The position numbers and the translations under genes are program-made. Shown here piece by piece: positions 1 to 64,000 of a stretch of 64,000 nucleotides of DNA (position 1 is its first letter; each line of letters starts with the position of its first letter). The notes under the pieces are model-generated. The model had not been told where the DNA came from. It searched no databases and worked only from the letters and a program-made list of their open reading frames with translations. Source of the DNA: Anthocerotibacter panamensis C109 (lineage in GTDB: Bacteria > Cyanobacteriota > Cyanobacteriia > Gloeobacterales > Anthocerotibacteraceae); assembly GCF_018389385.1 (NCBI RefSeq), contig NZ_CP062698.1, positions 2,297,501 to 2,361,500 of the forward strand, read 5' to 3'.

Positions 1-45
1 TAGATTTGATTCTTTTAAAAGAACTAAGTACTGAGCATCTGGAGA

Positions 46-423
46 TCAGAAATCGGTATCATTGATATCAAAACCAGCATACTTTAGCTCCTCCGCATCT
101 TGAGAGGGTCGGATAGTATATTTGCTGGCTACCTTACCATTATTATATATGATCTCTGCTTGTTTCCAGAAGGTGCCAACACCAGGGTCTTTTATAGGCT
201 GAGAAAATATTACTGTTGCCTTCTTGTCTGGACTCTGGATTTTCTTCGAGAGTTCCATCTTTTTTTTACCACCTCTTGCTATTACTATTTCAGGAGAAAG
301 AGTGTTTATTTTTTCAACAGGAATGCTTGACTTATTGGCCTTAAGCAAAGTTGCTGAATCACAGTCTAGGTTAGCTGAAATCACAAGGATAAAGATACAG
401 ATGCCAAAATGAATCTTTTTCAT
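46..423 (-). CDS. small exported protein, possible immunity partner of the upstream toxin-like gene
   Basis: A 125-residue protein begins with Lys-Lys and a hydrophobic stretch typical of a Sec signal peptide (about residues 4-20). A Cys follows at residue 21, but the preceding residues (NLD) do not make a proper lipobox. The mature part is charged and has no domain I recognise. Its start overlaps the stop of the toxin-like gene by 4 bp (420-423), so the two are translationally coupled. In polymorphic-toxin loci the gene directly downstream of the toxin usually encodes the immunity protein, and an exported one would suit a toxin acting in the periplasm or arriving from outside. Coding is AT-richer than most of the window. 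The immunity role is inference from position only. Confidence 0.6.
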   Translation of the reverse strand: MKKIHFGICIFILVISANLDCDSATLLKANKSSIPVEKINTLSPEIVIARGGKKKMELSKKIQSPDKKATVIFSQPIKDPGVGTFWKQAEIIYNNGKVASKYTIRPSQDAEELKYAGFDINDTDF

Positions 424-1268
424 TGCTCCTCCTCACTCCATAACTTTGCTGAACCAATTTTTGTGCTCGGCTTCATGCTCTCAATTTTTTTAGCCCGATC
501 CATCATATCTGGGCCATGCTCTTTGAGAGGGTGTGATGGAGTCCCGAGCTTTCCTTTATTGGTAAGAATCTGCTTTCCTTCTGTAGCTTTTAATCTTCCT
601 GGCTGAGAGAGCTTTGTGTACTGTCCATGAGGATGGTCTAAAACCTTCTTGACCGCCTCCAAACCCTCCCCCATGGCTTCGGACGCCTTTAGTTCAAGAG
701 CAGGCTTGAGCTTGTGGATCTGTTGCGTCAGTGCCTCAATACGTTGGAGTAGACGCTCTGCTTGCTTGGCATTACGGGCAGCTTTGATGGATTTACCCAC
801 CGCATCGCCCAAGTAAGGCACCATCGAGACAAGTGACAACCCCGCACCCAAGTAATCCCCTTTTGCCAAGCTAATCGCCGCACTGATCCCATCCGAGATA
901 GGCGTAGGATCAGCAATCCCTGCCAGATCTGCTGCTGCCTGTGCCATCTCCAGCGCCATTTCCCGGTTGAGGTGCGCTAGTTCTTTCTGGGCTAACTCCA
1001 GCGCCTCATCTGCCTTGGCTGCACCCTTGAGTGGGTTCAGTTGAACCAATTCCTGCCGTTGGGCTTCCGCACTGACAGGTGGAATTCGGATAGGGGATAG
1101 TCTACGCTCACCGGACACGGGCTCACCGGGCACTGAGTTAAAAGGGTTATTGGTGAGGAAATCGTCAGGTAGCGGGGTATAGGTGAGGATGGGTGGTTCA
1201 TCTTCCACGGGCTGCGTCTGAACCACCGGCAGTTTAAACGTAGGAGGATTTTGGCTGACGCGACGCAT
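420..1268 (-). CDS. polymorphic-toxin-like protein with a pre-toxin hydrophobic segment
   Basis: A 282-residue protein. The N-terminal third is Pro-rich and low in complexity. Residues about 115-165 contain the pattern ADPTPISDGISAA...GDYLGAGLSLVSMVPYLGDA followed by a basic helix. This Gly/Ala-rich 'DPTPisDg...vPglGDa' segment is typical of the pre-toxin region that precedes C-terminal toxin domains in bacterial polymorphic toxins. The C-terminal 90 residues include a Lys/Gly-rich stretch with LKEHGPDMMDRAKK, which could hold a catalytic His, but I cannot assign a toxin family. There is no signal peptide and no PAAR, LXG or filament domain, so the export route is not visible. The 4-bp overlap with the small exported gene downstream suggests a toxin-immunity pair. 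Confidence 0.55.
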   Translation of the reverse strand: MRRVSQNPPTFKLPVVQTQPVEDEPPILTYTPLPDDFLTNNPFNSVPGEPVSGERRLSPIRIPPVSAEAQRQELVQLNPLKGAAKADEALELAQKELAHLNREMALEMAQAAADLAGIADPTPISDGISAAISLAKGDYLGAGLSLVSMVPYLGDAVGKSIKAARNAKQAERLLQRIEALTQQIHKLKPALELKASEAMGEGLEAVKKVLDHPHGQYTKLSQPGRLKATEGKQILTNKGKLGTPSHPLKEHGPDMMDRAKKIESMKPSTKIGSAKLWSEEEQ

Positions 1269-1558
1269 AGATGGACATAATTACTCCTAAGCATTGGCGG
1301 CTTCAGGATGATAAGTAGACTTGAGATCACTACACTGAGCTTGAGAATAAACGTTCATAGCCATGGAAGACTATTGGGGATTCTACGCAGAAAACCAGCG
1401 CAAGGATTAGGAGCACCTCATCTTGGTAGGCTGGCGCAGCAGTGGGCTTTTTTGCAAAGAGGAGGATGTAAAAATATTTAGACAAGATTTCCGGGTTACC
1501 CCCATTACCTACTTCTGGGAGAGCAGGTTATTATAGGTTCACTTTCGGAGGAATCTAC

Positions 1559-1873
1559 GTGAAATTACGGAGTGTTGTCTTAGCTACTGTCGCGCTACTA
1601 TCTGCTGCTGCTGTTCGGGCGGATGCGTTCACGCCCCCTTCAGCCCAAACGACTTTAATCTGCACCAATTCGAGCCTCAACGCGGTCGATCACCCAGAAG
1701 ACTACACCAATTGCATCAATGTTGTGATTCCGACAGTCTGTGGTTATTGGGTGGCTAATGGAGACTTCACTAGCCCTCTTTTCGGTAAGTACATGCGGGT
1801 CTGGAATAACTTCTGTTCTGTCTATACAGCTAACAGCACGGATCGGGGATTTAATCCACCACCGGGGGAATAA
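1559..1873 (+). CDS. small secreted cysteine-containing protein
   Basis: A 104-residue protein with a GTG start and a purine-rich GGAGG tract just upstream. The N-terminus is a clear Sec signal peptide with probable cleavage after ADA (about residue 23). The mature part has four Cys residues (ICTN, NCIN, VCGY, FCSV), which could form two disulphides in the periplasm or outside the cell. It ends in a Pro-rich tail. I do not recognise the family. Its 3' end overlaps the 3' end of the convergent regulator gene by 23 bp. Confidence 0.6.
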   Translation: MKLRSVVLATVALLSAAAVRADAFTPPSAQTTLICTNSSLNAVDHPEDYTNCINVVIPTVCGYWVANGDFTSPLFGKYMRVWNNFCSVYTANSTDRGFNPPPGE

Positions 1874-3254
1874 GGCACTCAATAGCTTTCAACAAAGCTT
1901 TGCGTTCTACTGGCTCCCAATACTGCACGGTCTTCGGGAAGTGTTCATTAATCCGGCCAATCCACTCCAGGACCGGCTTAAGGGCTCCACTTCCCAACAG
2001 CTCAAGGACTGTTTTCACGTTAGTGGTATGGTCCCATAAGGGATTGAAAGGCTCTTCTTTGAGTTGTTCTAGCCCCTCAAGCGCCAGTACTCGGGCTTGT
2101 TGAAGGTTAGATCTTTCCGCAATCCGGGCCATGCCTAAAGTAGCTTCAAAAGAACGCATCGTTTGTGCTGACTGCTGATAATAGTCCTCAGCTTCTACTA
2201 AACTCTCCAAGTTGCTTGTAGACAGGGCGCGACGCTCCGCATTAAACCCTAGACTGTAGAGCAACCAAGCTTTGAAATGCTTCTCCTCCTCACGGAAGGC
2301 AAAGCGGACCGCTTTTAGTAAAACAGCTTCTGCCTTGTCGTAATTCCTATGATTGGTTAAAGAATAGCCCAAGTTACCCCAAAGTATGATGGATTTGGTT
2401 AGGCTTTCTTCCATTGTGAGGTCAGCCATTTGGTACGCCTCCACCGCGACTTCCCAATCGCATTGAGTTTGCGCAATGAATCCTTTCCCAAAAAGTGCCA
2501 TCCAGCGATAGTGCGGGAAATCTTCACGAGCAGTAATAATAGCTCGGTCGTAGGCATCTACGGCTTCAGGGAAATATCCCTGACGCAGGTAGACATTGCC
2601 CAAGTTTGCCAGGGCAGCAGCTTTTTGCTCGCGGGCGTGCGCTAAATTCGTGTCCTTGAGGCGTTCAGAAAGCTCCAGAACCCGATCAAAATGCTCATGG
2701 CAGTCTTCCAGACATTCCCGTTGCGTGCATTCCAGATACGCACAACACCCCAGTAGACGGAGCGCCTTGCACTGACGATAGAGATCATGGCAGGCTTCAG
2801 CCATTTTCAGGGCGCGGGTCAATTCAGTGCGGGCGTTCTGGATCTGTCCTAGATCCAAATACGCTTTACCCCGCTGGATCTGGTCCTCCAGGAGAATTTG
2901 TGCCTCTTTCGCATCCATGGGCAACAGCGACAATACATGGTTGACCCGTTGGAGTTGCTCCATTTTTTCGTTCAGTTCGGCGGTTTCGCAGGTGGGTAGC
3001 CCGTCTGTCCCCCCTTTGCCGTAAAGCCACAGACGATATAACTCTTCTATAGAGATACCCATGCCCTTGGCAATCTTGCCTAGGGTGACTGATGCCGGGT
3101 TAGCGTCGGGGAGCATACTTTGGCGCATCCCTCGCGGAGAGAGTCCGCAGCGAGCTGCTAATTGAGCGAGGTTGAGCCGTTGGGTGACCATAAAATCAAA
3201 AATTACCTGTCCCAAAGGAGAACAGGCTTCACGTTGGAGCTTAAGTTTTGCCAT
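1851..3254 (-). CDS. XRE-family regulator with C-terminal TPR repeats
   Basis: A 467-residue protein. Residues about 12-75 form a helix-turn-helix of the Cro/CI (XRE) type (LAQLAARCGLSPRGMRQ, then a recognition-helix region ending in ISIEELYRLW). The remaining 350 residues are helical repeats with TPR signatures, for example ALANLGNVYLRQGYFPEAVDAYDRAI and LWGNLGYSLTNHRNYDKAEAVL. This arrangement is typical of regulators whose DNA binding is controlled through the TPR domain by a peptide or protein partner. The gene to its 3' side encodes a small secreted protein on the opposite strand. A functional link is possible but not shown. Length and start look complete. Confidence 0.8.
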   Translation of the reverse strand: MAKLKLQREACSPLGQVIFDFMVTQRLNLAQLAARCGLSPRGMRQSMLPDANPASVTLGKIAKGMGISIEELYRLWLYGKGGTDGLPTCETAELNEKMEQLQRVNHVLSLLPMDAKEAQILLEDQIQRGKAYLDLGQIQNARTELTRALKMAEACHDLYRQCKALRLLGCCAYLECTQRECLEDCHEHFDRVLELSERLKDTNLAHAREQKAAALANLGNVYLRQGYFPEAVDAYDRAIITAREDFPHYRWMALFGKGFIAQTQCDWEVAVEAYQMADLTMEESLTKSIILWGNLGYSLTNHRNYDKAEAVLLKAVRFAFREEEKHFKAWLLYSLGFNAERRALSTSNLESLVEAEDYYQQSAQTMRSFEATLGMARIAERSNLQQARVLALEGLEQLKEEPFNPLWDHTTNVKTVLELLGSGALKPVLEWIGRINEHFPKTVQYWEPVERKALLKAIECLIPPVVD

Positions 3255-3469
3255 GATGGGGAATTTATCTCCGTAGAATCACGACCACTATATCACTTTA
3301 CTTCTCTAATATGAGGTACTAAGATCCTGATTAATCACACTCCAAAATTGCAATTTCAGGGTATGCTGCACCGCTATTGCCCCTTGTCTACCCGATTTGG
3401 GCTGTAGACGTCTCTATGCATCAGCGATTAGGAGTACCATCCGTTTCACATCCAGAAAAGGTGTCTCTC

Positions 3470-4033
3470 ATGAGCCTCATTTATGTCTACCTCGGTTCAA
3501 CATTTTTGATCGAACAGTATCCTGATGGCACCTGCGTTCTCTTGCGGGATGGAGAAATGCCTTTTTACGCCGAAAGTCTTTCCTGGTTTGATGACTGGGA
3601 TGAGGATATCAATGTAGATTTGATGACCCCTAAACTGTACCAACGCCCCGATATTTTTGTCGAACCGTGCACCTTACCCAGCGGGCATACCGTCCGCCCT
3701 GTGCGTTTTCATAGCGAAAACACTGCTGAAATCTTGGTCCATCGCTGGGGCTTTGTGCTCCAGGACCCGCAAGGGAATGTGACCTTGACCAATCTCTACG
3801 GCGAAATCCTGTATCCCATCACCGTCAGCGCCTATTGCCTGTATGACACTCCTGATTATCAGCGGACCGCCCAGAACTATTTCGAGCACCAAACCTACCC
3901 AGACTGTGTCCCTGCATTTATCGGAGATGCCCTTGCACGAATGCAGTGGCGACCTGTGGTGTATGGCACCCCCAGTACTTGGCAGATGCCCGCTGCGCTG
4001 CCTAGTTCCATGGCAGAGGTGCCGACGCATTGA
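3470..4033 (+). CDS. conserved-looking hypothetical protein
   Basis: The reading frame is open from a TTG at 3377, but the ATG at 3470 is preceded by GAAAAGG and starts a cleaner protein of 187 residues beginning MSLIYVYLGSTFLIEQYPDG. It is acidic and rich in Tyr, Trp and Pro, with no signal peptide or membrane span. Codon use matches the neighbouring core genes, so it is probably real. I recognise no family. It is followed after 61 bp by the oxidoreductase gene. Confidence 0.55.
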   Translation: MSLIYVYLGSTFLIEQYPDGTCVLLRDGEMPFYAESLSWFDDWDEDINVDLMTPKLYQRPDIFVEPCTLPSGHTVRPVRFHSENTAEILVHRWGFVLQDPQGNVTLTNLYGEILYPITVSAYCLYDTPDYQRTAQNYFEHQTYPDCVPAFIGDALARMQWRPVVYGTPSTWQMPAALPSSMAEVPTH

Positions 4034-4094
4034 TGGTGACCGGATCGCTCCAGCTCCACAGTAGAATACAGGTCTCAGTGAAGGCAGGGATTCC

Positions 4095-5183
4095 ATGACG
4101 ATTGGGGTCGGCGTAGTCGGGACGGGTTTTGGGGAGAAAGTCCATATTCCTGGATTTCAGGCGATTCCCAGATGCGCGGTGCTCGGGATTTTGGGGAATG
4201 ACCCGGCTCGTGCCCGTGCAGTAGCGCTGAAGCATGACATTCCCATGGTCTTTGAGACGATAGAGGCGATGGTGCAGCACCCGGATATTCAAGCGGTCAG
4301 CGTCAGCACGCCCCCCCACCTGCACTATCCCCAAGGGCTGACTGTTCTGAGGGCAGATAAGCACCTCCTTCTAGAAAAACCTACCGCTCTGAACGCCCAA
4401 GAGGCTCAAGCCCTCCTGATGGAGGCTCAACAACGGGGTCTGGTCCATGCCCTGGATTTTGAATTTCGGATGGTCCCAGAGTGGCTGTACCTCAAGGAAT
4501 TGCTCGACCGGCGCGTTGTGGGGGCTTTGCGCTTGGTGGAGGTCGTCTGGGAAGTGCAAGGGCGGGCGGACCCGTGCCGTCCCTGGAACTGGTATTCCGA
4601 AGCGAGCAAAGGGGGCGGAGCCCTAGGCGCGATAGGTTCTCACGCCTTTGATTACCTGGAGTGGCTGTTAGGCTCCCTGGTGCGACTTAGTGCCCAACTC
4701 ACAACTGCGATAGTTGAGCGTCCAAATAGCCAGGGGCGCTTCCAAGCTGTAGATAGTGACGACACCTGCATGGTTATGTTTAGGCTGGCGGACGGAACTC
4801 CGGGGAGTATGGTCCTCAGCACTGCCACTTGGCGCGGGCAGGGGCACTGGGTCCGCATCTACGGTGAAGCGGGGACGCTGGTCTTGGGTAGCCCCAACCT
4901 AGCCGACTATGTCCATGGGTTCCGCGTCTGGCGGGCGGTTCCGGGCGGGGAGTTGTTAGAGGAGCCCATTCCCGAAAGGCTACAGTTTCCCCAGTCCTAT
5001 GCGGATGGACGGCTGGCTCCGTTTAAGGCGTTGGCTGAACGGTTTATCGCCAGCATTGAGCGTAAGGTTCCTATGAGCCCTTCTCTGGTGGAAGGGTTGC
5101 GCAGTCAGGTCTTGATCGACACAGCCCGCCGCGCCCATACCGAAGGCTGCTGGCTTGCGGTGGACGCCTCCTCATGCCCTTGA
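4095..5183 (+). CDS. Gfo/Idh/MocA-family NAD(P)-dependent oxidoreductase
   Basis: A 362-residue protein. The N-terminal Rossmann fold shows GVVGTGFGEKVHIPGF (glycine-rich nucleotide loop), followed by the family marker LLEKPTALN (the EKP motif, about residues 93-96) that contacts NAD(P) and substrate. The C-terminal half is the alpha/beta dimerisation domain, with GGGALGAIGSHAFDYLEWL holding the conserved His after GSH. Such enzymes oxidise or reduce sugars, inositols or related alcohols; the substrate cannot be read from sequence. Its 3' end overlaps the start of the DNA methyltransferase gene by 10 bp, so the two are probably cotranscribed although functionally unrelated. Confidence 0.88.
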   Translation: MTIGVGVVGTGFGEKVHIPGFQAIPRCAVLGILGNDPARARAVALKHDIPMVFETIEAMVQHPDIQAVSVSTPPHLHYPQGLTVLRADKHLLLEKPTALNAQEAQALLMEAQQRGLVHALDFEFRMVPEWLYLKELLDRRVVGALRLVEVVWEVQGRADPCRPWNWYSEASKGGGALGAIGSHAFDYLEWLLGSLVRLSAQLTTAIVERPNSQGRFQAVDSDDTCMVMFRLADGTPGSMVLSTATWRGQGHWVRIYGEAGTLVLGSPNLADYVHGFRVWRAVPGGELLEEPIPERLQFPQSYADGRLAPFKALAERFIASIERKVPMSPSLVEGLRSQVLIDTARRAHTEGCWLAVDASSCP

Positions 5184-6697
5184 GCGATGCAGAAAAAACG
5201 CACCTCAAAGCCCTCATTGACCGCGATGAGCCCTTGCCGCTCCACTACCGCGACCGGCTCTTTGCGGCTGAGATAGCGCTGGTCTGGCCTGATAAGACCC
5301 GCCCGCCCGCCCCGGAAATCCCGGATCTCATCGTGCGCGAGCAAATTGGGCCGTGCCGGGAGGGCTGGGTGAACCGTCTGCTTTGGGGTGATAATCGGCT
5401 GGCTTTGGCTGCCCTACAGGGTGTACTCAAAGAACCCCTGATGGCTGTGGGCGGGGTAAAGCTTATCTATATAGACCCGCCTTTTGCCAGTGGGCTGGAC
5501 TTTGCTGTGGCCCTGCGGGTTGGGGATACCAAGGTCTCACAGCGGGCCTACCGCGACGGGCTGGCCTTGGATATTTATCTGGGCATGATGTACGAGCGGC
5601 TGGTCCTGATGCGCGAAATCCTGAGCGACGAGGGCAGTATCTATGTGCACTGTGACTGGCGGGTGAGTGCACACCTGCGGCTGGTCATGGATGAGATTTT
5701 TGGTCGGGCACAGTTTCAGAATGAGATCTGTTGGGCCTACCGCAGTCAGGGGGCGGGGCGCAGACGTTACGCCCGCAAGCATGACACGATTCTCTTTTAT
5801 ACCAAGTCCGACCGCTGGACGTTTCATCCCGAGACGGAGCGCTCCTACATGCAGCACCGCTACGGCTTCGCCAAGGAGGATTTCAAGCTGGACGAAGCGG
5901 GCAGACAGTACCGGGATGCCTTGGTCCGCGATGTCTGGGAAATCCCTGCCCTCCAATCGGCTACCCGCGAGCGCTGGGGCTATGACACCCAAAAACCCGA
6001 AGCCCTGCTCAGACGCATCCTTGCCTGCTCTTCCAACCCAGGGGATCTGGTGGCTGATTTTTTTTGTGGTTCGGGCACGACCCTAGCTGTAGCCCAGCAG
6101 TTGGGCCGCAAGTGGCTGGGCTGCGACGAAAGCCCCTATGCCCTCCACACCGCCCGCAAACGGCTCAGTTCTTTATCAGGTTTTGAAATCCTACACTTGG
6201 TTAGCTCCTCTGGGGGGGGCCCTGCCCCGCTATCTCCTGGCGGGATCGAGCTTCAGCCTATCGTCGGGGTCAGTCCGGGGGGCGAGAGCACCGTTCAGAT
6301 TCAGCTCAAGGGCTTTTATCCTGCTCAACCGCTCGCCTCGCTCGAAGCTGTCAAGGCGAGCCTCAAACCCGGTCAGCAGACACTGGTCGTAGTGGAGGGG
6401 CAAGGGGTCCGCTTGCACCGCCCGCGTCAAGGAGCCTGCACCCAAAAGACCTTGACGCACACCTGGAGCGATTGGATCGACTATTGGGCTGTGGATTTCA
6501 CTTCAGAGGAATCGACTGTTTTTTGCTGTACGTGGCAGAGCTTCCGCACCCGCCAACAGCCTGCCCTCGAACTCACCAGCAGAGCCTACCGCTATCCTAA
6601 GCCGGGGCGCTACGCGATTACTGTTCAGGTGATCGACCTGTTCGGTCAAGAGACTCGGGAAGTTATCCGCGTGGACCTGACCGATGTTCAAGGCTGA
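5174..6697 (+). CDS. orphan DNA (adenine-N6) methyltransferase, beta-class order
   Basis: A 507-residue protein. Motif IV appears first as YIDPPF (about residues 99-104) and the SAM-binding motif I later as FFCGSGTT (about residues 296-303). That order is the beta class, as in type III Mod proteins. QKPEALLRRIL just before motif I is the usual motif X. About 150 residues follow motif I and do not look like methyltransferase; they contain beta-rich sequence with a PGRYAITVQVIDLFG segment resembling an Ig/PKD-like strand pattern. No restriction endonuclease is adjacent, so this is probably a solitary methyltransferase for regulation or protection. Its last 10 bp overlap the convergent SLOG-like gene. 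Confidence 0.82.
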   Translation: MPLSDAEKTHLKALIDRDEPLPLHYRDRLFAAEIALVWPDKTRPPAPEIPDLIVREQIGPCREGWVNRLLWGDNRLALAALQGVLKEPLMAVGGVKLIYIDPPFASGLDFAVALRVGDTKVSQRAYRDGLALDIYLGMMYERLVLMREILSDEGSIYVHCDWRVSAHLRLVMDEIFGRAQFQNEICWAYRSQGAGRRRYARKHDTILFYTKSDRWTFHPETERSYMQHRYGFAKEDFKLDEAGRQYRDALVRDVWEIPALQSATRERWGYDTQKPEALLRRILACSSNPGDLVADFFCGSGTTLAVAQQLGRKWLGCDESPYALHTARKRLSSLSGFEILHLVSSSGGGPAPLSPGGIELQPIVGVSPGGESTVQIQLKGFYPAQPLASLEAVKASLKPGQQTLVVVEGQGVRLHRPRQGACTQKTLTHTWSDWIDYWAVDFTSEESTVFCCTWQSFRTRQQPALELTSRAYRYPKPGRYAITVQVIDLFGQETREVIRVDLTDVQG

Positions 6698-7209
6698 AGC
6701 TCATCTAGACGTGCCCGAAATTTCCACCGGACGCGCTCCTGAAACAAGTTGTAGCACCGGATGCCCTGCACCGCTGCCAAGGCTACTGCTGTGCGGGTTG
6801 CACCTTGAATCAGGCCATGGGAGTCGATAGGTGCGTAGCAAAGCAAAAAATCAGAGGGCGTGTTGAGGTCCGCCCCGAGCAGTTGATAGACACTGAGGAT
6901 ATGGGCGCGACGAGAGAAAGGATTGTACTCGGGCCAGTCAGGGTGGAGCCCTTCTGCAATGCGGGTCGCCGCCAAGAGGTGGGGGAGTTCTTCCTGTACC
7001 GTACCTCTGACGATCTGGTAAGGCAAAAAAACTTCGCAGTCCTCCTCTGCACCCTGACGTAGCGCTTTCTCTACGCCACGGGCTCCTCCGGTACGCAAAA
7101 TGTTCCCGGTAGCCGCCAGATGTCGGGCGATGCGAGTAAGTAGGTGCGCAATATCCGGGGCCACTTCACGGCTGCCGATCCCTGTGTAAAATCCGGTAGT
7201 CTTGGTCAT
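6688..7209 (-). CDS. DprA/SLOG-like nucleotide-binding Rossmann protein
   Basis: A 173-residue protein beginning FYTGIGSREVAPDIAHLL, then LAATGNILRTGGARGVEKA. The paired pattern 'GIGSRe..p' and 'lrtGGA.GvE.al..GA' is the phosphate-binding signature of the SLOG/DprA-like fold found in small phage and bacterial proteins. Later segments (FLPYQIV, HPDWPEYNPFSRRAHILSV, GADLNTPSDFLLCYAP, GGATRTAVALA-type loop) match the layout of phage-encoded members. SLOG proteins bind nucleotides or nucleic-acid ends, and several act in defence as nucleotide sensors. Function here is unknown. It is convergent with the methyltransferase gene, overlapping by 10 bp. Confidence 0.6.
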   Translation of the reverse strand: MTKTTGFYTGIGSREVAPDIAHLLTRIARHLAATGNILRTGGARGVEKALRQGAEEDCEVFLPYQIVRGTVQEELPHLLAATRIAEGLHPDWPEYNPFSRRAHILSVYQLLGADLNTPSDFLLCYAPIDSHGLIQGATRTAVALAAVQGIRCYNLFQERVRWKFRARLDELQP

Positions 7210-7299
7210 CGCAGGTCAAATCGCCTCTGAGCTAGCCTACCCGTGCATTGGCTAAAAACCATGTCCACTATCAAGGACAGAGGGCGATACGATAAACCC

Positions 7300-8238
7300 A
7301 TGACAGACACCCTTGCAATCCATGGCGCAACGCACTTTGTCGGGCTGATCGGCGATCCTGTAGCCCATTCTCTTTCTCCAGGGATGCACAACCAAGCACT
7401 GGCACACATGGGCCTCCATTGGGTATATCTGCCCTTTGCAGTCCCGGCTAACCAATTGGAGGGGGCTGTGCGCGGGCTCTGGAGCCTGGGATGTCAGGGG
7501 TTTAATCTCACCATCCCCCATAAAGAACGCGTGCTCCCTCTGCTACAAGACCTGACTCCCGTAGCCCGTCAAGTCGGTGCTGTGAATACTGTCTTGCGTA
7601 CTGCGAAAGGCTGGTTGGGGGATAACACCGACGTTGCAGGCTTCATGGCTCCTTTGCAGGAACAGGATTGGCACGCAGCCCACGCTCTAGTGCTGGGCAG
7701 TGGCGGTGCTGCTCGCGCTGCGCTCGCTGGCTGTCTACGTCTTGGCTTCACCACGGTCTATGTCTGGGGGCGCAACCGCTCTGCCCTAGAGAAAATTCAG
7801 CAGGACTTTCCTCTTGTGCAGCCCCTTTTGGCCCTAGCGCCTGGTGTCCTCAAAGCCTGCACGCTGGTAGTAAACACCACACCGCTGGGGATGGCTGGTC
7901 ACGCGCAGCAAGGCGCGTCCCCTCTTACAGACCAGCAACTGGCACAGTTATCCCCGCAGACCCTGGTCTACGACCTGGTCTATGTCCCCGAGCAGACGCC
8001 CTTACTCCAGGCGGCGGAGCGGCAGGGGCTCAAGACGCAAGGCGGGCTTAGGATGCTGGTGGAACAAGGGGCTGAGGCGCTAGCCCACTGGACAGGGCAG
8101 CCGGTGCCGGTCGGGGTGATGTTGGCGCAGGCGTCCCGGCACTTGTCTCAACGAGTAGGAACGGTCCTTCCTCCCGCAATACCCGGACCTGAAGCACGTC
8201 CTCGACCCAATGGAGGTCAACCCGGCGCACAATCATGA
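7300..8238 (+). CDS. aroE: shikimate dehydrogenase
   Basis: AroE reduces 3-dehydroshikimate to shikimate with NADPH in the shikimate pathway. The ATG at 7300 opens with FVGLIGDPVAHSLSPGMHN, the shikimate-binding SxS region. NLTIPHKE carries the catalytic Lys, GAVNTV and DNTDVAGF carry the Asn/Asp pair, and VLGSGGAARAALAGCLRLG is the NADP loop. A GTG at 7243 is in frame but has no added homology. The protein is 312 residues against roughly 270-290 for the family. The excess lies after about residue 285 and reads through into the antisense of the convergent glycosyltransferase gene, so the last 25-30 residues are probably a non-conserved tail. Confidence 0.92.
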   Translation: MTDTLAIHGATHFVGLIGDPVAHSLSPGMHNQALAHMGLHWVYLPFAVPANQLEGAVRGLWSLGCQGFNLTIPHKERVLPLLQDLTPVARQVGAVNTVLRTAKGWLGDNTDVAGFMAPLQEQDWHAAHALVLGSGGAARAALAGCLRLGFTTVYVWGRNRSALEKIQQDFPLVQPLLALAPGVLKACTLVVNTTPLGMAGHAQQGASPLTDQQLAQLSPQTLVYDLVYVPEQTPLLQAAERQGLKTQGGLRMLVEQGAEALAHWTGQPVPVGVMLAQASRHLSQRVGTVLPPAIPGPEARPRPNGGQPGAQS

Positions 8239-9856
8239 CCAACTCTTCGGTCCCCAGTTGGGCAAGTAGACGGCGCAGTTCCTTTTCGTTAGCGGGGTTG
8301 TGGACTTGGCGCTGACCGTAGAAAGGCGGCACATAGGTCTTGGGGCCATAAAAAGCCATCGCGCGTGGGGTATTGCGCGCCTCGCGGGACATGGCGATGG
8401 GAATACTCTGGGCATATTGGCTGAAGCGGTAGACCTGTGCGGCCCACAGCGCGTTGACCCCCACGAGCACCAGCCCCCCCGTGGCAAGGAGCCCCCAACG
8501 GACCCGCCCCAGAGCGAGCAAGACCGTCCCCAAAACAGCAGCCAACAGGAAGCATCCCCCCGTGAGATAGGTCCACAGCGGCCAAGGGATAGGCAAGTTG
8601 ATGTACGCAATAGCCAGAGGGTCGTCCTTAAGTGCAGGAAAGAGCTGGAAGACAAAAGCGATATGCTGTCCGGCATAGCTGAAGATGAGCGGCGGGATAG
8701 CAATCAGCAGCCCCAAAAGCGCTATAGCCGCCAATTCCGCCCAATGGGGAGCCTTTCGCTTGGCGATTAGCGACTCCAGGCGTAGGGCAGCGAAGAAACT
8801 CCCCGGCACATAGAGCAGTGAAGAGTAGTGGGGGAGTTTCGTCTGGATGACCAGCGAAAAGATCAAGAGCACCACCGTAGCCCAGACCAGCCCAAAGTGT
8901 TTGAAGCGGGTCAGCGCCTCGCTCACCTTAGTCTGAAGACCGGCGATGACAAAAGGAGAAAAAGGAAAACAACCTACAAAAAAGACCAATAGGTGATAGT
9001 AGACCGGTCCGGGATGACCGTCATCCATCGAGGCAATGCGGCGCTGATAGCGGATAAAGGACTCAATAAACCAGGGACCATGGACCAAAGTCTCGACTAG
9101 ATACCAGCTCGAGGCCAAAAGTGCACTGCTCAGGACAAACAGGAGCAAGCCACCGATGTGGGGGAAAGGCTTGCGGTGCCAAACTTTATAACCCGCAAAA
9201 ATAATGAAGACCAGCCCCAGCGCCAACGGCCCCTTAGTCGTGACCGCCAGACCAATCGCAAGCGCCGCCCCAGCCGCCCAAGGCCAAGACGAGCCTTTGC
9301 CCTCGCGCCGTACACTGTCCCAGCGATAGAGCGCAAAAAGCGCTGCGATAATAAAAAAGTTGAAGACCGGGTCAATAATCCCGTATTTGCTATAAAACAC
9401 CGGCAGCAGGGCCGTACCCATGAGCCCCGCCCACAAAAAGCCAAACCCCCGGCCCTTGAGTTGGGCTCCGATCAGAAAAACCAGCCCTAGTGTCAGTGCA
9501 AAGAAGAGTGCACTCGGCAGGCGGGCGGCTCCCTCATTCACCCCGAACACATGAAAGAAGAACGCCTGCAACCAGAAATACAGGGGCGGCTTCTCCCAAA
9601 AGGGGCTGTAGTTGACGTAGACCTGAAGAAAGTTACCTGACTCAAACATCTCACGGGCCGCTTCGCCGTAGATGAGTTCATCCCAGTCCAGGAGGGGCGT
9701 TTTGCCTAAAAAAGGCAGATAGCCAAGCAGGGAGACAAAGCTCACAGCGATTGCGGTGAAAAAGTCAGTGCGCGACAGGGGCGGAGTGGGCGGCTCGTAC
9801 ATCTTTAATGAAGGTACACTCGATAGGGATTCAGAGTAAAGCATCTGAGTGAGCAA
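8048..9856 (-). CDS. GT39/ArnT-like polyprenyl-phosphate glycosyltransferase
   Basis: A 602-residue polytopic membrane protein with about 10-12 hydrophobic spans. The first periplasmic loop holds LLDWDELIYGEAAREM, the acidic DE motif used for catalysis in the GT-C superfamily (protein mannosyltransferase and ArnT types), followed by PFWEKPPLYFWLQA, a hallmark of this family. It should transfer a sugar from a lipid-linked donor to lipid A, glycan or protein on the periplasmic side; donor and acceptor are unknown. The start is uncertain (ATGs at 9856, 9844 and 9802). The C-terminus after LLVETS is Pro/Ala-rich and lies antisense to the end of aroE, giving a 191-bp convergent overlap. Confidence 0.85.
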   Translation of the reverse strand: MLTQMLYSESLSSVPSLKMYEPPTPPLSRTDFFTAIAVSFVSLLGYLPFLGKTPLLDWDELIYGEAAREMFESGNFLQVYVNYSPFWEKPPLYFWLQAFFFHVFGVNEGAARLPSALFFALTLGLVFLIGAQLKGRGFGFLWAGLMGTALLPVFYSKYGIIDPVFNFFIIAALFALYRWDSVRREGKGSSWPWAAGAALAIGLAVTTKGPLALGLVFIIFAGYKVWHRKPFPHIGGLLLFVLSSALLASSWYLVETLVHGPWFIESFIRYQRRIASMDDGHPGPVYYHLLVFFVGCFPFSPFVIAGLQTKVSEALTRFKHFGLVWATVVLLIFSLVIQTKLPHYSSLLYVPGSFFAALRLESLIAKRKAPHWAELAAIALLGLLIAIPPLIFSYAGQHIAFVFQLFPALKDDPLAIAYINLPIPWPLWTYLTGGCFLLAAVLGTVLLALGRVRWGLLATGGLVLVGVNALWAAQVYRFSQYAQSIPIAMSREARNTPRAMAFYGPKTYVPPFYGQRQVHNPANEKELRRLLAQLGTEELVMIVRRVDLHWVEDVLQVRVLREEGPFLLVETSAGTPAPTSPRPAPAALSSGLAPQPLVPPAS

Positions 9857-9980
9857 GTCTGGTCCAACTGCCTCGGTACGTTTTAGGCCTCGGGCCTCGG
9901 TGCTTCAATCCCCACACATGCCATGGGTTTAACAGCCCTAGAGCCAGCATCGGTGCGGGGGAGATTTTGATAGATTAAGG

Positions 9981-10718
9981 ATGAATTATGTGCCCAGGTG
10001 CACACTACATATGGGACTTATGCTAGAATCCACGCAAGATGTGGGTTCATCCCCACCGATCAGCCCCCAAATCTACGCCCCGCTCCTCCCCGAAGCTGTA
10101 CGTCTCATCGCGGTCAGCAAACAAGTGGATGTAGAGCGGATGCGGTTGGCGTATCAAGCAGGGATCCGGGATTTCGCCGAGAATCGAGTCCAGGAACTCC
10201 AGTCCAAACGAAAACAGCTCGAGGACCTCAAAGACGTGAACTGGCATTTCATTGGTCGGCTGCAAAGCAATAAAGCCCGTAAGGCGGTGCAGTTAGCCGA
10301 CTGGATCCATTCCGTCGATCACCTTGAGCTGGCTCAAACGCTGGACCGCTTGGCCGAAGAAGAGGGACGCACGCCACAGGTCTTGCTCCAGGTCAAACTG
10401 GCTGAAGACCCCAACAAAGGCGGCTGGCTCCCCGAAGACCTGGAGAACCATCTGCCGGAGTTGGTGCAGCTAACCCATCTCGACCTGCGGGGGCTGATGA
10501 CCATTGCCCCTTGGGGCCTCGATGAAGCCCAGACCACCGAACTTTTTCAGTCCTTGAGTCACTGGACCAAGCGGTGGCAGAGCCAGGGATATCGCCAATT
10601 GACGGAGCTGTCGATGGGGATGTCGGGAGATTATCCTCTCGCCATCCTTGCCGGTGCAACGATGGTCCGCCTGGGTCAGGCCATTTTTGGCAGCAGGACT
10701 TGCTCCCCAGCAAGTTAG
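9981..10718 (+). CDS. pipY: YggS/PLPBP-family pyridoxal-phosphate homeostasis protein
   Basis: A 245-residue protein with LIAVSKQVDVERM carrying the PLP-binding Lys, then FAENRVQEL, WHFIGRLQSNKAR and the C-terminal LSMGMSGDYPLAI phosphate-binding segment. All are diagnostic of the YggS/PROSC family, which buffers PLP and has no known enzymatic reaction. Start choice is uncertain: ATGs at 9981, 10011 and 10020 are in frame and none has a good Shine-Dalgarno. In many cyanobacteria the gene follows pipX (hence PipY), but only about 120 bp separate it from the upstream divergent gene and no pipX is visible. sepF follows after 30 bp. Confidence 0.9.
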   Translation: MNYVPRCTLHMGLMLESTQDVGSSPPISPQIYAPLLPEAVRLIAVSKQVDVERMRLAYQAGIRDFAENRVQELQSKRKQLEDLKDVNWHFIGRLQSNKARKAVQLADWIHSVDHLELAQTLDRLAEEEGRTPQVLLQVKLAEDPNKGGWLPEDLENHLPELVQLTHLDLRGLMTIAPWGLDEAQTTELFQSLSHWTKRWQSQGYRQLTELSMGMSGDYPLAILAGATMVRLGQAIFGSRTCSPAS

Positions 10719-10748
10719 ATACACTCACCACAAATAGGAGTTTAGGGA

Positions 10749-11324
10749 ATGGCAAGTTTATGGAGTCGCTTCAAAGAATTTGTGGGATTGGGGGAGGACT
10801 TGATCGAAGAGTACGAGGAGGCTGATTACTCCCAGCTCTATCAGCAGCAGAATCCAACCAACCCGGCGGAGCCCACCCGTGAGGACCGCAAGACCCGAGC
10901 TGAGCGCCTCCAGCAGCAGAACAGCACGGTTCCGGCTGCGCCTACTTCTACCGCTGAATCGCCCCGTCGTCGTTCCGGGAGCAACGTCATTGGTTTGCCG
11001 AATGCCGCTTCGCAGGCTGAGGTCTTTGTGATCGAGCCCAAGAGCTTTGAGGATGCCCCCCAACTCATCCAATATCTGCGCGAACGCAAATCTTTAGTCC
11101 TCAATCTGACGATGATTGATGCGGAACAAGCCCAACGCACCGTAGACTTTGTCGCCGGAGCCACCTACGCTCTTGATGGACACCAGGAACGGCTGGGAGA
11201 CGGGATTTTCCTCTTTACGCCCAGTTCGGTGCTCATCAGTAGCAGTTCCCGCGTGGCTAAGGCGGTCGAGGAGTCGGAGTTGGGCGGGTTCAAATTTGAT
11301 ACTGAGTGGCGGTCGGGTACTTGA
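10749..11324 (+). CDS. sepF: cell division protein SepF (Ftn6-associated Z-ring factor)
   Basis: A 191-residue protein. Residues 1-20 form the amphipathic membrane-targeting helix ([17 protein letters not shown]). An acidic, Gln/Pro-rich linker follows to about residue 85. The C-terminal SepF domain begins [30 protein letters not shown] and contains the [15 protein letters not shown] core. SepF binds the FtsZ tail, tethers the Z-ring to the membrane and bends it. A GGAG precedes the ATG. The gene sits between pipY and proC, a neighbourhood conserved in cyanobacteria, and its end overlaps proC. Confidence 0.93.
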
Positions 11325-12133
11325 GGCTGGGAGTTTTAGGGGGCGGTGCCATCGCCGAAGCCCTGGTAGCCGGAGCGCTGACCCAGGGTAGCTACGCCCC
11401 CGCTGAAGTACGGGTGAGTGAACCGCTGGCAGAACGTCGGTCCTACTGGGAAGAGCGCTACCACGTCCAGACCACCGCCTACAATCAAGAGGTCACCACC
11501 GCCGAACTGCTCCTCCTTGCGATCAAACCGCAGGTCCTCCCAGAAGTAGCGCGAAATCTAGAACGTCCCCTGGCCGCAGGAGCCCTGGTCTCAGTCCTAG
11601 CAGGGGTTCCCTTGAGCGTTTTGGGCGGGCTATTTCCGGGTACGCCCTTGGTGCGGGCGATGCCCAATACCCCGGCGCTAGTGGGCGCAGGAATCACCGC
11701 TTTAGCCAAAGGCCCCGGCATCACCCCAGCACAGATGACCCTAGCTGAGACCTTGTTTCAGGCGGTCGGGGCAGTCGTGCAGGTCCCCGAAACCCAACTG
11801 GATGCCGTGACGGGCCTTTCGGGCTCTGGCCCCGCCTATGTGTGCCTGTTCGTCGAAGCCTTAATGGACGCGGGCGTAGCGGTGGGTCTACCGCGCCCCA
11901 TCGCCCGAGAACTCGTCCTTGCCACAGTTTCTGGCACCATTCAGCTCATTCAGACCGAAAATTTACACCCCGCTCAGCTTAAAGACCGGGTGACAAGTCC
12001 CGGAGGCACCACCATTGCCGGACTCGCTCGGCTGGAGGAGGGAGCCATGCGCTCGGCCTTGATCCAGGCAGTCATCGCGGCTACCGAACGAGCGCGGGAG
12101 TTGGGCAAGGCTCTAGACAACGCTCCCCCCTAG
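11306..12133 (+). CDS. proC: pyrroline-5-carboxylate reductase
   Basis: ProC makes proline by NAD(P)H reduction of 1-pyrroline-5-carboxylate. The sequence has [16 protein letters not shown] (dinucleotide loop), [18 protein letters not shown], the family block [28 protein letters not shown] and [14 protein letters not shown] near the C-terminus. Length is 275 residues from a GTG at 11306; a TTG at 11321 that overlaps the sepF stop (TTGA) is an equally good start. The tight overlap with sepF means translational coupling. Confidence 0.93.
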
Positions 12134-12294
12134 AGGGCCGGTGCTTGGTATCCACCGCTGGGTAGAAGCTCAGGAATAGTTTTAATTTGTATGGTACTCA
12201 AGGGAAATTTTCATTTCCTGCACACTCTCCGCAGACCAACTTCGTAGATTTCAGGCGCGTGCCACTGCGCCTAAAAACTTATTGGGGGGAAATC

Positions 12295-13617
12295 ATGATT
12301 ATTTTGGATACTGCCTTGCGTAGTCGGGAAGAAGCAGGAAATCCTATTCGGGTGGGCCTGATTGGTGCCGGTTTTATGGGGCGGGGGGTCACCCATCAAA
12401 TTACCCAAGCCATTACAGGCATGAAGTTAGTAGCGATTGCTAATCGCAATCCTGAGACGGCCAGAAGGGCTTATACCGAGGCAGGAATCAGCGATGTGCA
12501 AGAAGTGACCCGTGTTGCGGCGCTAGAACAAGCCATCGAGCAGGGAAGCTATGCGATCACCGAAGACCCAAGCCTCCTGTGTCAGGCCGGAAACATCGAC
12601 GTATTGATCGAAGCGACCGGAGCCGTTGAATTTGGAGCCCAGGTCGCCCTAGAAGCCATCCGCCACGGCAAACATCTGGTCTTGATGAACGCCGAACTCG
12701 ATGGCACAGTCGGCCCCCTCCTCAAGGTCTACGCTGACCGGGCGGGCGTGATTATTACCGCCTGTGATGGCGACCAGCCCGGAGTACAGATGAACCTCTA
12801 CCGTTTTGTGACGAGTATCGGTCTGACCCCCTTACTCTGTGGCAATATTAAGGGCTTGCAAGACCGCTTTCGCAACCCCACCACCCAGGCTGACTTTGCC
12901 CGACGCTGGGGCCAATCGCCCCACATGGTCACCAGTTTTGCCGATGGAACAAAAATTTCTTTTGAGCAAGCTATCGTCGCCAACGCGACCGGGATGCGGG
13001 TCGCGCAACGCGGCATGTTGGGCTACGAGTACACGGGTCATATCGACGAAATGACCAGCCTATACGAAGTGGAGCAATTGAGAGCCCTGGGGGGAATTGT
13101 CGATTATGTGGTCGGCGCGAAGCCCAGCCCTGGAGTATTTATTTTCGCCACCCACGCAGACCCCAAGCAGCAGCACTACCTCAACCTTTATAAGTTAGGG
13201 ACCGGCCCGCTCTATAGTTTCTACACGCCTTATCACCTCTGTACCTTTGAAGTTCCGCTGTCTGCCGCGCGGGTGGTGCTCTTTCAGGATGCCGTCATGG
13301 CACCTTTGGGAGCACCGATGGTAGAAGTCGTCGCCACAGCCAAGATTGACCTCCAGGCGGGGGACATCCTCGACGGCATCGGCCACTACATGACCTACGG
13401 TCAGTGCGAAAATACCGAGATCAGCGGACCGCTGAAGCTCCTGCCGATGGGTTTGGCGCAGGGGTGTCGGCTCAAGCGGGATGTCCCGCGCGATCAGGTG
13501 CTTACCTTTGCGGATGTGGAAGTGCCCGAAGGACGCTTGATTGACCAACTAAGAGCCGAACAGGATGCCCATTTCAAGCTCCCCAAAGACCCACGCCTCG
13601 GGCTAGTACAGACCTAG
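12295..13617 (+). CDS. SAF-domain NAD(P)-dependent dehydrogenase (COG4091, homoserine-dehydrogenase-like)
   Basis: The ATG at 12295 follows a GGGGGGA tract and gives 440 residues; the frame is open 36 codons further upstream. The Rossmann loop is VGLIGAGFMGRGVTHQI. The middle block (CDGDQPGVQMNLYRFV, GLQDRFRNPTTQ) is characteristic of the COG4091 'predicted homoserine dehydrogenase' family, which ends in a SAF domain. Here the SAF part is the last 75 residues (LPMGLAQGCRLKRDVPRDQVLTFADVEV). In many bacteria members cluster with sugar or surface-polysaccharide genes; no such context is present here. The physiological substrate is not known to me. Confidence 0.85.
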   Translation: MIILDTALRSREEAGNPIRVGLIGAGFMGRGVTHQITQAITGMKLVAIANRNPETARRAYTEAGISDVQEVTRVAALEQAIEQGSYAITEDPSLLCQAGNIDVLIEATGAVEFGAQVALEAIRHGKHLVLMNAELDGTVGPLLKVYADRAGVIITACDGDQPGVQMNLYRFVTSIGLTPLLCGNIKGLQDRFRNPTTQADFARRWGQSPHMVTSFADGTKISFEQAIVANATGMRVAQRGMLGYEYTGHIDEMTSLYEVEQLRALGGIVDYVVGAKPSPGVFIFATHADPKQQHYLNLYKLGTGPLYSFYTPYHLCTFEVPLSAARVVLFQDAVMAPLGAPMVEVVATAKIDLQAGDILDGIGHYMTYGQCENTEISGPLKLLPMGLAQGCRLKRDVPRDQVLTFADVEVPEGRLIDQLRAEQDAHFKLPKDPRLGLVQT

Positions 13618-13657
13618 GGCTCCTGACATTCCAGGAAGTTTGTGGCAAATTGGGTCT

Positions 13658-14473
13658 ATGGGCAAGCAAATTTTTCCGGGCCTCAAGGCCGCTGACTTCC
13701 GTCATCCCCTGGATATCCAGGCCAGTCAAACCCTGGCTCTGCTCCCAGGATTTGAGTATTTGATCCGCAATACGCTAGCTCCAGCGGCGGGTCAGTTCTT
13801 TTATCTGGACAATATCTCCTCCGGGGTACTGGTTGGCCCGCGCCAACTCTCCCCCATCTACGCCTTACACCGGGAAGCCTGTGAGATCTTGGACCTTGAA
13901 GAGCCACAGCTCTATGTCCGCCAAAACCCGGTCCCCAATGCCTACACCTTTGCCGTCAATGGAGAGCGCTCCTTTGTGGTGCTGCACACCGGACTGCTAG
14001 ATCTGCTGACCCCAGAGGAGGTCCAGGGCGTCATCGCCCACGAGCTAGGCCACATCAAGAGTGAGCATGGCATCTATATCACCATCGCCAACCTCCTGGT
14101 ACTCGCAGCCAGTCAGCTGCCCAGTATTGGCGATATTCTCGCCCAACCCCTGCGCCTTATGCTCCTAGAGTGGTTGCGCTCCGCTGAATTGACCTGTGAC
14201 CGGGCGGCTTTGCTGGTCACCGGCCAAGTAGAACGGGTCATGTCGATGATGATGAAACTCTCCGGCGGCTCCCCACAGCTAATCCCCCACCTCAATCTGG
14301 ACGCTTACCTAGAACAGGTGAAAGCCTACGAAGACTTCAGCCAGGAAGGTCTCGCGCAACTCCTGCGCGTGATGCAGACCGCCGAACGTTCTCACCCCGT
14401 CCCCGTCATTCGCGCCAAGGAAATCGGTCAGTGGGCTAAGTCAGAACAGTATCAAAAACTGGTCAGCTTGTAG
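13658..14473 (+). CDS. M48-family zinc metallopeptidase
   Basis: A 271-residue protein. GVIAHELGHIKSEHG carries the HEXXH zinc motif, and SAELTCDRAALLV supplies the downstream acidic ligand (E/D), as in the M48 Ste24/HtpX-like family. Upstream PNAYTFAVNGERSFVVLHTGLLDLLTPEE is the conserved lead-in found in cyanobacterial members. A hydrophobic stretch (ITIANLLVLAASQLP) directly after the zinc helix may be a membrane anchor. The ATG at 13658 is preferred over an upstream TTG. Role is probably membrane-protein quality control or degradation of misfolded proteins. Confidence 0.87.
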   Translation: MGKQIFPGLKAADFRHPLDIQASQTLALLPGFEYLIRNTLAPAAGQFFYLDNISSGVLVGPRQLSPIYALHREACEILDLEEPQLYVRQNPVPNAYTFAVNGERSFVVLHTGLLDLLTPEEVQGVIAHELGHIKSEHGIYITIANLLVLAASQLPSIGDILAQPLRLMLLEWLRSAELTCDRAALLVTGQVERVMSMMMKLSGGSPQLIPHLNLDAYLEQVKAYEDFSQEGLAQLLRVMQTAERSHPVPVIRAKEIGQWAKSEQYQKLVSL

Positions 14474-14481
14474 ATCGGCAG

Positions 14482-15204
14482 CTAGCCCTTGCCGTAAACG
14501 ATTCCTTTGAGCACACAGGTGATGACCTTGTTTTGCCCGTCCAGCGTGATCCGGTAGCGGACACGCCGGTTGGAAGTATTGCGCCAGATCCCCAGGTCTT
14601 GAGCTTGAGTGTTCCATACCTGGACACTCGCTTGGTCCAACACCTGTCCGCCCGACCGGACAACACGCGCTGGCCCCTGCATGCGGACAGCCCCTGAGTG
14701 ACTGCGAAACAGGACCACATCCAACTCGGTAACCCCAGCAACGGGTAGGTCTAGGGCCTTTCGCTGTAAAGCCGCCGTCAGTGTGTCGGCATACGTCAGC
14801 AGAGCGGCGGTCAGATTGGAGAACTGCCGTACATCTATCGTGGACGCGTTAAATCGAGAAGCGGTCACTTTGAATTCATCCAAAAGTTGCACGGGCTCAT
14901 TTCTTGGATTCTGCCTCGGCGATGGCGGTGTAGACGTAATGACCGCAGACTCAGCCTGGGGCTGGGTGGGCGCTGCCGGTACGCGCTGCGAGGCTGGTTG
15001 GGGCCGGGTGAAATCAAGGGGCTGAGCAGGGCGCAGCGGCTGGGTAAGGGCCTTACGCTGGTAGCACGATAGGCTCTGGGCGCTCCCTGTTTTGACATAG
15101 AGTCGGCGGTAGTACTCAAGCGACTCAGAGCACGGGTCCGCGTAGACTGTTTGGGCCAACAGTGCCGCCGCCAAGGGAGCTAGCAATAAACGCAATGGGT
15201 ACAT
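14482..15204 (-). CDS. secreted Pro-rich hypothetical protein
   Basis: A 240-residue protein with a Sec signal peptide (cleavage after VYA, about residue 22). A Pro/Gln-rich linker runs from about residue 55 to 100, and a C-terminal beta-rich domain (about residues 105-240) has no family I can name. The C-terminal domain contains SNRRVRYRITLDG and KVITCVLKG, which suggests a small periplasmic fold. It is convergent with the M48 gene, leaving 8 bp between stops. Confidence 0.6.
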   Translation of the reverse strand: MYPLRLLLAPLAAALLAQTVYADPCSESLEYYRRLYVKTGSAQSLSCYQRKALTQPLRPAQPLDFTRPQPASQRVPAAPTQPQAESAVITSTPPSPRQNPRNEPVQLLDEFKVTASRFNASTIDVRQFSNLTAALLTYADTLTAALQRKALDLPVAGVTELDVVLFRSHSGAVRMQGPARVVRSGGQVLDQASVQVWNTQAQDLGIWRNTSNRRVRYRITLDGQNKVITCVLKGIVYGKG

Positions 15205-15442
15205 AGGATGCTCGGTAGTTCAGGGCATCGAGGAGGGTTGGTACTGATGACTGGGAGGCCAGAAGCCTTGTTCCCAGACGGTAGCTCTTCTGAGTATGCC
15301 AAGAGCAACCCATAAAAATCAAGGGGCTGCCCCCAAGCAATAGAGTATGAAGTACTTTAAAACCTGCATATAGCGTTTTGCAGACCAGAGGCGGGCGGCT
15401 CATGAAGGACAGAGGCGTAGGGGGTTTCACCTTTACGCTAAA

Positions 15443-16765
15443 GTGGCATTGGTACGTTTGTTGAAGATTCGGATGAAGCAACGCTATTGGTTGACCCTCC
15501 TTTTGGTTGTCGTCCTGACTGCCGGGGCTGTTTATGTATTGATCAATCGTCCTATTCCGCGCGGGTTGGACTTGGTTGGCGGAACGCAGTTGACCCTGGA
15601 GGCCCAACCGACAGCAGAGGTCAAATCGATTACCCCGGAAGTCCTTCAGGGCGTGAAGACCGTTCTGGAGCAACGTATCAATGCCTTGGGTACCAAAGAA
15701 CCGCTGATCCAGGTGCGCGGTCAGAATCAGGTCGTGGTGCAACTGCCTGAGGAGAAAGACCCCGAGCGGGCGATCAAACTCCTCGGCGACACCGCCCAAT
15801 TAGAATTTCGCAAGGAAATCCCCAATCCGGTTCCTGGACTCGGTGCCCAAGGACAAACCTGGGAGAAGACTGGGCTTACCGGCAAAGAACTGGAGTATGC
15901 TCAGCAGGTCCCGCAACAGGGGGGGCAGGGCTGGGAGGTCGCCCTCGATTTCACGGACAAGGGCGGGCAGCTTTTTGCCAAGACTACCGGAGCGTTGGGG
16001 GGGACGGGCCGCCGCTTGGGGATTTTTCTGGATGACCGGCTGGTGAGTGCCCCTTCGGTAGGACCTGAGTTCGCTGGGACCGGGATCACGGGCGGTAAGG
16101 CGGTGATCACCGGAGGCGGGACCGGTTTTGCCTTAGAAGAAGCGACGGATCTCGCCATTAAACTGCGGGCTGGAGCGCTGCCGGTGCCGATCAAAGTGGT
16201 CGAGAATCGTACGGTGGGAGCCAGTCTGGGCCAGGATAGTATCCAGCGTTCGCTCAATGCTGGAGTCGCCGGACTGATTGCGGTGTCGATCTTCATGCTC
16301 TTCTACTATCGCTTGCCGGGTCTAGTGGCAAATCTGGCCTTGGTGGTCTACGCCATCCTCAACCTAGCGCTCTTCGCGCTGGTCGGTGTGACCTTGACAC
16401 TCCCTGGGATCGCGGGTTTTATCCTGTCGATTGGGATTGCAGTGGATGCGAATATCCTGATTTCGGAGCGCACCAAAGAAGAACTCAACAGCGGCAAGAA
16501 GATCTTTACGGCGGTAGATGCTGGATTTGACCGGGCCTTTGCCAGTATCCTCGACGGTCATGTGACCAACCTCATCTCCTGTGCTGTCCTCTTCTGGCTG
16601 GCGAGTGGGGGCTTGATTCGGGGCTTTGCGGTGACACTTGCCATTGGAGTCGCTATCAGTCTGTTTACGGCGGTGACGTGTTCGCGGGTGTTTTTACAAT
16701 TGCTGCTCAACCTGCCTGCCCTACGCAACCCCTGGCTCTTTGGAGCCAAAGTCCCAGCCAAGTAG
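15443..16765 (+). CDS. secD: protein translocase subunit SecD
   Basis: A 440-residue protein. It has an N-terminal TM (YWLTLLLVVVLTAGAVYVL), RGLDLVGGTQLTLE (the conserved D1 motif GLDLxGG), a large periplasmic P1 domain, and a C-terminal five-TM RND-like block with GIAGFILSIGIAVDANILISER (the D4 region) and FTAVDAGFDRAFASILDGHVTNLI. SecD with SecF uses the proton gradient to complete Sec-dependent export at the periplasmic side. It starts GTG at 15443 or ATG at 15473. The usual partner secF does not follow; the next gene is an unrelated receiver protein. Confidence 0.93.
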   Translation: MALVRLLKIRMKQRYWLTLLLVVVLTAGAVYVLINRPIPRGLDLVGGTQLTLEAQPTAEVKSITPEVLQGVKTVLEQRINALGTKEPLIQVRGQNQVVVQLPEEKDPERAIKLLGDTAQLEFRKEIPNPVPGLGAQGQTWEKTGLTGKELEYAQQVPQQGGQGWEVALDFTDKGGQLFAKTTGALGGTGRRLGIFLDDRLVSAPSVGPEFAGTGITGGKAVITGGGTGFALEEATDLAIKLRAGALPVPIKVVENRTVGASLGQDSIQRSLNAGVAGLIAVSIFMLFYYRLPGLVANLALVVYAILNLALFALVGVTLTLPGIAGFILSIGIAVDANILISERTKEELNSGKKIFTAVDAGFDRAFASILDGHVTNLISCAVLFWLASGGLIRGFAVTLAIGVAISLFTAVTCSRVFLQLLLNLPALRNPWLFGAKVPAK

Positions 16766-16791
16766 CGCACGGCTACGAGCAGCCGTTGTGC
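16766..16791 (+). terminator. stem-loop just after secD
   Basis: Immediately after the secD stop, GCAC-GGCT and AGCC-GT-GTGC arms form a hairpin around ACGAGC. The T-tract after it is weak (CTTTAG), so it may stabilise the transcript end rather than act as a strong intrinsic terminator. Confidence 0.4.
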
Positions 16792-16902
16792 TTTAGCGCT
16801 GCGTTTAAACTTTATCAAATCTTTATATAGCACTAGGTTTCCGCCCTGCTGACTTTGTGTTTGACTGGGTTAGGTTCGCGTGCGTAGTTTGGGGCGGGGG
16901 GG

Positions 16903-18156
16903 ATGATTGTGGAAAGCAGTACAACAGCAACGGTGCCGAAGCATAGGGTCTTAGTCATCGACGATAGTTTTATGGTCCGCAAGTCTCTGGTGGACCAACT
17001 GGCAGGCAATCGCTTTGAAGTTTTTGAGGCCAAGGATGGACCTTCGGGCTTAGATGAGGCGCTGCGGGTCAACCCCGATGTGATCCTGCTGGATTTTGTC
17101 ATGCCAGGGATGAATGGCTTTGAGGTGTATCAAGCGCTGCGTCAGCAACCCCAATTCGCCAACACCCCTGTAATTGTGATCTCCAGTAGCCGTGAGGAAG
17201 TCATCAAAAAATTTGGTCAGCCCTTTATCGGCTTTGACTTTTTGCCCAAACAGTTCACTCGAGAGCAATTGGAAGAGCGCATTGATGCGGTCCTGCCCAT
17301 GGTTTCGTCTCAGGCTAAGCTGATTTCAGGGAGCAAGAGCCCCTATGAACTCGTGCTCTCCCGGCTGGAGCAAGTCGAGGACCGGTTTAGCCTCGAATTC
17401 AATCGTCTCAACGAACCGCTGGACCAACTGGCAGCGATCGTCCGGGATCTAGGACCTTGGGTGGAACATACGGCAGGCTTGGAGGAGCGTTTGGGCGTGC
17501 TAGAGCAGGCTCCGCCGCCGGACCTTGCTCCTCTGACAGCGCGCCTTGAAACCCTGACCGATCCCATCCCGACCTTCCTAGCTCGGCTCGACACGCTAGA
17601 AGAACGGCTGAGTACCCCGACGCCCGCTGACCCGGTGCTGCTGGAGCACCTCCAAGCGCTGAAACAATCCCTCAACCGTCCAACCCCGACCGACCGCACC
17701 GACGAAATCCTCAACCGCTTGCGTACTCTGGAACAAGCGCTCAGTCCGTCCAGCACTCCAGACCGCAGCCATGAAATTCTCAGTGGGATCGCAGCGCTGG
17801 AGCAGCGGTTGATGGCGCTGCCCAACCCCACCGCTATCTTGCTAGAGCGCCTACAGACTCTGGAGCAGTCCCTCAACCGCCCTGTGGCTCTGGACCGCAC
17901 CGATGAAGTGATCGAGCATTTTCGCGCACTGGAGGCTCGTCTGGAGCGGACCACCGGGAACGAATGGGCAGGGATCGCAGAGCGCCTCGACAGGTTGTCT
18001 CAGATCATGCAGCCCCGCCCCGAGCTTGAACCGCTACTGGAGCGGCTGGAGATGTTGGAGAAGAAGCCCCCCTCCTCCGCCACCTCGCTCTCTTGGGGCA
18101 TCCTCCTCCTCACGGTAGTCAACGCAGCTTTGCTGGTTTTTTCACTGACCCGCTGA
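16903..18156 (+). CDS. membrane-anchored response-regulator receiver protein with coiled-coil repeats
   Basis: A 417-residue protein. Residues 14-130 are a REC domain: acidic pair VIDDS, phosphoacceptor Asp in VILLDFVMPG (about residue 66), VIVISS and the Lys in FLPKQF. A region of about 250 residues with degenerate heptad-like units follows (repeated 'LERLEtLEqsLnrP...DRtdEIl' blocks), predicted coiled coil. The last 20 residues are a single hydrophobic TM (SWGILLLTVVNAALLVFSLT), giving a tail-anchored arrangement. There is no DNA-binding or enzymatic output domain. It probably relays phosphorylation state to a membrane complex, as in cyanobacterial pilus or taxis regulators; the partner is unknown. 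Confidence 0.8.
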   Translation: MIVESSTTATVPKHRVLVIDDSFMVRKSLVDQLAGNRFEVFEAKDGPSGLDEALRVNPDVILLDFVMPGMNGFEVYQALRQQPQFANTPVIVISSSREEVIKKFGQPFIGFDFLPKQFTREQLEERIDAVLPMVSSQAKLISGSKSPYELVLSRLEQVEDRFSLEFNRLNEPLDQLAAIVRDLGPWVEHTAGLEERLGVLEQAPPPDLAPLTARLETLTDPIPTFLARLDTLEERLSTPTPADPVLLEHLQALKQSLNRPTPTDRTDEILNRLRTLEQALSPSSTPDRSHEILSGIAALEQRLMALPNPTAILLERLQTLEQSLNRPVALDRTDEVIEHFRALEARLERTTGNEWAGIAERLDRLSQIMQPRPELEPLLERLEMLEKKPPSSATSLSWGILLLTVVNAALLVFSLTR

Positions 18157-18425
18157 CTTTTATCGGCTTACCGTACCCGCGCAGACCACCTAGTTAGTCT
18201 GTAGCAGATTTTCGTTCATTTAGGGTGCTGTGAAGGATGTTCAGGAGTCTTTGCCTAAGGCGATCTCCGTAGGAGCTTACGGATTTCACCCTATTGTTTC
18301 TAATATTTGTTCAGCTTACGGTTAAGAAGTTACAGCCTTGGATGGAGTCCTCGATTGAGGGGCTACGGGAGTCATAAATCAGGGATAAGTTCTTGTCTCA
18401 AAAATGTTCATTTAGCGAGGCTTTA

Positions 18426-18626
18426 ATGCAGGAAACTAACGAGTTAGATAAAGTTTTCACCGTGTACTATACAGGACGGTCTGTAGAACTATATCCTGAT
18501 TGCTACCATTATCCTCAAAACCGAATTCTTTGTGTGTGCCGTTCCTATGAGGTGGCGCAGGATTTTGCAATGTTTATCGCCTGCAAAAATAAAATACGCT
18601 TTCAGGACTATGTTGTCGGGGCTTGA
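18426..18626 (+). CDS. small hypothetical protein
   Basis: The ATG at 18426 has AGCGAGG upstream and encodes 66 residues starting MQETNELDKVFTVYYTGRSV. The middle has two Cys (LCVCRSY) and it ends YVVGA. The frame is open 11 codons further to a TTG at 18393. Soluble, without signal or TM. I recognise no family. Codon use is AT-richer than the flanks. Confidence 0.4.
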   Translation: MQETNELDKVFTVYYTGRSVELYPDCYHYPQNRILCVCRSYEVAQDFAMFIACKNKIRFQDYVVGA

Positions 18627-18646
18627 TAGGTCTAAGGGGTATCAGT

Positions 18647-19795
18647 TTATGGATAGGGTCTCACGGGTGGGCTGGGGCTTCCTGTTTGCAGGGCTCGTTC
18701 CACGGCGGTTTGCTGGTCGCGGCGGGTTAGCCAGTAGTGATAGACCCCAGTATGTACCTGGACGCTATGGCCCATCATGGGGGCGGCGATGGAACTATCC
18801 AGGCCAAAGTGAATGGTCCGCACCGCCCAGGCATGGCGCAAGAGATAGGGATGGAAGGGCACGCCATAGCGCCGGAACTGCGTATTGACTTTGGTGCCGA
18901 TGGTCTTGAGGGTCGTAGTGCGCGAGATAGCGGGCAATGCTCCTGTACACAGTTGGAATTGCTCGACCCACTCGGGATAAAAAGGCCAAGTCTCGCGCGC
19001 TCCGGTTTTGGTGTCAGCCCCGACCCACAGGGTTCCCGGCTCGCTACGCAAGCGGTTGAGGTCCACAAAGAAGCACTCGTGGGGCCTAAGACCAAAAGTG
19101 GCGAGCAGTCCGTAGACCAGCCGCCATTCAGGGTTGGGAATAGCTTGAAACCAGTGAACGATGGCGGCATCGTCGGGCAATTGGCGTGGGACGACGCGGC
19201 GCTGGTTATAGCTGCCGCGATATTGGGCGATGTGTTCGGTAGGATGACCCAAAAAGTTTAACAAGCCTTTGAACGCAGTGCAGGCCAGTTGACGGCCTCG
19301 GGTCTGGGCGGGGATCTGCTGGAGCGTTTTCTCGACCCAAGCACTCAGATCAAGTTGGGGGTAAAGGTGGGCGGTCTGTTGGAGTTGCTTGAAGTAGGGG
19401 ACATATACCGAGCGCAGGGTCGAGGCACTGTGCCCCCCACGCTGGGCCAGGAAGTGGGTCTGGAAGGCTTCGAGTTGCTCCAGGAGGGGACGCTGGTCAA
19501 GGGGTTGCTGGCGGGGGGCGAGATAGGGTGTCCAGTCAAAAGCCTGACGGGCGAGTTGACCGCCTATCGTCTTAGCTAGGGCTTCAGCGTGTTTGAGTCC
19601 CTCAGTATTGGCGTAGACCCCGAGGGCAAGCCACTGTTGATGGGGTTGGGTGCGCCCGGAACCGGGGCGGGGGGGGAACGTCGCCCTCAGAAGTAGGCGT
19701 TCTTCTTTGCGATAGAGGCGGACTCCGATGCGGGCAGCCTTGAGCCGGTTATTACTTTGGAGGATTTTAGGGTCGATGCGACTGTCGAAGGACAT
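18647..19795 (-). CDS. tyrosine recombinase (integrase) family protein
   Basis: A 382-residue protein with a C-terminal tyrosine recombinase catalytic domain. Visible features are Arg in GLRPHE, a Lys in ADTKTG, LLRHAWAVR (box II; the usual first His of HxxR is Tyr here), GHSVQVHTGVYHYW with the second His/Trp region and the putative Tyr nucleophile. The N-terminal half has the SAM-like core-binding pattern. No att sites, excisionase or phage genes are next to it, so it looks like one of the solitary integrases common on cyanobacterial chromosomes. It lies just beside a rearranged patch (19.9-22.2 kb); a causal link is only a possibility. Confidence 0.82.
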   Translation of the reverse strand: MSFDSRIDPKILQSNNRLKAARIGVRLYRKEERLLLRATFPPRPGSGRTQPHQQWLALGVYANTEGLKHAEALAKTIGGQLARQAFDWTPYLAPRQQPLDQRPLLEQLEAFQTHFLAQRGGHSASTLRSVYVPYFKQLQQTAHLYPQLDLSAWVEKTLQQIPAQTRGRQLACTAFKGLLNFLGHPTEHIAQYRGSYNQRRVVPRQLPDDAAIVHWFQAIPNPEWRLVYGLLATFGLRPHECFFVDLNRLRSEPGTLWVGADTKTGARETWPFYPEWVEQFQLCTGALPAISRTTTLKTIGTKVNTQFRRYGVPFHPYLLRHAWAVRTIHFGLDSSIAAPMMGHSVQVHTGVYHYWLTRRDQQTAVERALQTGSPSPPVRPYP

Positions 19796-19923
19796 AATCC
19801 GCGCACGAAAAAGACTTTGCGGTCATTGTACCGGACTGTCAGCGCGGAAGGGCACACCGGCTAGAAGAGAGGTTAAGCCAGGTAGCGGGGAACACTGGAG
19901 GGATTCAAAGCACAGGAAAAGTC

Positions 19924-20346
19924 ATGAAATTACTGGGGAACGTGTTGGTTGTGTTGCTGTTGTTCCCTATGATTGCTTCCTCCTCAGTCCAGGCAGCGGA
20001 TTGGGTGCTGGTCGAGCCCACCCAAGCATCCAACTACTACGTAGACCCGACCCGTATTGAAGTGATCGGGGCACTACGCCGCTTTTGGATCAAGGTCAGT
20101 AACCATCAGGAGGAGCAGATCGCAGGCCAGAGCGTCAAATCCTACGTCTTGTACGCTACAGCTCACTGCGGACACAGCACCTATGGCGAGACCCAAATCC
20201 TCCTCTACAACCGGTCAGGACGTGAGGTCGTCCGCAGGAATACGCCTCTTGTCGCACGACGGGCTGCCCCTGGAACCGCCATGAACGCGTTGATCCAGTT
20301 CGCGTGCCATCCGAAGAGTACGAAATTTAAAGGGCCACAGACTTAA
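19924..20346 (+). CDS. exported surface-adhesin-E-like small protein
   Basis: A 140-residue protein with a clear signal peptide (cleavage after VQA, about residue 25). The mature start ADWVLVEPTQASNYYVDPTRIEVIG...RRFWIKV resembles the short beta-rich fold annotated as surface-adhesin protein E in other bacteria. Two Cys (HCGH, FACH) probably pair. The last 50 codons plus 17 bp downstream are duplicated 1.8 kb away (see the repeat entries). Confidence 0.6.
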   Translation: MKLLGNVLVVLLLFPMIASSSVQAADWVLVEPTQASNYYVDPTRIEVIGALRRFWIKVSNHQEEQIAGQSVKSYVLYATAHCGHSTYGETQILLYNRSGREVVRRNTPLVARRAAPGTAMNALIQFACHPKSTKFKGPQT

Positions 20347-20363
20347 GCGCATGGATAAACTCC
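20196..20363 (+). repeat. 168-bp direct repeat, copy A
   Basis: Copy A covers the 3' end of the adhesin-E-like gene and a few bases beyond. It matches 22027-22194 with about four mismatches, all in the last 35 bp. The offset between copies is 1831 bp. Confidence 0.95.
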
Positions 20364-20889
20364 GTGCAAGTCTGGGGGCGCTGGCTTCTTTGACCGCGCC
20401 GTAATCGATGAGGACGATCTGACGGGGATGATAGCGGAGGATCAAGTTGGCGGGTTTGATATCACGGTGGAGGACGCCTTGCTGGTGGAGGTGGCTCAGG
20501 ACTTCGAGGGTTTCGACGATCCAGCCTACCGCCTGAGCCGGGGTCTTGGGGCGGACCTGCTCCAGGGTTGGACCATGGATCATTTCCATCACCAGCGAAT
20601 AATGCTCCTCATCGCAAAAGAAATCGTAGAAACGAGGAATACTCGGATGGCGTAGATCTTGGAGCACACGAGCTTCACGAGCAAAGAGTTCCCGAGCTTT
20701 GCTGCTCTGGTAGGCTTTGATCTCTTTGAGGACCGCCAGTTTGTTGACTTGGAGATTGTAGACAAGATAGGTCGTCCCCATGCCGCCTTGAGCTAGGACA
20801 TCAAGCACTTCATAGCGTGCGCCCGTCTCTGGATTGACAAGGCTACCCTCGCTGGCGAGTAAGCGCCCACAGGTCCGGCAGAAGCGCAA
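20215..20889 (-). pseudogene. doubly truncated Ser/Thr protein kinase relic
   Basis: The frame encodes a Hanks-type kinase N-lobe and part of the C-lobe. It has a half zinc ribbon (FCRTCG), RYEVLDVLAQGGMGTTYLV (Gly-rich loop), AVLKEI (ATP Lys), VLHRDIKPANLIL (catalytic HRD loop) and VLIDYGAVKEA (the DFG position reads DYG). Sequence after about 20385 is no longer kinase but the antisense of repeat copy A, so the activation loop and the rest are missing. The only start is a TTG, and the preceding in-frame residues (CASNPSGLRFCRTCG) look like the lost half of the zinc ribbon. The gene is therefore truncated at both ends and unlikely to be active. Confidence 0.75.
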
Positions 20890-21073
20890 CCCCGAGGGAT
20901 TTGAAGCACAAGGCGGGCTCCATCACGGCGGCACCCGTTCCGACTACGCCGGTCGTTATCAGTTCTTTGGGCACACTAAGCTGGGTAAACTGCGCCTCTC
21001 AGTGTAATATTTTTGGCCTCTGAACCTTCGCTAACTTCAGCTATAGGCAGGCAGCTCAGGCGGCTGTACAGCT

Positions 21074-21102
21074 TTGACATAGATGCGCTATTTTGCTATG
21101 CT
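21074..21102 (+). promoter_or_regulatory. consensus promoter for the 21.1-kb ncRNA
   Basis: A perfect -35 TTGACA (21074-21079), a 17-bp spacer and a -10 TATGCT (21097-21102). It predicts transcription from about 21109, with no open reading frame downstream before the terminator. Confidence 0.7.
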
Positions 21103-21108
21103 TTAATG

Positions 21109-21290
21109 TGGTTGCAAAGCCAAATGAGGGTAAGGGGTCCTAGATTGGCACCTAGGATGTAGGGGTAGATGGTTCGTCTCCTCGACCCACACACAAGGAG
21201 GACCGCTCTCCAATTCCTTGCGGTGTGCGCCATGACTGGAACGGCAGGTCATAGGTAAGCCATCAGAGAAGCTGAGATCTTCTCTTTTTT
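21109..21290 (+). ncRNA. candidate structured small RNA of about 180 nt (6S-like in size)
   Basis: The segment lies between a consensus sigma-70 promoter and a strong intrinsic terminator and has no convincing coding frame. Visible internal helices are TCCTAG...CTAGGA (about 21145-21165), GTC-TCCT...AGGA-GAC and ATGAC...GTCAT, and the ends can pair (TGGTT with AGCCA). A transcript of about 182 nt with a long imperfect helix and a 5' promoter of its own would suit cyanobacterial 6S RNA, which sequesters RNA polymerase by mimicking an open promoter. I cannot confirm the family by eye, and another trans-acting sRNA is equally possible. Confidence 0.5.
21265..21290 (+). terminator. intrinsic terminator of the ncRNA
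   Basis: A perfect 7-bp stem AGAGAAG/CTTCTCT with a 7-nt loop is followed directly by five T residues. Confidence 0.85.
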
Positions 21291-21305
21291 GAAATCAAAG
21301 CTGAT

Positions 21306-21338
21306 ACCTCGCCCCAAATTTTAAGAGGCGAGGTTTTT
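21306..21338 (+). terminator. second, tandem intrinsic terminator
   Basis: An 8-bp stem ACCTCGCC/GGCGAGGT with a 13-nt loop is followed by TTTT, 15 bp after the first terminator and 4 bp before the convergent gene's stop. On the minus strand there is no T-tract, so it serves the plus-strand RNA. Confidence 0.75.
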
Positions 21339-21341
21339 GAT

Positions 21342-21926
21342 TTAAGGCTCGACAAGAACCGACGAATCAGGGAACAAGGGAGAGGGCGTGTCTTTAGGTA
21401 CCAGTTCCCTACCCCAGATAAGCGTACCTTTCCTTAAATTATTCAAGGTTGAAGCTTTTGTTCCTCGGAATACCGTGAATCCAATCCACAAGTCCCCAAC
21501 TTTCTGAACTACCAGAGCCACGTATTTTGGTTTGTCTATAGCAAGATACTTGACATAGCGACGGCGCACTCCGATCTCATCAGTTTCTTCGTTACGGGCA
21601 GATGAAACCCATACCTCGAAGGGGTCTTGGATAACTTCGGGGATGAAGGGAAAGACTTTTTCGCGCCCATCAAGCCGTTTTTCTTTTTCCAGGATGTGAT
21701 CAACAATAGTTTGGTCGATCCATATCGGTTCACCCGTAGGATCAATAAAGCATCCCCTATCTCCTCCCAATACTTTGGTAAAAATAGCTCTCACCTCTGA
21801 TTCATTTCTGGCTTCTGGTGCTTGAGATGCTTGAGGAGCATCCATGGGGATGATCTCAGGTCGTCCTACTTGGTCAGGGGTAGAGCCTGCAATCTCAACC
21901 CAACGGCCAGTAGAGCTACTAGTCAT
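21342..21926 (-). CDS. PBECR-type (barnase/EndoU/colicin/RelE superfamily) nuclease-like protein
   Basis: A 194-residue protein. The N-terminal 45 residues are a low-complexity linker. The rest has the layout of PBECR domains from phage polyvalent proteins and bacterial toxins: IDPTGEPIWIDQTIVDHIL with a conserved His, then FPFIPEVIQDPFEVWVS, a central YVKYLAIDKPKYVALVVQ beta unit and a C-terminal RKGTLIWGRE tail. Such domains are predicted RNases. No immunity or antitoxin gene is obvious on either side. It lies between the two copies of the 168-bp repeat, next to the ncRNA gene and the kinase relic, consistent with an acquired segment. Confidence 0.62.
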   Translation of the reverse strand: MTSSSTGRWVEIAGSTPDQVGRPEIIPMDAPQASQAPEARNESEVRAIFTKVLGGDRGCFIDPTGEPIWIDQTIVDHILEKEKRLDGREKVFPFIPEVIQDPFEVWVSSARNEETDEIGVRRRYVKYLAIDKPKYVALVVQKVGDLWIGFTVFRGTKASTLNNLRKGTLIWGRELVPKDTPSPLFPDSSVLVEP

Positions 21927-22026
21927 TCGCGTGTTTTGCCATATTGAGGGGGAGCAAACCAGGCCAAGTTCAACTCTTATCCTATATCCACCTTAAGTAA
22001 CCGAGCCACCTGTTTCTGAGAATGGG

Positions 22027-22194
22027 AATCCTCCTCTACAACCGGTCAGGACGTGAGGTCGTCCGCAGGAATACGCCTCTTGTCGCACGACGGGCTGCCC
22101 CTGGAACCGCCATGAACGCGTTGATCCAGTTCGCGTGCCATCCGAAGAGTACGAAATTTAAAGAGCCACAGACTTAAGCGCACGGGTAAACTGC
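22027..22194 (+). repeat. 168-bp direct repeat, copy B
   Basis: A near-identical copy of 20196-20363 without the 5' part of the adhesin-E-like gene, so it is a fragment and not a gene. Just past the 3' end both copies lose similarity. Copy B's tail GGGTAAACTGCG also occurs at about 20984 inside the segment, which may mark a recombination joint. Confidence 0.95.
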
Positions 22195-22336
22195 GATATT
22201 CGACTTTAGTCGGAGGTTTTATGAACAAGTGTGACTAGATCATCCTGTTTTACTAGACGAGCCGCTATACTACGAGCGATTCCATAACTTGCCATGAAGC
22301 TGCCCACCCCCAGGGCCTAACTAAGTTGGTTTTTTT

Positions 22337-23461
22337 ATGCAAATCGCACCACCGCTAGCTGCTGAAGTGAGTTTGGCTAGGACAACAGCCAAGGCTGGCT
22401 TGCCCGCAGTTTCCTGGCACCTAGAAACCCTGTGTCGCAAGCAGATGGCTCTGTTGGCTTCTCAACCTTCTGTGGTCTGTGTCCGGTTGGCCTACCGCGA
22501 CGCCCAGGTGGACCAACGGCAACACCTGACCGAATATGCTCCAGGAGCCGCTACGCTGGCCCATCTGGAAGGTGAAACTTGGCTGCCCACGCCCCTAAAC
22601 GCTTTGGAGATCCAGGAAATCGCCCTTGAGTGTGATCTGGGGCCTGCGTATTTCTGCGCCCTCTGGGAACGAGAGCAGGACCCCGAATATCTGCTCGTCC
22701 TGGCTAGAGCGCCGCTTACACCCACACTCCAGCAGTTTATTCAGAATACTGTGACCTCCTTGCGAGGGCACCTCACGCTCTATGCAGAGTCTGTGCGCCA
22801 ACGCCAAGAGGTGCATCTGCTCGAACAGGTCGTCCAACGGCTGGGTCATCAGTTGCGCAATCCCCTTGCTCTGATTGCCCTCTATGCCGAAAACCTACGC
22901 CGGGGTCTACCCGAAGGGAGCGCCCGCGAGCAAGCGCAGCTGATCGGTGAGACGGTAGGAGACCTCAGTACCGACCTGACCAAACTCATTTACTGTAGCC
23001 AGAGCACCTGTCTATGTACCGCCCCGCAGGACTTGCGCTTGGTGCTCACCGACTGTATTCAGGGTCTACAGCCCTGGCTAACAGCCAAACAAATCCAAGT
23101 CCACTACCCCAAGACGCCTGTCCTCGTCGCGGTGGACCGCCTACAAATCAAGCAGGTCTTCGACAATCTCCTGCACAACGCCCTGTACTTCAGCCCGGAG
23201 CAGGGGGTTATCACCTGGCACTGGCAGGTCTCGCAAGAGGAAGTCGCCATTGACCTTGCGGACCAAGGACCGGGGCTCTCCCCTGAGGACTTAGCACAGG
23301 TCTTTACGCCTTTTTACACACGACGACCGGGGGGGACCGGCTTGGGGCTAGCGGTCGCCCGCAAGATCGTCTTGGACCATCAAGGTAGGCTCTGGGCCTC
23401 CAACTTGCCGGAGGGCGGGGCACAATTTTCCTTGACCCTACCGCACCAGAGGATCCCTTGA
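22337..23461 (+). CDS. sensor histidine kinase
   Basis: A 374-residue soluble kinase. The N-terminal 150 residues look like a GAF-type sensory fold (LCRKQMALLASQPSVVCVRLAYRD...LALECDLGPAYFCALWE). The dimerisation/phosphorylation helix has VQRLGHQLRNPLALIALYAENL, with the phospho-His at about residue 171. The ATPase domain shows the N box (FDNLLHNALYFSP), G1 (DLADQGPGLSPED) and G2 (GGTGLGLAVARKIV). No response regulator is adjacent. The start at 22337 follows a T-rich stretch without a strong Shine-Dalgarno. Confidence 0.88.
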   Translation: MQIAPPLAAEVSLARTTAKAGLPAVSWHLETLCRKQMALLASQPSVVCVRLAYRDAQVDQRQHLTEYAPGAATLAHLEGETWLPTPLNALEIQEIALECDLGPAYFCALWEREQDPEYLLVLARAPLTPTLQQFIQNTVTSLRGHLTLYAESVRQRQEVHLLEQVVQRLGHQLRNPLALIALYAENLRRGLPEGSAREQAQLIGETVGDLSTDLTKLIYCSQSTCLCTAPQDLRLVLTDCIQGLQPWLTAKQIQVHYPKTPVLVAVDRLQIKQVFDNLLHNALYFSPEQGVITWHWQVSQEEVAIDLADQGPGLSPEDLAQVFTPFYTRRPGGTGLGLAVARKIVLDHQGRLWASNLPEGGAQFSLTLPHQRIP

Positions 23462-23580
23462 GCACAGGGTTTGAACTGTTAGGTGCGTCGGCGCAATTAC
23501 CTCCTGCATCCTGGGAGGCGGTTTCCCCTGTGGCGGCCTTGCTTTTCGGAGTATCCTAGACCGAGGTGCGGGGCTCTGCA

Positions 23581-24954
23581 ATGGCTGATGTCGTTCTGAT
23601 CTATCCTTTTGTCTATCGTGAGTCCCCCCGCCGTAAGCTTTGGCTTTTTCCCTCTTTGGGGCAGGGGCACATCACCGCCTATCTCAGAGAGAAGGGCTAT
23701 ACCGTCCGTTATCTCGACTGCACCTTCCGGGGGACCGAGTGGGCGGTGGAAGAAGCCCGCAAGGAGAAACCCTTGGTCGTGGGCGTGTATTGCATGGTGA
23801 CCCTCCAGGAAGATGCCCTGTATCTGGCAAAGCGCCTGCGCGAAGTCCTAGCTCCTAAGACCCTGCTCTTTGCTGGCGGACCGATGCCCTCCGGGAATCC
23901 CAAGGCGTTTTTGGGTGACTTTGACGGGGTGATGCGCGGTGAAGGGGAACTGCTGTGGGTGGACCTGATGGAGCGGCTCACCACCGGGCGCGACTACACC
24001 CAACTCGAAGGGCTGTGTACCTTGGACCGGCAGGGCTCCTTGGTCGGCAATCAAAAATCCCCCCTCATCCCCAAAGACGTCCTCACCCAACTGCCCATGC
24101 CCGCGCGCGATATTTATGACCATGCCCTCTATCAAGCCTACTGGCAAAGCAAATTCGGCTACACCCAGACTCCAGTATTTACCGCTCGCGGCTGCCCCTA
24201 CGGCTGCGAATACTGCGACCAGCCCATTTTTGGATACACCTACCGGGAGCACAGCGTCGAACAGGTCCTCGCCGACATCGAGAGCGCCCTCTCCTACGGC
24301 TATTCCCATATCTGGTTTGCCGACGATATTTTTATGCTCAACTGGCAGCGGGCGCTCAAGGTCTGTGAAGAGATCCAGCACCGGGGGTTGGACTTTAAGT
24401 GGGATTGTCTGGGGCGTGTGGACGTCAACCGCAAGGTCTTTGACCGCATGGCAGCGGCGGGCTGTCGGCGCATCTTTTTTGGCATCGAGTCCGGGAGTCA
24501 GCGGGTGCTCCAGCAAATGGGCAAGCGCTTTAGCCCCGAGGTAGCCCGTCAAGCGCTTTTGGATGCCAATGAAGTAGGAATTCGGGCGGCGGCATTCTTT
24601 CAGGTGGGCTATCCCGGTGAAACAACCGAAGACATCCTCGCCACCTTGCACCTCATCGCCACGCTACCTTTGGACTACCTGAGCTTCACGATTACCTATC
24701 CCCTACCGGGCACCAAACTCTTTGACCGGGTAGTAGCGGAGGAGCGTCTACTGCCGGAGGAGCGCCAGGAATGGAAGCGAGCGGGGCACAATGTCGTCAC
24801 CTACAAGGCGGACCATTCTCAGTTCAAGCTGCGTTGGGCCATCTATGCCGGACGCGCCCGCTTTCTCGCTGAACGCTATATGGGAACTTGGGGGCAGGTG
24901 TTGGGACGTGTCATCACGGATACCACCGACCGGGTTTTGCCGTTACTTTCTTGA
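23581..24954 (+). CDS. B12-binding-domain radical SAM protein
   Basis: A 457-residue protein from the ATG at 23581. The N-terminal 130 residues are a cobalamin-binding-type Rossmann domain (LWLFPSLGQGHITAYLREKGY, LLFAGGPMPSG) and the middle is a radical SAM TIM barrel with CPYGCEYC (Cys at about 205, 209, 212) for the 4Fe-4S cluster. IWFADDIFMLN and FFGIESGSQRVLQQMGKR are the usual Elp3/B12-family blocks. Relatives act as methyltransferases or ring-forming enzymes in hopanoid, chlorophyll or secondary metabolism. The substrate is unclear and there is no pathway neighbour. Confidence 0.85.
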   Translation: MADVVLIYPFVYRESPRRKLWLFPSLGQGHITAYLREKGYTVRYLDCTFRGTEWAVEEARKEKPLVVGVYCMVTLQEDALYLAKRLREVLAPKTLLFAGGPMPSGNPKAFLGDFDGVMRGEGELLWVDLMERLTTGRDYTQLEGLCTLDRQGSLVGNQKSPLIPKDVLTQLPMPARDIYDHALYQAYWQSKFGYTQTPVFTARGCPYGCEYCDQPIFGYTYREHSVEQVLADIESALSYGYSHIWFADDIFMLNWQRALKVCEEIQHRGLDFKWDCLGRVDVNRKVFDRMAAAGCRRIFFGIESGSQRVLQQMGKRFSPEVARQALLDANEVGIRAAAFFQVGYPGETTEDILATLHLIATLPLDYLSFTITYPLPGTKLFDRVVAEERLLPEERQEWKRAGHNVVTYKADHSQFKLRWAIYAGRARFLAERYMGTWGQVLGRVITDTTDRVLPLLS

Positions 24955-24982
24955 AACCTAACGCTTGAGAGCTAAGGCTCGT

Positions 24983-26131
24983 TCAGTGTAAGTAAGGAAT
25001 CGGATTGACGACTTGGCCCTGCTTGCGGACCTCAAAGTGCAGATGCGGCCCGGTGGAGACCCCGGTGGAGCCTACGGCGGCGATTTTTTGGCCCTTCTGG
25101 ACCCTTTGACCGACGTGGACCAGGACCCGGCTCGTGTGGCCGTAGACCGTGGCGAGTCCCTCCCCATGGTCGATGATAACGGCATTGCCGTAGCCGCCGT
25201 ACCAACCTGCCCAGATGACTACACCGCCGTCCGCCGCCCCAATGAGGGTTCCGATGGGTGCGGCAAAGTCCACCCCCGCGTGGAAGCGCCGCGAGCGGAA
25301 AATCGGGTGGATACGCCAGCCGAAGTTACTGGTGAGCCGACCGGGAATCGGCATGGTGAAGCGCCCCGTGCCCAAGGAGTTGGGGAGCGGGTTTTGGCGC
25401 TGCCGCTCTTCTAACAGGCGGCGGATGATCCCGGTCAGTTTGCGGGTGTCCCGTTCTAGTTGGCGTTCCGTCCGCTCGTAGGCCAGCCGTTGCTGGGTCA
25501 GGGAGTTGAGTTGGCGAGTTTGGACCAGAGCGGTTTTCTGGAAGGCATCTTTTTGAGAGACCAATTGGGACTTGATCCGGGCAATCGTGGCCTTTTGCGC
25601 TGTCACAGCACGACGGACCTGGAGCACCTGCTGGGTCTGATTTTGGAGGCTGACCAATAGGGCGCGGTCCTGGCTTAGCAGCCGCACCAGTTGGCGCTGA
25701 CGGTCGGCAAAATCATTGATGCTGGTACTGGTCAACAGCAGCGTCCACCACTGCTCAGCCGAACTGTAGCGCTGGAGATAGCGTAGCCGCTCGACACTGG
25801 CGGCCTGCTGAATATCGTGCTGGGCCTCAAGGCGGGTAAGGCGCGTCTGGAGCGTGGCGAGGTGTTGCTGCGCCTGGGTGAGTTGTGTCTGGGTGACCGT
25901 GAGGCGCGTCTGTGTAAGCGAAAGGTTCTTGCGGGTCCCGGCTAAAGAGCCGCGCACAGAGGACTCTTTGCGCTTCAGTTCCCGAGATTGTTGGCGAGCC
26001 CGTACCAGCCGTTGGGCAGCCTGTTGTTGACGGGTCTGAAGACTGGTTAGGGACTCCGGGGACGCCTGCACCACCATCCCCAGCCCGAGTAAAATAGCCA
26101 ACACAACGAGCAGCCGACCCATCTCCCCCAC
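24983..26131 (-). CDS. EnvC-like murein hydrolase activator (coiled coil plus M23 domain)
   Basis: A 382-residue protein. It has a signal peptide (LLVVLAILLGLGMVVQA), then about 220 residues of coiled coil (Gln/Arg/Leu-rich), then a C-terminal LytM/M23 domain: FHAGVDFAAPIGT, ADGGVVIWAG, GNAVIIDHGEGLATVYGH and TGPHLHFEVRKQG. The HxxxD and HxH zinc ligands are present, so it may be a real endopeptidase rather than a degenerate EnvC. It probably cuts or activates cutting of septal peptidoglycan. It starts GTG at 26131; an ATG at 26122 is possible. Confidence 0.88.
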   Translation of the reverse strand: MGEMGRLLVVLAILLGLGMVVQASPESLTSLQTRQQQAAQRLVRARQQSRELKRKESSVRGSLAGTRKNLSLTQTRLTVTQTQLTQAQQHLATLQTRLTRLEAQHDIQQAASVERLRYLQRYSSAEQWWTLLLTSTSINDFADRQRQLVRLLSQDRALLVSLQNQTQQVLQVRRAVTAQKATIARIKSQLVSQKDAFQKTALVQTRQLNSLTQQRLAYERTERQLERDTRKLTGIIRRLLEERQRQNPLPNSLGTGRFTMPIPGRLTSNFGWRIHPIFRSRRFHAGVDFAAPIGTLIGAADGGVVIWAGWYGGYGNAVIIDHGEGLATVYGHTSRVLVHVGQRVQKGQKIAAVGSTGVSTGPHLHFEVRKQGQVVNPIPYLH

Positions 26132-26218
26132 CGTCAGACCTACCCCAAGCGTCTGATTGCGCCATCAGATTACCATATCTGGCAAACCATAGGACTGAAC
26201 CAAGAAGTATCTGCATAT

Positions 26219-26234
26219 TTAGGGTCTACCCTAA
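26219..26234. promoter_or_regulatory. perfect 7-bp palindrome upstream of a small gene
   Basis: TTAGGGT-CT-ACCCTAA is a perfect inverted repeat 22 bp before the GTG of the 26257 gene, just upstream of a GGAGGAGG ribosome-binding site. It could be an operator for a dimeric regulator. Confidence 0.4.
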
Positions 26235-26256
26235 GGATAAGAGGAGGAGGCATACT

Positions 26257-26613
26257 GTGGACCAAAGCTATCAGGTGGGGCAAATTGTACAAGTGTGCAC
26301 AGAGGATGGTCGCCTCTGGGCTGAGGTGCGCTCCGTGTCAACCAATCCTAAAGGAGAGGTGCTCTGCTGGGCGCGGCCTTTGGTCATCACCCCGCTGCAC
26401 GACGCGCCGCCTAGGGATGTCCGCTTAGCAATGGATGTGATCTGGCCGATCCATTGGTTTATCCCTGCCTACGACACCGAATTGCTCGCTATCTGGGCAT
26501 TCCTCGACTGGGAACAGGTACATTACTTGGGGCCTAACCGCGACCAGATCGATGACCTCTATCACTTCAGCCAGGGACTCTACCGGCAAGCTTACTCCCC
26601 CACTCGGAGTTAA
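26257..26613 (+). CDS. hypothetical protein, probably cyanobacterial
   Basis: A 118-residue protein with GTG start and a very strong GGAGGAGG ribosome-binding site. It opens with VGQIVQVCTEDGRLWAEVRSV (a small beta-barrel-like start), is rich in Trp and Pro, and has no signal or TM. It is followed after 6 bp by the PPK2 gene, so the two are probably one operon, preceded by the palindrome at 26219. The family is not recognised. Confidence 0.6.
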   Translation: MDQSYQVGQIVQVCTEDGRLWAEVRSVSTNPKGEVLCWARPLVITPLHDAPPRDVRLAMDVIWPIHWFIPAYDTELLAIWAFLDWEQVHYLGPNRDQIDDLYHFSQGLYRQAYSPTRS

Positions 26614-26619
26614 TCAGCT

Positions 26620-27453
26620 ATGGCACCTCCTTTTCAAGTCTTTCCTGGAACCCAGGTTGACCTCAACCGCCTGAGCGCCGATGAAACCAACGGGCTCACC
26701 CAGCAAGAAGCCCAAGTCCAGTTGAGCGACTTCGCCCTCCAACTGGAGACCTTGCAAGAATTGCTCTATGTCGCCTGCCAGCACTCGGTTCTGGTTGTCC
26801 TTCAGGGACTCGACACCAGCGGTAAAGATGGCACGATCAAGCAGGTCATGACCGCGCTCAATCCTCAAGGCGTCGAGGTCTACTCCTTCAAAGTCCCCAC
26901 GCAGGAGGAAGCTGACCACGATTTTCTGTGGCGTGTCCACCGCGCTACCCCGCGCCGGGGCGGGTTCACTATTTTTAACCGTTCCCACTATGAAGAGGTT
27001 CTGGTACAGCGTGCCCATGGTCACATGTCGCGGGAGACCTGTCAGGCTCGCTTCGAGCACATCAATCATTTTGAGCAGTTACTCTGTGACGAGGGGACCA
27101 TCTTATTTAAATTCTTTCTGCATATCTCCAAGGGTGAACAAAAAAAACGCCTCCAGAAACGCGAGGAAGACCCCACCAAATCCTGGAAATTGGCAGTGGG
27201 TGACTGGCAAGAACGAGCCTATTGGGACCATTACGTGGCAGCCTATGAGGATATCTTCAGCGCCTGTAGCGAAAACCCATGGTACGTGATCCCTGCCAAC
27301 CGCAAGTGGTACCGCAACTGGGCCGTAGCCAAGGTCTTGGTCAACGGACTAGAGCGCTACCGCCTAGACTGGAGCAAAGCCCTTTTGGAGCGCGGTGAAC
27401 AAGCGCGCTCCCACCTGGAAACCTGGCGGCGCGAACAGGTCCCAAAGATGTAA
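26620..27453 (+). CDS. ppk2: polyphosphate kinase 2 family protein
   Basis: A 277-residue PPK2. Walker A is GLDTSGKDGTIKQVM and the lid/Walker B region is FTIFNRSHYEEVLVQRAHG, preceded by RVHRATPRRGG. The remaining blocks LFKFFLHISKGEQKKRLQKRE and NRKWYRNWAVAKVL are standard. PPK2 enzymes transfer phosphate between polyphosphate and nucleoside mono- or diphosphates. The short form with the SGKDG loop resembles class I/III enzymes that phosphorylate ADP or AMP; the class is not certain by eye. A PPK1 gene lies 20 kb away. Confidence 0.92.
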   Translation: MAPPFQVFPGTQVDLNRLSADETNGLTQQEAQVQLSDFALQLETLQELLYVACQHSVLVVLQGLDTSGKDGTIKQVMTALNPQGVEVYSFKVPTQEEADHDFLWRVHRATPRRGGFTIFNRSHYEEVLVQRAHGHMSRETCQARFEHINHFEQLLCDEGTILFKFFLHISKGEQKKRLQKREEDPTKSWKLAVGDWQERAYWDHYVAAYEDIFSACSENPWYVIPANRKWYRNWAVAKVLVNGLERYRLDWSKALLERGEQARSHLETWRREQVPKM

Positions 27454-27591
27454 AGAAACGTGTATTCACTTCAGCCAACCCTAAAATAATTTTTACAATC
27501 ATAGGTAGGTCCTTGAGTGTTACTGCATACTGAAACAACTTACGGACAGCACACCCCGTCGCAGCCCCGGCTGAAAGAAGGAACTGTGAAC

Positions 27592-27900
27592 ATGACTCAG
27601 AAATATCGTTTTGTTTGCACCCTCACCTTTGGGGACATTTACCCACAGGTCATCGCGTGGTTGGGCATCGTTCTGGTGAGTGTAGCGGCAAGTTTAGCCA
27701 CCATGGGTTCGGATAATCCGCGGCTGGCATTCCTGTTGATTGGCTTGATTCTCGTCATCTCGCTGCCTTTCCTACTTTTTGCTTTTGTCACCACCCTGTT
27801 TAACCATATCGAGATCCGGGTTGCCAATCCCCAGGGTCAAGACGAACGGGAACCCTTCATGGCCCCACCGAGTATTGCTCCGCCGGGACGAGGCCGCTAA
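27592..27900 (+). CDS. small two-TM membrane protein
   Basis: The ATG at 27592 follows GAAAGAAGGAA and gives 102 residues. Two hydrophobic spans are visible, VIAWLGIVLVSVAASLATMG and AFLLIGLILVISLPFLLFAFVTTLF, with a charged Pro-rich C-terminus (AHP-like PPSIAPPGRGR). The family is not recognised. A good terminator hairpin follows at 27924. Confidence 0.6.
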   Translation: MTQKYRFVCTLTFGDIYPQVIAWLGIVLVSVAASLATMGSDNPRLAFLLIGLILVISLPFLLFAFVTTLFNHIEIRVANPQGQDEREPFMAPPSIAPPGRGR

Positions 27901-27923
27901 AGTGATAGCCCGCCCACATGCCC

Positions 27924-27941
27924 GCCCTGCTGTGGCAGGGC
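27924..27941 (+). terminator. hairpin after the two-TM gene
   Basis: A perfect 7-bp GC stem GCCCTGC/GCAGGGC with a TGTG loop, 24 bp after the stop, followed by TGGTTGCTTTTC. Confidence 0.65.
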
Positions 27942-27986
27942 TGGTTGCTTTTCAGGGGTAAGCGATACTAAAAGAAAACGGGATCT

Positions 27987-28895
27987 ATGGACCTCGCCAC
28001 ACTTTTGAAGCTCTACCTCCCTTTGCTGGGTTGGGGGTTGTTTGGTTGGCTCCTGAGCTGGGTCGTCCCCAAATGGGCTCCCCGGATACTGGGACTGGGG
28101 CTGTTCTGGGTGGGAGTGCCCCTGGTTATCTTCAACTTCCTGCGTCGGGCGGATCTGACCGGTCCGGTCTGGCTGGCTGGAGTCGTGGCAATGGTGGCGG
28201 TGACTTGGGGCTTGTGTCTGGGTGGGGGATGGTTGGTTTGGGGGAGGCAGGGATTCTCCCGGCAAGCTCAGGGGAGTTTTTTGCTCACCGCCACGATGGG
28301 CAACACGGGCTACTTGGGTTTCCCGGTCATTCTGGCCCTAGCTCCACAGTATTTTGGCTGGGCGGTACTCTACGATGTCGTCGGGACAGTCTGGGGCAAC
28401 TTCGGGGGGGCCGTGCTGGCTAGTTATCATGGGCAGGGACGGGTAGTCTGGAATCGGCTGCTGCGGGATGTCGGGTTCAATCCAGTGCTCTGGGCTTTTG
28501 CCCTGACTTATTTGACGCGCTCCTGGCCTGCTCCGCTCGCGGTCATGGCCTTCATCGACCCTGTGGCCCACGCTATCATCCTGCTGACGCTGGTGCTGTT
28601 GGGGCTACGGCTGGGTGGGATGACGGACGGCAGGCCCTTGAGCCAGATTTTACCCGCCTTGGGGATCAAAATGTTCCTTGTGCCCTTGGGAGTCGCGCTG
28701 GGCTGCTTGTGGCTGGGCTGGCAAGGCGGCATGTTGGAGGTGGTGGTACTCCAAGCGGGGATGCCCTCGGCTTTTTCAACCCTCTTGTTAAGCGAAGCCT
28801 ACGGCCTTGACCAGGAACTGACCGCTGTGATCATTGCTCTGGGGACCCTGGTCGTCATGGCGACCCTGCCGCTGTGGTTGTGGTGGCTGAACTAA
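27987..28895 (+). CDS. AEC (auxin efflux carrier) family transporter
   Basis: A 302-residue protein with about ten hydrophobic spans. Diagnostic blocks are GVPLVIFNFLRRADL in the first half, TATMGNTGYLGFPVILALAP (the conserved N-T-G-x-L-G-x-P motif) and LQAGMPSAFSTLLLSEAYGLD in the second half. AEC proteins are secondary carriers for organic anions or auxin-like acids; the substrate is unknown. Confidence 0.88.
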   Translation: MDLATLLKLYLPLLGWGLFGWLLSWVVPKWAPRILGLGLFWVGVPLVIFNFLRRADLTGPVWLAGVVAMVAVTWGLCLGGGWLVWGRQGFSRQAQGSFLLTATMGNTGYLGFPVILALAPQYFGWAVLYDVVGTVWGNFGGAVLASYHGQGRVVWNRLLRDVGFNPVLWAFALTYLTRSWPAPLAVMAFIDPVAHAIILLTLVLLGLRLGGMTDGRPLSQILPALGIKMFLVPLGVALGCLWLGWQGGMLEVVVLQAGMPSAFSTLLLSEAYGLDQELTAVIIALGTLVVMATLPLWLWWLN

Positions 28896-28986
28896 TCGGG
28901 CGATACCCCCATACTCACCCAAACTATAGATGTCCATTGAGACCCGGAAAGCTTTATGATGGCCTAGTGTGCAACTATGACACCTA

Positions 28987-29440
28987 ATGGTCACGGTTAA
29001 ACCGCTCAGGCTATCGGTTTTAAGCTTAGACGTTGGCTCCAAGCGTATCGGTGTGGCCGGGTGTGACGAGACAGGGCTAATCGCGACGGGGTTGGCCACG
29101 GTACACCGTAGCAGACTCGCGACCGACCTGGATCAAATCCGCAATCTTGCTGAGCAGAGGAGCGCCGAAGCCATTGTGATTGGTCTTCCCCGTAACATGA
29201 ACGGCACCTTAGGCCCGCAGGCCGAACGTGTGCAGCACTTCGGGTCTCTGCTGGCTGAGCGTCTCAACCTGCCGATTTATTACGAGGATGAGCGCCTTAC
29301 CACTGTCCAAGCCCAAAAAAGTCTCCTGGCCCAAAATCTCCCGGCCATGAAACGTAAGGCTCTGGTAGACCAACAGGCCGCTGCTTTTATTTTGCAACAG
29401 TGGCTCAACCGCCGTCGCTGGCAACAACAGGAGCGTGAAG

Positions 29441-29448
<8 letters not shown>
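28987..29448 (+). CDS. ruvX: RuvX/YqgF putative Holliday junction resolvase (rRNA-processing nuclease)
   Basis: A 153-residue protein with an RNase H-like fold: LSLDVGSKRIGVAGCD (first catalytic Asp), IVIGLPRNMNGTLGPQAERV and YEDERLTTVQAQ (Glu/Asp), plus LVDQQAAAFILQQWL. YqgF is essential in many bacteria and needed for 16S rRNA 5'-end maturation. It overlaps the DUF3727 gene by 8 bp. Confidence 0.92.
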
Positions 29449-30315
<867 letters not shown>

Positions 30316-30319
30316 GCCG

Positions 30320-31447
30320 ATGAAGGTCGCGCTTGTCCATGACTACCTGATCCATCAGGGAGGGTCTGAGAACTGTGTTGAGGCCCTCCTGGAAATGTTC
30401 CCCCAAGCACCCGTCTACACCTGCTACTTCAGCCCCGAGACGATGCCGGAGCGTTGGCGCAGGCGTGATATTCGTACTTCATTTCTTCAGCGCCTACCTT
30501 TAGGAAAAAAGAATTACCAAGATCGTCTGCAATATTTTTTACCTTTGATGCCGTTGGCCTACGAGAGCTTGGACCTGTCAGGCTATGATCTGGTACTCTC
30601 CAGCAGTCATGCCTTCGCTAAGGGGGTGCTGACTCGGGTCAATACGCTCCATCTCAGCTATATTCATACCCCCACTCGCTATCTCTGGGACCTGAATCAG
30701 GAATACACCCGTGATTATCGCGGAGGAGCCCTCAAGCGGGCGCTGTTGCCGGTGGCGCTCCACTACCTGAGGCTTTGGGATTTCCAGGCTGCGCAACGGC
30801 CTTATCATCTGATGGCTAACAGTCGCTATGTGGCCCGACGCGTCGCCACGTATTACCGGCGACCGGCAACGGTGATCAACCCACCCGTGGACGTGGACTA
30901 CTTCACGGTAATCCCTAACCCTCGGGAGGACTATTACCTCATCACCAGTCGTTGGGTGCCCTACAAGCGGGCTGACCTCGCTATTCAGGCGTTTAATCAA
31001 TTGGGACTGCGGCTTTTGGTGGTCGGGGACGGGCCGGAATTGCCCAAGCTCCAGGCTCAAGCTGGTCGTACCATTGAGTTCCTGCCCTATCAGCCCCGAG
31101 AAGCCCTGCGCGACTTGATAGCCAACTGTCGGGCGTTGGTGTTTCCTAGCGAAGAGGACTTTGGCATTCTGCCGGTGGAGGCGATGGCCTGTGGTCGTCC
31201 GGTCATTGCTTTTGGGCGGGGCGGGGCCTTAGAGACTGTCCTGCCCGCCGTCACGGGGCTACATTTTCCAGAGCAAACCGTGGCTGCCCTGGTTCAGGCG
31301 ATTCGTGTAGGTGAAGCTCAAGCTTGGGACGCAAGGCGCATCCGTCAGCACAGTGAACAGTTTTCTCGTCAGCGCTATCAAGAGCGTATCAAGGACTTGA
31401 TTGACACACAGCGTGAACGCTTTATGACGGTCCCGTTGCCGCTGTGA
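30320..31447 (+). CDS. GT4-family glycosyltransferase
   Basis: A 375-residue GT-B enzyme from the ATG at 30320, 4 bp after the HIT gene. The N-terminal domain starts MKVALVHDYLIHQGGSENCVE. The donor-binding C-terminal domain has LITSRWVPYKRADLAIQAF, LLVVGDGPEL and FPSEEDFGILPVEAMACGRPVIAFGRGG with the EX7E motif. It most likely adds a hexose during surface polysaccharide synthesis. No other polysaccharide gene is adjacent. Confidence 0.88.
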   Translation: MKVALVHDYLIHQGGSENCVEALLEMFPQAPVYTCYFSPETMPERWRRRDIRTSFLQRLPLGKKNYQDRLQYFLPLMPLAYESLDLSGYDLVLSSSHAFAKGVLTRVNTLHLSYIHTPTRYLWDLNQEYTRDYRGGALKRALLPVALHYLRLWDFQAAQRPYHLMANSRYVARRVATYYRRPATVINPPVDVDYFTVIPNPREDYYLITSRWVPYKRADLAIQAFNQLGLRLLVVGDGPELPKLQAQAGRTIEFLPYQPREALRDLIANCRALVFPSEEDFGILPVEAMACGRPVIAFGRGGALETVLPAVTGLHFPEQTVAALVQAIRVGEAQAWDARRIRQHSEQFSRQRYQERIKDLIDTQRERFMTVPLPL

Positions 31448-31483
31448 AAGGCGTAAGAACGTGATAACCGCCCGGAACTTCTG

Positions 31484-31912
31484 TCAGATTTTCTCGCAAA
31501 CTTTAGCGATTTCCTCGTGACGCGACTCAGGCAATGTCCTCAGCCAATCTGTGACCAGAATATTGAGGTTTTTCTCGTAGGCTTTTTCGCGTGTGCATTG
31601 GGGGCAGCCATTCACACTGCGGAACTGAGGGGGTAGTTGCTCCGGCTTGGTGAGCGCACTAGAACCGGCTAGAGGGCTATTCTCCAGCTTTTCTTTAATG
31701 GCTTCCTTCGAGTCTGCGCTGCACAGCGGTAGCAGGCGATAGGACATGGGTACTTTCAGGATCTTAGGAGCCGATTTGACGTAGGGCAGGGACTGATCGA
31801 GGGTTTGGGCCTTCTGGTCTACGGTCTTCCCGGTTGCGCTTTCGGCAGAGACGATGACCGGGCTCAGGGCGAACATTAACAACAGAAACAGGGCCTTGCT
31901 CATGGATGACAA
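31484..31912 (-). CDS. small secreted hypothetical protein
   Basis: A 142-residue protein with a signal peptide (LFLLLMFALSPVIVSAE). The mature part has a CxxC pair (GCPQCT) and a further two Cys (LCSAD, KVCEK). ATG at 31912 or 31903. Its start overlaps the start of the divergent 31902 gene. The family is not recognised. Confidence 0.55.
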   Translation of the reverse strand: MSSMSKALFLLLMFALSPVIVSAESATGKTVDQKAQTLDQSLPYVKSAPKILKVPMSYRLLPLCSADSKEAIKEKLENSPLAGSSALTKPEQLPPQFRSVNGCPQCTREKAYEKNLNILVTDWLRTLPESRHEEIAKVCEKI

Positions 31913-32117
31913 TGGGGTTGGCGACAGGCACTACCATACCATTTTGCGACCTGTTCGGGCGCTTAAGTCTTATAGCCCGTGGGAATACACCTATGCCGTA
32001 AGCAGGATTTCCTGGGATGAAGTGGTGGATTTGGGTCTGCTCGAAGCGCAGGATACTATAGAAGCTATAGACCGCATCTACCGGATGTGGCGGAGGTTCT
32101 CAGGTTCCCCTCTATGA
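31902..32117 (+). CDS. small hypothetical protein upstream of moaA
   Basis: Read from the ATG at 31902: 71 residues with [42 protein letters not shown] in two segments. It is soluble, acidic then basic, and helical. The start is head-to-head with the 31912 gene (11-bp overlap) and the 3' end overlaps moaA by 31 bp. The protein-like composition of the middle argues that it is real, but a divergent overlapping start is awkward. Confidence 0.45.
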
Positions 32118-33094
32118 ATACAGTAAATTACCTGCGGATAAGCTTGATTGACCGTTGTAATTTTCGGTGTTCCTACTGTATGCCCGAGGGTGAAGAATTC
32201 ACCTATCTTCAGGCGCAAGAAACGCTCACCGACGACGAGTTATTGGGTTTGGTGCAGGGGGTGTTTCTGCCTTTAGGTATCAACCGTTTCCGGCTGACGG
32301 GCGGGGAACCGCTATTGCGTAAAGGATTGGTAGATCTGGTGGACCGGCTGGTGCATCTGCCGGGGGTGGAGGATGTTTCCCTGACGACGAATGCCTACCG
32401 GCTGGAGGACATGGCTGAGGACCTCTATCGGGTGGGGCTACGGCGGATCAATATCAGTTTGGACTCCTTGGATGCGGAGGTCTTTCGCAAGATCACTGGG
32501 CGCAATCACTGGCAACGGGTCTGGGCAGGGATTTTAGCGGCGCATCGGGTAGGCTTTGACCCGCTCAAGCTCAATGTGGTGGTCTTGCCGGGGGTGAACG
32601 ACCACGAAGTCGTGGACCTCGCAGCCTTGAGTCTGGAGCGGGCGTGGCATGTGCGGTTTATCGAGTTTATGCCGATTGGGAATACCGAGTACTTTGAGCA
32701 GGCGGGTTGGGTCAGTTCGCAGACCTTGCGCGAACGGTTGCAGGAATGCTTCGGGCTTACGGAGGGCTCCTGTTTCGGCAATGGTCCGGCGGATGTCTTT
32801 CAGTTGCCGGGAGCGAAGGGTACGGTGGGCTTTATTTCACAGATGTCCGAGTGCTTCTGTGACCGCTGCAACCGAGTCCGTCTCTCAGCCAATGGGGTCC
32901 TGCGTCCCTGTCTATTGAACGAGTCGGGAGAGGTGGACCTCAAGATGTCCCTGCGGGCGGGGATGGGGCACGCCTACCTGAGGGACCAAGTGGCGCACTT
33001 GCTCTTGCTCAAGCAAGATATCCACTTTAAGGAGCGCAATCGAGGGACGACGACGGGGGCTTATGCGCGGACGATGTCGCAGATCGGGGGGTAG
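32087..33094 (+). CDS. moaA: GTP 3',8-cyclase MoaA
   Basis: MoaA makes 3',8-cyclo-GTP, the first step of molybdenum-cofactor synthesis. The N-terminal cluster motif is CNFRCSYC, followed by [11 protein letters not shown] and INISLDSLD. The C-terminal cluster is [20 protein letters not shown]. It ends in the catalytic-type [16 protein letters not shown], with the GG tail needed for activity. The start is GTG at 32087 or ATG at 32114. No other moa gene is adjacent. Confidence 0.95.
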
Positions 33095-33141
33095 GGAAAC
33101 TTGCTTAGCTCAGTTTAGGTCCTCCTAACTTGGCTGCTATC

Positions 33142-33762
33142 CTAGTGAAGTATAACTTTCCTAAACGTGAGAGAAACTCTCGTTTTGCGCAGTATCTCGT
33201 AGCCATCAAAGGTGTCCATTTTTCTAGCTGGTATGCTATGCAGCCATTCGTACCGTGCTTCATTCTGCATGACAAGTAAGGTTCGTGGTTCTAATAATAT
33301 AGACGTTTTACTACCCGTGCGCCTATGCTCAAGGTTCATAACACAGGATGAACCTAAACTAATTGAAACTATGACATTTTTAAAGCAGGATGGACAGTCA
33401 ATGTGTCTTGAAATCCCTTGTCCAGGCTCATATTCATTGACAATAGCCTGATCAAAAATTTCAGATGTATAGCCATACTGGTATAACTCAAGAGCCAGAG
33501 TATGAGCCCAGGGGGGCAAGTTTCCCAGATACATACTCCTATCAATCGAACGAGATTTGTAGTCGTATTTGTAGCCATAGTGCTGGACGCGACGCTTTAA
33601 GTCATTTAGCCATTTACCTTTGTAGATCTCCTCTAATATCGTATCGTGACGACTAGGATTGATATAGTTTCGAATATAGGTGAGTCCAGGAATCTCGGTT
33701 TCCACCGATTCCTTTGTAAAATCGAGTTCAAGTTGCCCCGGAGAGCCGAATGCAGTTTTCAT
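33142..33762 (-). CDS. AlkB-like 2-oxoglutarate/Fe(II) dioxygenase
   Basis: A 206-residue AlkB-family enzyme. NEYEPGQGISRHIDCPSCF holds the H120-x-D122 iron ligands, WLHSIP has the distal His (175), and RVSLTFRKV has the Arg residues that bind 2-oxoglutarate. AlkB proteins remove methyl or related adducts from nucleic acids oxidatively. The start overlaps the stop of the upstream methyltransferase-like gene by 4 bp, so the pair is one operon. Both genes are visibly AT-richer than the chromosome around them, a sign of transfer. The AlkB-plus-methyltransferase pairing recalls eukaryotic ALKBH8 (a tRNA modifier), but that is an analogy only. Confidence 0.88.
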   Translation of the reverse strand: MKTAFGSPGQLELDFTKESVETEIPGLTYIRNYINPSRHDTILEEIYKGKWLNDLKRRVQHYGYKYDYKSRSIDRSMYLGNLPPWAHTLALELYQYGYTSEIFDQAIVNEYEPGQGISRHIDCPSCFKNVIVSISLGSSCVMNLEHRRTGSKTSILLEPRTLLVMQNEARYEWLHSIPARKMDTFDGYEILRKTRVSLTFRKVILH

Positions 33763-34637
33763 GGTAGGCGTCTATTTTCGAGTATCTCATAGTATAACTT
33801 AATTGGAGGCTTAACGTTACTAGTTATTGCATCTTGATAATCTATCGTGCATTCCGTCTCTACCAATGAAGAGAAGGTATCACTCATGTGCAATTTGAAC
33901 CTATTCCATTTCTCATTTAGCGCGAGTAAAGAAGGATTTTGTTGAACTATAAAGATTGGATGTTGGGAACATATTTTAGACAGCTCGATGATAATTTTTG
34001 CTAACTCATCAGAGTCAAGAGAAATGCTTGCAAATAAATAGGTGAAATTCAAAATTATGGTGGAAGCAGAATGGGAAAAATTAAGTTGATTTATCTTTGG
34101 AATTAGAATATCCCAACTTGAAACATATCTGAATGTGCATCTATTTGAGAACAGCATGGGATAGCTTGCAAATGTTCTAGCTTTAGCTAACATAGCCGGA
34201 GCATTGTCAATCCCTATGTACGTATAGCTGACGCCAAGCTCAGGGTAAGAGCGGTCAAGCGCCTTATAGGAAGCAGCTCCAGCCGTCATAGGTCCACAGC
34301 CAAAATCTACAAAAACAATTCTGCTATTTATGGGAGTTAAATATTTTGTAAGTGTATCTGCGTTACGCCAATGTACAAAATGGGTACTTACCCAGTGCAT
34401 ACACATGTATTGATAGCAGTAGACCAGTACTATATCTTCGATGGGTAGTGTGTAGGAATCTATAACGAGTGGCTTGGTAAAATCAGCTCTCCCCTGCTTC
34501 AATATATTCTTCCTATGAAAGTCTTCATCTTTCTGAACAACAAGCTTTTCCCATGCGTGAGTGCGACGGTGCTGTTTATAAGGATCATGGACCAATTCAT
34601 TAAACAATCTTTGTGTGAACTCAGTAGGCTCTAGCAT
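33759..34637 (-). CDS. class I SAM-dependent methyltransferase-like protein
   Basis: The frame is open from 34877, but everything before about 34730 is metH debris, so I place the start at the ATG at 34637, which has GGAGAG nine bases upstream. That gives 292 residues. Motif I reads IVFVDFGCGPMTAGAAS, followed by YTYIGIDNAPAMLAKA (motif II acidic loop) and an ILNFTYLFAS strand. There is an N-terminal helical domain of about 110 residues and no recognised target-recognition region. The substrate is unknown. AT-rich codon use; coupled to the AlkB-like gene. Confidence 0.65.
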   Translation of the reverse strand: MLEPTEFTQRLFNELVHDPYKQHRRTHAWEKLVVQKDEDFHRKNILKQGRADFTKPLVIDSYTLPIEDIVLVYCYQYMCMHWVSTHFVHWRNADTLTKYLTPINSRIVFVDFGCGPMTAGAASYKALDRSYPELGVSYTYIGIDNAPAMLAKARTFASYPMLFSNRCTFRYVSSWDILIPKINQLNFSHSASTIILNFTYLFASISLDSDELAKIIIELSKICSQHPIFIVQQNPSLLALNEKWNRFKLHMSDTFSSLVETECTIDYQDAITSNVKPPIKLYYEILENRRLP

Positions 34638-34730
34638 TTTGCACTCTCCAGCCATCTTTGCTAAGGAGGATAATAACGTGTGGGAACACGAAGTTCTATG
34701 GGGGATCCTACTTATGTAGCATTCATTCTC

Positions 34731-34990
34731 TATGGGGCTGTCTTTGCCCGCGATGCCCAACTCCCGACGAATCTGGGTGTGGACCCAATTCGCCAACGCC
34801 TTTGCCGTCTGGATCGGGAACCCAAAGCAGTAGAGATAGTCCGAATAGTTATTGACTTGGTATAGCTCCTGCGCCACTGACCGGCGACGAGTGCTTTGAG
34901 ATCGAGGAATTGGAATACTTCGGCGAGGTCTAACTGTTCAGGACCGAGGACGCGACTGCCCCAAAAAGGCGGGGTAGGGCCTGACACAAG
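34731..34990 (-). pseudogene. metH: decayed metH (cobalamin-dependent methionine synthase) fragments
   Basis: Two pieces of the MetH activation region are recognisable. The first (34990-34874) reads PTPPFWGSRVL...VFQFLDLKALVAGQW. The second, in another frame (34877-34731), reads YSDYLYCFGFPIQTAKALANWVH and IRRELGIAGKDSP. In intact MetH these blocks are separated by more sequence and followed by the terminal SAM-binding block, so there is an internal deletion plus a frameshift. The second piece is fused in frame to the AT-rich methyltransferase gene, so the island joint lies near 34725. MetH makes methionine from homocysteine; this copy cannot. Confidence 0.8.
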
Positions 34991-35018
34991 CCTTAGTCCC
35001 TTAAGCTGTCACAGATGA

Positions 35019-35340
35019 GGTGCCTCTTTAAAGCAAAAGGGTACTTCTTTAAAGCAAAAGGGTACTTCTATCAAAGAACAAAGTACCTCTATCAAAGAAC
35101 AAGGTACCTCTTTCAAAGAACAAGGTACTTCTTTTAAGCAAAAGGGTACTTCTTTCAAAGAACAAGGTACCTCTATCAAAAAACAAGGTACCTTTATCAA
35201 AGAACAAAGTACCTCTATCAAAGAACAAGGTACCTCTATCAAAGAACAAAGTACTTCTTTTAAGCAAAAGGGTACTTTTTTCAAAGAACAAGGTACCTCT
35301 TTCAAGCAAAAGGGTAGACGTTTGAAAGAAAGAGGTACTG
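35019..35340. repeat. fifteen tandem 21-bp repeats
   Basis: Units start every 21 bp from 35019. Most begin GGTACYTCT and end either in ATCAAAGAACAA or in TTTAAGCAAAAG, so two sub-types alternate. The last complete unit (35313) is diverged, and a partial unit follows. Because the period is a multiple of three, several frames stay open. On the plus strand the units would read GTS(I/F/L)K(E/Q)(Q/K), with synonymous third-position changes, but an in-frame TGA precedes the first unit and no start codon exists. The array lies between the metH relic and the CRISPR cassette. Confidence 0.95.
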
Positions 35341-35388
35341 ATAGCTCAGATCTGGCTATTTTGCAGCGCTACCCTGGGAAACGCCTCC

Positions 35389-35461
35389 CTGCCCTACCCT
35401 AACGGATACAAGCACCCTAGCGGGTACAAGCACCCTAGCGGGTACAAGCAAGTGCCTGTCC
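35389..35461. repeat. left inverted repeat of the CRISPR cassette, three 18-bp iterons
   Basis: Starts CTGCCCTACCCT and ends CTGTCC. Inside are three tandem 18-bp units of the form GGGTACAAGCACCCTAGC. Its reverse complement aligns end to end with 37057-37147, which has four iterons; the 18-bp length difference is exactly one unit. Confidence 0.9.
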
Positions 35462-35472
35462 TCCGCTAGGGG

Positions 35473-35508
35473 GTTGGGGGCTTTTACGGCTCAAAGAGGC
35501 AGCACATC
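35473..35508 (-). repeat. degenerate terminal CRISPR repeat
   Basis: Aligned to the array repeat, 19 of 36 positions match, including an 11-bp uninterrupted core CTCAAAGAGGC. It lies 37 bp before the first good repeat, exactly one spacer length. A decayed repeat marks the old, leader-distal end of an array. Confidence 0.6.
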
Positions 35509-35545
35509 GAGTGGTGCACCTTAAGTCGATGCGTGGCGGTCCAGC

Positions 35546-36694
35546 GTTTTCAACTAATCGCCCTCAAAGAGGCGTGAAGACCGGAATCGTCGACGTGGCC
35601 GAAGTGCAGCCGCTCAACTTCGACATGTTTCCAACTAATCGCCCTCAAAGAGGCGTGAAGACACCTGGTGTTGGCGCTGTTGATGTCGCTATACAGCTAG
35701 CATGTTTCCAACTAATCGCCCTCAAAGAGGCGTGAAGACTAACAACATGGCTCTGGACACCGGCATCGGTACCTGTGGGTTTCCAACTAATCGCCCTCAA
35801 AGAGGCGTGAAGACTTCGGCGACAACATGATCATGTCGTTCCCGGCGAGTTTCCAACTAATCGCCCTCAAAGAGGCGTGAAGACCTTTTGCCGTTTCGAC
35901 GTCTCCTGGTCCTCGTCCAGGTGTTTTCAACTAATCGCCCTCAAAGAGGCGTGAAGACACGACCGAGACGACGTGGACGATTCCATCCACCCTTGTTTCC
36001 AACTAATCGCCCTCAAAGAGGCGTGAAGACGAGTGAGAGAGTACGAAGCCGATGTGCAAAAACAGCTCGGTTTCCAACTAATCGCCCTCAAAGAGGCGTG
36101 AAGACATTTAAAAACGCTAATTAAGGAGTAAAAACATGCCCTCGTTTCCAACTAATCGCCCTCAAAGAGGCGTGAAGACAGGTACAAATATAATTTTTGT
36201 TCGGAGGACCGCGTGTTTCCAACTAATCGCCCTCAAAGAGGCGTGAAGACACTACAGAGTGTCCGTTAGCAAAATATTTGTGGTACAGTTTCCAACTAAT
36301 CGCCCTCAAAGAGGCGTGAAGACTCCAGGTATGCTCAACAGACGCGGTGCAGTCCCTGGCGATGTTTTCAACTAATCGCCCTCAAAGAGGCGTGAAGACA
36401 TCATTTTAAGAGGGCAATGCGGTTCTACAATGGCTGGGTTTTCAACTAATCGCCCTCAAAGAGGCGTGAAGACATGAACTTAGCAAGATTTGAATCAGAG
36501 ATCGACTTCGTGTTTTCAACTAATCGCCCTCAAAGAGGCGTGAAGACTGGTCAAAGCTGTCCGCGAATTCGCGTGGACGGTCTGGTTTCCAACTAATCGC
36601 CCTCAAAGAGGCGTGAAGACATTCAGGACAGGGTAGGCCAGCTCCAGGTATCGCGCATGTTTCCAACTAATCGCCCTCAAAGAGGCGTGAAGAC
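35546..36694 (-). CRISPR. CRISPR array, 16 repeats of 36 bp and 15 spacers
   Basis: Repeats begin at 35546, 35627, 35704, 35779, 35849, 35923, 35995, 36070, 36144, 36215, 36288, 36364, 36438, 36512, 36585 and 36659. On the plus strand the repeat starts GTTTCCAACTAATCGCCCTC and ends AAAGAGGCGTGAAGAC. The fifth base is T instead of C in repeats 1, 6, 12, 13 and 14; otherwise repeats are identical. A CGCC-TC/GA-GGCG stem with an AAA loop is present. Spacers are 34-45 bp, mostly 36-40. I infer transcription on the minus strand because the decayed repeat is at the left, a leader and cas2 fossil are at the right, and the minus-strand repeat ends in GTTGGAAAC. No intact cas gene lies nearby. Confidence 0.98.
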
Positions 36695-36885
36695 CCTACC
36701 CATAGTAAGCCTTGCCCTGAGCGGACTTCAATAGCCCATTGCGACGACCTCGTTAATAGAGCACTATCCAGACAACCAAAGCCCACCCTCCAGAGCCTCC
36801 AAACCCTTACCCAGAGCAGCAGCGACGGCCTAGACGAAGGAATGCCCCTTTCAAGGATTTCAGTAGGTCGTCGCATCAAATCCCT
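36695..36885 (-). promoter_or_regulatory. presumed CRISPR leader
   Basis: A 191-bp stretch between the last repeat and the cas2 fossil, without a convincing gene. It contains an 11-bp perfect inverted repeat, TGCGACGACCT (36740-36750) and AGGTCGTCGCA (36865-36875). Position downstream of cas2 and before the array is where leaders lie; it is not notably AT-rich. Confidence 0.55.
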
Positions 36886-37008
36886 CTAGACCGAGTAGTA
36901 AGACGGCTGTTCCAGAGGCGGGTCGCCCCCCCAAGTGATGATACTAGAACGCATCCCTCCAGCAATGGGATAAAACCGAACCGAATCCTCATCCACTCCC
37001 CCATACGC
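36886..37008 (-). pseudogene. cas2: C-terminal fossil of cas2
   Basis: The minus strand encodes a 40-residue tail ending in a TAG stop at 36886: the block VDEDSVRFYPIAGG followed by WGGDPPLEQPSYYSV. The DEDSVRFYP strand and the GG-x-PP...YY-V tail are typical of Cas2 C-termini, the spacer-integration nuclease-fold protein. An in-frame TAG lies directly upstream (37009-37011), and the N-terminal half (the conserved YDI-type start) is absent; the right inverted repeat begins 46 bp further. So the gene is a remnant. Its orientation and place (cas2, leader, array) match a normal adaptation-module arrangement. Confidence 0.72.
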
Positions 37009-37056
37009 CTATTGACCAACATCAAGACCAACGCATCCCCAAGCGGAGCCCGAAAA

Positions 37057-37147
37057 GGACAGGTAAGTGCTTGTGCCCGTTTGGGTGCTTGTGCCCGTTA
37101 GGGTGTTTGTGCCCGTTTGGGTGCTTGTGCCCGACAGGGTAGGGCAG
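37057..37147. repeat. right inverted repeat of the CRISPR cassette, four 18-bp iterons
   Basis: Starts GGACAG and ends AGGGTAGGGCAG, the inverse of the left copy. Four tandem 18-bp units of the form TGCTTGTGCCCGTTTGGG lie between. Each unit can form a small GGG...CCC hairpin. Confidence 0.9.
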
Positions 37148-37246
37148 AGGGCATTTCACAAACCAGTTAGGCTTGCTAGATAAGTTTAATTTTAATAAAA
37201 GAGGGATGACCCGATAGAGAATAGAGGTAGATTTTGGGGAACAACT

Positions 37247-37375
37247 GTGACCGTCAGTGATGTCATCGTTCTGAGTATGGTCGTCATAGCCACGCTTGGC
37301 GTATTTGGGGGGCTTTTAGTCATGGCAATTTTCTTCCAGATTCACAACAACCGGGAAGCTGTGCGCCGCCGTTGA
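37247..37375 (+). CDS. 42-residue single-TM peptide
   Basis: A GTG start, 13 bp after a GGGGA tract, encodes 42 residues: a short N-terminus (TVSDVIVLS), one hydrophobic span (VVIATLGVFGGLLVMAIFF) and a basic tail (NNREAVRRR). Size and layout are those of small thylakoid or plasma-membrane subunits (PsbM-, PetG- or NdhP-like), but I could not match any family. A terminator follows, which supports a real short transcription unit. It is too short for routine gene calling. Confidence 0.5.
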   Translation: MTVSDVIVLSMVVIATLGVFGGLLVMAIFFQIHNNREAVRRR

Positions 37376-37389
37376 AAAAACTTTTCCAA

Positions 37390-37431
37390 GCCCAGTGTGC
37401 GAACCTAGAAAGTAGCCTGGGCAACTTTTTT
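37390..37431 (+). terminator. hairpin and T-tract after the 42-residue peptide gene
   Basis: GCCCAG (37390) pairs with CTGGGC (37417), followed by AAC and six T residues. Confidence 0.6.
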
Positions 37432-37447
37432 CAGACCTTAAAAAAAT

Positions 37448-37823
37448 TGGTGGAGCTGAGGGGAGTCGAACCCCTGTCCACCCGTAACTAGTAGCCGCTC
37501 ATTCGTCCACAGGCTTGTCTCCGCTGACCCTTGGAGTGGGGTCCTCACGACCCGGAGGCGGGGTTTTTCTGGTTATCTTAGCCGGGGGACACCCAGAAGC
37601 GTCATCCTGGAGCGACCGATGGGGTTTGTCCACTTAATTCATCGGTGTCGTCAAGTGAACCTCTCAAGTCTTTTAGGGACTTAAGCTACGGCAAGCGCAG
37701 CTTTGCGAGAGAAAGGTACGATGTTGTTCGCATGTACTTTGTTTTGACCTGAGTTTACGAGGTTCGGGTCCGCTCGGCCTGCATGAAAGGGGTTCATTAG
37801 GGTGTCGAAACCGTTTCAGCCCC
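37448..37823 (-). ncRNA. ssrA: transfer-messenger RNA (one-piece)
   Basis: The 5' end (37823) reads GGGGCTGAAACGGTTTCGAC and the 3' end has GGGGTTCGACTCCCCTCAGC followed by TCC and an encoded A-CCA, so the tRNA-like ends pair (GGGGCTG/CAGCTCC). The tag frame gives A-NNIVPFSRKAALAVA then TAA (about 37732-37683). tmRNA with SmpB frees stalled ribosomes and tags the product for proteolysis. The molecule is 376 nt with mature ends in the normal order. Confidence 0.96.
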
Positions 37824-37836
37824 ATTTTGTTTTCTT

Positions 37837-37842
37837 ATTATA
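37837..37842 (-). promoter_or_regulatory. -10 element of ssrA
   Basis: A perfect TATAAT on the minus strand, 14 nt upstream of the mature tmRNA 5' end. No clear -35 is visible. Confidence 0.55.
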
Positions 37843-37920
37843 ACCCTTTGCCCAGAGGGAAGGGCCGTTTGGGGTTTCGGCTTGGAGCGGCATTTAAACG
37901 CAAATCAGGCATCGGCACGG

Positions 37921-37956
37921 CTGCCCAGTAGCCGGACTAAACCTGTTACTGGGCAG
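37921..37956 (-). terminator. strong hairpin after the cupredoxin gene
   Basis: A perfect 10-bp stem CTGCCCAGTA/TACTGGGCAG starts 8 bp after the stop codon of the minus-strand operon. No T-tract follows, so it may be a factor-dependent or stabilising end. Confidence 0.6.
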
Positions 37957-37963
37957 ACGGTGA

Positions 37964-38290
37964 TTACTTCACGACCCTTACCTTGCCCATCATGCTGGGG
38001 TGGATCGCGCAGTGGTAGGGATAGTCCCCAAGGGCCTTGAAAGCGATGGCTTTTCGTTCATGGCCTGCGATCCGCCCCGAGTCAACGAACCCTGCGTTAT
38101 CGGGAGAAACAGTGTGGGGTGTCCCGTCCCGGTTCTCAAATATCACCGCTGTGCCCTGTTTGACAACCAGCAGCGACGGGTTGAACTGGAAGGCTTCGAT
38201 GATGATGGTCTTGGTTTTAAGTTGCTTGGCCTGGAGGGGCAGACCTATCAGGCTAAGCAACACTGCGATAGCCGCTAATGTTCGCATCAA
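37964..38290 (-). CDS. exported cupredoxin-domain protein
   Basis: A 108-residue protein with a signal peptide (LAAIAVLLSLIGLPLQA). The single cupredoxin domain has type-1 copper ligands in order: His in TPHTVSPD, then Cys, His and Met in YHCAIHPSMMGKV. This is an amicyanin/plastocyanin-like small electron carrier or copper-handling protein. It forms an operon with the ferritin-like gene upstream (10-bp gap). Confidence 0.88.
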   Translation of the reverse strand: MMRTLAAIAVLLSLIGLPLQAKQLKTKTIIIEAFQFNPSLLVVKQGTAVIFENRDGTPHTVSPDNAGFVDSGRIAGHERKAIAFKALGDYPYHCAIHPSMMGKVRVVK

Positions 38291-38299
38291 GGGCTGCTC

Positions 38300-38926
38300 C
38301 TAGACGTTGAGGATCCAGGCCTTGCGCGTAGCAGCACTGAGGAAGGGGGCAGGCACGTATTCCATCGTCGGGACCAAAGTCTTGAAGACGGCCCGGATTG
38401 CGGTAGCGTGGGCAGATTCATCGGGGGCGATAGTAGCTGCCGCACTTAGGATCGCAGGGGTTTTGAGCTTACTGAAGGCATCGGCATAGGCCAGAGCAGC
38501 GTCAACTTCCAGGGCTAAAGCGAGCTTGGCGATATTGGCATCGGAATCCAGATTACCTTCACCAGCTTTGATATAGCTGCTGAGGTCGTAGCTGCTGCGG
38601 GCGGGACTAGGGGTTTTCTCAAACGACTTAACTGCTCCAGCCAAAGCATCGCGGTGGGCTTTGTGGTCTGCCTGATTGCGCAGGGCCAAGGTGAGGATGG
38701 TTTTACCCACAGGGGTGTCACTCAGTTTACCAGCGGCAACTCCGTAGGCCCAGATAGCCTGATGTTCTAGGTCTAAAGCCGCGTTGAGAATCGCCACGTC
38801 TGAGGCGGTAGCTTGGGCATGGGCGGGTAAAGCAGCCGTAGCGGCTGCGCCCAAGGTGAGAAGTCCGGTGCCCAGGATATGACGGCGCGACAAGGCGCAC
38901 GGGGAAGCGGTGTAGTCCTTCTCCAT
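38300..38926 (-). CDS. Tat-exported ferritin-like domain protein
   Basis: A 208-residue protein. The N-terminus has SRRHILGTGLLTLGAAATAALPAHA, split here as the twin-arginine SRR motif, hydrophobic core and AHA cleavage site. The mature part is a four-helix bundle of the ferritin-like (DUF4439-type) class with LDLEHQAIWAY, NQADHKAHRD, LEVDAALAYA and APDESAHATAIR providing Glu/His residues of a di-metal site. Tat export implies the metal is loaded in the cytoplasm. Its pairing with an exported cupredoxin suggests periplasmic metal or redox work. Confidence 0.82.
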   Translation of the reverse strand: MEKDYTASPCALSRRHILGTGLLTLGAAATAALPAHAQATASDVAILNAALDLEHQAIWAYGVAAGKLSDTPVGKTILTLALRNQADHKAHRDALAGAVKSFEKTPSPARSSYDLSSYIKAGEGNLDSDANIAKLALALEVDAALAYADAFSKLKTPAILSAAATIAPDESAHATAIRAVFKTLVPTMEYVPAPFLSAATRKAWILNV

Positions 38927-39165
38927 GATCTATCTCCCGATAGTAAAGGGTTGGCGGGCGGTGGGATTGCACTCTGGCCCAGTTCTGTAGAGGTATACGC
39001 TGGCTTGCGCTCGGGTGGATCTCTAGGAAAGAAATTTTGTATCCCTGGCAACTACTACGCTGATGAGCGGGTATGACGATGCCTGAAGGAAGGGCTAAGA
39101 CAAATATCCATGGCTATTTTGCAGGGCGCGATAAATGCTATGACCCCCAAGTCCTCTTGCCCGGT

Positions 39166-40353
39166 TTAACGGCCCAAAACCTCTTCGCGCTGAAAGATCC
39201 AGATTGCGCCCCAGATAAGTATCGCGCCTATCGCCAAAGTTGTCAGGGTAGAAACCGCAACCAAAAGCCCGTTTGGAACTTCGCCCCGGAGTAACTGCTG
39301 GATGAGGATCTGTTGTCCAAAAGTAGGGATGAGCATGACCCAGAGTTCGGGCTTGACCGGGACAAAGACTAGCAGCAGCCCCGGCAGGGCCGGGATCAGT
39401 GGCAGCAATTGCAGATAGGTAAGCGCCTCGCGGAAGCTCTTAGTAAAAGTCGCCACAATCGTCTGAATGCCCGCAGCCACCGGGAGGATCGGCAGGGCCA
39501 CTAGGAGGACTCCCAGCAGACTCAAGGGACTTAGGTTAAATTGCAGGCCCAGTTCCTCGACGGGGACATAGTTGAGCATCACGGCAAACCCGACAATCGT
39601 CTCTGCCACAGCAATCATGGCAAAGAGCAACGTAGCGCTCACTTTGCCCAAGACCAATTCCCAACGGGGGACGGGATTGATGACCAAAGGCTCCAGAGAG
39701 CCCCGTTCGCGCTCCCCGGCAGTCGTGTCAATGGCAATGTAGAGCCCGCCAATAAAGGCCGAAAAGATGATGAAGTAGGGCAACATGGCAAGCAGGGAAG
39801 CCGCCCGTCCCTGAGCAGCACCGACATCGATGTCTTCCAAGGCGATAGCCTGGATGACGCTCGGGTTGATCCCCCGCGCTACAAGGCGTAGCGCCCCCAC
39901 CTGACGACCATAGCCGTTGAGCAAGTCCCGGACGCGCCTCGTGGAGACTTGGTTGGATTGGCGCGAGGAGTCAGCGATGACCTGAACCGTTGCGGGACGG
40001 GCCTTCTGAAAATCTTCCCCATAGCCTTTAGGCACGCGCAGCACTGCGGCATAGGTGCCGTCACGCACTTTAGCCTCGGGGTCAGGAGGGGCTGCCACAA
40101 TCTCTACTCCAGCCTGCCGCAGGTACGCGATCAGGTGAGGGGCATTTTGAGACCCAATAATGGGGAGTTTGAGCGCCTCATCGGACTTCTCGGAGATAGT
40201 TTTGACCTGGACTGTGATGATGACCGCGAAGATGAGCGGACCGAGTAAGGGCGTCAGCAGCGCCGTCCTGACCGTTCGTTTATCGCGCAGATTGTCCAGG
40301 ACTTCTTTTTGGAAAACGATGCCGATGCGCTCCAAAAATGGCTGAATTTTCAT
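39166..40353 (-). CDS. ABC-2 type transporter permease (NatB-like)
   Basis: A 395-residue membrane protein. A TM near the N-terminus is followed by a periplasmic domain of about 150 residues, then five or six TMs. The ABC-2 signature TTAGERERGSLEPLVINPVPRWEL lies between TMs. This layout (large loop after TM1) is that of NatB and related exporters. It overlaps the ATPase gene by 4 bp. The substrate may be Na+ or a small molecule and cannot be read from sequence. Confidence 0.88.
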   Translation of the reverse strand: MKIQPFLERIGIVFQKEVLDNLRDKRTVRTALLTPLLGPLIFAVIITVQVKTISEKSDEALKLPIIGSQNAPHLIAYLRQAGVEIVAAPPDPEAKVRDGTYAAVLRVPKGYGEDFQKARPATVQVIADSSRQSNQVSTRRVRDLLNGYGRQVGALRLVARGINPSVIQAIALEDIDVGAAQGRAASLLAMLPYFIIFSAFIGGLYIAIDTTAGERERGSLEPLVINPVPRWELVLGKVSATLLFAMIAVAETIVGFAVMLNYVPVEELGLQFNLSPLSLLGVLLVALPILPVAAGIQTIVATFTKSFREALTYLQLLPLIPALPGLLLVFVPVKPELWVMLIPTFGQQILIQQLLRGEVPNGLLVAVSTLTTLAIGAILIWGAIWIFQREEVLGR

Positions 40354-41084
40354 AACATCAAGCCCTCCCCAGAGCCGATAGCCGCAACAAACGCATCTTC
40401 AAGGTTTTCCTGCCCGGTGGTTCGACGCAGTTGCTCAGGAGTTCCCTCAGCCACTACCTGCCCGCGTGTAATCACAATGACGGTGTCACAGAGGGCGGCT
40501 ACTTCCTGCATTACGTGGCTGGAGAAGAGTACACACTTTCCTTCGTCCCGGAAACGGCGGATCACTGTGCGTAGGGCGCGGGTGCTCATCACGTCGAGGC
40601 CGTTGGTGGGTTCGTCTAGCAGAATATTTTGGGGCTGGTGGACGAGGGCGCGGGCAATGGCGACCTTGAGCCGTTGTCCCTGAGAGAAGCCCTCCGTGCG
40701 CCGGTCTGCAAACTCCTGCATATCCAAGAGTTTCACTAAATCTTGAATCTGTTGCTCCAAAACAGCCCCCCTGAGGCCGTGCAGACGACCATAGTAGCGG
40801 ACATTCTCGCGGGCGGTGAAGCGCGGATAGAGTCCCCGGCTATCCGGGAGGACGCCGATGCGCTGTTGGACTTCCTGCGTCGCTGTCACACTGTCGAAGC
40901 CATCCACGCGGGCGGTACCGGAGTCTGGTTTGAGGACGGTATAGAGGATGCGCAGGGTCGTGGTCTTGCCTGCGCCATTGGGGCCGAGCAGCCCGGTGAT
41001 CTGTGCGTCCGGTGCTTTAAAGGAAACACCTTGGACTGCGGCAATGTTCTTAAAGGACTTACGCAGGTTTAGGACTTCGAGCAT
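40350..41084 (-). CDS. ABC transporter ATPase (NatA-like)
   Basis: The ATG at 41084 gives 244 residues beginning MLEVLNLRKSFKN; the frame is open 22 codons upstream but without homology. Walker A is GLLGPNGAGKTTTLRI, the signature is FSQGQRLKVAIARAL, Walker B is NILLDEPTNGLD, and the H-loop is LFSSHVMQE. It pairs with the permease encoded downstream. Confidence 0.93.
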   Translation of the reverse strand: MLEVLNLRKSFKNIAAVQGVSFKAPDAQITGLLGPNGAGKTTTLRILYTVLKPDSGTARVDGFDSVTATQEVQQRIGVLPDSRGLYPRFTARENVRYYGRLHGLRGAVLEQQIQDLVKLLDMQEFADRRTEGFSQGQRLKVAIARALVHQPQNILLDEPTNGLDVMSTRALRTVIRRFRDEGKCVLFSSHVMQEVAALCDTVIVITRGQVVAEGTPEQLRRTTGQENLEDAFVAAIGSGEGLML

Positions 41085-41302
41085 GGTAAAAATTGGTATT
41101 GTAACGGGTTTTCTAGGTGGACCTACCATTTGGAGTCCAAGGATGCCCAAAAGACGACTTGTACCCTAGACGGGCAACTACGTGACGCTGCCAAGAGCCC
41201 AGATGACAGTCTACAAGGCGGTTGCTGTGCGTGTGGTCGGAGCACATAAAAAAACTTCGAGCATTGACAGAAGAGCCCTAACTGCTAGAAGCGTACTCCA
41301 TC

Positions 41303-42103
41303 CTATAGCTTGTCAGGGTCTAGACCTAACGCCCGCAACCGTGAACGGAGTAGTTCCATTTCTTGCACGGCTTGTTGTGCTCGTTCTTCTGCCTGCTGTG
41401 CCTGCTGCTGTGCTTGTTGTGCTTGCTGCTGTGCTTGTTGTGCTTGCTGCTGTGCTTGCTCCTCCGATGTTAAAATCCAGTCGCCTGCCCGGTCATACCA
41501 CCTGAGCCACCACTGCGTATGACTTTCCCAAAATCCGTACCACAGCCCCAAACCTATTCCCAACTCCTCGATCCACATCCGTTGTTCCTGAAAGGAGGCC
41601 GCCAAACGGACTTCTTGATAGTATCCGGCGCTGAGTTTGAAAAACTGCATCAAGTGGGTCTCCTCATCGAAGACAAGATAGTAGGGGACTTGTAGGATTT
41701 GCTCATACACTTCCCATTTCGTGGGCGGTTTACCGGGCTGACGCTCTGTGCGGCCTAGGTCTTCGTTTTCTGTGCCGGGAGAGAGGATTTCGACTATGAG
41801 GATGGGCGCTACCTGCTCTTGCCAAATCACATAGCTTTGCCGTAGATCGTGGCCTTCATACAAGCGGGACACACCCACGGCTGCAAACCAGTCTGGGCGC
41901 TTATACCAATGGGTATGCCCAAGGTCGTAATAGAGATTCAGATCTACAGCCGTAAAAACTTGCTCCCAGGCATATCCCACAGGGCGGAAGGTCCGAGAAA
42001 GTAAAAACGCCTGTAACCCATGGTATTCATCCGGCAACCCCGCCTCTCCCACCTCCTCGCTGGGTAAATCATACATGGTGGGCAGATGCAGGGGTTGGAA
42101 CAT
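41303..42103 (-). CDS. Uma2 (DUF820) family endonuclease-like protein
   Basis: The ATG at 42103 gives 266 residues. The Uma2 fold (a PD-(D/E)XK nuclease) shows YYDLGHTHWYKRPDWFAAVGVSR, APILIVEILSPGTENEDLG (the acidic cluster) and KWEVYEQILQVPYYLVFD. The tail is a Gln/Ala coiled coil made by tandem 21-bp DNA units, ending LRSRLRALGLDPDKL, as usual in cyanobacterial members. Members are abundant in cyanobacteria and their biological role is unsettled. Confidence 0.9.
   Translation of the reverse strand: MFQPLHLPTMYDLPSEEVGEAGLPDEYHGLQAFLLSRTFRPVGYAWEQVFTAVDLNLYYDLGHTHWYKRPDWFAAVGVSRLYEGHDLRQSYVIWQEQVAPILIVEILSPGTENEDLGRTERQPGKPPTKWEVYEQILQVPYYLVFDEETHLMQFFKLSAGYYQEVRLAASFQEQRMWIEELGIGLGLWYGFWESHTQWWLRWYDRAGDWILTSEEQAQQQAQQAQQQAQQAQQQAQQAEERAQQAVQEMELLRSRLRALGLDPDKL
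41396..41461. repeat. short tandem repeat in the Uma2 coiled coil
   Basis: About three 21-bp units built from TGTGCTTGTTGTGCTTGCTG encode the QAQQAQQ repeats of the Uma2 tail. Such tracts can vary in copy number. Confidence 0.8.
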
Positions 42104-42172
42104 GACTTTGGAAGGATATTGTTGCTCACAGTGTAGCCGATAGCCGCAGTTCAGCAATCAGGCCACCCCCAT

Positions 42173-43720
42173 TCAGGGCTTTGGCCCCGCAAAAGTTATA
42201 AAAAAGGGGATGGGCTGGAGGTCTTTGAGACAGGTGGTGGAGAGCCCGTTCACGCTGGCCTTTTTTATGAATTCTGTAGCAATCCGCGGGATGCAGCCGC
42301 GCCCCACGACGATATGCCCCTGTCCGGGGGCGACGAGTTGCAGGCTGTTAGGGAGGGTACGGGCGGCTAGAGCCCCATTGGCTGGGGGGGTAACCGGGTC
42401 CGCTTCCCCGGAGAGGATGAGGACCGGAGCTTTGGACATCACTGGGTCTTTGAAGTCGGCGGGGATTCTCCCCCGAGGCCAAGGACGGCAACTGTCCATC
42501 AGCCCCTGCGTTGCCAGCACGCCCAGATAGGTGCCTGTGCGCTCACGCTCCAGGGTTTTGGGGGTGAAGAAGGGGACATCCTCAGCGCAGACTACAGAAT
42601 TAAATAGCCCGTTGCTGATGCTTTCGCTAAACTGCCCGGTGAAGAGCACCCCTTGCGTCCCCAAAAGATGCGTGTCCCCGGTCTGATAGGTGGTGTGAAG
42701 GAGAAGCGGCAGGAGGGCTACCGCTTCAGGGAAATAGCTGATTGTGCGGACAGTCGTCGCCAGAGTTTGACGGTTGATGGTGATGGGTGTGGGACTGCCT
42801 GTGGTCGGCTCGGCAATCGTGACTCGGGTGGGCTTTTGGTCTAGGCGTACGAGCAGTTGCTCAAATTCACGACGTAGTTGCGGGAATGCCTTCCGACAGG
42901 CGGTGTCGTGTTCGCAGCGCTCAAAAATCAAGTCCAAAGCCCGTTGAGCATCCTGGGCCACAGACTCGCCCAGGCTCCAGTTGGGCGGGGCAACCCCGTC
43001 GAGGATGACCGCGCGCACCCGGTTGGGGTATTGGTGCAGATAGACCAAGGCAGAGCGCGTTCCGTAGGAGCCTCCATAGAGGTTGAGGATGGGGTAACCC
43101 AAAGCCTGCCGCACCTCGTCTAGGTCCGCCATGGCAATCGACGTGGTGTAGCGGGTGAGGTCCGCCTTGAGTGCGCGTACGCAGCGCTCAACCAACGCAG
43201 CCACTGCTTGACCTTTCTCCTCTACCTCAGGACAACGCAGGGGATTGGATTGACCGGTACCACGCTGATCCACCAAAACAATATCCCGGTCTTGGTTGAT
43301 GCGCTCAAAAACCGGGGCTAAGGCGGGGAAGGCTTCAGTCGCCGTCTGACCCGGTCCCCCCGGCAAGAAAACGAGCGCGTCGGGCTTGGGATTGCGGCTT
43401 ATAGCGGGCAAGACCGCAAAGTGTAGCGCAATCGTCCGGCCGGATTTGGCCTCGCGATTCTCAAAAACAGTTAAAGTACCGCAGCGGGCAGTGATACGCT
43501 GCGGACTTCCGGGGGCAGCCAACGAACAGTCCTTGAGTTCGGGAGATTGACGGGCGGTCGTCGTATTCGTGGTACACGCTGTGAGCGCAAAAACCGTTGC
43601 CAGCAAAGGTAATAGGCATAGCCTGTTTCCTGAATCCCTAGCAAAACGCCCAAGAGCATTGTTCTGGGTAAAAATTTCGTAGCGATGCATCCAATCTACC
43701 TTGTCCTGCGGTGCTGTCAT
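42173..43720 (-). CDS. exported alpha/beta hydrolase (TAP-like, S33-type)
   Basis: A 515-residue protein. A signal peptide ends LLPLLATVFALTAC, a plausible lipobox, so it may be a lipoprotein. The alpha/beta hydrolase core has LVFLPGGPGQTA (oxyanion region), IVLVDQRGTGQSNPL and the nucleophile elbow NLYGGSYGTRSAL with Ser in GGSYG. The C-terminal TAP-like part has VLILSGEADPVTPP (catalytic Asp) and GQGHIVV (His). Relatives are tripeptidyl or proline iminopeptidases acting outside the cytoplasm. It starts at 43720 or at an ATG at 43690. Confidence 0.85.
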   Translation of the reverse strand: MTAPQDKVDWMHRYEIFTQNNALGRFARDSGNRLCLLPLLATVFALTACTTNTTTARQSPELKDCSLAAPGSPQRITARCGTLTVFENREAKSGRTIALHFAVLPAISRNPKPDALVFLPGGPGQTATEAFPALAPVFERINQDRDIVLVDQRGTGQSNPLRCPEVEEKGQAVAALVERCVRALKADLTRYTTSIAMADLDEVRQALGYPILNLYGGSYGTRSALVYLHQYPNRVRAVILDGVAPPNWSLGESVAQDAQRALDLIFERCEHDTACRKAFPQLRREFEQLLVRLDQKPTRVTIAEPTTGSPTPITINRQTLATTVRTISYFPEAVALLPLLLHTTYQTGDTHLLGTQGVLFTGQFSESISNGLFNSVVCAEDVPFFTPKTLERERTGTYLGVLATQGLMDSCRPWPRGRIPADFKDPVMSKAPVLILSGEADPVTPPANGALAARTLPNSLQLVAPGQGHIVVGRGCIPRIATEFIKKASVNGLSTTCLKDLQPIPFFITFAGPKP

Positions 43721-43740
43721 CTAAAAGCCCTTCTGGTTGT

Positions 43741-44229
43741 TTATTGGGGAATCGGAGCCGCACTGTCCTCCTCGTCAGGCTCATTCCAGCCTACGATCAC
43801 CGTCGGCAGGCTCAGAGGAAGGAAGACGGCACTGTTCAAGAGCGCATCGATCCAATCAACTGTGGGTAGCGGTAAGCCAAATTTCCCCTTCAGCGTAAAA
43901 GAAAGATAGAGCGCTGCCAGTAGAATCAGCGTAGCCAGACTGATGTAAGCCCAACGATAGGCATGATCCCGGACGCTGCGCTCACGCTCATCGATGTAGC
44001 TATTAGCAAGGTCAGCAACCGCTCCCGTGGCACCCATCAGGACGAGCAAACAGCAGACACAGACACAGCCTAGGAGGAACGAGGCCCAGTACCATGGGCT
44101 GAGGAGTGCACCTAAGTAAGCGCCATACATCCCCACAATTATCCCCCGACGCCAGTGCTGTTGGCGGACTGCTGGGGGTAGCCGTCTGACAAACTTAACC
44201 AAGGCTAAGTTATAGGGTTCTTTGGACAT
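43741..44229 (-). CDS. membrane protein paired with an XRE regulator
   Basis: From the ATG at 44229: 162 residues with three to four hydrophobic spans (GIIVGMYGAYLGALL, WASFLLGCVCVCCLLVLMGA, WAYISLATLILLAALYLSF, LLNSAVFLPLSLPTVIVGW). The loop between spans is charged (NSYIDERERSVRDHAY). The family is not identified; it is similar in layout to small membrane proteins that follow XRE regulators in many bacteria. An upstream start at 44259 would overlap the regulator gene. Confidence 0.65.
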   Translation of the reverse strand: MSKEPYNLALVKFVRRLPPAVRQQHWRRGIIVGMYGAYLGALLSPWYWASFLLGCVCVCCLLVLMGATGAVADLANSYIDERERSVRDHAYRWAYISLATLILLAALYLSFTLKGKFGLPLPTVDWIDALLNSAVFLPLSLPTVIVGWNEPDEEDSAAPIPQ

Positions 44230-44248
44230 TCTAAATACTCCTACAGAG

Positions 44249-44530
44249 CTACAGCGCATCGTGTCCGGGATAGACCACTTCGCTGAGGGGTTGGAAAGGT
44301 CGGCGCGAAAAGATCGCCTCGATGGGCAGGTGAAAGAACTCGCTAAAGCGAAAGGCCAACTCTAGGCTAGGAAAGTAGTCTCCCCGTTCGAGGTAGCCAA
44401 TCGTCTGATAGTTCACCCCCACTGCCGCTGCCAACTCCTGCCGCGAAAGTCCCCGCTCCGCCCGCAAAACTGCCAGACGGTTGTAGAGCACTACTTCCGG
44501 GTCATGAGCCTCTTCTCGCGTTTTCTTCAT
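44249..44530 (-). CDS. small XRE-family transcriptional regulator
   Basis: A 93-residue protein. The helix-turn-helix is LSRQELAAAVGVNYQTIGYLERG, flanked by LAVLRAERG and SLELAFRFSEFFHLPIEAIFS. This is the short YozG/XRE type that usually controls its own operon. The membrane-protein gene follows immediately. Confidence 0.88.
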   Translation of the reverse strand: MKKTREEAHDPEVVLYNRLAVLRAERGLSRQELAAAVGVNYQTIGYLERGDYFPSLELAFRFSEFFHLPIEAIFSRRPFQPLSEVVYPGHDAL

Positions 44531-44942
44531 AGACTAATTGTTGTGTAAACACAATATTTTGTCAAGTTCTGCCTACAAAATTTGCCCAAATGGAGGAGGA
44601 TAGGGCCATGGGTTAGCATATAGCGGCTGCCTTCCATAAGCAAAAACACTGAATTGGGCAGAAAAAAATACGAAAATCAATTATTCCATCGGGCAGAAAT
44701 AAAGATAAGAGCAGTAATTATAATAGTCCTAAAATCGAGAACCATGGGGAGGATTGCTAGCCAATATTTTTCTCTAAAAACACACTTGACTAGACTTTAT
44801 TTATGGGAGGTAAGTCCCTGTAAAAACCTTCTGGAAAAGGGTTTCAAGAAAATAACTAGTTGGTGAATGAGGGGTGGAAAGTTTACATGACGCTCTGTGA
44901 GTTTCAACGGTCTAGCTGTTTGAACTACCCAAAGGGAAAAAC
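44531..44942. other. AT-rich intergenic region before mscS
   Basis: A 412-bp stretch, clearly AT-richer than its flanks. Short frames exist but none has convincing composition or a ribosome-binding site. It holds the divergent promoters of the XRE operon and mscS. No RNA gene or strong hairpin is recognised. Confidence 0.5.
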
Positions 44943-45752
44943 ATGGAATTTGCTCAAACCACACAAGGCATCGTCAATACGATTATTCAAGTCGGTCTTA
45001 AGGTCATCGGTGCACTCATTATTTATGTAGTGGGCCGTTGGCTGATCAATCTGGCGGTAAGCCTGCTACAGCGGACCCTCAACAAGCAACAAGTTGACGC
45101 AGCCCTCGTTCGCTACCTATCCGCGAGTATCGTAGTAGCCGCCAATATCGCTTTGATCGTTGCGATCCTGGGCTTCTTCGGTGTCGAGACCACTACTTTT
45201 GCTGCCTTGGTTGCGGCGGTGGGAATTGCGATTGGAGCAGCTTGGGGTGGCTTGCTAGCCAACTTCGCTGCGGGTGCCTTCCTCATCATCCTGCGCCCGT
45301 TCCAGGTTGGCGACTTCATCGGTGCCGGAGGCGTGGTTGGTATGGTCAGGGAGATTGGGCTGTTCGTGACGGCTATCGACACGCTAGACAATGTGCGGAC
45401 CTATGTGGGCAACACCAAAGTCTTTGCCGACAATATCCAGAACTTTTCGACCAATCCCTTCCGCCGGGTTGAGCAGGCTGTACAGCTCAGCTATGGCGTC
45501 GATCCCGGCGAAGCCATGCAGCGCTTGCGGCAGAAACTCAGACAGGTTCCGAACGTGCTATCTGAGCCGATTCCAGAGGTCGAAATCCTACAATTTACCC
45601 CCTCCGGCCCGATCCTTGCGGTTCGGCCCTATTGCCGCAATCAGGACTATTGGCAGGTCTACTTCGACACCAATCGCCTGATCAGTCAATCCTTTGGCGA
45701 AGCGGGCTACCCTGCTCCCGAGCAGCACCTCGTGGTCCGCAACGCAGGGTAA
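44943..45752 (+). CDS. mscS: MscS-family small-conductance mechanosensitive channel
   Basis: A 269-residue protein with three TMs. The pore-lining TM3 is AALVAAVGIAIGAAWGGLLANFAAGAFLIILRPF (Gly/Ala-packed, shown as two overlapping motifs AVGIAIGAAWGG and LANFAAGAFL), followed by the beta domain FQVGDFIGAGGVVGMVREIGLF and the soluble vestibule VRTYVGNTKVFADNIQNFS. It opens under membrane tension to release osmolytes. Length matches short MscS proteins. Confidence 0.93.
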   Translation: MEFAQTTQGIVNTIIQVGLKVIGALIIYVVGRWLINLAVSLLQRTLNKQQVDAALVRYLSASIVVAANIALIVAILGFFGVETTTFAALVAAVGIAIGAAWGGLLANFAAGAFLIILRPFQVGDFIGAGGVVGMVREIGLFVTAIDTLDNVRTYVGNTKVFADNIQNFSTNPFRRVEQAVQLSYGVDPGEAMQRLRQKLRQVPNVLSEPIPEVEILQFTPSGPILAVRPYCRNQDYWQVYFDTNRLISQSFGEAGYPAPEQHLVVRNAG

Positions 45753-45754
45753 AA

Positions 45755-45792
45755 CCATAGTAAACCCAACCCTGAGTAGGGTTATCCTATGG
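45755..45792 (+). terminator. nested hairpin after mscS
   Basis: CCATAG/CTATGG encloses AACCCT/AGGGTT with a GAGT loop, starting 3 bp after the stop. No T-tract follows. Confidence 0.5.
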
Positions 45793-45833
45793 AGACCCAA
45801 CTAGCATTCTTGGCATGAGTAAACCAACAAGCA

Positions 45834-46284
45834 TTACTCTTTGCGAGCGCCGAAGATATAGCCCAGAATAGCGGTGAAAATAGGCAGTAGCGAAGCGCTG
45901 ACATAGGTTTGGAAGAGCTGAGTTGCCCGGTCCATAGCAATTTTGTTGAGGCGTTCATACAGTCCTATCTGCTGCTCTAGCTGCGCCAAGCCCTGAGTAT
46001 CGGCTATAGCAGGAAGGGTAGGTACAGTGGGCAAGCCCCAGAAAGCTAGCCCCAGGATAATGAGAGAGAAGAACTACAAAAATACCTACCAAGTAGGCCA
46101 GAGAGATCCCTGCTTTCTGGAGCCCCGTCAAATCCTTAGCCCCAGCTCCAGATAGCTCCTTAGCGTTGACCATATCTTCAATGGATATTTTTTCCCCAGT
46201 ACCGAGGAGCTGCCTACCTGAAACTCGCCCCACCTCTTCATTGGGAAGCTTTGGCTCATAGGACATAACACTCACCCCTACCAC
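45834..46284 (-). pseudogene. frameshifted two-TM membrane protein gene
   Basis: Two frames join into one sensible protein. The first part (from 46284, or ATG 46266) reads SIEDMVNAKELSGAGAKDL, then a TM entry LAYLVGIFVVLLS. The second part in the shifted frame continues LIILGLAFWGLPTVPTLPAI, then LAQLEQQIGLYERLNKIA and a final TM LLPIFTAILGYIFGARKE. The break falls in a CT-dinucleotide tract (plus strand GAGAGAGAAG, 46062-46071). Adding one CT unit restores the frame, giving about 143 residues. It may be a pseudogene, a phase-variable gene or a base error. It follows the RHH gene after 18 bp, so the two are an operon. Confidence 0.65.
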
Positions 46285-46302
46285 AAAAGGCTAGCTCAAG
46301 GC

Positions 46303-46497
46303 TCAGGTCAGAACAATCTCCTTGATAATCCGGTCTCCCTCTGCAATGACAACTTTACGGTTCCCCGTGGTGGTCTCGTTCTCAAGAAAGTTATAGACTG
46401 CAATAGCCCGCCGCAAGATCTCAACTTTGCTGGTGTCGTGGGCTTCAGCCAGCGTTTCGAGAACCTGAGTCATCTTGTCATTAAACTCGACATTCAT
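46303..46497 (-). CDS. ribbon-helix-helix (CopG-like) protein
   Basis: A 64-residue protein: VEFNDKMTQVLETLAEAHDTSKVEILRRAIAVYNFL is the beta strand plus two helices of the RHH fold (shown here by VEFNDKMTQVLETLAE and TSKVEILRRAIAVYNF), followed by a charged tail (RKVVIAEGDRIIKEIVL). RHH proteins of this size are autorepressors or antitoxins. The downstream frameshifted two-TM gene is its operon partner. Confidence 0.82.
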   Translation of the reverse strand: MNVEFNDKMTQVLETLAEAHDTSKVEILRRAIAVYNFLENETTTGNRKVVIAEGDRIIKEIVLT

Positions 46498-46629
46498 CTT
46501 TGCTATGTGCTTATGCCCACTACATTGGTACTTTTACTGTACACTTTTCCCTATTCTTGTGTATACGGCAAAGACCATCCACAAATTGCACGCACCTGCG
46601 TTCTATCGTTTGCGATATAGCTCGGGCCT

Positions 46630-47532
46630 TCAGCCCCCGATCCCCAGCCAATCGGTGGGTTTCAGGTAGGTTTCGTAGAGTTCGGCTTCTCGGGAGCCCG
46701 CTTCCGGGTGCCAGTTGTAGACCCAGCGGACCAAAGGCGGCAGGGACATCAGGATCGATTCGGTACGACCTCGAGTCTGGAGTCCGAAGATTGTTCCGCG
46801 GTCATGGACGAGGTTGAACTCGACATAGCGCCCCCGGCGATAGAGCTGAAACTCACGCTCCGCTTCGGTCCAAGGCGTGTCCATGCGGCCTTTGGCAATC
46901 GGTAGGTAGCTCTCTAAAAAGTTATTGCCACAGTCTTGGGCAAAGGCAAACAGCTTTTCCCAGTCGCCATCTTGATAGTCGAAAAAAATGCCCCCCACCC
47001 CCCGTGGTTCATCCCGATGCTTCAGATAAAAATACTCGTCACACCACTGCTTGAAGCGGGGATAGTAGGTCGGGTTGTGGCGGTCACAGGCGGCCTTGAG
47101 GGTCTGATGAAAGTGCAGAACGTCCTCCCGGCGCGGATAGTACGGAGTCAGGTCCGCCCCACCGCCAAACCACCACGTCGTCTCAGTTTCTAGGTAGCGA
47201 TAGTTCATGTGAACCGTCGGAATATGTGGGTTGCGCGGGTGGAAGACCAGGGAGGTTCCGGTGGCATAAAAAGGTTGATCGGCGGCTTCGGGCTTGTTTG
47301 CCACGATGGAGGGCGGTAGCTTCGGGCCAAAAACCTCTGAAAAGCCGACCCCCGCCCGCTCAAAGATTGACCCTTCGCTCAAGACCCGTGAGCGTCCTCC
47401 CCCACCTTCTGGGCGCTCCCAACAGTCTTCATGGAATGCTGTTCCGTCTACAGTCGTGATGGCTTGACAGATCGTGTCCTGAAGATGGCGCATGTATTCG
47501 CTGACGCGGGTCTGGTGGATTGTACGGTTCAT
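46630..47532 (-). CDS. hemF: oxygen-dependent coproporphyrinogen III oxidase
   Basis: The ATG at 47532 follows AGGA and gives 300 residues; the frame is open 35 codons upstream without homology. It contains [47 protein letters not shown] and the dimer-contact end [18 protein letters not shown], all hallmarks of HemF. HemF oxidatively decarboxylates coproporphyrinogen III on the way to heme and chlorophyll. It is divergent from ppk1. Confidence 0.96.
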
Positions 47533-47674
47533 CGGAGTCCTGCGGGTATATTGAAGGGGTGCCGGGAGCACTTGTGATTGTACTGGCAAAGAGGCTATGG
47601 TGCGTGGGGACCGGGGATTGACGCTCGGGTACACCAAGACAGTACCGGCCCCTTTTCAACGTTGGGGAGCACCT

Positions 47675-49717
47675 ATGGTAGAGCCCTTCCTCTACATTAA
47701 TCGGGAATTGAGCTGGCTGGCCTTCAATGAACGGGTCTTAGCTGAAGCTATGGACTCTAGAACGCCCTTGCTAGAGCGGCTCAAGTTCTTGGCTATCTTT
47801 GCCAATAACCTAGACGAATATTTCATGATTCGCGTAGCGGCGATCAAGCGCCAGATCGAGTCTGGGGTCACGGTCCGCACGCCTGATGGTCTTTCGCCTG
47901 AGCAGCAGATCCAGGTCATCAACCAGCGCTTAATTCCCCTGTCAGACCTCCACCATCAATGTTATCAAGACCTGCTTCCAGCCTTGGCCCAATGGGGTAT
48001 CCGGGTCCTTGATTACACCGACTTAAGCGATGGCGACCTGGATTATGTCCAGGTCTACTTCAAGGAACGCATCTTCCCGGTCCTCACGCCCCTCGCGGTC
48101 AACCCCAGCCATCCCTTTCCCTACTTGTCGAATCTGAGCCTCTCGTTACTGGTCGTTCTGACCGACCCCGAGCGCGGGGGCGTCGCGAGTTTTGCTCGGG
48201 TGAAGGTACCCCATCACCTGCTGGAGCGCTTTATCCCCCTCCCCAACCCCCACCACTTCCTGCCCCTCGAACAGTTGATTGCCGCACACCTCGACTTGCT
48301 CTTCCCAGGGATGGAGGTCCAGGGGGCTCATGCCTTTCGGGTGACGCGCAACGCTGATATTGAGATTGAAGAAGACGAAGCGGAGGATCTTCTGCTCACC
48401 ATCGAGCAGGAGTTGCGCCGTCGCCGCTTTGGTGCGGTGGTTCGTCTGGAGGTCCAGCCCAGCATTCCTCCTGCGTTACGCCAGCGGTTGATGGAAGAGT
48501 TGCATGTCAGCGAACAGTTCGTCTACGATGTGCCGGGGCTGATGGATATGAGCTGTCTGTTTCCGCTGTCGAGCCTGGACTTCCCCGAACTCAAGGAGCC
48601 ATCTTTTGTTCCGCGCACCCCGGCGCGTCTGGAAGATGAAGAAGAGAGTATCTTTGACAACATTCGGCAGCGGGGGGATATCCTGGTCCATCATCCCTAT
48701 GAGAGCTTTACCACCACGGTCGAACGCTTTATTCAGGAAGCCGCCGAGGACCCCCAAGTTCTAGCGATTAAACAGACCCTCTACCGCACAGGGGGCCAGG
48801 GCTCGGGGATCATTCGGGCCTTGATGACAGCAGCGGAGGAGGGGAAACAGGTAGCCGTCCTCGTCGAACTGAAGGCGCGTTTCGATGAACAAAACAACAT
48901 CATCTGGGCGAGAGCCCTAGAAAAAGCTGGGGTACATGTGGTCTACGGGGTGCTGGGCCTCAAGACGCACTGCAAAGTTGCTCTGGTCGTCCGCCGGGAA
49001 GAGGGAGGACTACGCCGCTATATCCACCTCGGGACCGGCAACTACAACGCCAAAACTGCCCGCATCTACACCGATATCGGGCTTATCACCTGCGACCCAC
49101 AGATTGGCGCGGACGCTACGGACCTTTTCAATTTTCTCACCGGCTACTCTTCATTTCGGACCTACCGCAAGTTGCTCGTCGCGCCGGTCACCCTACGCAG
49201 ACGCTTAGACGAACTGCTTCAGCGAGAAATAGAGCGCCACACCACCGAATCACCTAGCTATATCGCGCTCAAAATGAATTCCCTCGTGGACCCAGCCTTG
49301 ATCGAGCGGCTGTATCAGGCAAGCCAGAAGGGTATTCACATCGACCTCATCATCCGGGGAATTTGTTGTCTGCGTCCGGGAATCCCCGGTGTCAGCGAAC
49401 ATATCCGGGTCATCAGTATTATTGGTCGCTTTCTGGAACACTCGCGCATCCTCTACTTTCGCAACGATCAGGACGAAGAAGTTTACATCGGTAGTGCCGA
49501 CTGGATGACGCGTAACCTGGATAAGCGGGTAGAAGCCATGGTCCCCATTGAGGACGCGAGCCTGCGCCAGGAACTAGTCTACTACCTGCAACTGTGCACC
49601 AAAGACACCCGGCAAGCATGGCTACTCCAGGAAGATGGGGTCTATCAGCGCCGTTCTCCCCAGCTTGGAGAGGAAGCTTTTTCGGTCCAGAGCCATATGC
49701 TAAATAAGCAATTCTAA
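47675..49717 (+). CDS. ppk1: polyphosphate kinase 1
   Basis: The ATG at 47675 has GGGGAG upstream and gives 680 residues. Family blocks: FLYINRELSWLAFNERVL, LKFLAIFANNLDEYFMIRV, the phosphoacceptor His region LVHHPYESFTTTVERFI, ALMTAAEEGKQVAVLVELKARFDE, KTHCKVALVVR (second catalytic His) and YIGSADWMTRNLDKRVE. PPK1 makes polyphosphate from ATP. petG lies 96 bp downstream with its own promoter-like TATAAT. Confidence 0.96.
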   Translation: MVEPFLYINRELSWLAFNERVLAEAMDSRTPLLERLKFLAIFANNLDEYFMIRVAAIKRQIESGVTVRTPDGLSPEQQIQVINQRLIPLSDLHHQCYQDLLPALAQWGIRVLDYTDLSDGDLDYVQVYFKERIFPVLTPLAVNPSHPFPYLSNLSLSLLVVLTDPERGGVASFARVKVPHHLLERFIPLPNPHHFLPLEQLIAAHLDLLFPGMEVQGAHAFRVTRNADIEIEEDEAEDLLLTIEQELRRRRFGAVVRLEVQPSIPPALRQRLMEELHVSEQFVYDVPGLMDMSCLFPLSSLDFPELKEPSFVPRTPARLEDEEESIFDNIRQRGDILVHHPYESFTTTVERFIQEAAEDPQVLAIKQTLYRTGGQGSGIIRALMTAAEEGKQVAVLVELKARFDEQNNIIWARALEKAGVHVVYGVLGLKTHCKVALVVRREEGGLRRYIHLGTGNYNAKTARIYTDIGLITCDPQIGADATDLFNFLTGYSSFRTYRKLLVAPVTLRRRLDELLQREIERHTTESPSYIALKMNSLVDPALIERLYQASQKGIHIDLIIRGICCLRPGIPGVSEHIRVISIIGRFLEHSRILYFRNDQDEEVYIGSADWMTRNLDKRVEAMVPIEDASLRQELVYYLQLCTKDTRQAWLLQEDGVYQRRSPQLGEEAFSVQSHMLNKQF

Positions 49718-49771
49718 AAGCAGTGCCAGGAATCTTCTCTGAAGGGTTTTTCCTGACGGATGGGTTTGTCC

Positions 49772-49777
49772 TATAAT
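49772..49777 (+). promoter_or_regulatory. -10 element upstream of petG
   Basis: A perfect TATAAT, 37 bp before the petG ATG. The -35 region (about 49749-49754, TTTCCT) is weak. Confidence 0.5.
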
Positions 49778-49813
49778 CTAGAAGTCTGACCTTAAGCAAC
49801 GGAAACAGCTCGC

Positions 49814-49927
49814 ATGGTTGAACCAATTCTGCTCGGGATTGTTTTGGGTTTTGTGGTGGTGACCCTGGCGGGTCTGTTTGTAGCCGCATGGCTCCAATAC
49901 AAGCGGGAAACTCCCCTCGGAGGCTGA
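49814..49927 (+). CDS. petG: cytochrome b6f complex subunit V (PetG)
   Basis: A 37-residue single-TM protein beginning [20 protein letters not shown] and ending [14 protein letters not shown], which matches the PetG pattern (MVEPLL-GIVLG-I-VTLAGLF-AAYLQYRR). PetG is a small subunit needed for b6f assembly in thylakoid (or plasma) membrane. It is too short for routine gene callers. Confidence 0.95.
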
Positions 49928-49936
49928 GACGCAGCC

Positions 49937-50173
49937 CTAGCCATTCTCGATACTGCGGGCCATCCGATTTTGGAGCAAACGGTTCTGAAAGTATTGGCTG
50001 GTCCTATAAACTAACTTGTCCATAGTCTCGGTTGTGACTGCTTTCAGACCGCAGCTTTCTAACAACTCATAAATAAGATTGCTGACGTTTGGGATACGTT
50101 GCTCTTTTTGATACTCCGCCCAGCACAGGTCGGTAGCTGCTTCAGCAATAACAGTCAGGATCAGGTCTTGCAT
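49937..50173 (-). CDS. small hypothetical protein
   Basis: A 78-residue protein starting MQDLILTVIAEAATDLCWAE. Helical and soluble, with a Lys/Arg-rich C-terminus (FQNRLLQNRMARSIENG). The family is not recognised. It ends 9 bp from petG on the opposite strand. Confidence 0.5.
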   Translation of the reverse strand: MQDLILTVIAEAATDLCWAEYQKEQRIPNVSNLIYELLESCGLKAVTTETMDKLVYRTSQYFQNRLLQNRMARSIENG

Positions 50174-50385
50174 CTTGAGGGGGTGACTCGTGTTCTTTAC
50201 TATCCTGCTTACTGGAGAAAATGAATAGGTGTAATTCTACGGAGCCCTGTACGCAACATGTAGCAGTTTAAACAGATAAATCCCTGATAAAGCAACATAG
50301 GTAGTATTAACGCACAAAAAATCAGAAAATTTTTCTAGCAGGTACTCCGGTTATAAGTAAAAATACGGGCTGTTCTGAAAATAGC

Positions 50386-50408
50386 GGGGGTAAGAAGCTC
50401 TTACCCCC
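50386..50408 (-). terminator. terminator of the TonB-dependent receptor gene
   Basis: A perfect 9-bp stem GGGGGTAAG/CTTACCCCC with a 5-nt loop lies 17 bp after the stop. On the minus strand it is followed by GCTATTTTC. Confidence 0.75.
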
Positions 50409-50424
50409 CTGATGTGGTCAGTCT

Positions 50425-52581
50425 CTAGAATGCATAGTCTGCCCCCAACGAGACACTGGTGCCGGGGCCATCCAGTGTTGTGCCATGCTCGCGGTAGGTA
50501 GCATTAAAAATGTTATCTACGTTGAGTCTGAGCGTCGTAGTGGGCGTGAGGGGTAGTCCAGCCCGCAAATTGGCGAGGACAAAACCGGAGGTACCCTGCG
50601 GATTGATGCGCGGATCGCTCAGGTCGTTGGCAGAGAGTCGGGGCTGGGCGGCAGCGTAGCGCACAAAGGGCTCGATGTAGACGCCGGGAGCGGGTTCGTA
50701 GCGCACTCCAAGGACGCCGTTGAAGGGCGGGATCGTCGTCTCCCCAGCAATGGGAAACTCGCCATAGACAAAAGTCCCCGTGGCATAGAGGGACCACTCA
50801 GGGCTAAAGCGGTAGCGTCCGCCGAACTCGATACCCCAAATCGTCTGGGAATCGACATTCTGAGTCTGGAAAACCTGGGACACTGAACCCGTCACGCTCC
50901 CCAGCGCAACGGAGTCGATACGGTCAGTGTACTGGCTCCAGAAGCCGATCAGTTCGCCGCTGAAGTTGCTGCCCAAGGTCTTGAGGCCACCATCGACGGA
51001 GAAGACCCGCTCCGGCCCGAGGTTGTTGTTGGGGATGTTAATGTCGGATGCCCGACGCGCTCCGGCTTCACCCAGGTCGTTGACGTTGGGAGCCCGGAAG
51101 CCTGTGCCTACATTCAAAACGAAATTGAGGTCGGGCTGGATGCGGTAGAGCGCACCCAAGCTGCCATTCAGAGCTTGGAAGTTGCGGCTGAAGCCAGAGC
51201 TGAGGGGGCGGACGGTGCTGAAGGGGATATTGAGGTCTGCCACGGAATAGCGCAGGCCCAGATTCGTGTGAAAACGGTCACTCCAATCGATCTCGTCTTG
51301 GATAAAGATGCCGTATTGGTTGAGTGTGGAGCCATCCACATAGCGTGGTCCGTTGGGATCAACGGTGGTGCCCGTCTGGTCGTTGCGGACTAGACGGCTA
51401 CTGTTGACCCGGTCAAAGTAGGCTTCGATCCCGTAGGTAAAGCGCTGGCCCGAAGCGGTGCTCTTGAGTTCCAGGACTGTCCCAAAGAGATTGGAGACAT
51501 TCCCTTCCAAGGAGGTGTTGGCGCTTGCAAGTCCCGTCCCGAAATTAGGAAAACTGGGGCGGACGGAGAAGTTGCGCTGAAAACGGTTGTCTTCGACTTG
51601 CTGATAGCCGACTTTGAGGCTCAGGGCGTCGAGCCAGGAATTTTCGAAGCCCGCCTGATACGCTCCCAAGACAAAAGTCCGGCTCTGGGGGGCAAAACCG
51701 CGCTCTGCCGCAGGGACATTGCTCCCAAACCCCTCGATAATGCTGTCCTGGCGCGAGACGGTAGGGATGCGGCTGTACTGGGCGGTGAGGGTAAACGTTT
51801 GGCGGGGAGCCAGTTCGATCTGGCTCTTGAAATTGCCTGCGTAGTACTCGTAGCCGGAGTTGAAGACGCGGCCTGTTGGGTTGGGGAAGAAGACCCTGGG
51901 GTCAGCATCCGGGCCGAGGTTGATGTCTCCAAAGGAGCGGTAGGTGAGGCCCAAGGTTGTCGCGAAGGATTTGCTCCCAAAGCCCAGGCGCACATGACTG
52001 CTGATGCTGGAGGGATTGCTGGTGTAATCGGTATGGGCCTGGAAGGTGGGGTCGCCCTCTTTGTAGGTAGCGGTCAAAATGTTCGAAATTCCGCCTAGGG
52101 CATCTGAGCCGTAGAGGACGGAGCTTGGACCCCGGACGATCTCCACCCGGTCAAAGAAATAGGGGTCCACCAGACCCTCATACTGCGTGTTGGGCCGTGC
52201 GAAAGCATGGGAGAGGCGGAACCCATCCACCAAAAGCAAGACATCCCGCCCCGTCACCCCCCGCACGACCGGGGAGCCTGCGCTGGGGTTGGTGGCCCGG
52301 ACAAAAACCCCGGTCTCTCCTTTAAAGAGGTCAGCAAAGCTGGTCTGGGTGCGCTCCTTAGCCTGGGAGTTCGTGATTACAGTCGTGGCTGTAGGAATAT
52401 CAAACACCCGCTCCGGGCTCCGGGTGGCCGTGATGGTGACTTCGGGGAGCAGTTCAGCTTTAGTCTCATCTTGCAAATCTTGGGCGTTGCTTACTGTCTG
52501 AGCCATGGCGGGCAGGCCAGACAAGAACGTGGACACTGCAAGCAAAAATCCCATCAACCTGACATCTGGTTTCGTGCACAT
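50425..52581 (-). CDS. TonB-dependent outer-membrane receptor
   Basis: A 718-residue protein. The signal peptide ends LSGLPAMAQ. The TonB box/plug region includes LLPEVTITATRSPERVFDIP, then ATNPSAGSPVVRGVTGRDVLLLVDGFRLS and FFDRVEIVRGPSSVLYGSDALGG, typical of the plug of heme/siderophore/vitamin B12 receptors. The rest is beta-barrel ending in the terminal Phe (LGADYAF), as required for outer-membrane insertion. The substrate is uncertain. The corrinoid-related gene 2 kb away makes cobalamin worth considering, but the plug resembles heme/iron receptors at least as much. Confidence 0.92.
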   Translation of the reverse strand: MCTKPDVRLMGFLLAVSTFLSGLPAMAQTVSNAQDLQDETKAELLPEVTITATRSPERVFDIPTATTVITNSQAKERTQTSFADLFKGETGVFVRATNPSAGSPVVRGVTGRDVLLLVDGFRLSHAFARPNTQYEGLVDPYFFDRVEIVRGPSSVLYGSDALGGISNILTATYKEGDPTFQAHTDYTSNPSSISSHVRLGFGSKSFATTLGLTYRSFGDINLGPDADPRVFFPNPTGRVFNSGYEYYAGNFKSQIELAPRQTFTLTAQYSRIPTVSRQDSIIEGFGSNVPAAERGFAPQSRTFVLGAYQAGFENSWLDALSLKVGYQQVEDNRFQRNFSVRPSFPNFGTGLASANTSLEGNVSNLFGTVLELKSTASGQRFTYGIEAYFDRVNSSRLVRNDQTGTTVDPNGPRYVDGSTLNQYGIFIQDEIDWSDRFHTNLGLRYSVADLNIPFSTVRPLSSGFSRNFQALNGSLGALYRIQPDLNFVLNVGTGFRAPNVNDLGEAGARRASDINIPNNNLGPERVFSVDGGLKTLGSNFSGELIGFWSQYTDRIDSVALGSVTGSVSQVFQTQNVDSQTIWGIEFGGRYRFSPEWSLYATGTFVYGEFPIAGETTIPPFNGVLGVRYEPAPGVYIEPFVRYAAAQPRLSANDLSDPRINPQGTSGFVLANLRAGLPLTPTTTLRLNVDNIFNATYREHGTTLDGPGTSVSLGADYAF

Positions 52582-52941
52582 TTTTGGGAAACACTCCTCT
52601 AAAAGCCTTAGGCAACATCCAGTAAGACATGTTACGCAGATGCAACCGTAAGAGACTCTATCGACAACTCAAACTGATTGTACTGGGTTTGCCCCAGAGC
52701 ATTCACCTGAATTTTTCACATTACGCAGACCAAGAAAATATAAATTGTTCATAATGGACATATTCTGGTCGCTTCATCGACTCTATTCCTGGCGCTATGA
52801 TTTCTGTTTTCTAAAGGACGGTTGCCCTTGCCAAAATCACCCTAGAAGGACTTGCGGTAGCAAACTTTTTTGCCTATGATACTCTGTCAACTAGCTCAAA
52901 GATTCTCCTCTCCCTGTTGTTGTAAATGGGAGCATTTTTCT
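52582..52941. other. divergent intergenic region between receptor and S53 protease
   Basis: A 360-bp AT-rich region that must hold the promoters of both genes. I looked for a cobalamin riboswitch and a canonical Fur box in front of the receptor and saw neither. No gene or RNA is recognised. Confidence 0.5.
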
Positions 52942-54594
52942 ATGCTAGAAAATGATTCTAATGCTCAGAAAAACCGGCCACCAGTGAAGGTAAGATGGCT
53001 TTTTTCTTTGGCTCTAGCCCACGTTTTTTCTTTTTGGGCAGTAAAGGCAGCCCCGCTCGAGCGGACGGTTTTCACCAATAGCTTTAAGCCTTTGACCAAA
53101 GAAGTCAGCCTTTTGGGAACTGCCCGCTTAGGCGGTAATGTTCCATTTCAAATCGCCCTCAATATGCGCGATCTGTCAGGTTTACAAGCGCGATTATCCG
53201 CCGGGGAGGTCATCCCCATGGCTCAGATGGTAGCCAACTACTTCCCGAGCGCTGCGGATTATCAAGTATTGCTCCAGTGGCTACAGCACCAAAACCTAAA
53301 AATCCTCAAGACCTATCCCAACCATTTGACAGTCACAGTTGAGGGCACTGCTCAGGAGGTCACCCGCGCTTTGGAGGTGCCTCTGGCTCAGGTACAAGTA
53401 CGGGGCAAGACCTATATTTCAGCCCAGACTGCTCCAAGTCTTCCACAGCATCTTGCGCGCTTTGTCCTGGGGATCAACGGTCTGCAACCCTATCAGCAGT
53501 TCCATCCCCAGCATGATAAAGTCGGCGAAGTCCAGCCCTTCAGCCCGTCCAGCCCTTTTACCCCTCCCCATGCAGTCAACGAGGTTCTGAGCGCTTACAA
53601 TGCTCAAAATCTGACCGTAAGCGGTGCCGGACAACGGATTGCCATTTTGATCGACACATTTCCTGGCGATACGGACCTAGCTGGCTTCTGGTCTGCCAAT
53701 GCGGTCGCACAGAGCCTCGACCGGATCGAGAAAATTCAGGCGGTGGAGGGCGTGTTACCCCCTCCTTCTGGCGAAGAGAGCCTCGATGTCGAGTGGAGTA
53801 GCGCCATTGCCCCAAGCGCCAGAATCCGGGTCTATGCCTCGCGCACGCTACGTTTTACGGACATCGACACCACGTTTCAGCGCCTGCTCAGTGACCTTGT
53901 TTCCGGGGTGGCGATCCAGCAGTTGTCGATCAGTCTGGGAGCTTGTGAGGAAGATATTTCCTCTTCCCAACTCAGCACGGACAACAATTTTCTCGCCGCC
54001 CTTGCCGGTCTGGGGGTCAGTATCTTTGCTGCTTCTGGGGACCGGGGTTCGAGCGGCGGGTGTAGTGACCCGCCGGGGGTTGATTTTTTCGCTTCGAGTC
54101 CCAATGTGACTGCCGTGGGGGGGACGAGCCTGCGTCTGGACGCCTCGGGTACGGTCCGTAGTGAGTCGGGTTGGTCGGGCAGTGGCGGTGGGAGCAGTGG
54201 ATTCTTTGACCGTCCATCCTGGCAGGAGGCTTCGACCATTGCGACGATCACAAGGCAGCGCAGGATTCCTGATGTGTCGCTGCTCGCTGACCCGGCGACA
54301 GGAGCCTACGTCGTGCTCAACAACCAAGTCAATCAGATCGGCGGCACAAGCCTCTCAGCCCCGATCTGGGCTGGATTTGCGGCTCTTTTTAATCAAGCGC
54401 GCGCCGATATCGGTAAAACCCGTCTGGGTCTGCTCAATCCTCGGTTGTACCCCCTGCTGGGCACCGACAATTTTCGGGATATCACCGAGGGGAGTAACGG
54501 TGGCTTTAGTGCGGTCTCTGGCTATGACCGGGTGACGGGGATTGGCGTGCCTGTGGTTCAGCGCTTGCTGGAGACGTTGCGCGCTAGCCCATAG
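52942..54594 (+). CDS. S53-family (sedolisin/kumamolisin) serine-carboxyl protease
   Basis: The ATG at 52942 has GGGAG upstream and gives 550 residues with a signal peptide (WLFSLALAHVFSFWAVKAA). An inhibitory pro-domain of about 190 residues follows (MAQMVANYFPSAADYQVLLQWLQ, EVPLAQVQVRGKTYISA). The catalytic domain has Glu and Asp in GEESLDVEWSSAIAP, the oxyanion Asp in FAASGDRGSSGG and the nucleophile in IGGTSLSAPIWAG. The calcium-site end is DITEGSNGGFSAVSGYDRVTGIG. Sedolisins are secreted proteases active at acid pH; the upstream gene order suggests independent expression. Confidence 0.93.
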   Translation: MLENDSNAQKNRPPVKVRWLFSLALAHVFSFWAVKAAPLERTVFTNSFKPLTKEVSLLGTARLGGNVPFQIALNMRDLSGLQARLSAGEVIPMAQMVANYFPSAADYQVLLQWLQHQNLKILKTYPNHLTVTVEGTAQEVTRALEVPLAQVQVRGKTYISAQTAPSLPQHLARFVLGINGLQPYQQFHPQHDKVGEVQPFSPSSPFTPPHAVNEVLSAYNAQNLTVSGAGQRIAILIDTFPGDTDLAGFWSANAVAQSLDRIEKIQAVEGVLPPPSGEESLDVEWSSAIAPSARIRVYASRTLRFTDIDTTFQRLLSDLVSGVAIQQLSISLGACEEDISSSQLSTDNNFLAALAGLGVSIFAASGDRGSSGGCSDPPGVDFFASSPNVTAVGGTSLRLDASGTVRSESGWSGSGGGSSGFFDRPSWQEASTIATITRQRRIPDVSLLADPATGAYVVLNNQVNQIGGTSLSAPIWAGFAALFNQARADIGKTRLGLLNPRLYPLLGTDNFRDITEGSNGGFSAVSGYDRVTGIGVPVVQRLLETLRASP

Positions 54595-54595
54595 G

Positions 54596-55771
54596 TCAAC
54601 AGTCCACACCTACCCTGCGGCTCTCTGGAGCACAGGTGTAGTAGTGCTTTTGGCCCTCAATGTGGGTGTGGGACTCACAGGACTGGAGCAGTTCTTGGGA
54701 GTCGGGGTTGCCTTCCCAGCAGCGACCCGTCATGTGGACCAGTACATCGGGGCGTTTGGCTTGGAGTACCGCCAACAGGCGGCTGGCTCCGTTGGGGATG
54801 AGGTCTAGGTCCAGAGTCGGGAAAATCTCATCCATCACCACCATTTGAAACTCCCCGGAACTGATTGCTTCAAGGGCTGACCAGAAGCCTGACTGAGCAA
54901 AGGCGTAGTCCACTTCCTGACGACCCTGAGCCGGGTCTACGCCCGCCGGGACGCGCTTAAAGACAATGACTTCCCGCCCATAGCGTTCGTGCTCCATAAG
55001 ATCTGGGGCAATCTCGCGCAGGGCAGCCAAGGCAGCATCCTCGGTGTAGAGGCCGAACTTGCCCCCCTTGAGGAACTGAATGATCTTAATCTTGCGTTTG
55101 TCTGCCCCGTCCAAGGCTCGCCCTACGCACTTGAGCGCCTGACCCAGGCTACTGGTAGATTTGCCCTTGCCTGAACCTGTGGTGAAGTGGACTCCAGGGA
55201 TCGGTTTACTGCCTGAGCGCGGCGTGTGAATCGAAAACAACTCAGCCATCTCGACGAGCGCTGGATGGGGACCCCGACCAGTGACGATAATCTCGACATG
55301 GCTCGGGCGCTCGCGCAGGATCGGAATGACCTCTTCTACGGCCAAAAGCCCCAAGTCGATGAGCGGGCTCAATTCATCCAGGACAACCACCTGATAGAGC
55401 CCAGAGAGGATCATCCCCGTCGCCACTTGCCAGCCGCGCCGTGCCTCCTTATGGTCCACCGGCAGGATATCCTCCGGCCCAAAAAATTCTGACCGCCCAA
55501 AACGCACCATATCGATGAGGTGGGGATAGTAGCTGTGGAGGGCTTCAATCGCCAAATCCTCGTCATAGGGGCGCTCTGGCCCTTTGAGGAAGCGGACCAA
55601 AGCGACCTTGTGATTTTGGCGCTGAGCAATGCCTAGGCCCATCGAGCGCAGGGCGACCCCCAGGGCTGCTGCTGACTTACCCTTACCTTCGCCTGCATAA
55701 AGACTAAAACGCCCAAGGTCGGTGGTGATCTCTTGGGCTGCTTGAATACTGAGAACTTTGGGTGCACGCAT
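54596..55771 (-). CDS. tandem-duplicated CobA/CobO-like corrinoid adenosyltransferase P-loop protein
   Basis: A 391-residue protein made of two CobA-type domains. The first P-loop is YAGEGKGKSAAALGVALRS and the second TTGSGKGKSTSSLGQAL. Both are followed by an LVRFLKGPERPYDED- or IIQFLKGGKFGLYTED-type block and an acidic Walker B (VVVLDELSPLIDLG; VVMDEIFPTLDLDL). Single-domain CobA/CobO is about 200 residues and adenosylates corrinoids. The double form is known to me in cyanobacteria as a P-loop protein. Its 3' end abuts the S53 gene (1 bp apart, convergent). Confidence 0.8.
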   Translation of the reverse strand: MRAPKVLSIQAAQEITTDLGRFSLYAGEGKGKSAAALGVALRSMGLGIAQRQNHKVALVRFLKGPERPYDEDLAIEALHSYYPHLIDMVRFGRSEFFGPEDILPVDHKEARRGWQVATGMILSGLYQVVVLDELSPLIDLGLLAVEEVIPILRERPSHVEIIVTGRGPHPALVEMAELFSIHTPRSGSKPIPGVHFTTGSGKGKSTSSLGQALKCVGRALDGADKRKIKIIQFLKGGKFGLYTEDAALAALREIAPDLMEHERYGREVIVFKRVPAGVDPAQGRQEVDYAFAQSGFWSALEAISSGEFQMVVMDEIFPTLDLDLIPNGASRLLAVLQAKRPDVLVHMTGRCWEGNPDSQELLQSCESHTHIEGQKHYYTCAPESRRVGVDC

Positions 55772-55977
55772 GGGATGTCGGACTCCGGTCCACTAGCAGT
55801 AGTGATGCTTTGTCTGAGTCAGTTCATTAAAACACTATTAGCGGGCTTTGAAAAGACTCCCCAGTGGGTGCAAATTATGCTTCGGCCCGCTGAGTTTTGG
55901 GTGCGCCAGTGTTTCCGGTAAGGTTTTGGACATCCTGTTACAGTTCTACACAAGACATAGATAACCCACGCGTCAGG

Positions 55978-56385
55978 TCAAAGGTTTTCACAGGAGGGAG
56001 TGACTTTTAGTTCCAAGTAACCTGTAGCCCGGTCTGTCTCGCGGGTAAAGGTAAAACTGGCGCTCGTCCCGACGACGATTTCAGCAGTAGTGTAGACGAT
56101 GCACCCTTCCAGGAGGTGCCCGCCCCAGGTTTGCCCCTGATGGTCTGCGACAGCGAGGTGCAGATGCAGCCCGGTGGGGCAGAGGGTGCCGACCAGCGAG
56201 ACGATTTCGAATGTAGCGGTGTAGATAGTAGGGGAATGGGCTCCAGCCAGCCGTAGCGCTACTTGCTCCAGGCTCCCAACCGCTGTGAGGATAAATCCTG
56301 CTAGGAGTCCTCGGGCTTGGGTGAACTGTTGTAGCGACTGCTTTAGGTCCTGCCCCGGTTCTAGGCGCAGAGCAAACAGATCCAT
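55978..56385 (-). CDS. PPC/DUF296-domain protein
   Basis: A 135-residue single-domain protein: FALRLEPGQDLKQSL, ARGLLAGFILTAVGSLEQVALRL, EIVSLVGTLCPTGLHLHLAVADHQGQTWGGHLLEGCIVYTTAEIVV read as the PPC fold (key residues G-S-L near 35-40 and H-L-H...GGHL). The HLH and GGHL histidines can bind a metal. In plants the domain is fused to AT-hooks; the free bacterial form has no established function. Confidence 0.88.
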   Translation of the reverse strand: MDLFALRLEPGQDLKQSLQQFTQARGLLAGFILTAVGSLEQVALRLAGAHSPTIYTATFEIVSLVGTLCPTGLHLHLAVADHQGQTWGGHLLEGCIVYTTAEIVVGTSASFTFTRETDRATGYLELKVTPSCENL

Positions 56386-56496
56386 GGCTTCCGTGGGGCG
56401 CTATTGCCAGTGTAGCGAATGGCCTGATAGCCTGAACTTTCGCGGTCTCAAGTTTGCTCCTAGCCGGTAAAGACTTTGGAGGAATCGGGCTAGATT

Positions 56497-57423
56497 GTGA
56501 CTATGCAGGATGAATCTTTTTGCTTTATTGTTGCCCCCCCAGATGCTGGACAGCGCCTTGACCGTTGGCTGAGCATGCAACTGACGGATTTTTCGCGGGC
56601 GCGGGTGCAGGAGTTGATTGCTCAGGGATTGGTCCGCTATAACGGTCAGGAATGTCGGGCCAAGGACCAGGTAAAGCCGGGGGCTGAAGTGCAGGTACAG
56701 GTGCCCGCTCTCGTCCCGCTCAACCTGGAAGCTGAGGCGATGGACCTAAAAGTGGTCTTTGAAGATGAACACCTCTTGGTCCTCGATAAGCCTGTCGGCT
56801 TGGTGGTCCATCCGGCTCCAGGCCACAGTGTGGGCACCCTAGTTCATGGGCTGTTGGCCCATTGCCCGGACCTCTCGGGGATCAATGGCGTCGAACGCCC
56901 CGGCATTGTCCATCGTCTGGACAAGGACACCAGTGGCTTGATGGTCGTCGCCAAGCACGACCGCGCCCACCAAAGCCTCCAGACCCAGATCCAGCAAAAG
57001 ACTGCCCAGCGTGAATACCTAGGGGTAGTCCATGGGAGTCCCCGAGCCGAGGAGGGGCTAGTGGACGCCCCCATTGGTCGTCATCCTGTCCACCGCCAGC
57101 GCATGGCGGTGGTCCCCCATGGACGGGATGCTCGCACCCACTGGCAGGTTCTGGAGCGTCTGGGCCATTTCAGTCTCCTGCACTTCCGGCTGGAGACGGG
57201 TCGGACGCATCAGATCCGAGTCCATGCCCTCCACCTCGGTCATCCCATTGCGGGGGACCCCCTCTATAGTCAGGGCAAAACGCCGATCAAGCTCACGGGA
57301 CAAGCGCTCCATGCCTATCGCCTCAGTTTTGTACACCCGATTACGGGTCACCCCCTGTGCTTCCAGACCCCACCTCCTGCCCAATTTCAGAAGCTCCTAC
57401 GGGTGCTAGGTTCGCATAAGTGA
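56497..57423 (+). CDS. RluA/RluD-family pseudouridine synthase
   Basis: A 308-residue enzyme (GTG 56497 or ATG 56503). The N-terminal S4 domain is AGQRLDRWLSMQLTDFSRARVQELI. The catalytic motif GIVHRLDKDTSGLMVVAK contains the active Asp (HRLDKDTSG), and the later FRLETGRTHQIRVH and HPIAGDPLYS are standard. RluD modifies 23S rRNA helix 69. The S4 domain and length favour RluD over RluA/RluC, but the exact target is not certain. Confidence 0.92.
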   Translation: MTMQDESFCFIVAPPDAGQRLDRWLSMQLTDFSRARVQELIAQGLVRYNGQECRAKDQVKPGAEVQVQVPALVPLNLEAEAMDLKVVFEDEHLLVLDKPVGLVVHPAPGHSVGTLVHGLLAHCPDLSGINGVERPGIVHRLDKDTSGLMVVAKHDRAHQSLQTQIQQKTAQREYLGVVHGSPRAEEGLVDAPIGRHPVHRQRMAVVPHGRDARTHWQVLERLGHFSLLHFRLETGRTHQIRVHALHLGHPIAGDPLYSQGKTPIKLTGQALHAYRLSFVHPITGHPLCFQTPPPAQFQKLLRVLGSHK

Positions 57424-57433
57424 GCAGACTAAC

Positions 57434-60184
57434 TTAAGCCCGACAGGGATGGTTCCCGAGGTGGGCGACGACCAGAACTAACTCGTGGGGCTCGACTGGC
57501 TTGGGTAGGTGCAGCTGATAGCCTGCGGCTAGAGCCCGCATCCGGTCCTCCGTCCGGGCATAGGCGGTCAGGGCGGCAGCCGGAGTCCGTCGCCCCCATT
57601 GGGCGTCCAAAGCCCGCACCTTTTGGATCAAGTCGTAGCCATCCTCCCCCGGTAGCCCAATATCGCTGACGAGCACATCCGGGCTCCAGCTCGCCATACG
57701 CTCCAGGGCTTCCGAAGTTCCGACTGCGGTACGCACCTGGGCTCCTGATTGTTCCAGGATGGCAGTGAGGAGCTCGCGGGCGTCCGCTTCATCGTCGACG
57801 ACCAGCACCCGCAGGCCCTCCAGCCTTGGAATACGTGATTTCACCGGTCTGTCCGGGGGTGTCCACGGCGATGCGCAAGCCACCAAGCAGGGTAGCTCAG
57901 CTAGGGGAAGGTAGACCGTAAAGGTCGTCCCCTGGCTCTCCCCGGCACTCTCTACTGTGACCCTACCGCCATGCAACTCAATGAGCTGACGCACGATGGC
58001 GAGCCCCAGCCCTAATCCGCCATGTTGCCGGGAGCTACTGCTATCGGCTTGCCGGAAGCGCTCAAAGATATGGGGCAAAAATTCTTCGGCGATGCCCTGG
58101 CCTGTATCCCAGACCGTGATTGCCATGTGGGTCTCCTGCCGCTCTAGACAGACCCCGACTTGTCCTCCTGCCGGAGTAAATTTCACCGCGTTGGACAATA
58201 GATTCCAGACCACCTGCTGGAGGCGGTTGCTATCCCCTATGATCAGCCCAGCACGCTCCAGATGAGCCTCCAAGGTTATCCCCTTGGACTGGGCTGCAAG
58301 CTGAATAGCATCCAGGGCTTGTTCAATCACTACCGCCAACTCGACGGGCTGCACCTCCATTTTGAGCTTGCCGGTGATGATCCGTGAGACATCCAGGATG
58401 TCTTCAATGAGCTGATTCTGGGCGCGGGCATTGCGCTCGATGGTCTCCAAGGCCCGTTCGCTCGAGGCTCCATTCAGCTTACCCTTGAGGAGCAACTGGC
58501 TAAAACCGATGATGGCATTGAGGGGCGTGCGCAATTCGTGGGAGAGCGTGGCGAGAAATTCGTCTTTGAGGCGGTTGGCGGCTAGCGCTTCGTGCCGTTG
58601 ACTCTCTGCTTCAAGGCGGGCACTCTCGGCGAGGGCACGAGCGACTTGCTCGCGGGCTAACAGTTCGTCTTTGAGTGCATGGGCGGCTTCGAGTTGTGCG
58701 GTGCGTTCGATGACCCGCTGCTCTAAGTCGGCGTTCAGGCGATGAATGCTGTCCTCGGCTACTACCCGGTCTGTGATATCCCGCTCAATACTCACGATGA
58801 AGGAGGGCTGACCATGGCTGTCGCAGACTAACCCCGCAGTCGCCTCAATATATACTTCTGAGCCATCCTTGCGCAGGCGCAACACCTCGGTGCTGAAAAT
58901 TCCCTGCTCTTGGATCTGTTGGAGGGCGTGGCTGCACGCCTTCCCCCGCGCCCCTGGAGCGTCCAGGAAGTTGGTGGGTTTGCCCACAGCCTCAGCGGCG
59001 GTGTAGCCGTAGATCTGTTCGGCTTTGCCCAGCCACTGCTGGATATTCCCCTCCAGATCGGTCACTAATACGGCGTCGGGCATCTGGGTGAGGATCACGT
59101 CTGAAAATCGGAGGACCGCTTCCATCCGTTTGCGACGGGAGATCTCCAGGCGTAAGAGGGTATTGCTACGGCGCAATTCGGTGGTGCGCGCTACGACACG
59201 GGATTCAAGGTCGTCATGGGCACGCTGGAGGGCTTCTTGATTCTGTTTGTGCTCGGTGATGTCTGTGTTCACCCCTACCCATTCGCGGATGCTGCCATCG
59301 GGCTCGTACACCGGCACGCCCCGGACATGCATGTGTCGGTACACGCCATCATGGCGACGCAGACGATATTCACACTCAAAGTAGGTGCGACAGGCGATGG
59401 CCTCAGACCACGCCTGAGCGGTTCGCGCTCTGTCCTCAGGATGGACCGCTTCTAGCCAATCGCGCGCGCCGCGCCGCGCTTCAAAAATCTGTCCCGTGAA
59501 GGCAACCCAGGTAGGCTGCTCTGTCAGTACCTCCCCGTCCGGGCTGGTGTGCCAGATGATTTGGGAGATCGCATCGATCAAAGAGCAGTAGCGTTCCTGG
59601 CTGTGGTTGAGCGCCTGCTCAGTCTCCTTCCACGTCGTAATATCCCGGATCAGTGCAGCGAAGCCGACGACTCCTTGTTCAGGGGTAGATTGTGGAACAA
59701 GGCTTGCCTCTACAGCATGGACCTTGCCTGACGAGTCTGTCACCTCGGATTCAAAGCTGACTTGCTGGCCGGACAGAGCCTGGGCTAGGTAGGGTTCCAC
59801 CTGTGCCCAAGTTTTTTCGCCTAAGATTTCGCGCAGATGCCGCCCCTGGATTTCGGCTCGGGAGCAGCCGAACCATTCCTCATAACTCCGATTGTTAAAT
59901 AGATAGCGGCCTGAGCGGTCAATATAGGAAATAAGGGAGGGCACCGCATCAAGGAGCGTCTGTAACGCGATGGGAGACCCTCCGACTTCATGGGTACAGG
60001 CTGTCAAGCTGCGTGCATACCGCTCAATGAACTCTGAGCGCGAGAGCCCTTGGGCTCGGGCTGCTTTTTCCAAAGTGCACCAAGCTACTTTGGTGAGTGC
60101 CAAATTGACCCGATTTTTCGGTTGCTCCTTCCAAATTGGCGTGAACTTCCCACTCGCAGTTCGTTTCATCAAACAATAGCTCAT
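57434..60184 (-). CDS. hybrid histidine kinase with N-terminal ribbon-helix-helix, PAS domains and receiver
   Basis: A 916-residue protein. Residues about 24-60 (NRVNLALTKVAWCTLEKAAR...LSRSEFIERYARSL) have the beta-helix-helix pattern of an RHH DNA-binding domain. Three PAS units follow (about 72-190, 200-320 and 360-480), the second with a PAC tail (YECEYRLRRHDGVYRHMHV). HisKA has LATLSHELRTPLNAIIGFSQ (His about 549). HATPase has the N box VVWNLLSNAVKFTPAGG, and GHGGLGLGLAIVRQL-type G2. A C-terminal REC domain has VLVVDDEADARELL and the phosphoacceptor Asp in VLVSDIGLPG. No TM is present. RHH fused to a histidine kinase is an unusual input/output combination. Confidence 0.88.
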   Translation of the reverse strand: MSYCLMKRTASGKFTPIWKEQPKNRVNLALTKVAWCTLEKAARAQGLSRSEFIERYARSLTACTHEVGGSPIALQTLLDAVPSLISYIDRSGRYLFNNRSYEEWFGCSRAEIQGRHLREILGEKTWAQVEPYLAQALSGQQVSFESEVTDSSGKVHAVEASLVPQSTPEQGVVGFAALIRDITTWKETEQALNHSQERYCSLIDAISQIIWHTSPDGEVLTEQPTWVAFTGQIFEARRGARDWLEAVHPEDRARTAQAWSEAIACRTYFECEYRLRRHDGVYRHMHVRGVPVYEPDGSIREWVGVNTDITEHKQNQEALQRAHDDLESRVVARTTELRRSNTLLRLEISRRKRMEAVLRFSDVILTQMPDAVLVTDLEGNIQQWLGKAEQIYGYTAAEAVGKPTNFLDAPGARGKACSHALQQIQEQGIFSTEVLRLRKDGSEVYIEATAGLVCDSHGQPSFIVSIERDITDRVVAEDSIHRLNADLEQRVIERTAQLEAAHALKDELLAREQVARALAESARLEAESQRHEALAANRLKDEFLATLSHELRTPLNAIIGFSQLLLKGKLNGASSERALETIERNARAQNQLIEDILDVSRIITGKLKMEVQPVELAVVIEQALDAIQLAAQSKGITLEAHLERAGLIIGDSNRLQQVVWNLLSNAVKFTPAGGQVGVCLERQETHMAITVWDTGQGIAEEFLPHIFERFRQADSSSSRQHGGLGLGLAIVRQLIELHGGRVTVESAGESQGTTFTVYLPLAELPCLVACASPWTPPDRPVKSRIPRLEGLRVLVVDDEADARELLTAILEQSGAQVRTAVGTSEALERMASWSPDVLVSDIGLPGEDGYDLIQKVRALDAQWGRRTPAAALTAYARTEDRMRALAAGYQLHLPKPVEPHELVLVVAHLGNHPCRA

Positions 60185-60390
60185 GTACGTAATCCGTCTC
60201 TTCCATTAAGGAGCTAGCCCATCGATAAAAGATCTCTCCTGGGACAGAGACCAAAAATCCTGGGATTTGGATAGGGGCGCTCCACCTTGAGAGAGACCAA
60301 TAATCAACCGTTCCGCTAGCATCTACCGCTGGCAAACGGTTATCCAGCCTGGAGCCTTAGCCCAACCGGAAACTGCCGCAGGCCATGTAA

Positions 60391-61707
<1,317 letters not shown>

Positions 61708-61719
61708 TGGGTTGGATGT

Positions 61720-62145
61720 TTAGTGGGGGCGCGGGAGGGCTGTGAGGTCTTCCTGCGCCTCTCTGGTTTTGGCTGTGCGCCCGCAAAAACCTACCCGTAG
61801 GGCCTTGGGTTCCACGCGAAAAGCTTCGAGCCCGAGTGCTCGGGCTGTGGACGCATAGACCAAATAGCTGACCTTGGGCGCAAAAACTACGTCGCAGTCA
61901 TCGGTGCCAGTGTAGACGACGACCCACTTTCCTGGGATGCCCTTCCAGGATTTCTCGACCTGGAACGTGATCTTGCGGTAGGTCGGTGTGGCGATCACCT
62001 GGAGCACCCGCCCGGAAAAAACCGCCTGGGCTTGTTGGAGGCTCGTGGTCACAGAAGGAGGCTGGGCGCAACGACAAGCTGCCTGGAGGGGCTGGGCAAG
62101 TGCCACTGCTACAAATAGAGCAAACGCAACTGTTTTGGGCATCAT
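61720..62145 (-). CDS. secreted NTR/TIMP-like protein
   Basis: A 141-residue protein with a signal peptide ending LAQPLQAAC. The mature N-terminus is CRCAQPPSV, then AVFSGRVLQVIATPTYRKITFQVEKSWKG split as the beta-barrel of the NTR/TIMP-like OB fold (CxC start, VFxGxV, V.W.G). Four Cys in all (CRC, DDC, FCG). It may be an inhibitor or carbohydrate-binding fold; function is not known. Confidence 0.68.
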   Translation of the reverse strand: MMPKTVAFALFVAVALAQPLQAACRCAQPPSVTTSLQQAQAVFSGRVLQVIATPTYRKITFQVEKSWKGIPGKWVVVYTGTDDCDVVFAPKVSYLVYASTARALGLEAFRVEPKALRVGFCGRTAKTREAQEDLTALPRPH

Positions 62146-62373
62146 GATTAACCATAGACACTCTAACCTTCTTGACGCTCCCCCCGTCTATTTGTAACGC
62201 AAGTGAGGGTTATGGAGTCGGTTTTCACCAACTAAAAGGGGGCTGTAAGGATGGCTAGACGCATTTTCTCCGTACCTTTACGGATTCTTTACGGTAAAAC
62301 GCTTGACCGAATCCTTCCAGTATTGCTAAATTCCACAAGAGGACACAAACTTTCTTCTGGAGCATCCCCCGCT

Positions 62374-63105
62374 ATGCATGGTAAATTTTTTAGTTCTGCG
62401 AAAAATTCTTTCTGGGCAATCCCTGCTCTTGTAGTCCTGACTAGTGCCCCTGTTCAAGCCTTTTCGCTCACGGATAGTAGTGTCACGGGTATTACTGCAG
62501 CCGATACAAACCAATCCTTCACAATAAACTTCAACGGAAATGTCAACAGCACAAATATCGTTGGGCTTTCCTCCACCGCAGTCTTTACTTTTTTAGGGTT
62601 TAGCGCAAATGGCTCCGATACCAATGCTGTCTTCAATATTCTCCTGACGAATACCTCCACGAGTGGTATCACGTCCAGAACCTCTGCGCTGGGTTTTGAC
62701 ACCAACCCCAATGTTTCTGCAGCATCCTCCACGGGGTTATTCAATAATGCCTTTGTAGGTGCCAACCTGCCGAACGGTTTCGGGAGTATTGAGACGTGCT
62801 TCAACAACGGGGGTAATGCTTGCCAAGGTGGTGGGAGTGGCGGGGTCAGTACCGGTCAACCTTCTGGTCTATTCACCACTACTCTGACCTTCTTAGGGAC
62901 AGTGAACACTATCGACCTGTCAAACTTTGGGGTGCGCTACCAGAGTATTTCTGGCACCAGTCTCGGTAACAGTGGGACAGGAGTCGGCACCCCAGTCCCC
63001 CCAAATCCCGTTCCTGCACCGCCGGTGGCGGTTGGTCTGTGGGGCATTGCAGCGCTGGCTGCTGGGGCTAAAGCCAAAAAGCTCCTTCCAGCGCGTAAAC
63101 CTTGA
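62374..63105 (+). CDS. cistern-type exported protein with a variant PEP-CTERM-like tail
   Basis: The ATG at 62374 gives 243 residues with a signal peptide (SFWAIPALVVLTSAPVQA). The mature part is Ser/Thr/Asn-rich beta sequence beginning FSLTDSSVTGITAADTNQSF and with paired Cys (ETCFNNGGNACQ), resembling 'cistern family' PEP-CTERM proteins. The C-terminus has the sorting layout (short motif, TM, basic end): PVPAPPVAVGLWGIAALAAG then KAKKLLPARKP. The motif is PAPP rather than the canonical PEP, so recognition by an exosortase is uncertain. The frame is open 41 codons upstream without homology. Confidence 0.6.
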   Translation: MHGKFFSSAKNSFWAIPALVVLTSAPVQAFSLTDSSVTGITAADTNQSFTINFNGNVNSTNIVGLSSTAVFTFLGFSANGSDTNAVFNILLTNTSTSGITSRTSALGFDTNPNVSAASSTGLFNNAFVGANLPNGFGSIETCFNNGGNACQGGGSGGVSTGQPSGLFTTTLTFLGTVNTIDLSNFGVRYQSISGTSLGNSGTGVGTPVPPNPVPAPPVAVGLWGIAALAAGAKAKKLLPARKP

Positions 63106-63109
63106 TCCA

Positions 63110-63814
63110 TCAAGGATTGGGCTTAGTCTTGGTGCTGTCGGGAATCGAGTAGGTGGCGCGGACTTGTTTGCCACTGCTGGGAGCGGCGATGAAACGGCTC
63201 TCATCAATAGCGTAGGTGACCGACTCAGCCTGGACGGTATTGACGCCTTGGTGGAGGATGGAGACCCCGCCCTGCATGACGATGGTGCGGTCTTTGTTGT
63301 TGAAGGTCGCTTTTTGTGCCGTCGCCACGATTTGGCGAGCAGGAAACTCAAAGCGGATGTTGCCGGTGGCGGTGACTGTGCCCAAAGCGGTGTTGGCTTC
63401 CTGGAGGTCGGAGCGGATGGAAGCTGTATCCTGCGACCCTGCCGTAAAATTATAAGTGCCGGTGACTTGCTGACCTTCCAGGGGTTCCGCTTTGATCCGA
63501 TTTTCGTTGAGGAAATAGGTGATTTTTGCAGCTTGGAGTTGGTCGCGCCCCCACTGTTCGATGGTCACCTCGCCGATCAAGGTGATGGTGCCTTTACGTC
63601 CATCATAGATAGCCTGTTTAGCGCGGGCGGTGAGTTGGCGGGCACTATATTCCACCCGGACATTGCCTCGCGCCACGACGACATCCGTGATGGAATTAGC
63701 TTCCTGGATATCGGAGTTAATCGTCAGGCTGGAGTTTTGGGCGAGAACCGGAACGCCCCATAGCCCTTCTAATAGCAGGAGGACAGCCAGAATTTTGTGG
63801 GTGGCACGGGGCAT
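63110..63814 (-). CDS. lptA: LptA/OstA-like periplasmic LPS-transport protein
   Basis: From the ATG at 63814: 234 residues with a signal peptide (ILAVLLLLEGLWGVPVLA). Two OstA repeats are visible: QEANSITDVVVARGNVRVEYSARQLTARAKQAIYDG and QEANTALGTVTATGNIRFEFPARQIVATAQKATFNN (key blocks ARGNVRVEY and ATGNIRFEF), each followed by VTIEQWG or GVSILHQG strands. LptA bridges inner and outer membranes for lipopolysaccharide. An upstream start at 63865 is possible. Convergent with the PEP-CTERM-like gene. Confidence 0.82.
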   Translation of the reverse strand: MPRATHKILAVLLLLEGLWGVPVLAQNSSLTINSDIQEANSITDVVVARGNVRVEYSARQLTARAKQAIYDGRKGTITLIGEVTIEQWGRDQLQAAKITYFLNENRIKAEPLEGQQVTGTYNFTAGSQDTASIRSDLQEANTALGTVTATGNIRFEFPARQIVATAQKATFNNKDRTIVMQGGVSILHQGVNTVQAESVTYAIDESRFIAAPSSGKQVRATYSIPDSTKTKPNP

Positions 63815-63957
63815 GGAGGCAGCCAGGGGTAGCAGTGGACCTTTTGAATCTAGCAGAAAATGCAAGGAGCGCTCCCGCCAATCTTTAGGGACCCGCCAGG
63901 ACTAGTGGCGCACTCAGGCCATTGCCCAATAGGCGGTCTCTCTGCCACTATAGGAAG

Positions 63958-64000
63958 ATGCGTTGTCCCTTCTGCCACAATTCTGACAGCCGGGTCCTTG
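63958..64000 (+). CDS. nrdR: transcriptional repressor NrdR, 5' end only
   Basis: The ATG at 63958 (AGGAAG just upstream) opens MRCPFCHNSDSRVL, the zinc-ribbon N-terminus of NrdR (CxxC then DSRV). NrdR represses ribonucleotide reductase genes through ATP/dATP-dependent oligomers. The gene runs off the window end. Confidence 0.85.
   Translation, partial: MRCPFCHNSDSRVL

Follow-up and report, generated by a model that had tools for sequence, protein, structure and literature searches.

A cas-less satellite CRISPR array related to a type III-B locus and flanked by two copies of a dispersed MITE-like repeat in Anthocerotibacter panamensis C109

In this analysis, we characterised a CRISPR array and the inverted repeat arms around it in a 64,000-nucleotide stretch of the Anthocerotibacter panamensis C109 genome (hereafter the window; C1:2297501-2361500 of the single contig of 4,187,797 bases, or 4.19 Mb). 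We are confident that the array is a cas-less satellite that came from, or has been homogenised with, the complete type III-B locus of the same genome, and that the two arms are separate copies of a dispersed repeat. The initial annotation of the region had offered two readings, a mobile CRISPR cassette with the arms as its ends, or two independent repeat insertions that chanced to flank the array, and it is the second that is borne out by the dispersed copies of the repeat and by the absence of the right arm at the paralogous locus. The tempting claim of a new type of mobile CRISPR cassette is thereby removed, and what takes its place is an ordinary history of array duplication or exchange, cas1-cas2 loss and stray repeat insertions. 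In this genome a cas-less satellite array coexists with a complete type III-B system, and the two show evidence of having exchanged sequence, which makes the locus a clean natural example.

The arms and the dispersed repeat to which they belong

The arrangement first described, in which three versus four tandem 18-bp units lie in opposite orientation around the array, its leader and a cas2 fragment, was confirmed in both letters and coordinates. The exact outer 12-bp inverses (CTGCCCTACCCT, at 35389-35400 on the + strand and 37136-37147 on the - strand) and the inner ends (CTGTCC at 35456-35461 and GGACAG at 37057-37062) were likewise found. Complementarity between the arms is 82-84% over 62-67 bp, and the window holds seven matches to the unit at ≤3 mismatches versus 0.11 expected from shuffles. 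The limits originally given for the arms were too short, although the letters quoted were correct, as the arms are parts of a longer element (Table 1), of whose consensus the outer 12-mers and the inner ends are also parts. The two arms are truncated at different points, the left being without the outer terminal inverted repeat (TIR) and the right without the inner half.

Table 1. Features of the array region, with positions counted from the first letter of the window
Feature	Position	Strand	Description
21-bp minisatellite	35018..35338	.	about 14 units; precedes the left arm and likewise the paralogous III-B array
Left arm	35379..35500 (about)	+	incomplete copy of the dispersed MITE-like element; AAACGCC, 3 x 18-bp units, CCTGTCCTCCGCTAGGGGG, TTTTACGGCTCAAAGAGGC; without the outer TATAGCAAGCC end
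Three 18-bp units	35396..35449	+	ACCCTARCGGRTACAAGC; in the left arm
Leader-proximal 45 bp	35501..35545	+	43/45 identical to the paralogous III-B leader
CRISPR array	35546..36694	+	16 repeats (GTTTYCAACTAATCGCCCTCAAAGAGGCGTGAAGAC), 15 unique spacers of 34-45 bp
Array trailer and 3' part of cas2	36695..36991	-	295/297 identical to the intact III-B locus
cas1 scrap	36992..37056	-	with internal deletions; PFRAPLGDALVLMLVN and RRMGE; main block 39/48 identical to the III-B cas1
Right arm	37057..37178 (about)	-	second partial copy of the MITE-like element, in opposite orientation to the left arm; TAGCAAGCCTAACTGGTTTGTGAAATGCCC, 4 x 18-bp units, ACTTACCTGTCC; inner end cut off where it meets the cas1 scrap
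Four 18-bp units	37069-37140		in the right arm
tmRNA	37448-37823		

The arms are members of a MITE-like repeat family. At ≤3 mismatches, the 18-bp unit occurs at 31 places in the genome versus eight for a reversed control pattern; once chance-like matches are set aside, about 13 well-supported loci remain, each holding one to four units. That the arms differ by one unit would reflect this variation in unit number among copies. A BLAST search with the element consensus returned 29 clusters, among which several are short fragments, and we place the number of element sites in the genome at about 25-29. The best (longest) copies are 95-214 bp, non-coding and bounded by imperfect terminal inverted repeats, and copies read in register have the order TATAGCAAGCCTAACTGGTTTGTGAAACGCCCCCCCGCCCT, units, AATTACCTGTCCTCCGTAGGGGGATGGGGAGCCC, GC-rich palindromic core and GGGGGCTTTTACGGCTCAAAGAGGCTTGCTATA, with the 18-bp units forming the variable core of the repeat. 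TATAGCAARCCT ends are present on both sides of the 2487k, 2896k and 3852k copies, the inverted match becoming imperfect further in. As regards a target-site duplication, a TA borders some copy ends (3852k, 459k and 168k) and not all, and both window copies are truncated. The element looks like a MITE with its partner absent or unrecognised, its transposition being putative. At ten copies the largest neighbouring open frames were judged by eye to be ordinary genes, with no transposase recognised, and no autonomous copy or partner with TATAGCAAGCCTAACTGG ends was seen at the copies whose flanks were checked. One element fragment (C1:902843-902877) lies within an apparent open frame resembling, by eye, a polyketide synthase.

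The earlier likening of the arms to transposon ends thus has some merit in that they belong to a MITE-like family, but no transposase with matching ends was seen at the copies whose surroundings were inspected. The proposal built upon it is that the arms are the ends of a non-autonomous mobile cassette, and that a transposase supplied in trans acts on the 18-bp sites and moves the array, leader and cas remnant as cargo. The arms are indeed inverted, of similar length and furnished with iterated sites. However, their truncation points differ, no transposase was recognised by eye in the largest open frames next to the ten copies, and the iteron block is scattered singly in the genome, which argues against a cassette. 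Nearest-neighbour gaps between clusters are at least 20 kb except for the window pair, at 1.6 kb (0.28 close pairs would be expected if copies fell at random), and no second pair of element ends, such as would mark an autonomous element, lies 0.5-20 kb apart in the genome. Since no other pair of copies occurs within 20 kb, there is no other cargo in the host genome of the kind that the cassette reading predicts.

A complete element copy (C1:3852679-3852886; L073:1501-1708) starts about 30 bp beyond the final repeat of a different CRISPR array, with 169 repeats (3852.5 kb), a placement that favours the cassette reading. With this copy and the two arms, three separate insertions lie beside CRISPR arrays, versus 0.16 expected (p about 6e-4) under a rough and post hoc intergenic model that assumes 13% intergenic sequence and in which both the zone width and the intergenic share were set after the fact. 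This excess over a rough estimate is not ordinary and counts against our interpretation of the arms as stray insertions. No copy near the fourth array, of about 98 repeats (C1:about 4013-4019 kb and on), appears in the BLAST list.

The satellite array and its type III-B paralogue

The region had been described as a relic cassette, which is apt for the truncated cas2, and for a cas1 scrap that is also present, but not for the array itself, which is intact with 16 perfect repeats. All repeats equal the consensus exactly, except for C/T at position 5. The relics are cas2 and the cas1 scrap only, with the cas2 remnant comprising about 35 codons with a stop at 36886-36888 and a break at 36991. Between the arms there is no open frame of at least 80 aa, and none of tnsB, tnsC or tniQ was found there. 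Searches of the array and its spacers against phages gave no match, and the array repeat was found in none of the viral contigs.

Only two loci carry the repeat GTTTYCAACTAATCGCCCTCAAAGAGGCGTGAAGAC. The other is an array 267 kb away (C1:2602068-2603208) that forms part of a complete type III-B locus (C1:2601.6-2604.8 kb), whose genes encode Cas10b, Cmr3, Cmr4, Cmr5, Cmr6, Csx1, Cas1 and Cas2 (cmr2-6, csx1, cas1 and cas2). Having the same repeat and leader as the locus with cmr2-6, the window array is of type III-B. The two loci share the left arm (94% identical outside gaps), leader, repeats and trailer, whereas the right arm is absent from the III-B locus. Their homology begins inside the minisatellite, at window position 35104 in the main alignment or about 35006 in overlapping alignments, and ends at 36991, so that the shared sequence extends about 365 bp beyond the left arm and stops 65 bp short of the right arm. 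It follows that the limits of the copied unit lie elsewhere than at the arms. A mobile cassette bounded by the arms was rejected, as the copied unit runs from about 35006 to 36991 of the window and not from arm to arm. The existence of a paralogous array without the right arm and with shared sequence outside the left one is further evidence against the cassette, and together with the dispersed single copies of the element it leaves that reading hardly tenable.

These homology limits also bear on a second alternative, which is that homologous recombination between dispersed inverted copies moved the array segment to its present place without transposition. The copies at many loci, and a left arm common to both array loci, would furnish substrates for such an event. 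Nevertheless, the homology between the loci does not stop at the left arm but reaches into the minisatellite, and on the other side it gives out short of the right arm, which places its junctions outside the element, and we regard this alternative as very improbable. In the closest relative searched, other genes lie beside the tmRNA and there is no directly comparable empty site.

The window and III-B arrays have no spacers in common, the 15 window spacers all differing from those of the paralogue, which hints that the window array may take up spacers actively. In the III-B array, spacers 8 and 9 are identical and represent a duplicated repeat-spacer unit (C1:2602616-2602727). Two short resemblances in the window were also observed. 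CTCAAAGAGGC (35490-35500) is an exact match between the right end of the element and the CRISPR repeat, and 16 of its 17 copies in the window are the array repeats; this sharing is possibly a coincidence. Spacer 15 (36621-36658) contains GACAGGGTAGGCCAG, one letter different from the right-arm outer end GACAGGGTAGGGCAG, a similarity that is probably due to chance.

The cas1 scrap has its only fit in the III-B cas1, as comparisons with the other cas1 genes of the genome gave no significant match. Over the 48 bp of its main block it is 19% diverged from that gene, with seven of the nine differences synonymous, whereas the adjacent trailer and cas2 piece has two differences in 297 (99% identical; Fisher p = 4e-7). 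The juxtaposition of a diverged and mostly synonymous scrap with a nearly identical piece indicates that the locus is a mosaic, which probably arose from homogenisation by gene conversion between the CRISPR loci. The simplest account, based on the pattern of substitutions, would be that a cas1-cas2 module formerly present at the window locus itself diverged under constraint, that most of both genes was then lost, and that the array flanks were homogenised with the III-B locus; the last of these steps is read from a scrap of just 48 bp. The same shortness lends some weight to a variant in which the window locus is a degraded sister of the III-B adaptation module, of segmental origin and with no later exchange, whose cas1 scrap has diverged faster by chance and whose arms are again stray repeats. 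The order of array, cas2 and cas1 remains recognisable, as that variant would predict. However, it must accommodate the synonymous bias, unexpected in a free-running pseudogene, and the two differences in the adjoining 297 bp, and we consider it unlikely, if still credible.

Returning to the preferred explanation, of a satellite array with two separately acquired repeat copies, the left copy is upstream of the leader at both array loci and would predate the separation of the two arrays. The right copy, found only at the window locus beside the cas1 remains, may have arrived independently or been left behind by deletion. This order of insertion is inferred from one paralogue; the right arm may formerly have been at the III-B locus and later lost, though that locus has kept cas2 and cas1 intact. 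The 99% identical trailer would have come to lie beside the 19%-diverged scrap through recombination or gene conversion between the loci, whose spacer contents have become entirely different. Because perfect repeats have been kept and the leader-proximal sequence is nearly identical to that of the III-B locus, the window array can be expected to be served in trans, with transcription, processing and extension presumably involving Cas1-Cas2, Cmr and Csx1 from that locus. Any role of the flanking repeats for the array would be hypothetical.

The 18-bp unit in other genomes

The iteron unit, as an exact pattern, is absent from 291 other cyanobacterial genomes. Where the element consensus matched relatives, the match was mostly to its GC-rich palindromic core (query about 122-177), which is common to many cyanobacteria, and not to the iterons. 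Viral contigs yielded three and six unit matches, about the number estimated by chance, and those read were located in unrelated sequence; plasmids gave two weak Borrelia matches and phages none. A literature search with the letters of the unit found no paper apparently related by title.

Among 84,980 genomes, and setting aside the window's own, the exact tandem unit was found in one Omnitrophota MAG (G325), which has 103 unit places at ≤3 mismatches versus none for the control. With a slightly broadened pattern, matches were obtained in 11 of 145 Omnitrophota genomes (control, one in all), including G325, G327, G333, G336, G339 and G342 (e.g., L114:5911-5946; loci L148-L220). The units there are single, tandem or in inverted pairs about 150 bp apart, their contexts are unrelated to one another, and in 57 of 80 runs the unit follows AT. 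Some are flanked by short imperfect direct repeats (AAGATAT-unit-AAGATAC and AGTCCAT-unit-AGTCCAT). We treat mobility of the unit in Omnitrophota as a lead only. It is conceivable, and in our judgment decidedly unlikely, that TACCCTNRCGGGCACARGC is a micro-site, either recognised or mobile, which this cyanobacterium has in common with the unrelated phylum Omnitrophota, which can insert singly between short direct repeats and grow into tandem iterons, and whose carriers in this genome prefer the sides of CRISPR arrays. If TACCCTNRCGGGCACARGC were bound by a common protein, it would define a novel class of dispersed sites of very short length. The cross-phylum unit is a puzzle separate from that of the array.

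Comparison with known systems

In being short, non-coding and multi-copy, with imperfect TATAGCAAGCC TIRs and frequent truncated copies, the element resembles prokaryotic MITEs, from which it differs by the variable 18-bp tandem unit in its core. Repeated short sites near the ends of Tn7-like and CRISPR-associated transposons also recall the arms, although this is resemblance alone: the window has no frame of at least 80 aa between arms that are not the ends of a copied unit. The array itself is comparable to satellites of type III-B systems, which have the same repeat, leader and trailer as a locus elsewhere that supplies the effector and adaptation genes, with the difference that the window satellite has cas remnants only.

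A near parallel is Haloquadratum walsbyi HBSQ001, in which a residual CRISPR without cas genes has a MITE (HqIRS37) at the locus (PMC3119063). There too an orphan array has the leader and repeat of a complete system, but that system is in another strain rather than in the same genome, and the MITE is inside a spacer of an array with only five complete spacers (PMC3119063), whereas the copies described here are outside an intact array. More broadly, IS insertions in cas genes are known across 57 genera, with a similar pattern for MITEs (PMC10359306), and IS elements sometimes border CRISPR-Cas systems in the Sulfolobales (PMC4390879). The window locus is akin to these cases of mobile elements in cas genes or bordering CRISPR-Cas (PMC10359306, PMC4390879), except that it has no sign of an insertion having inactivated cas1 or cas2. 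As MITE-bearing residual arrays and IS or MITE insertions at CRISPR-cas loci have both already been described, the arrangement in A. panamensis is of a known kind.
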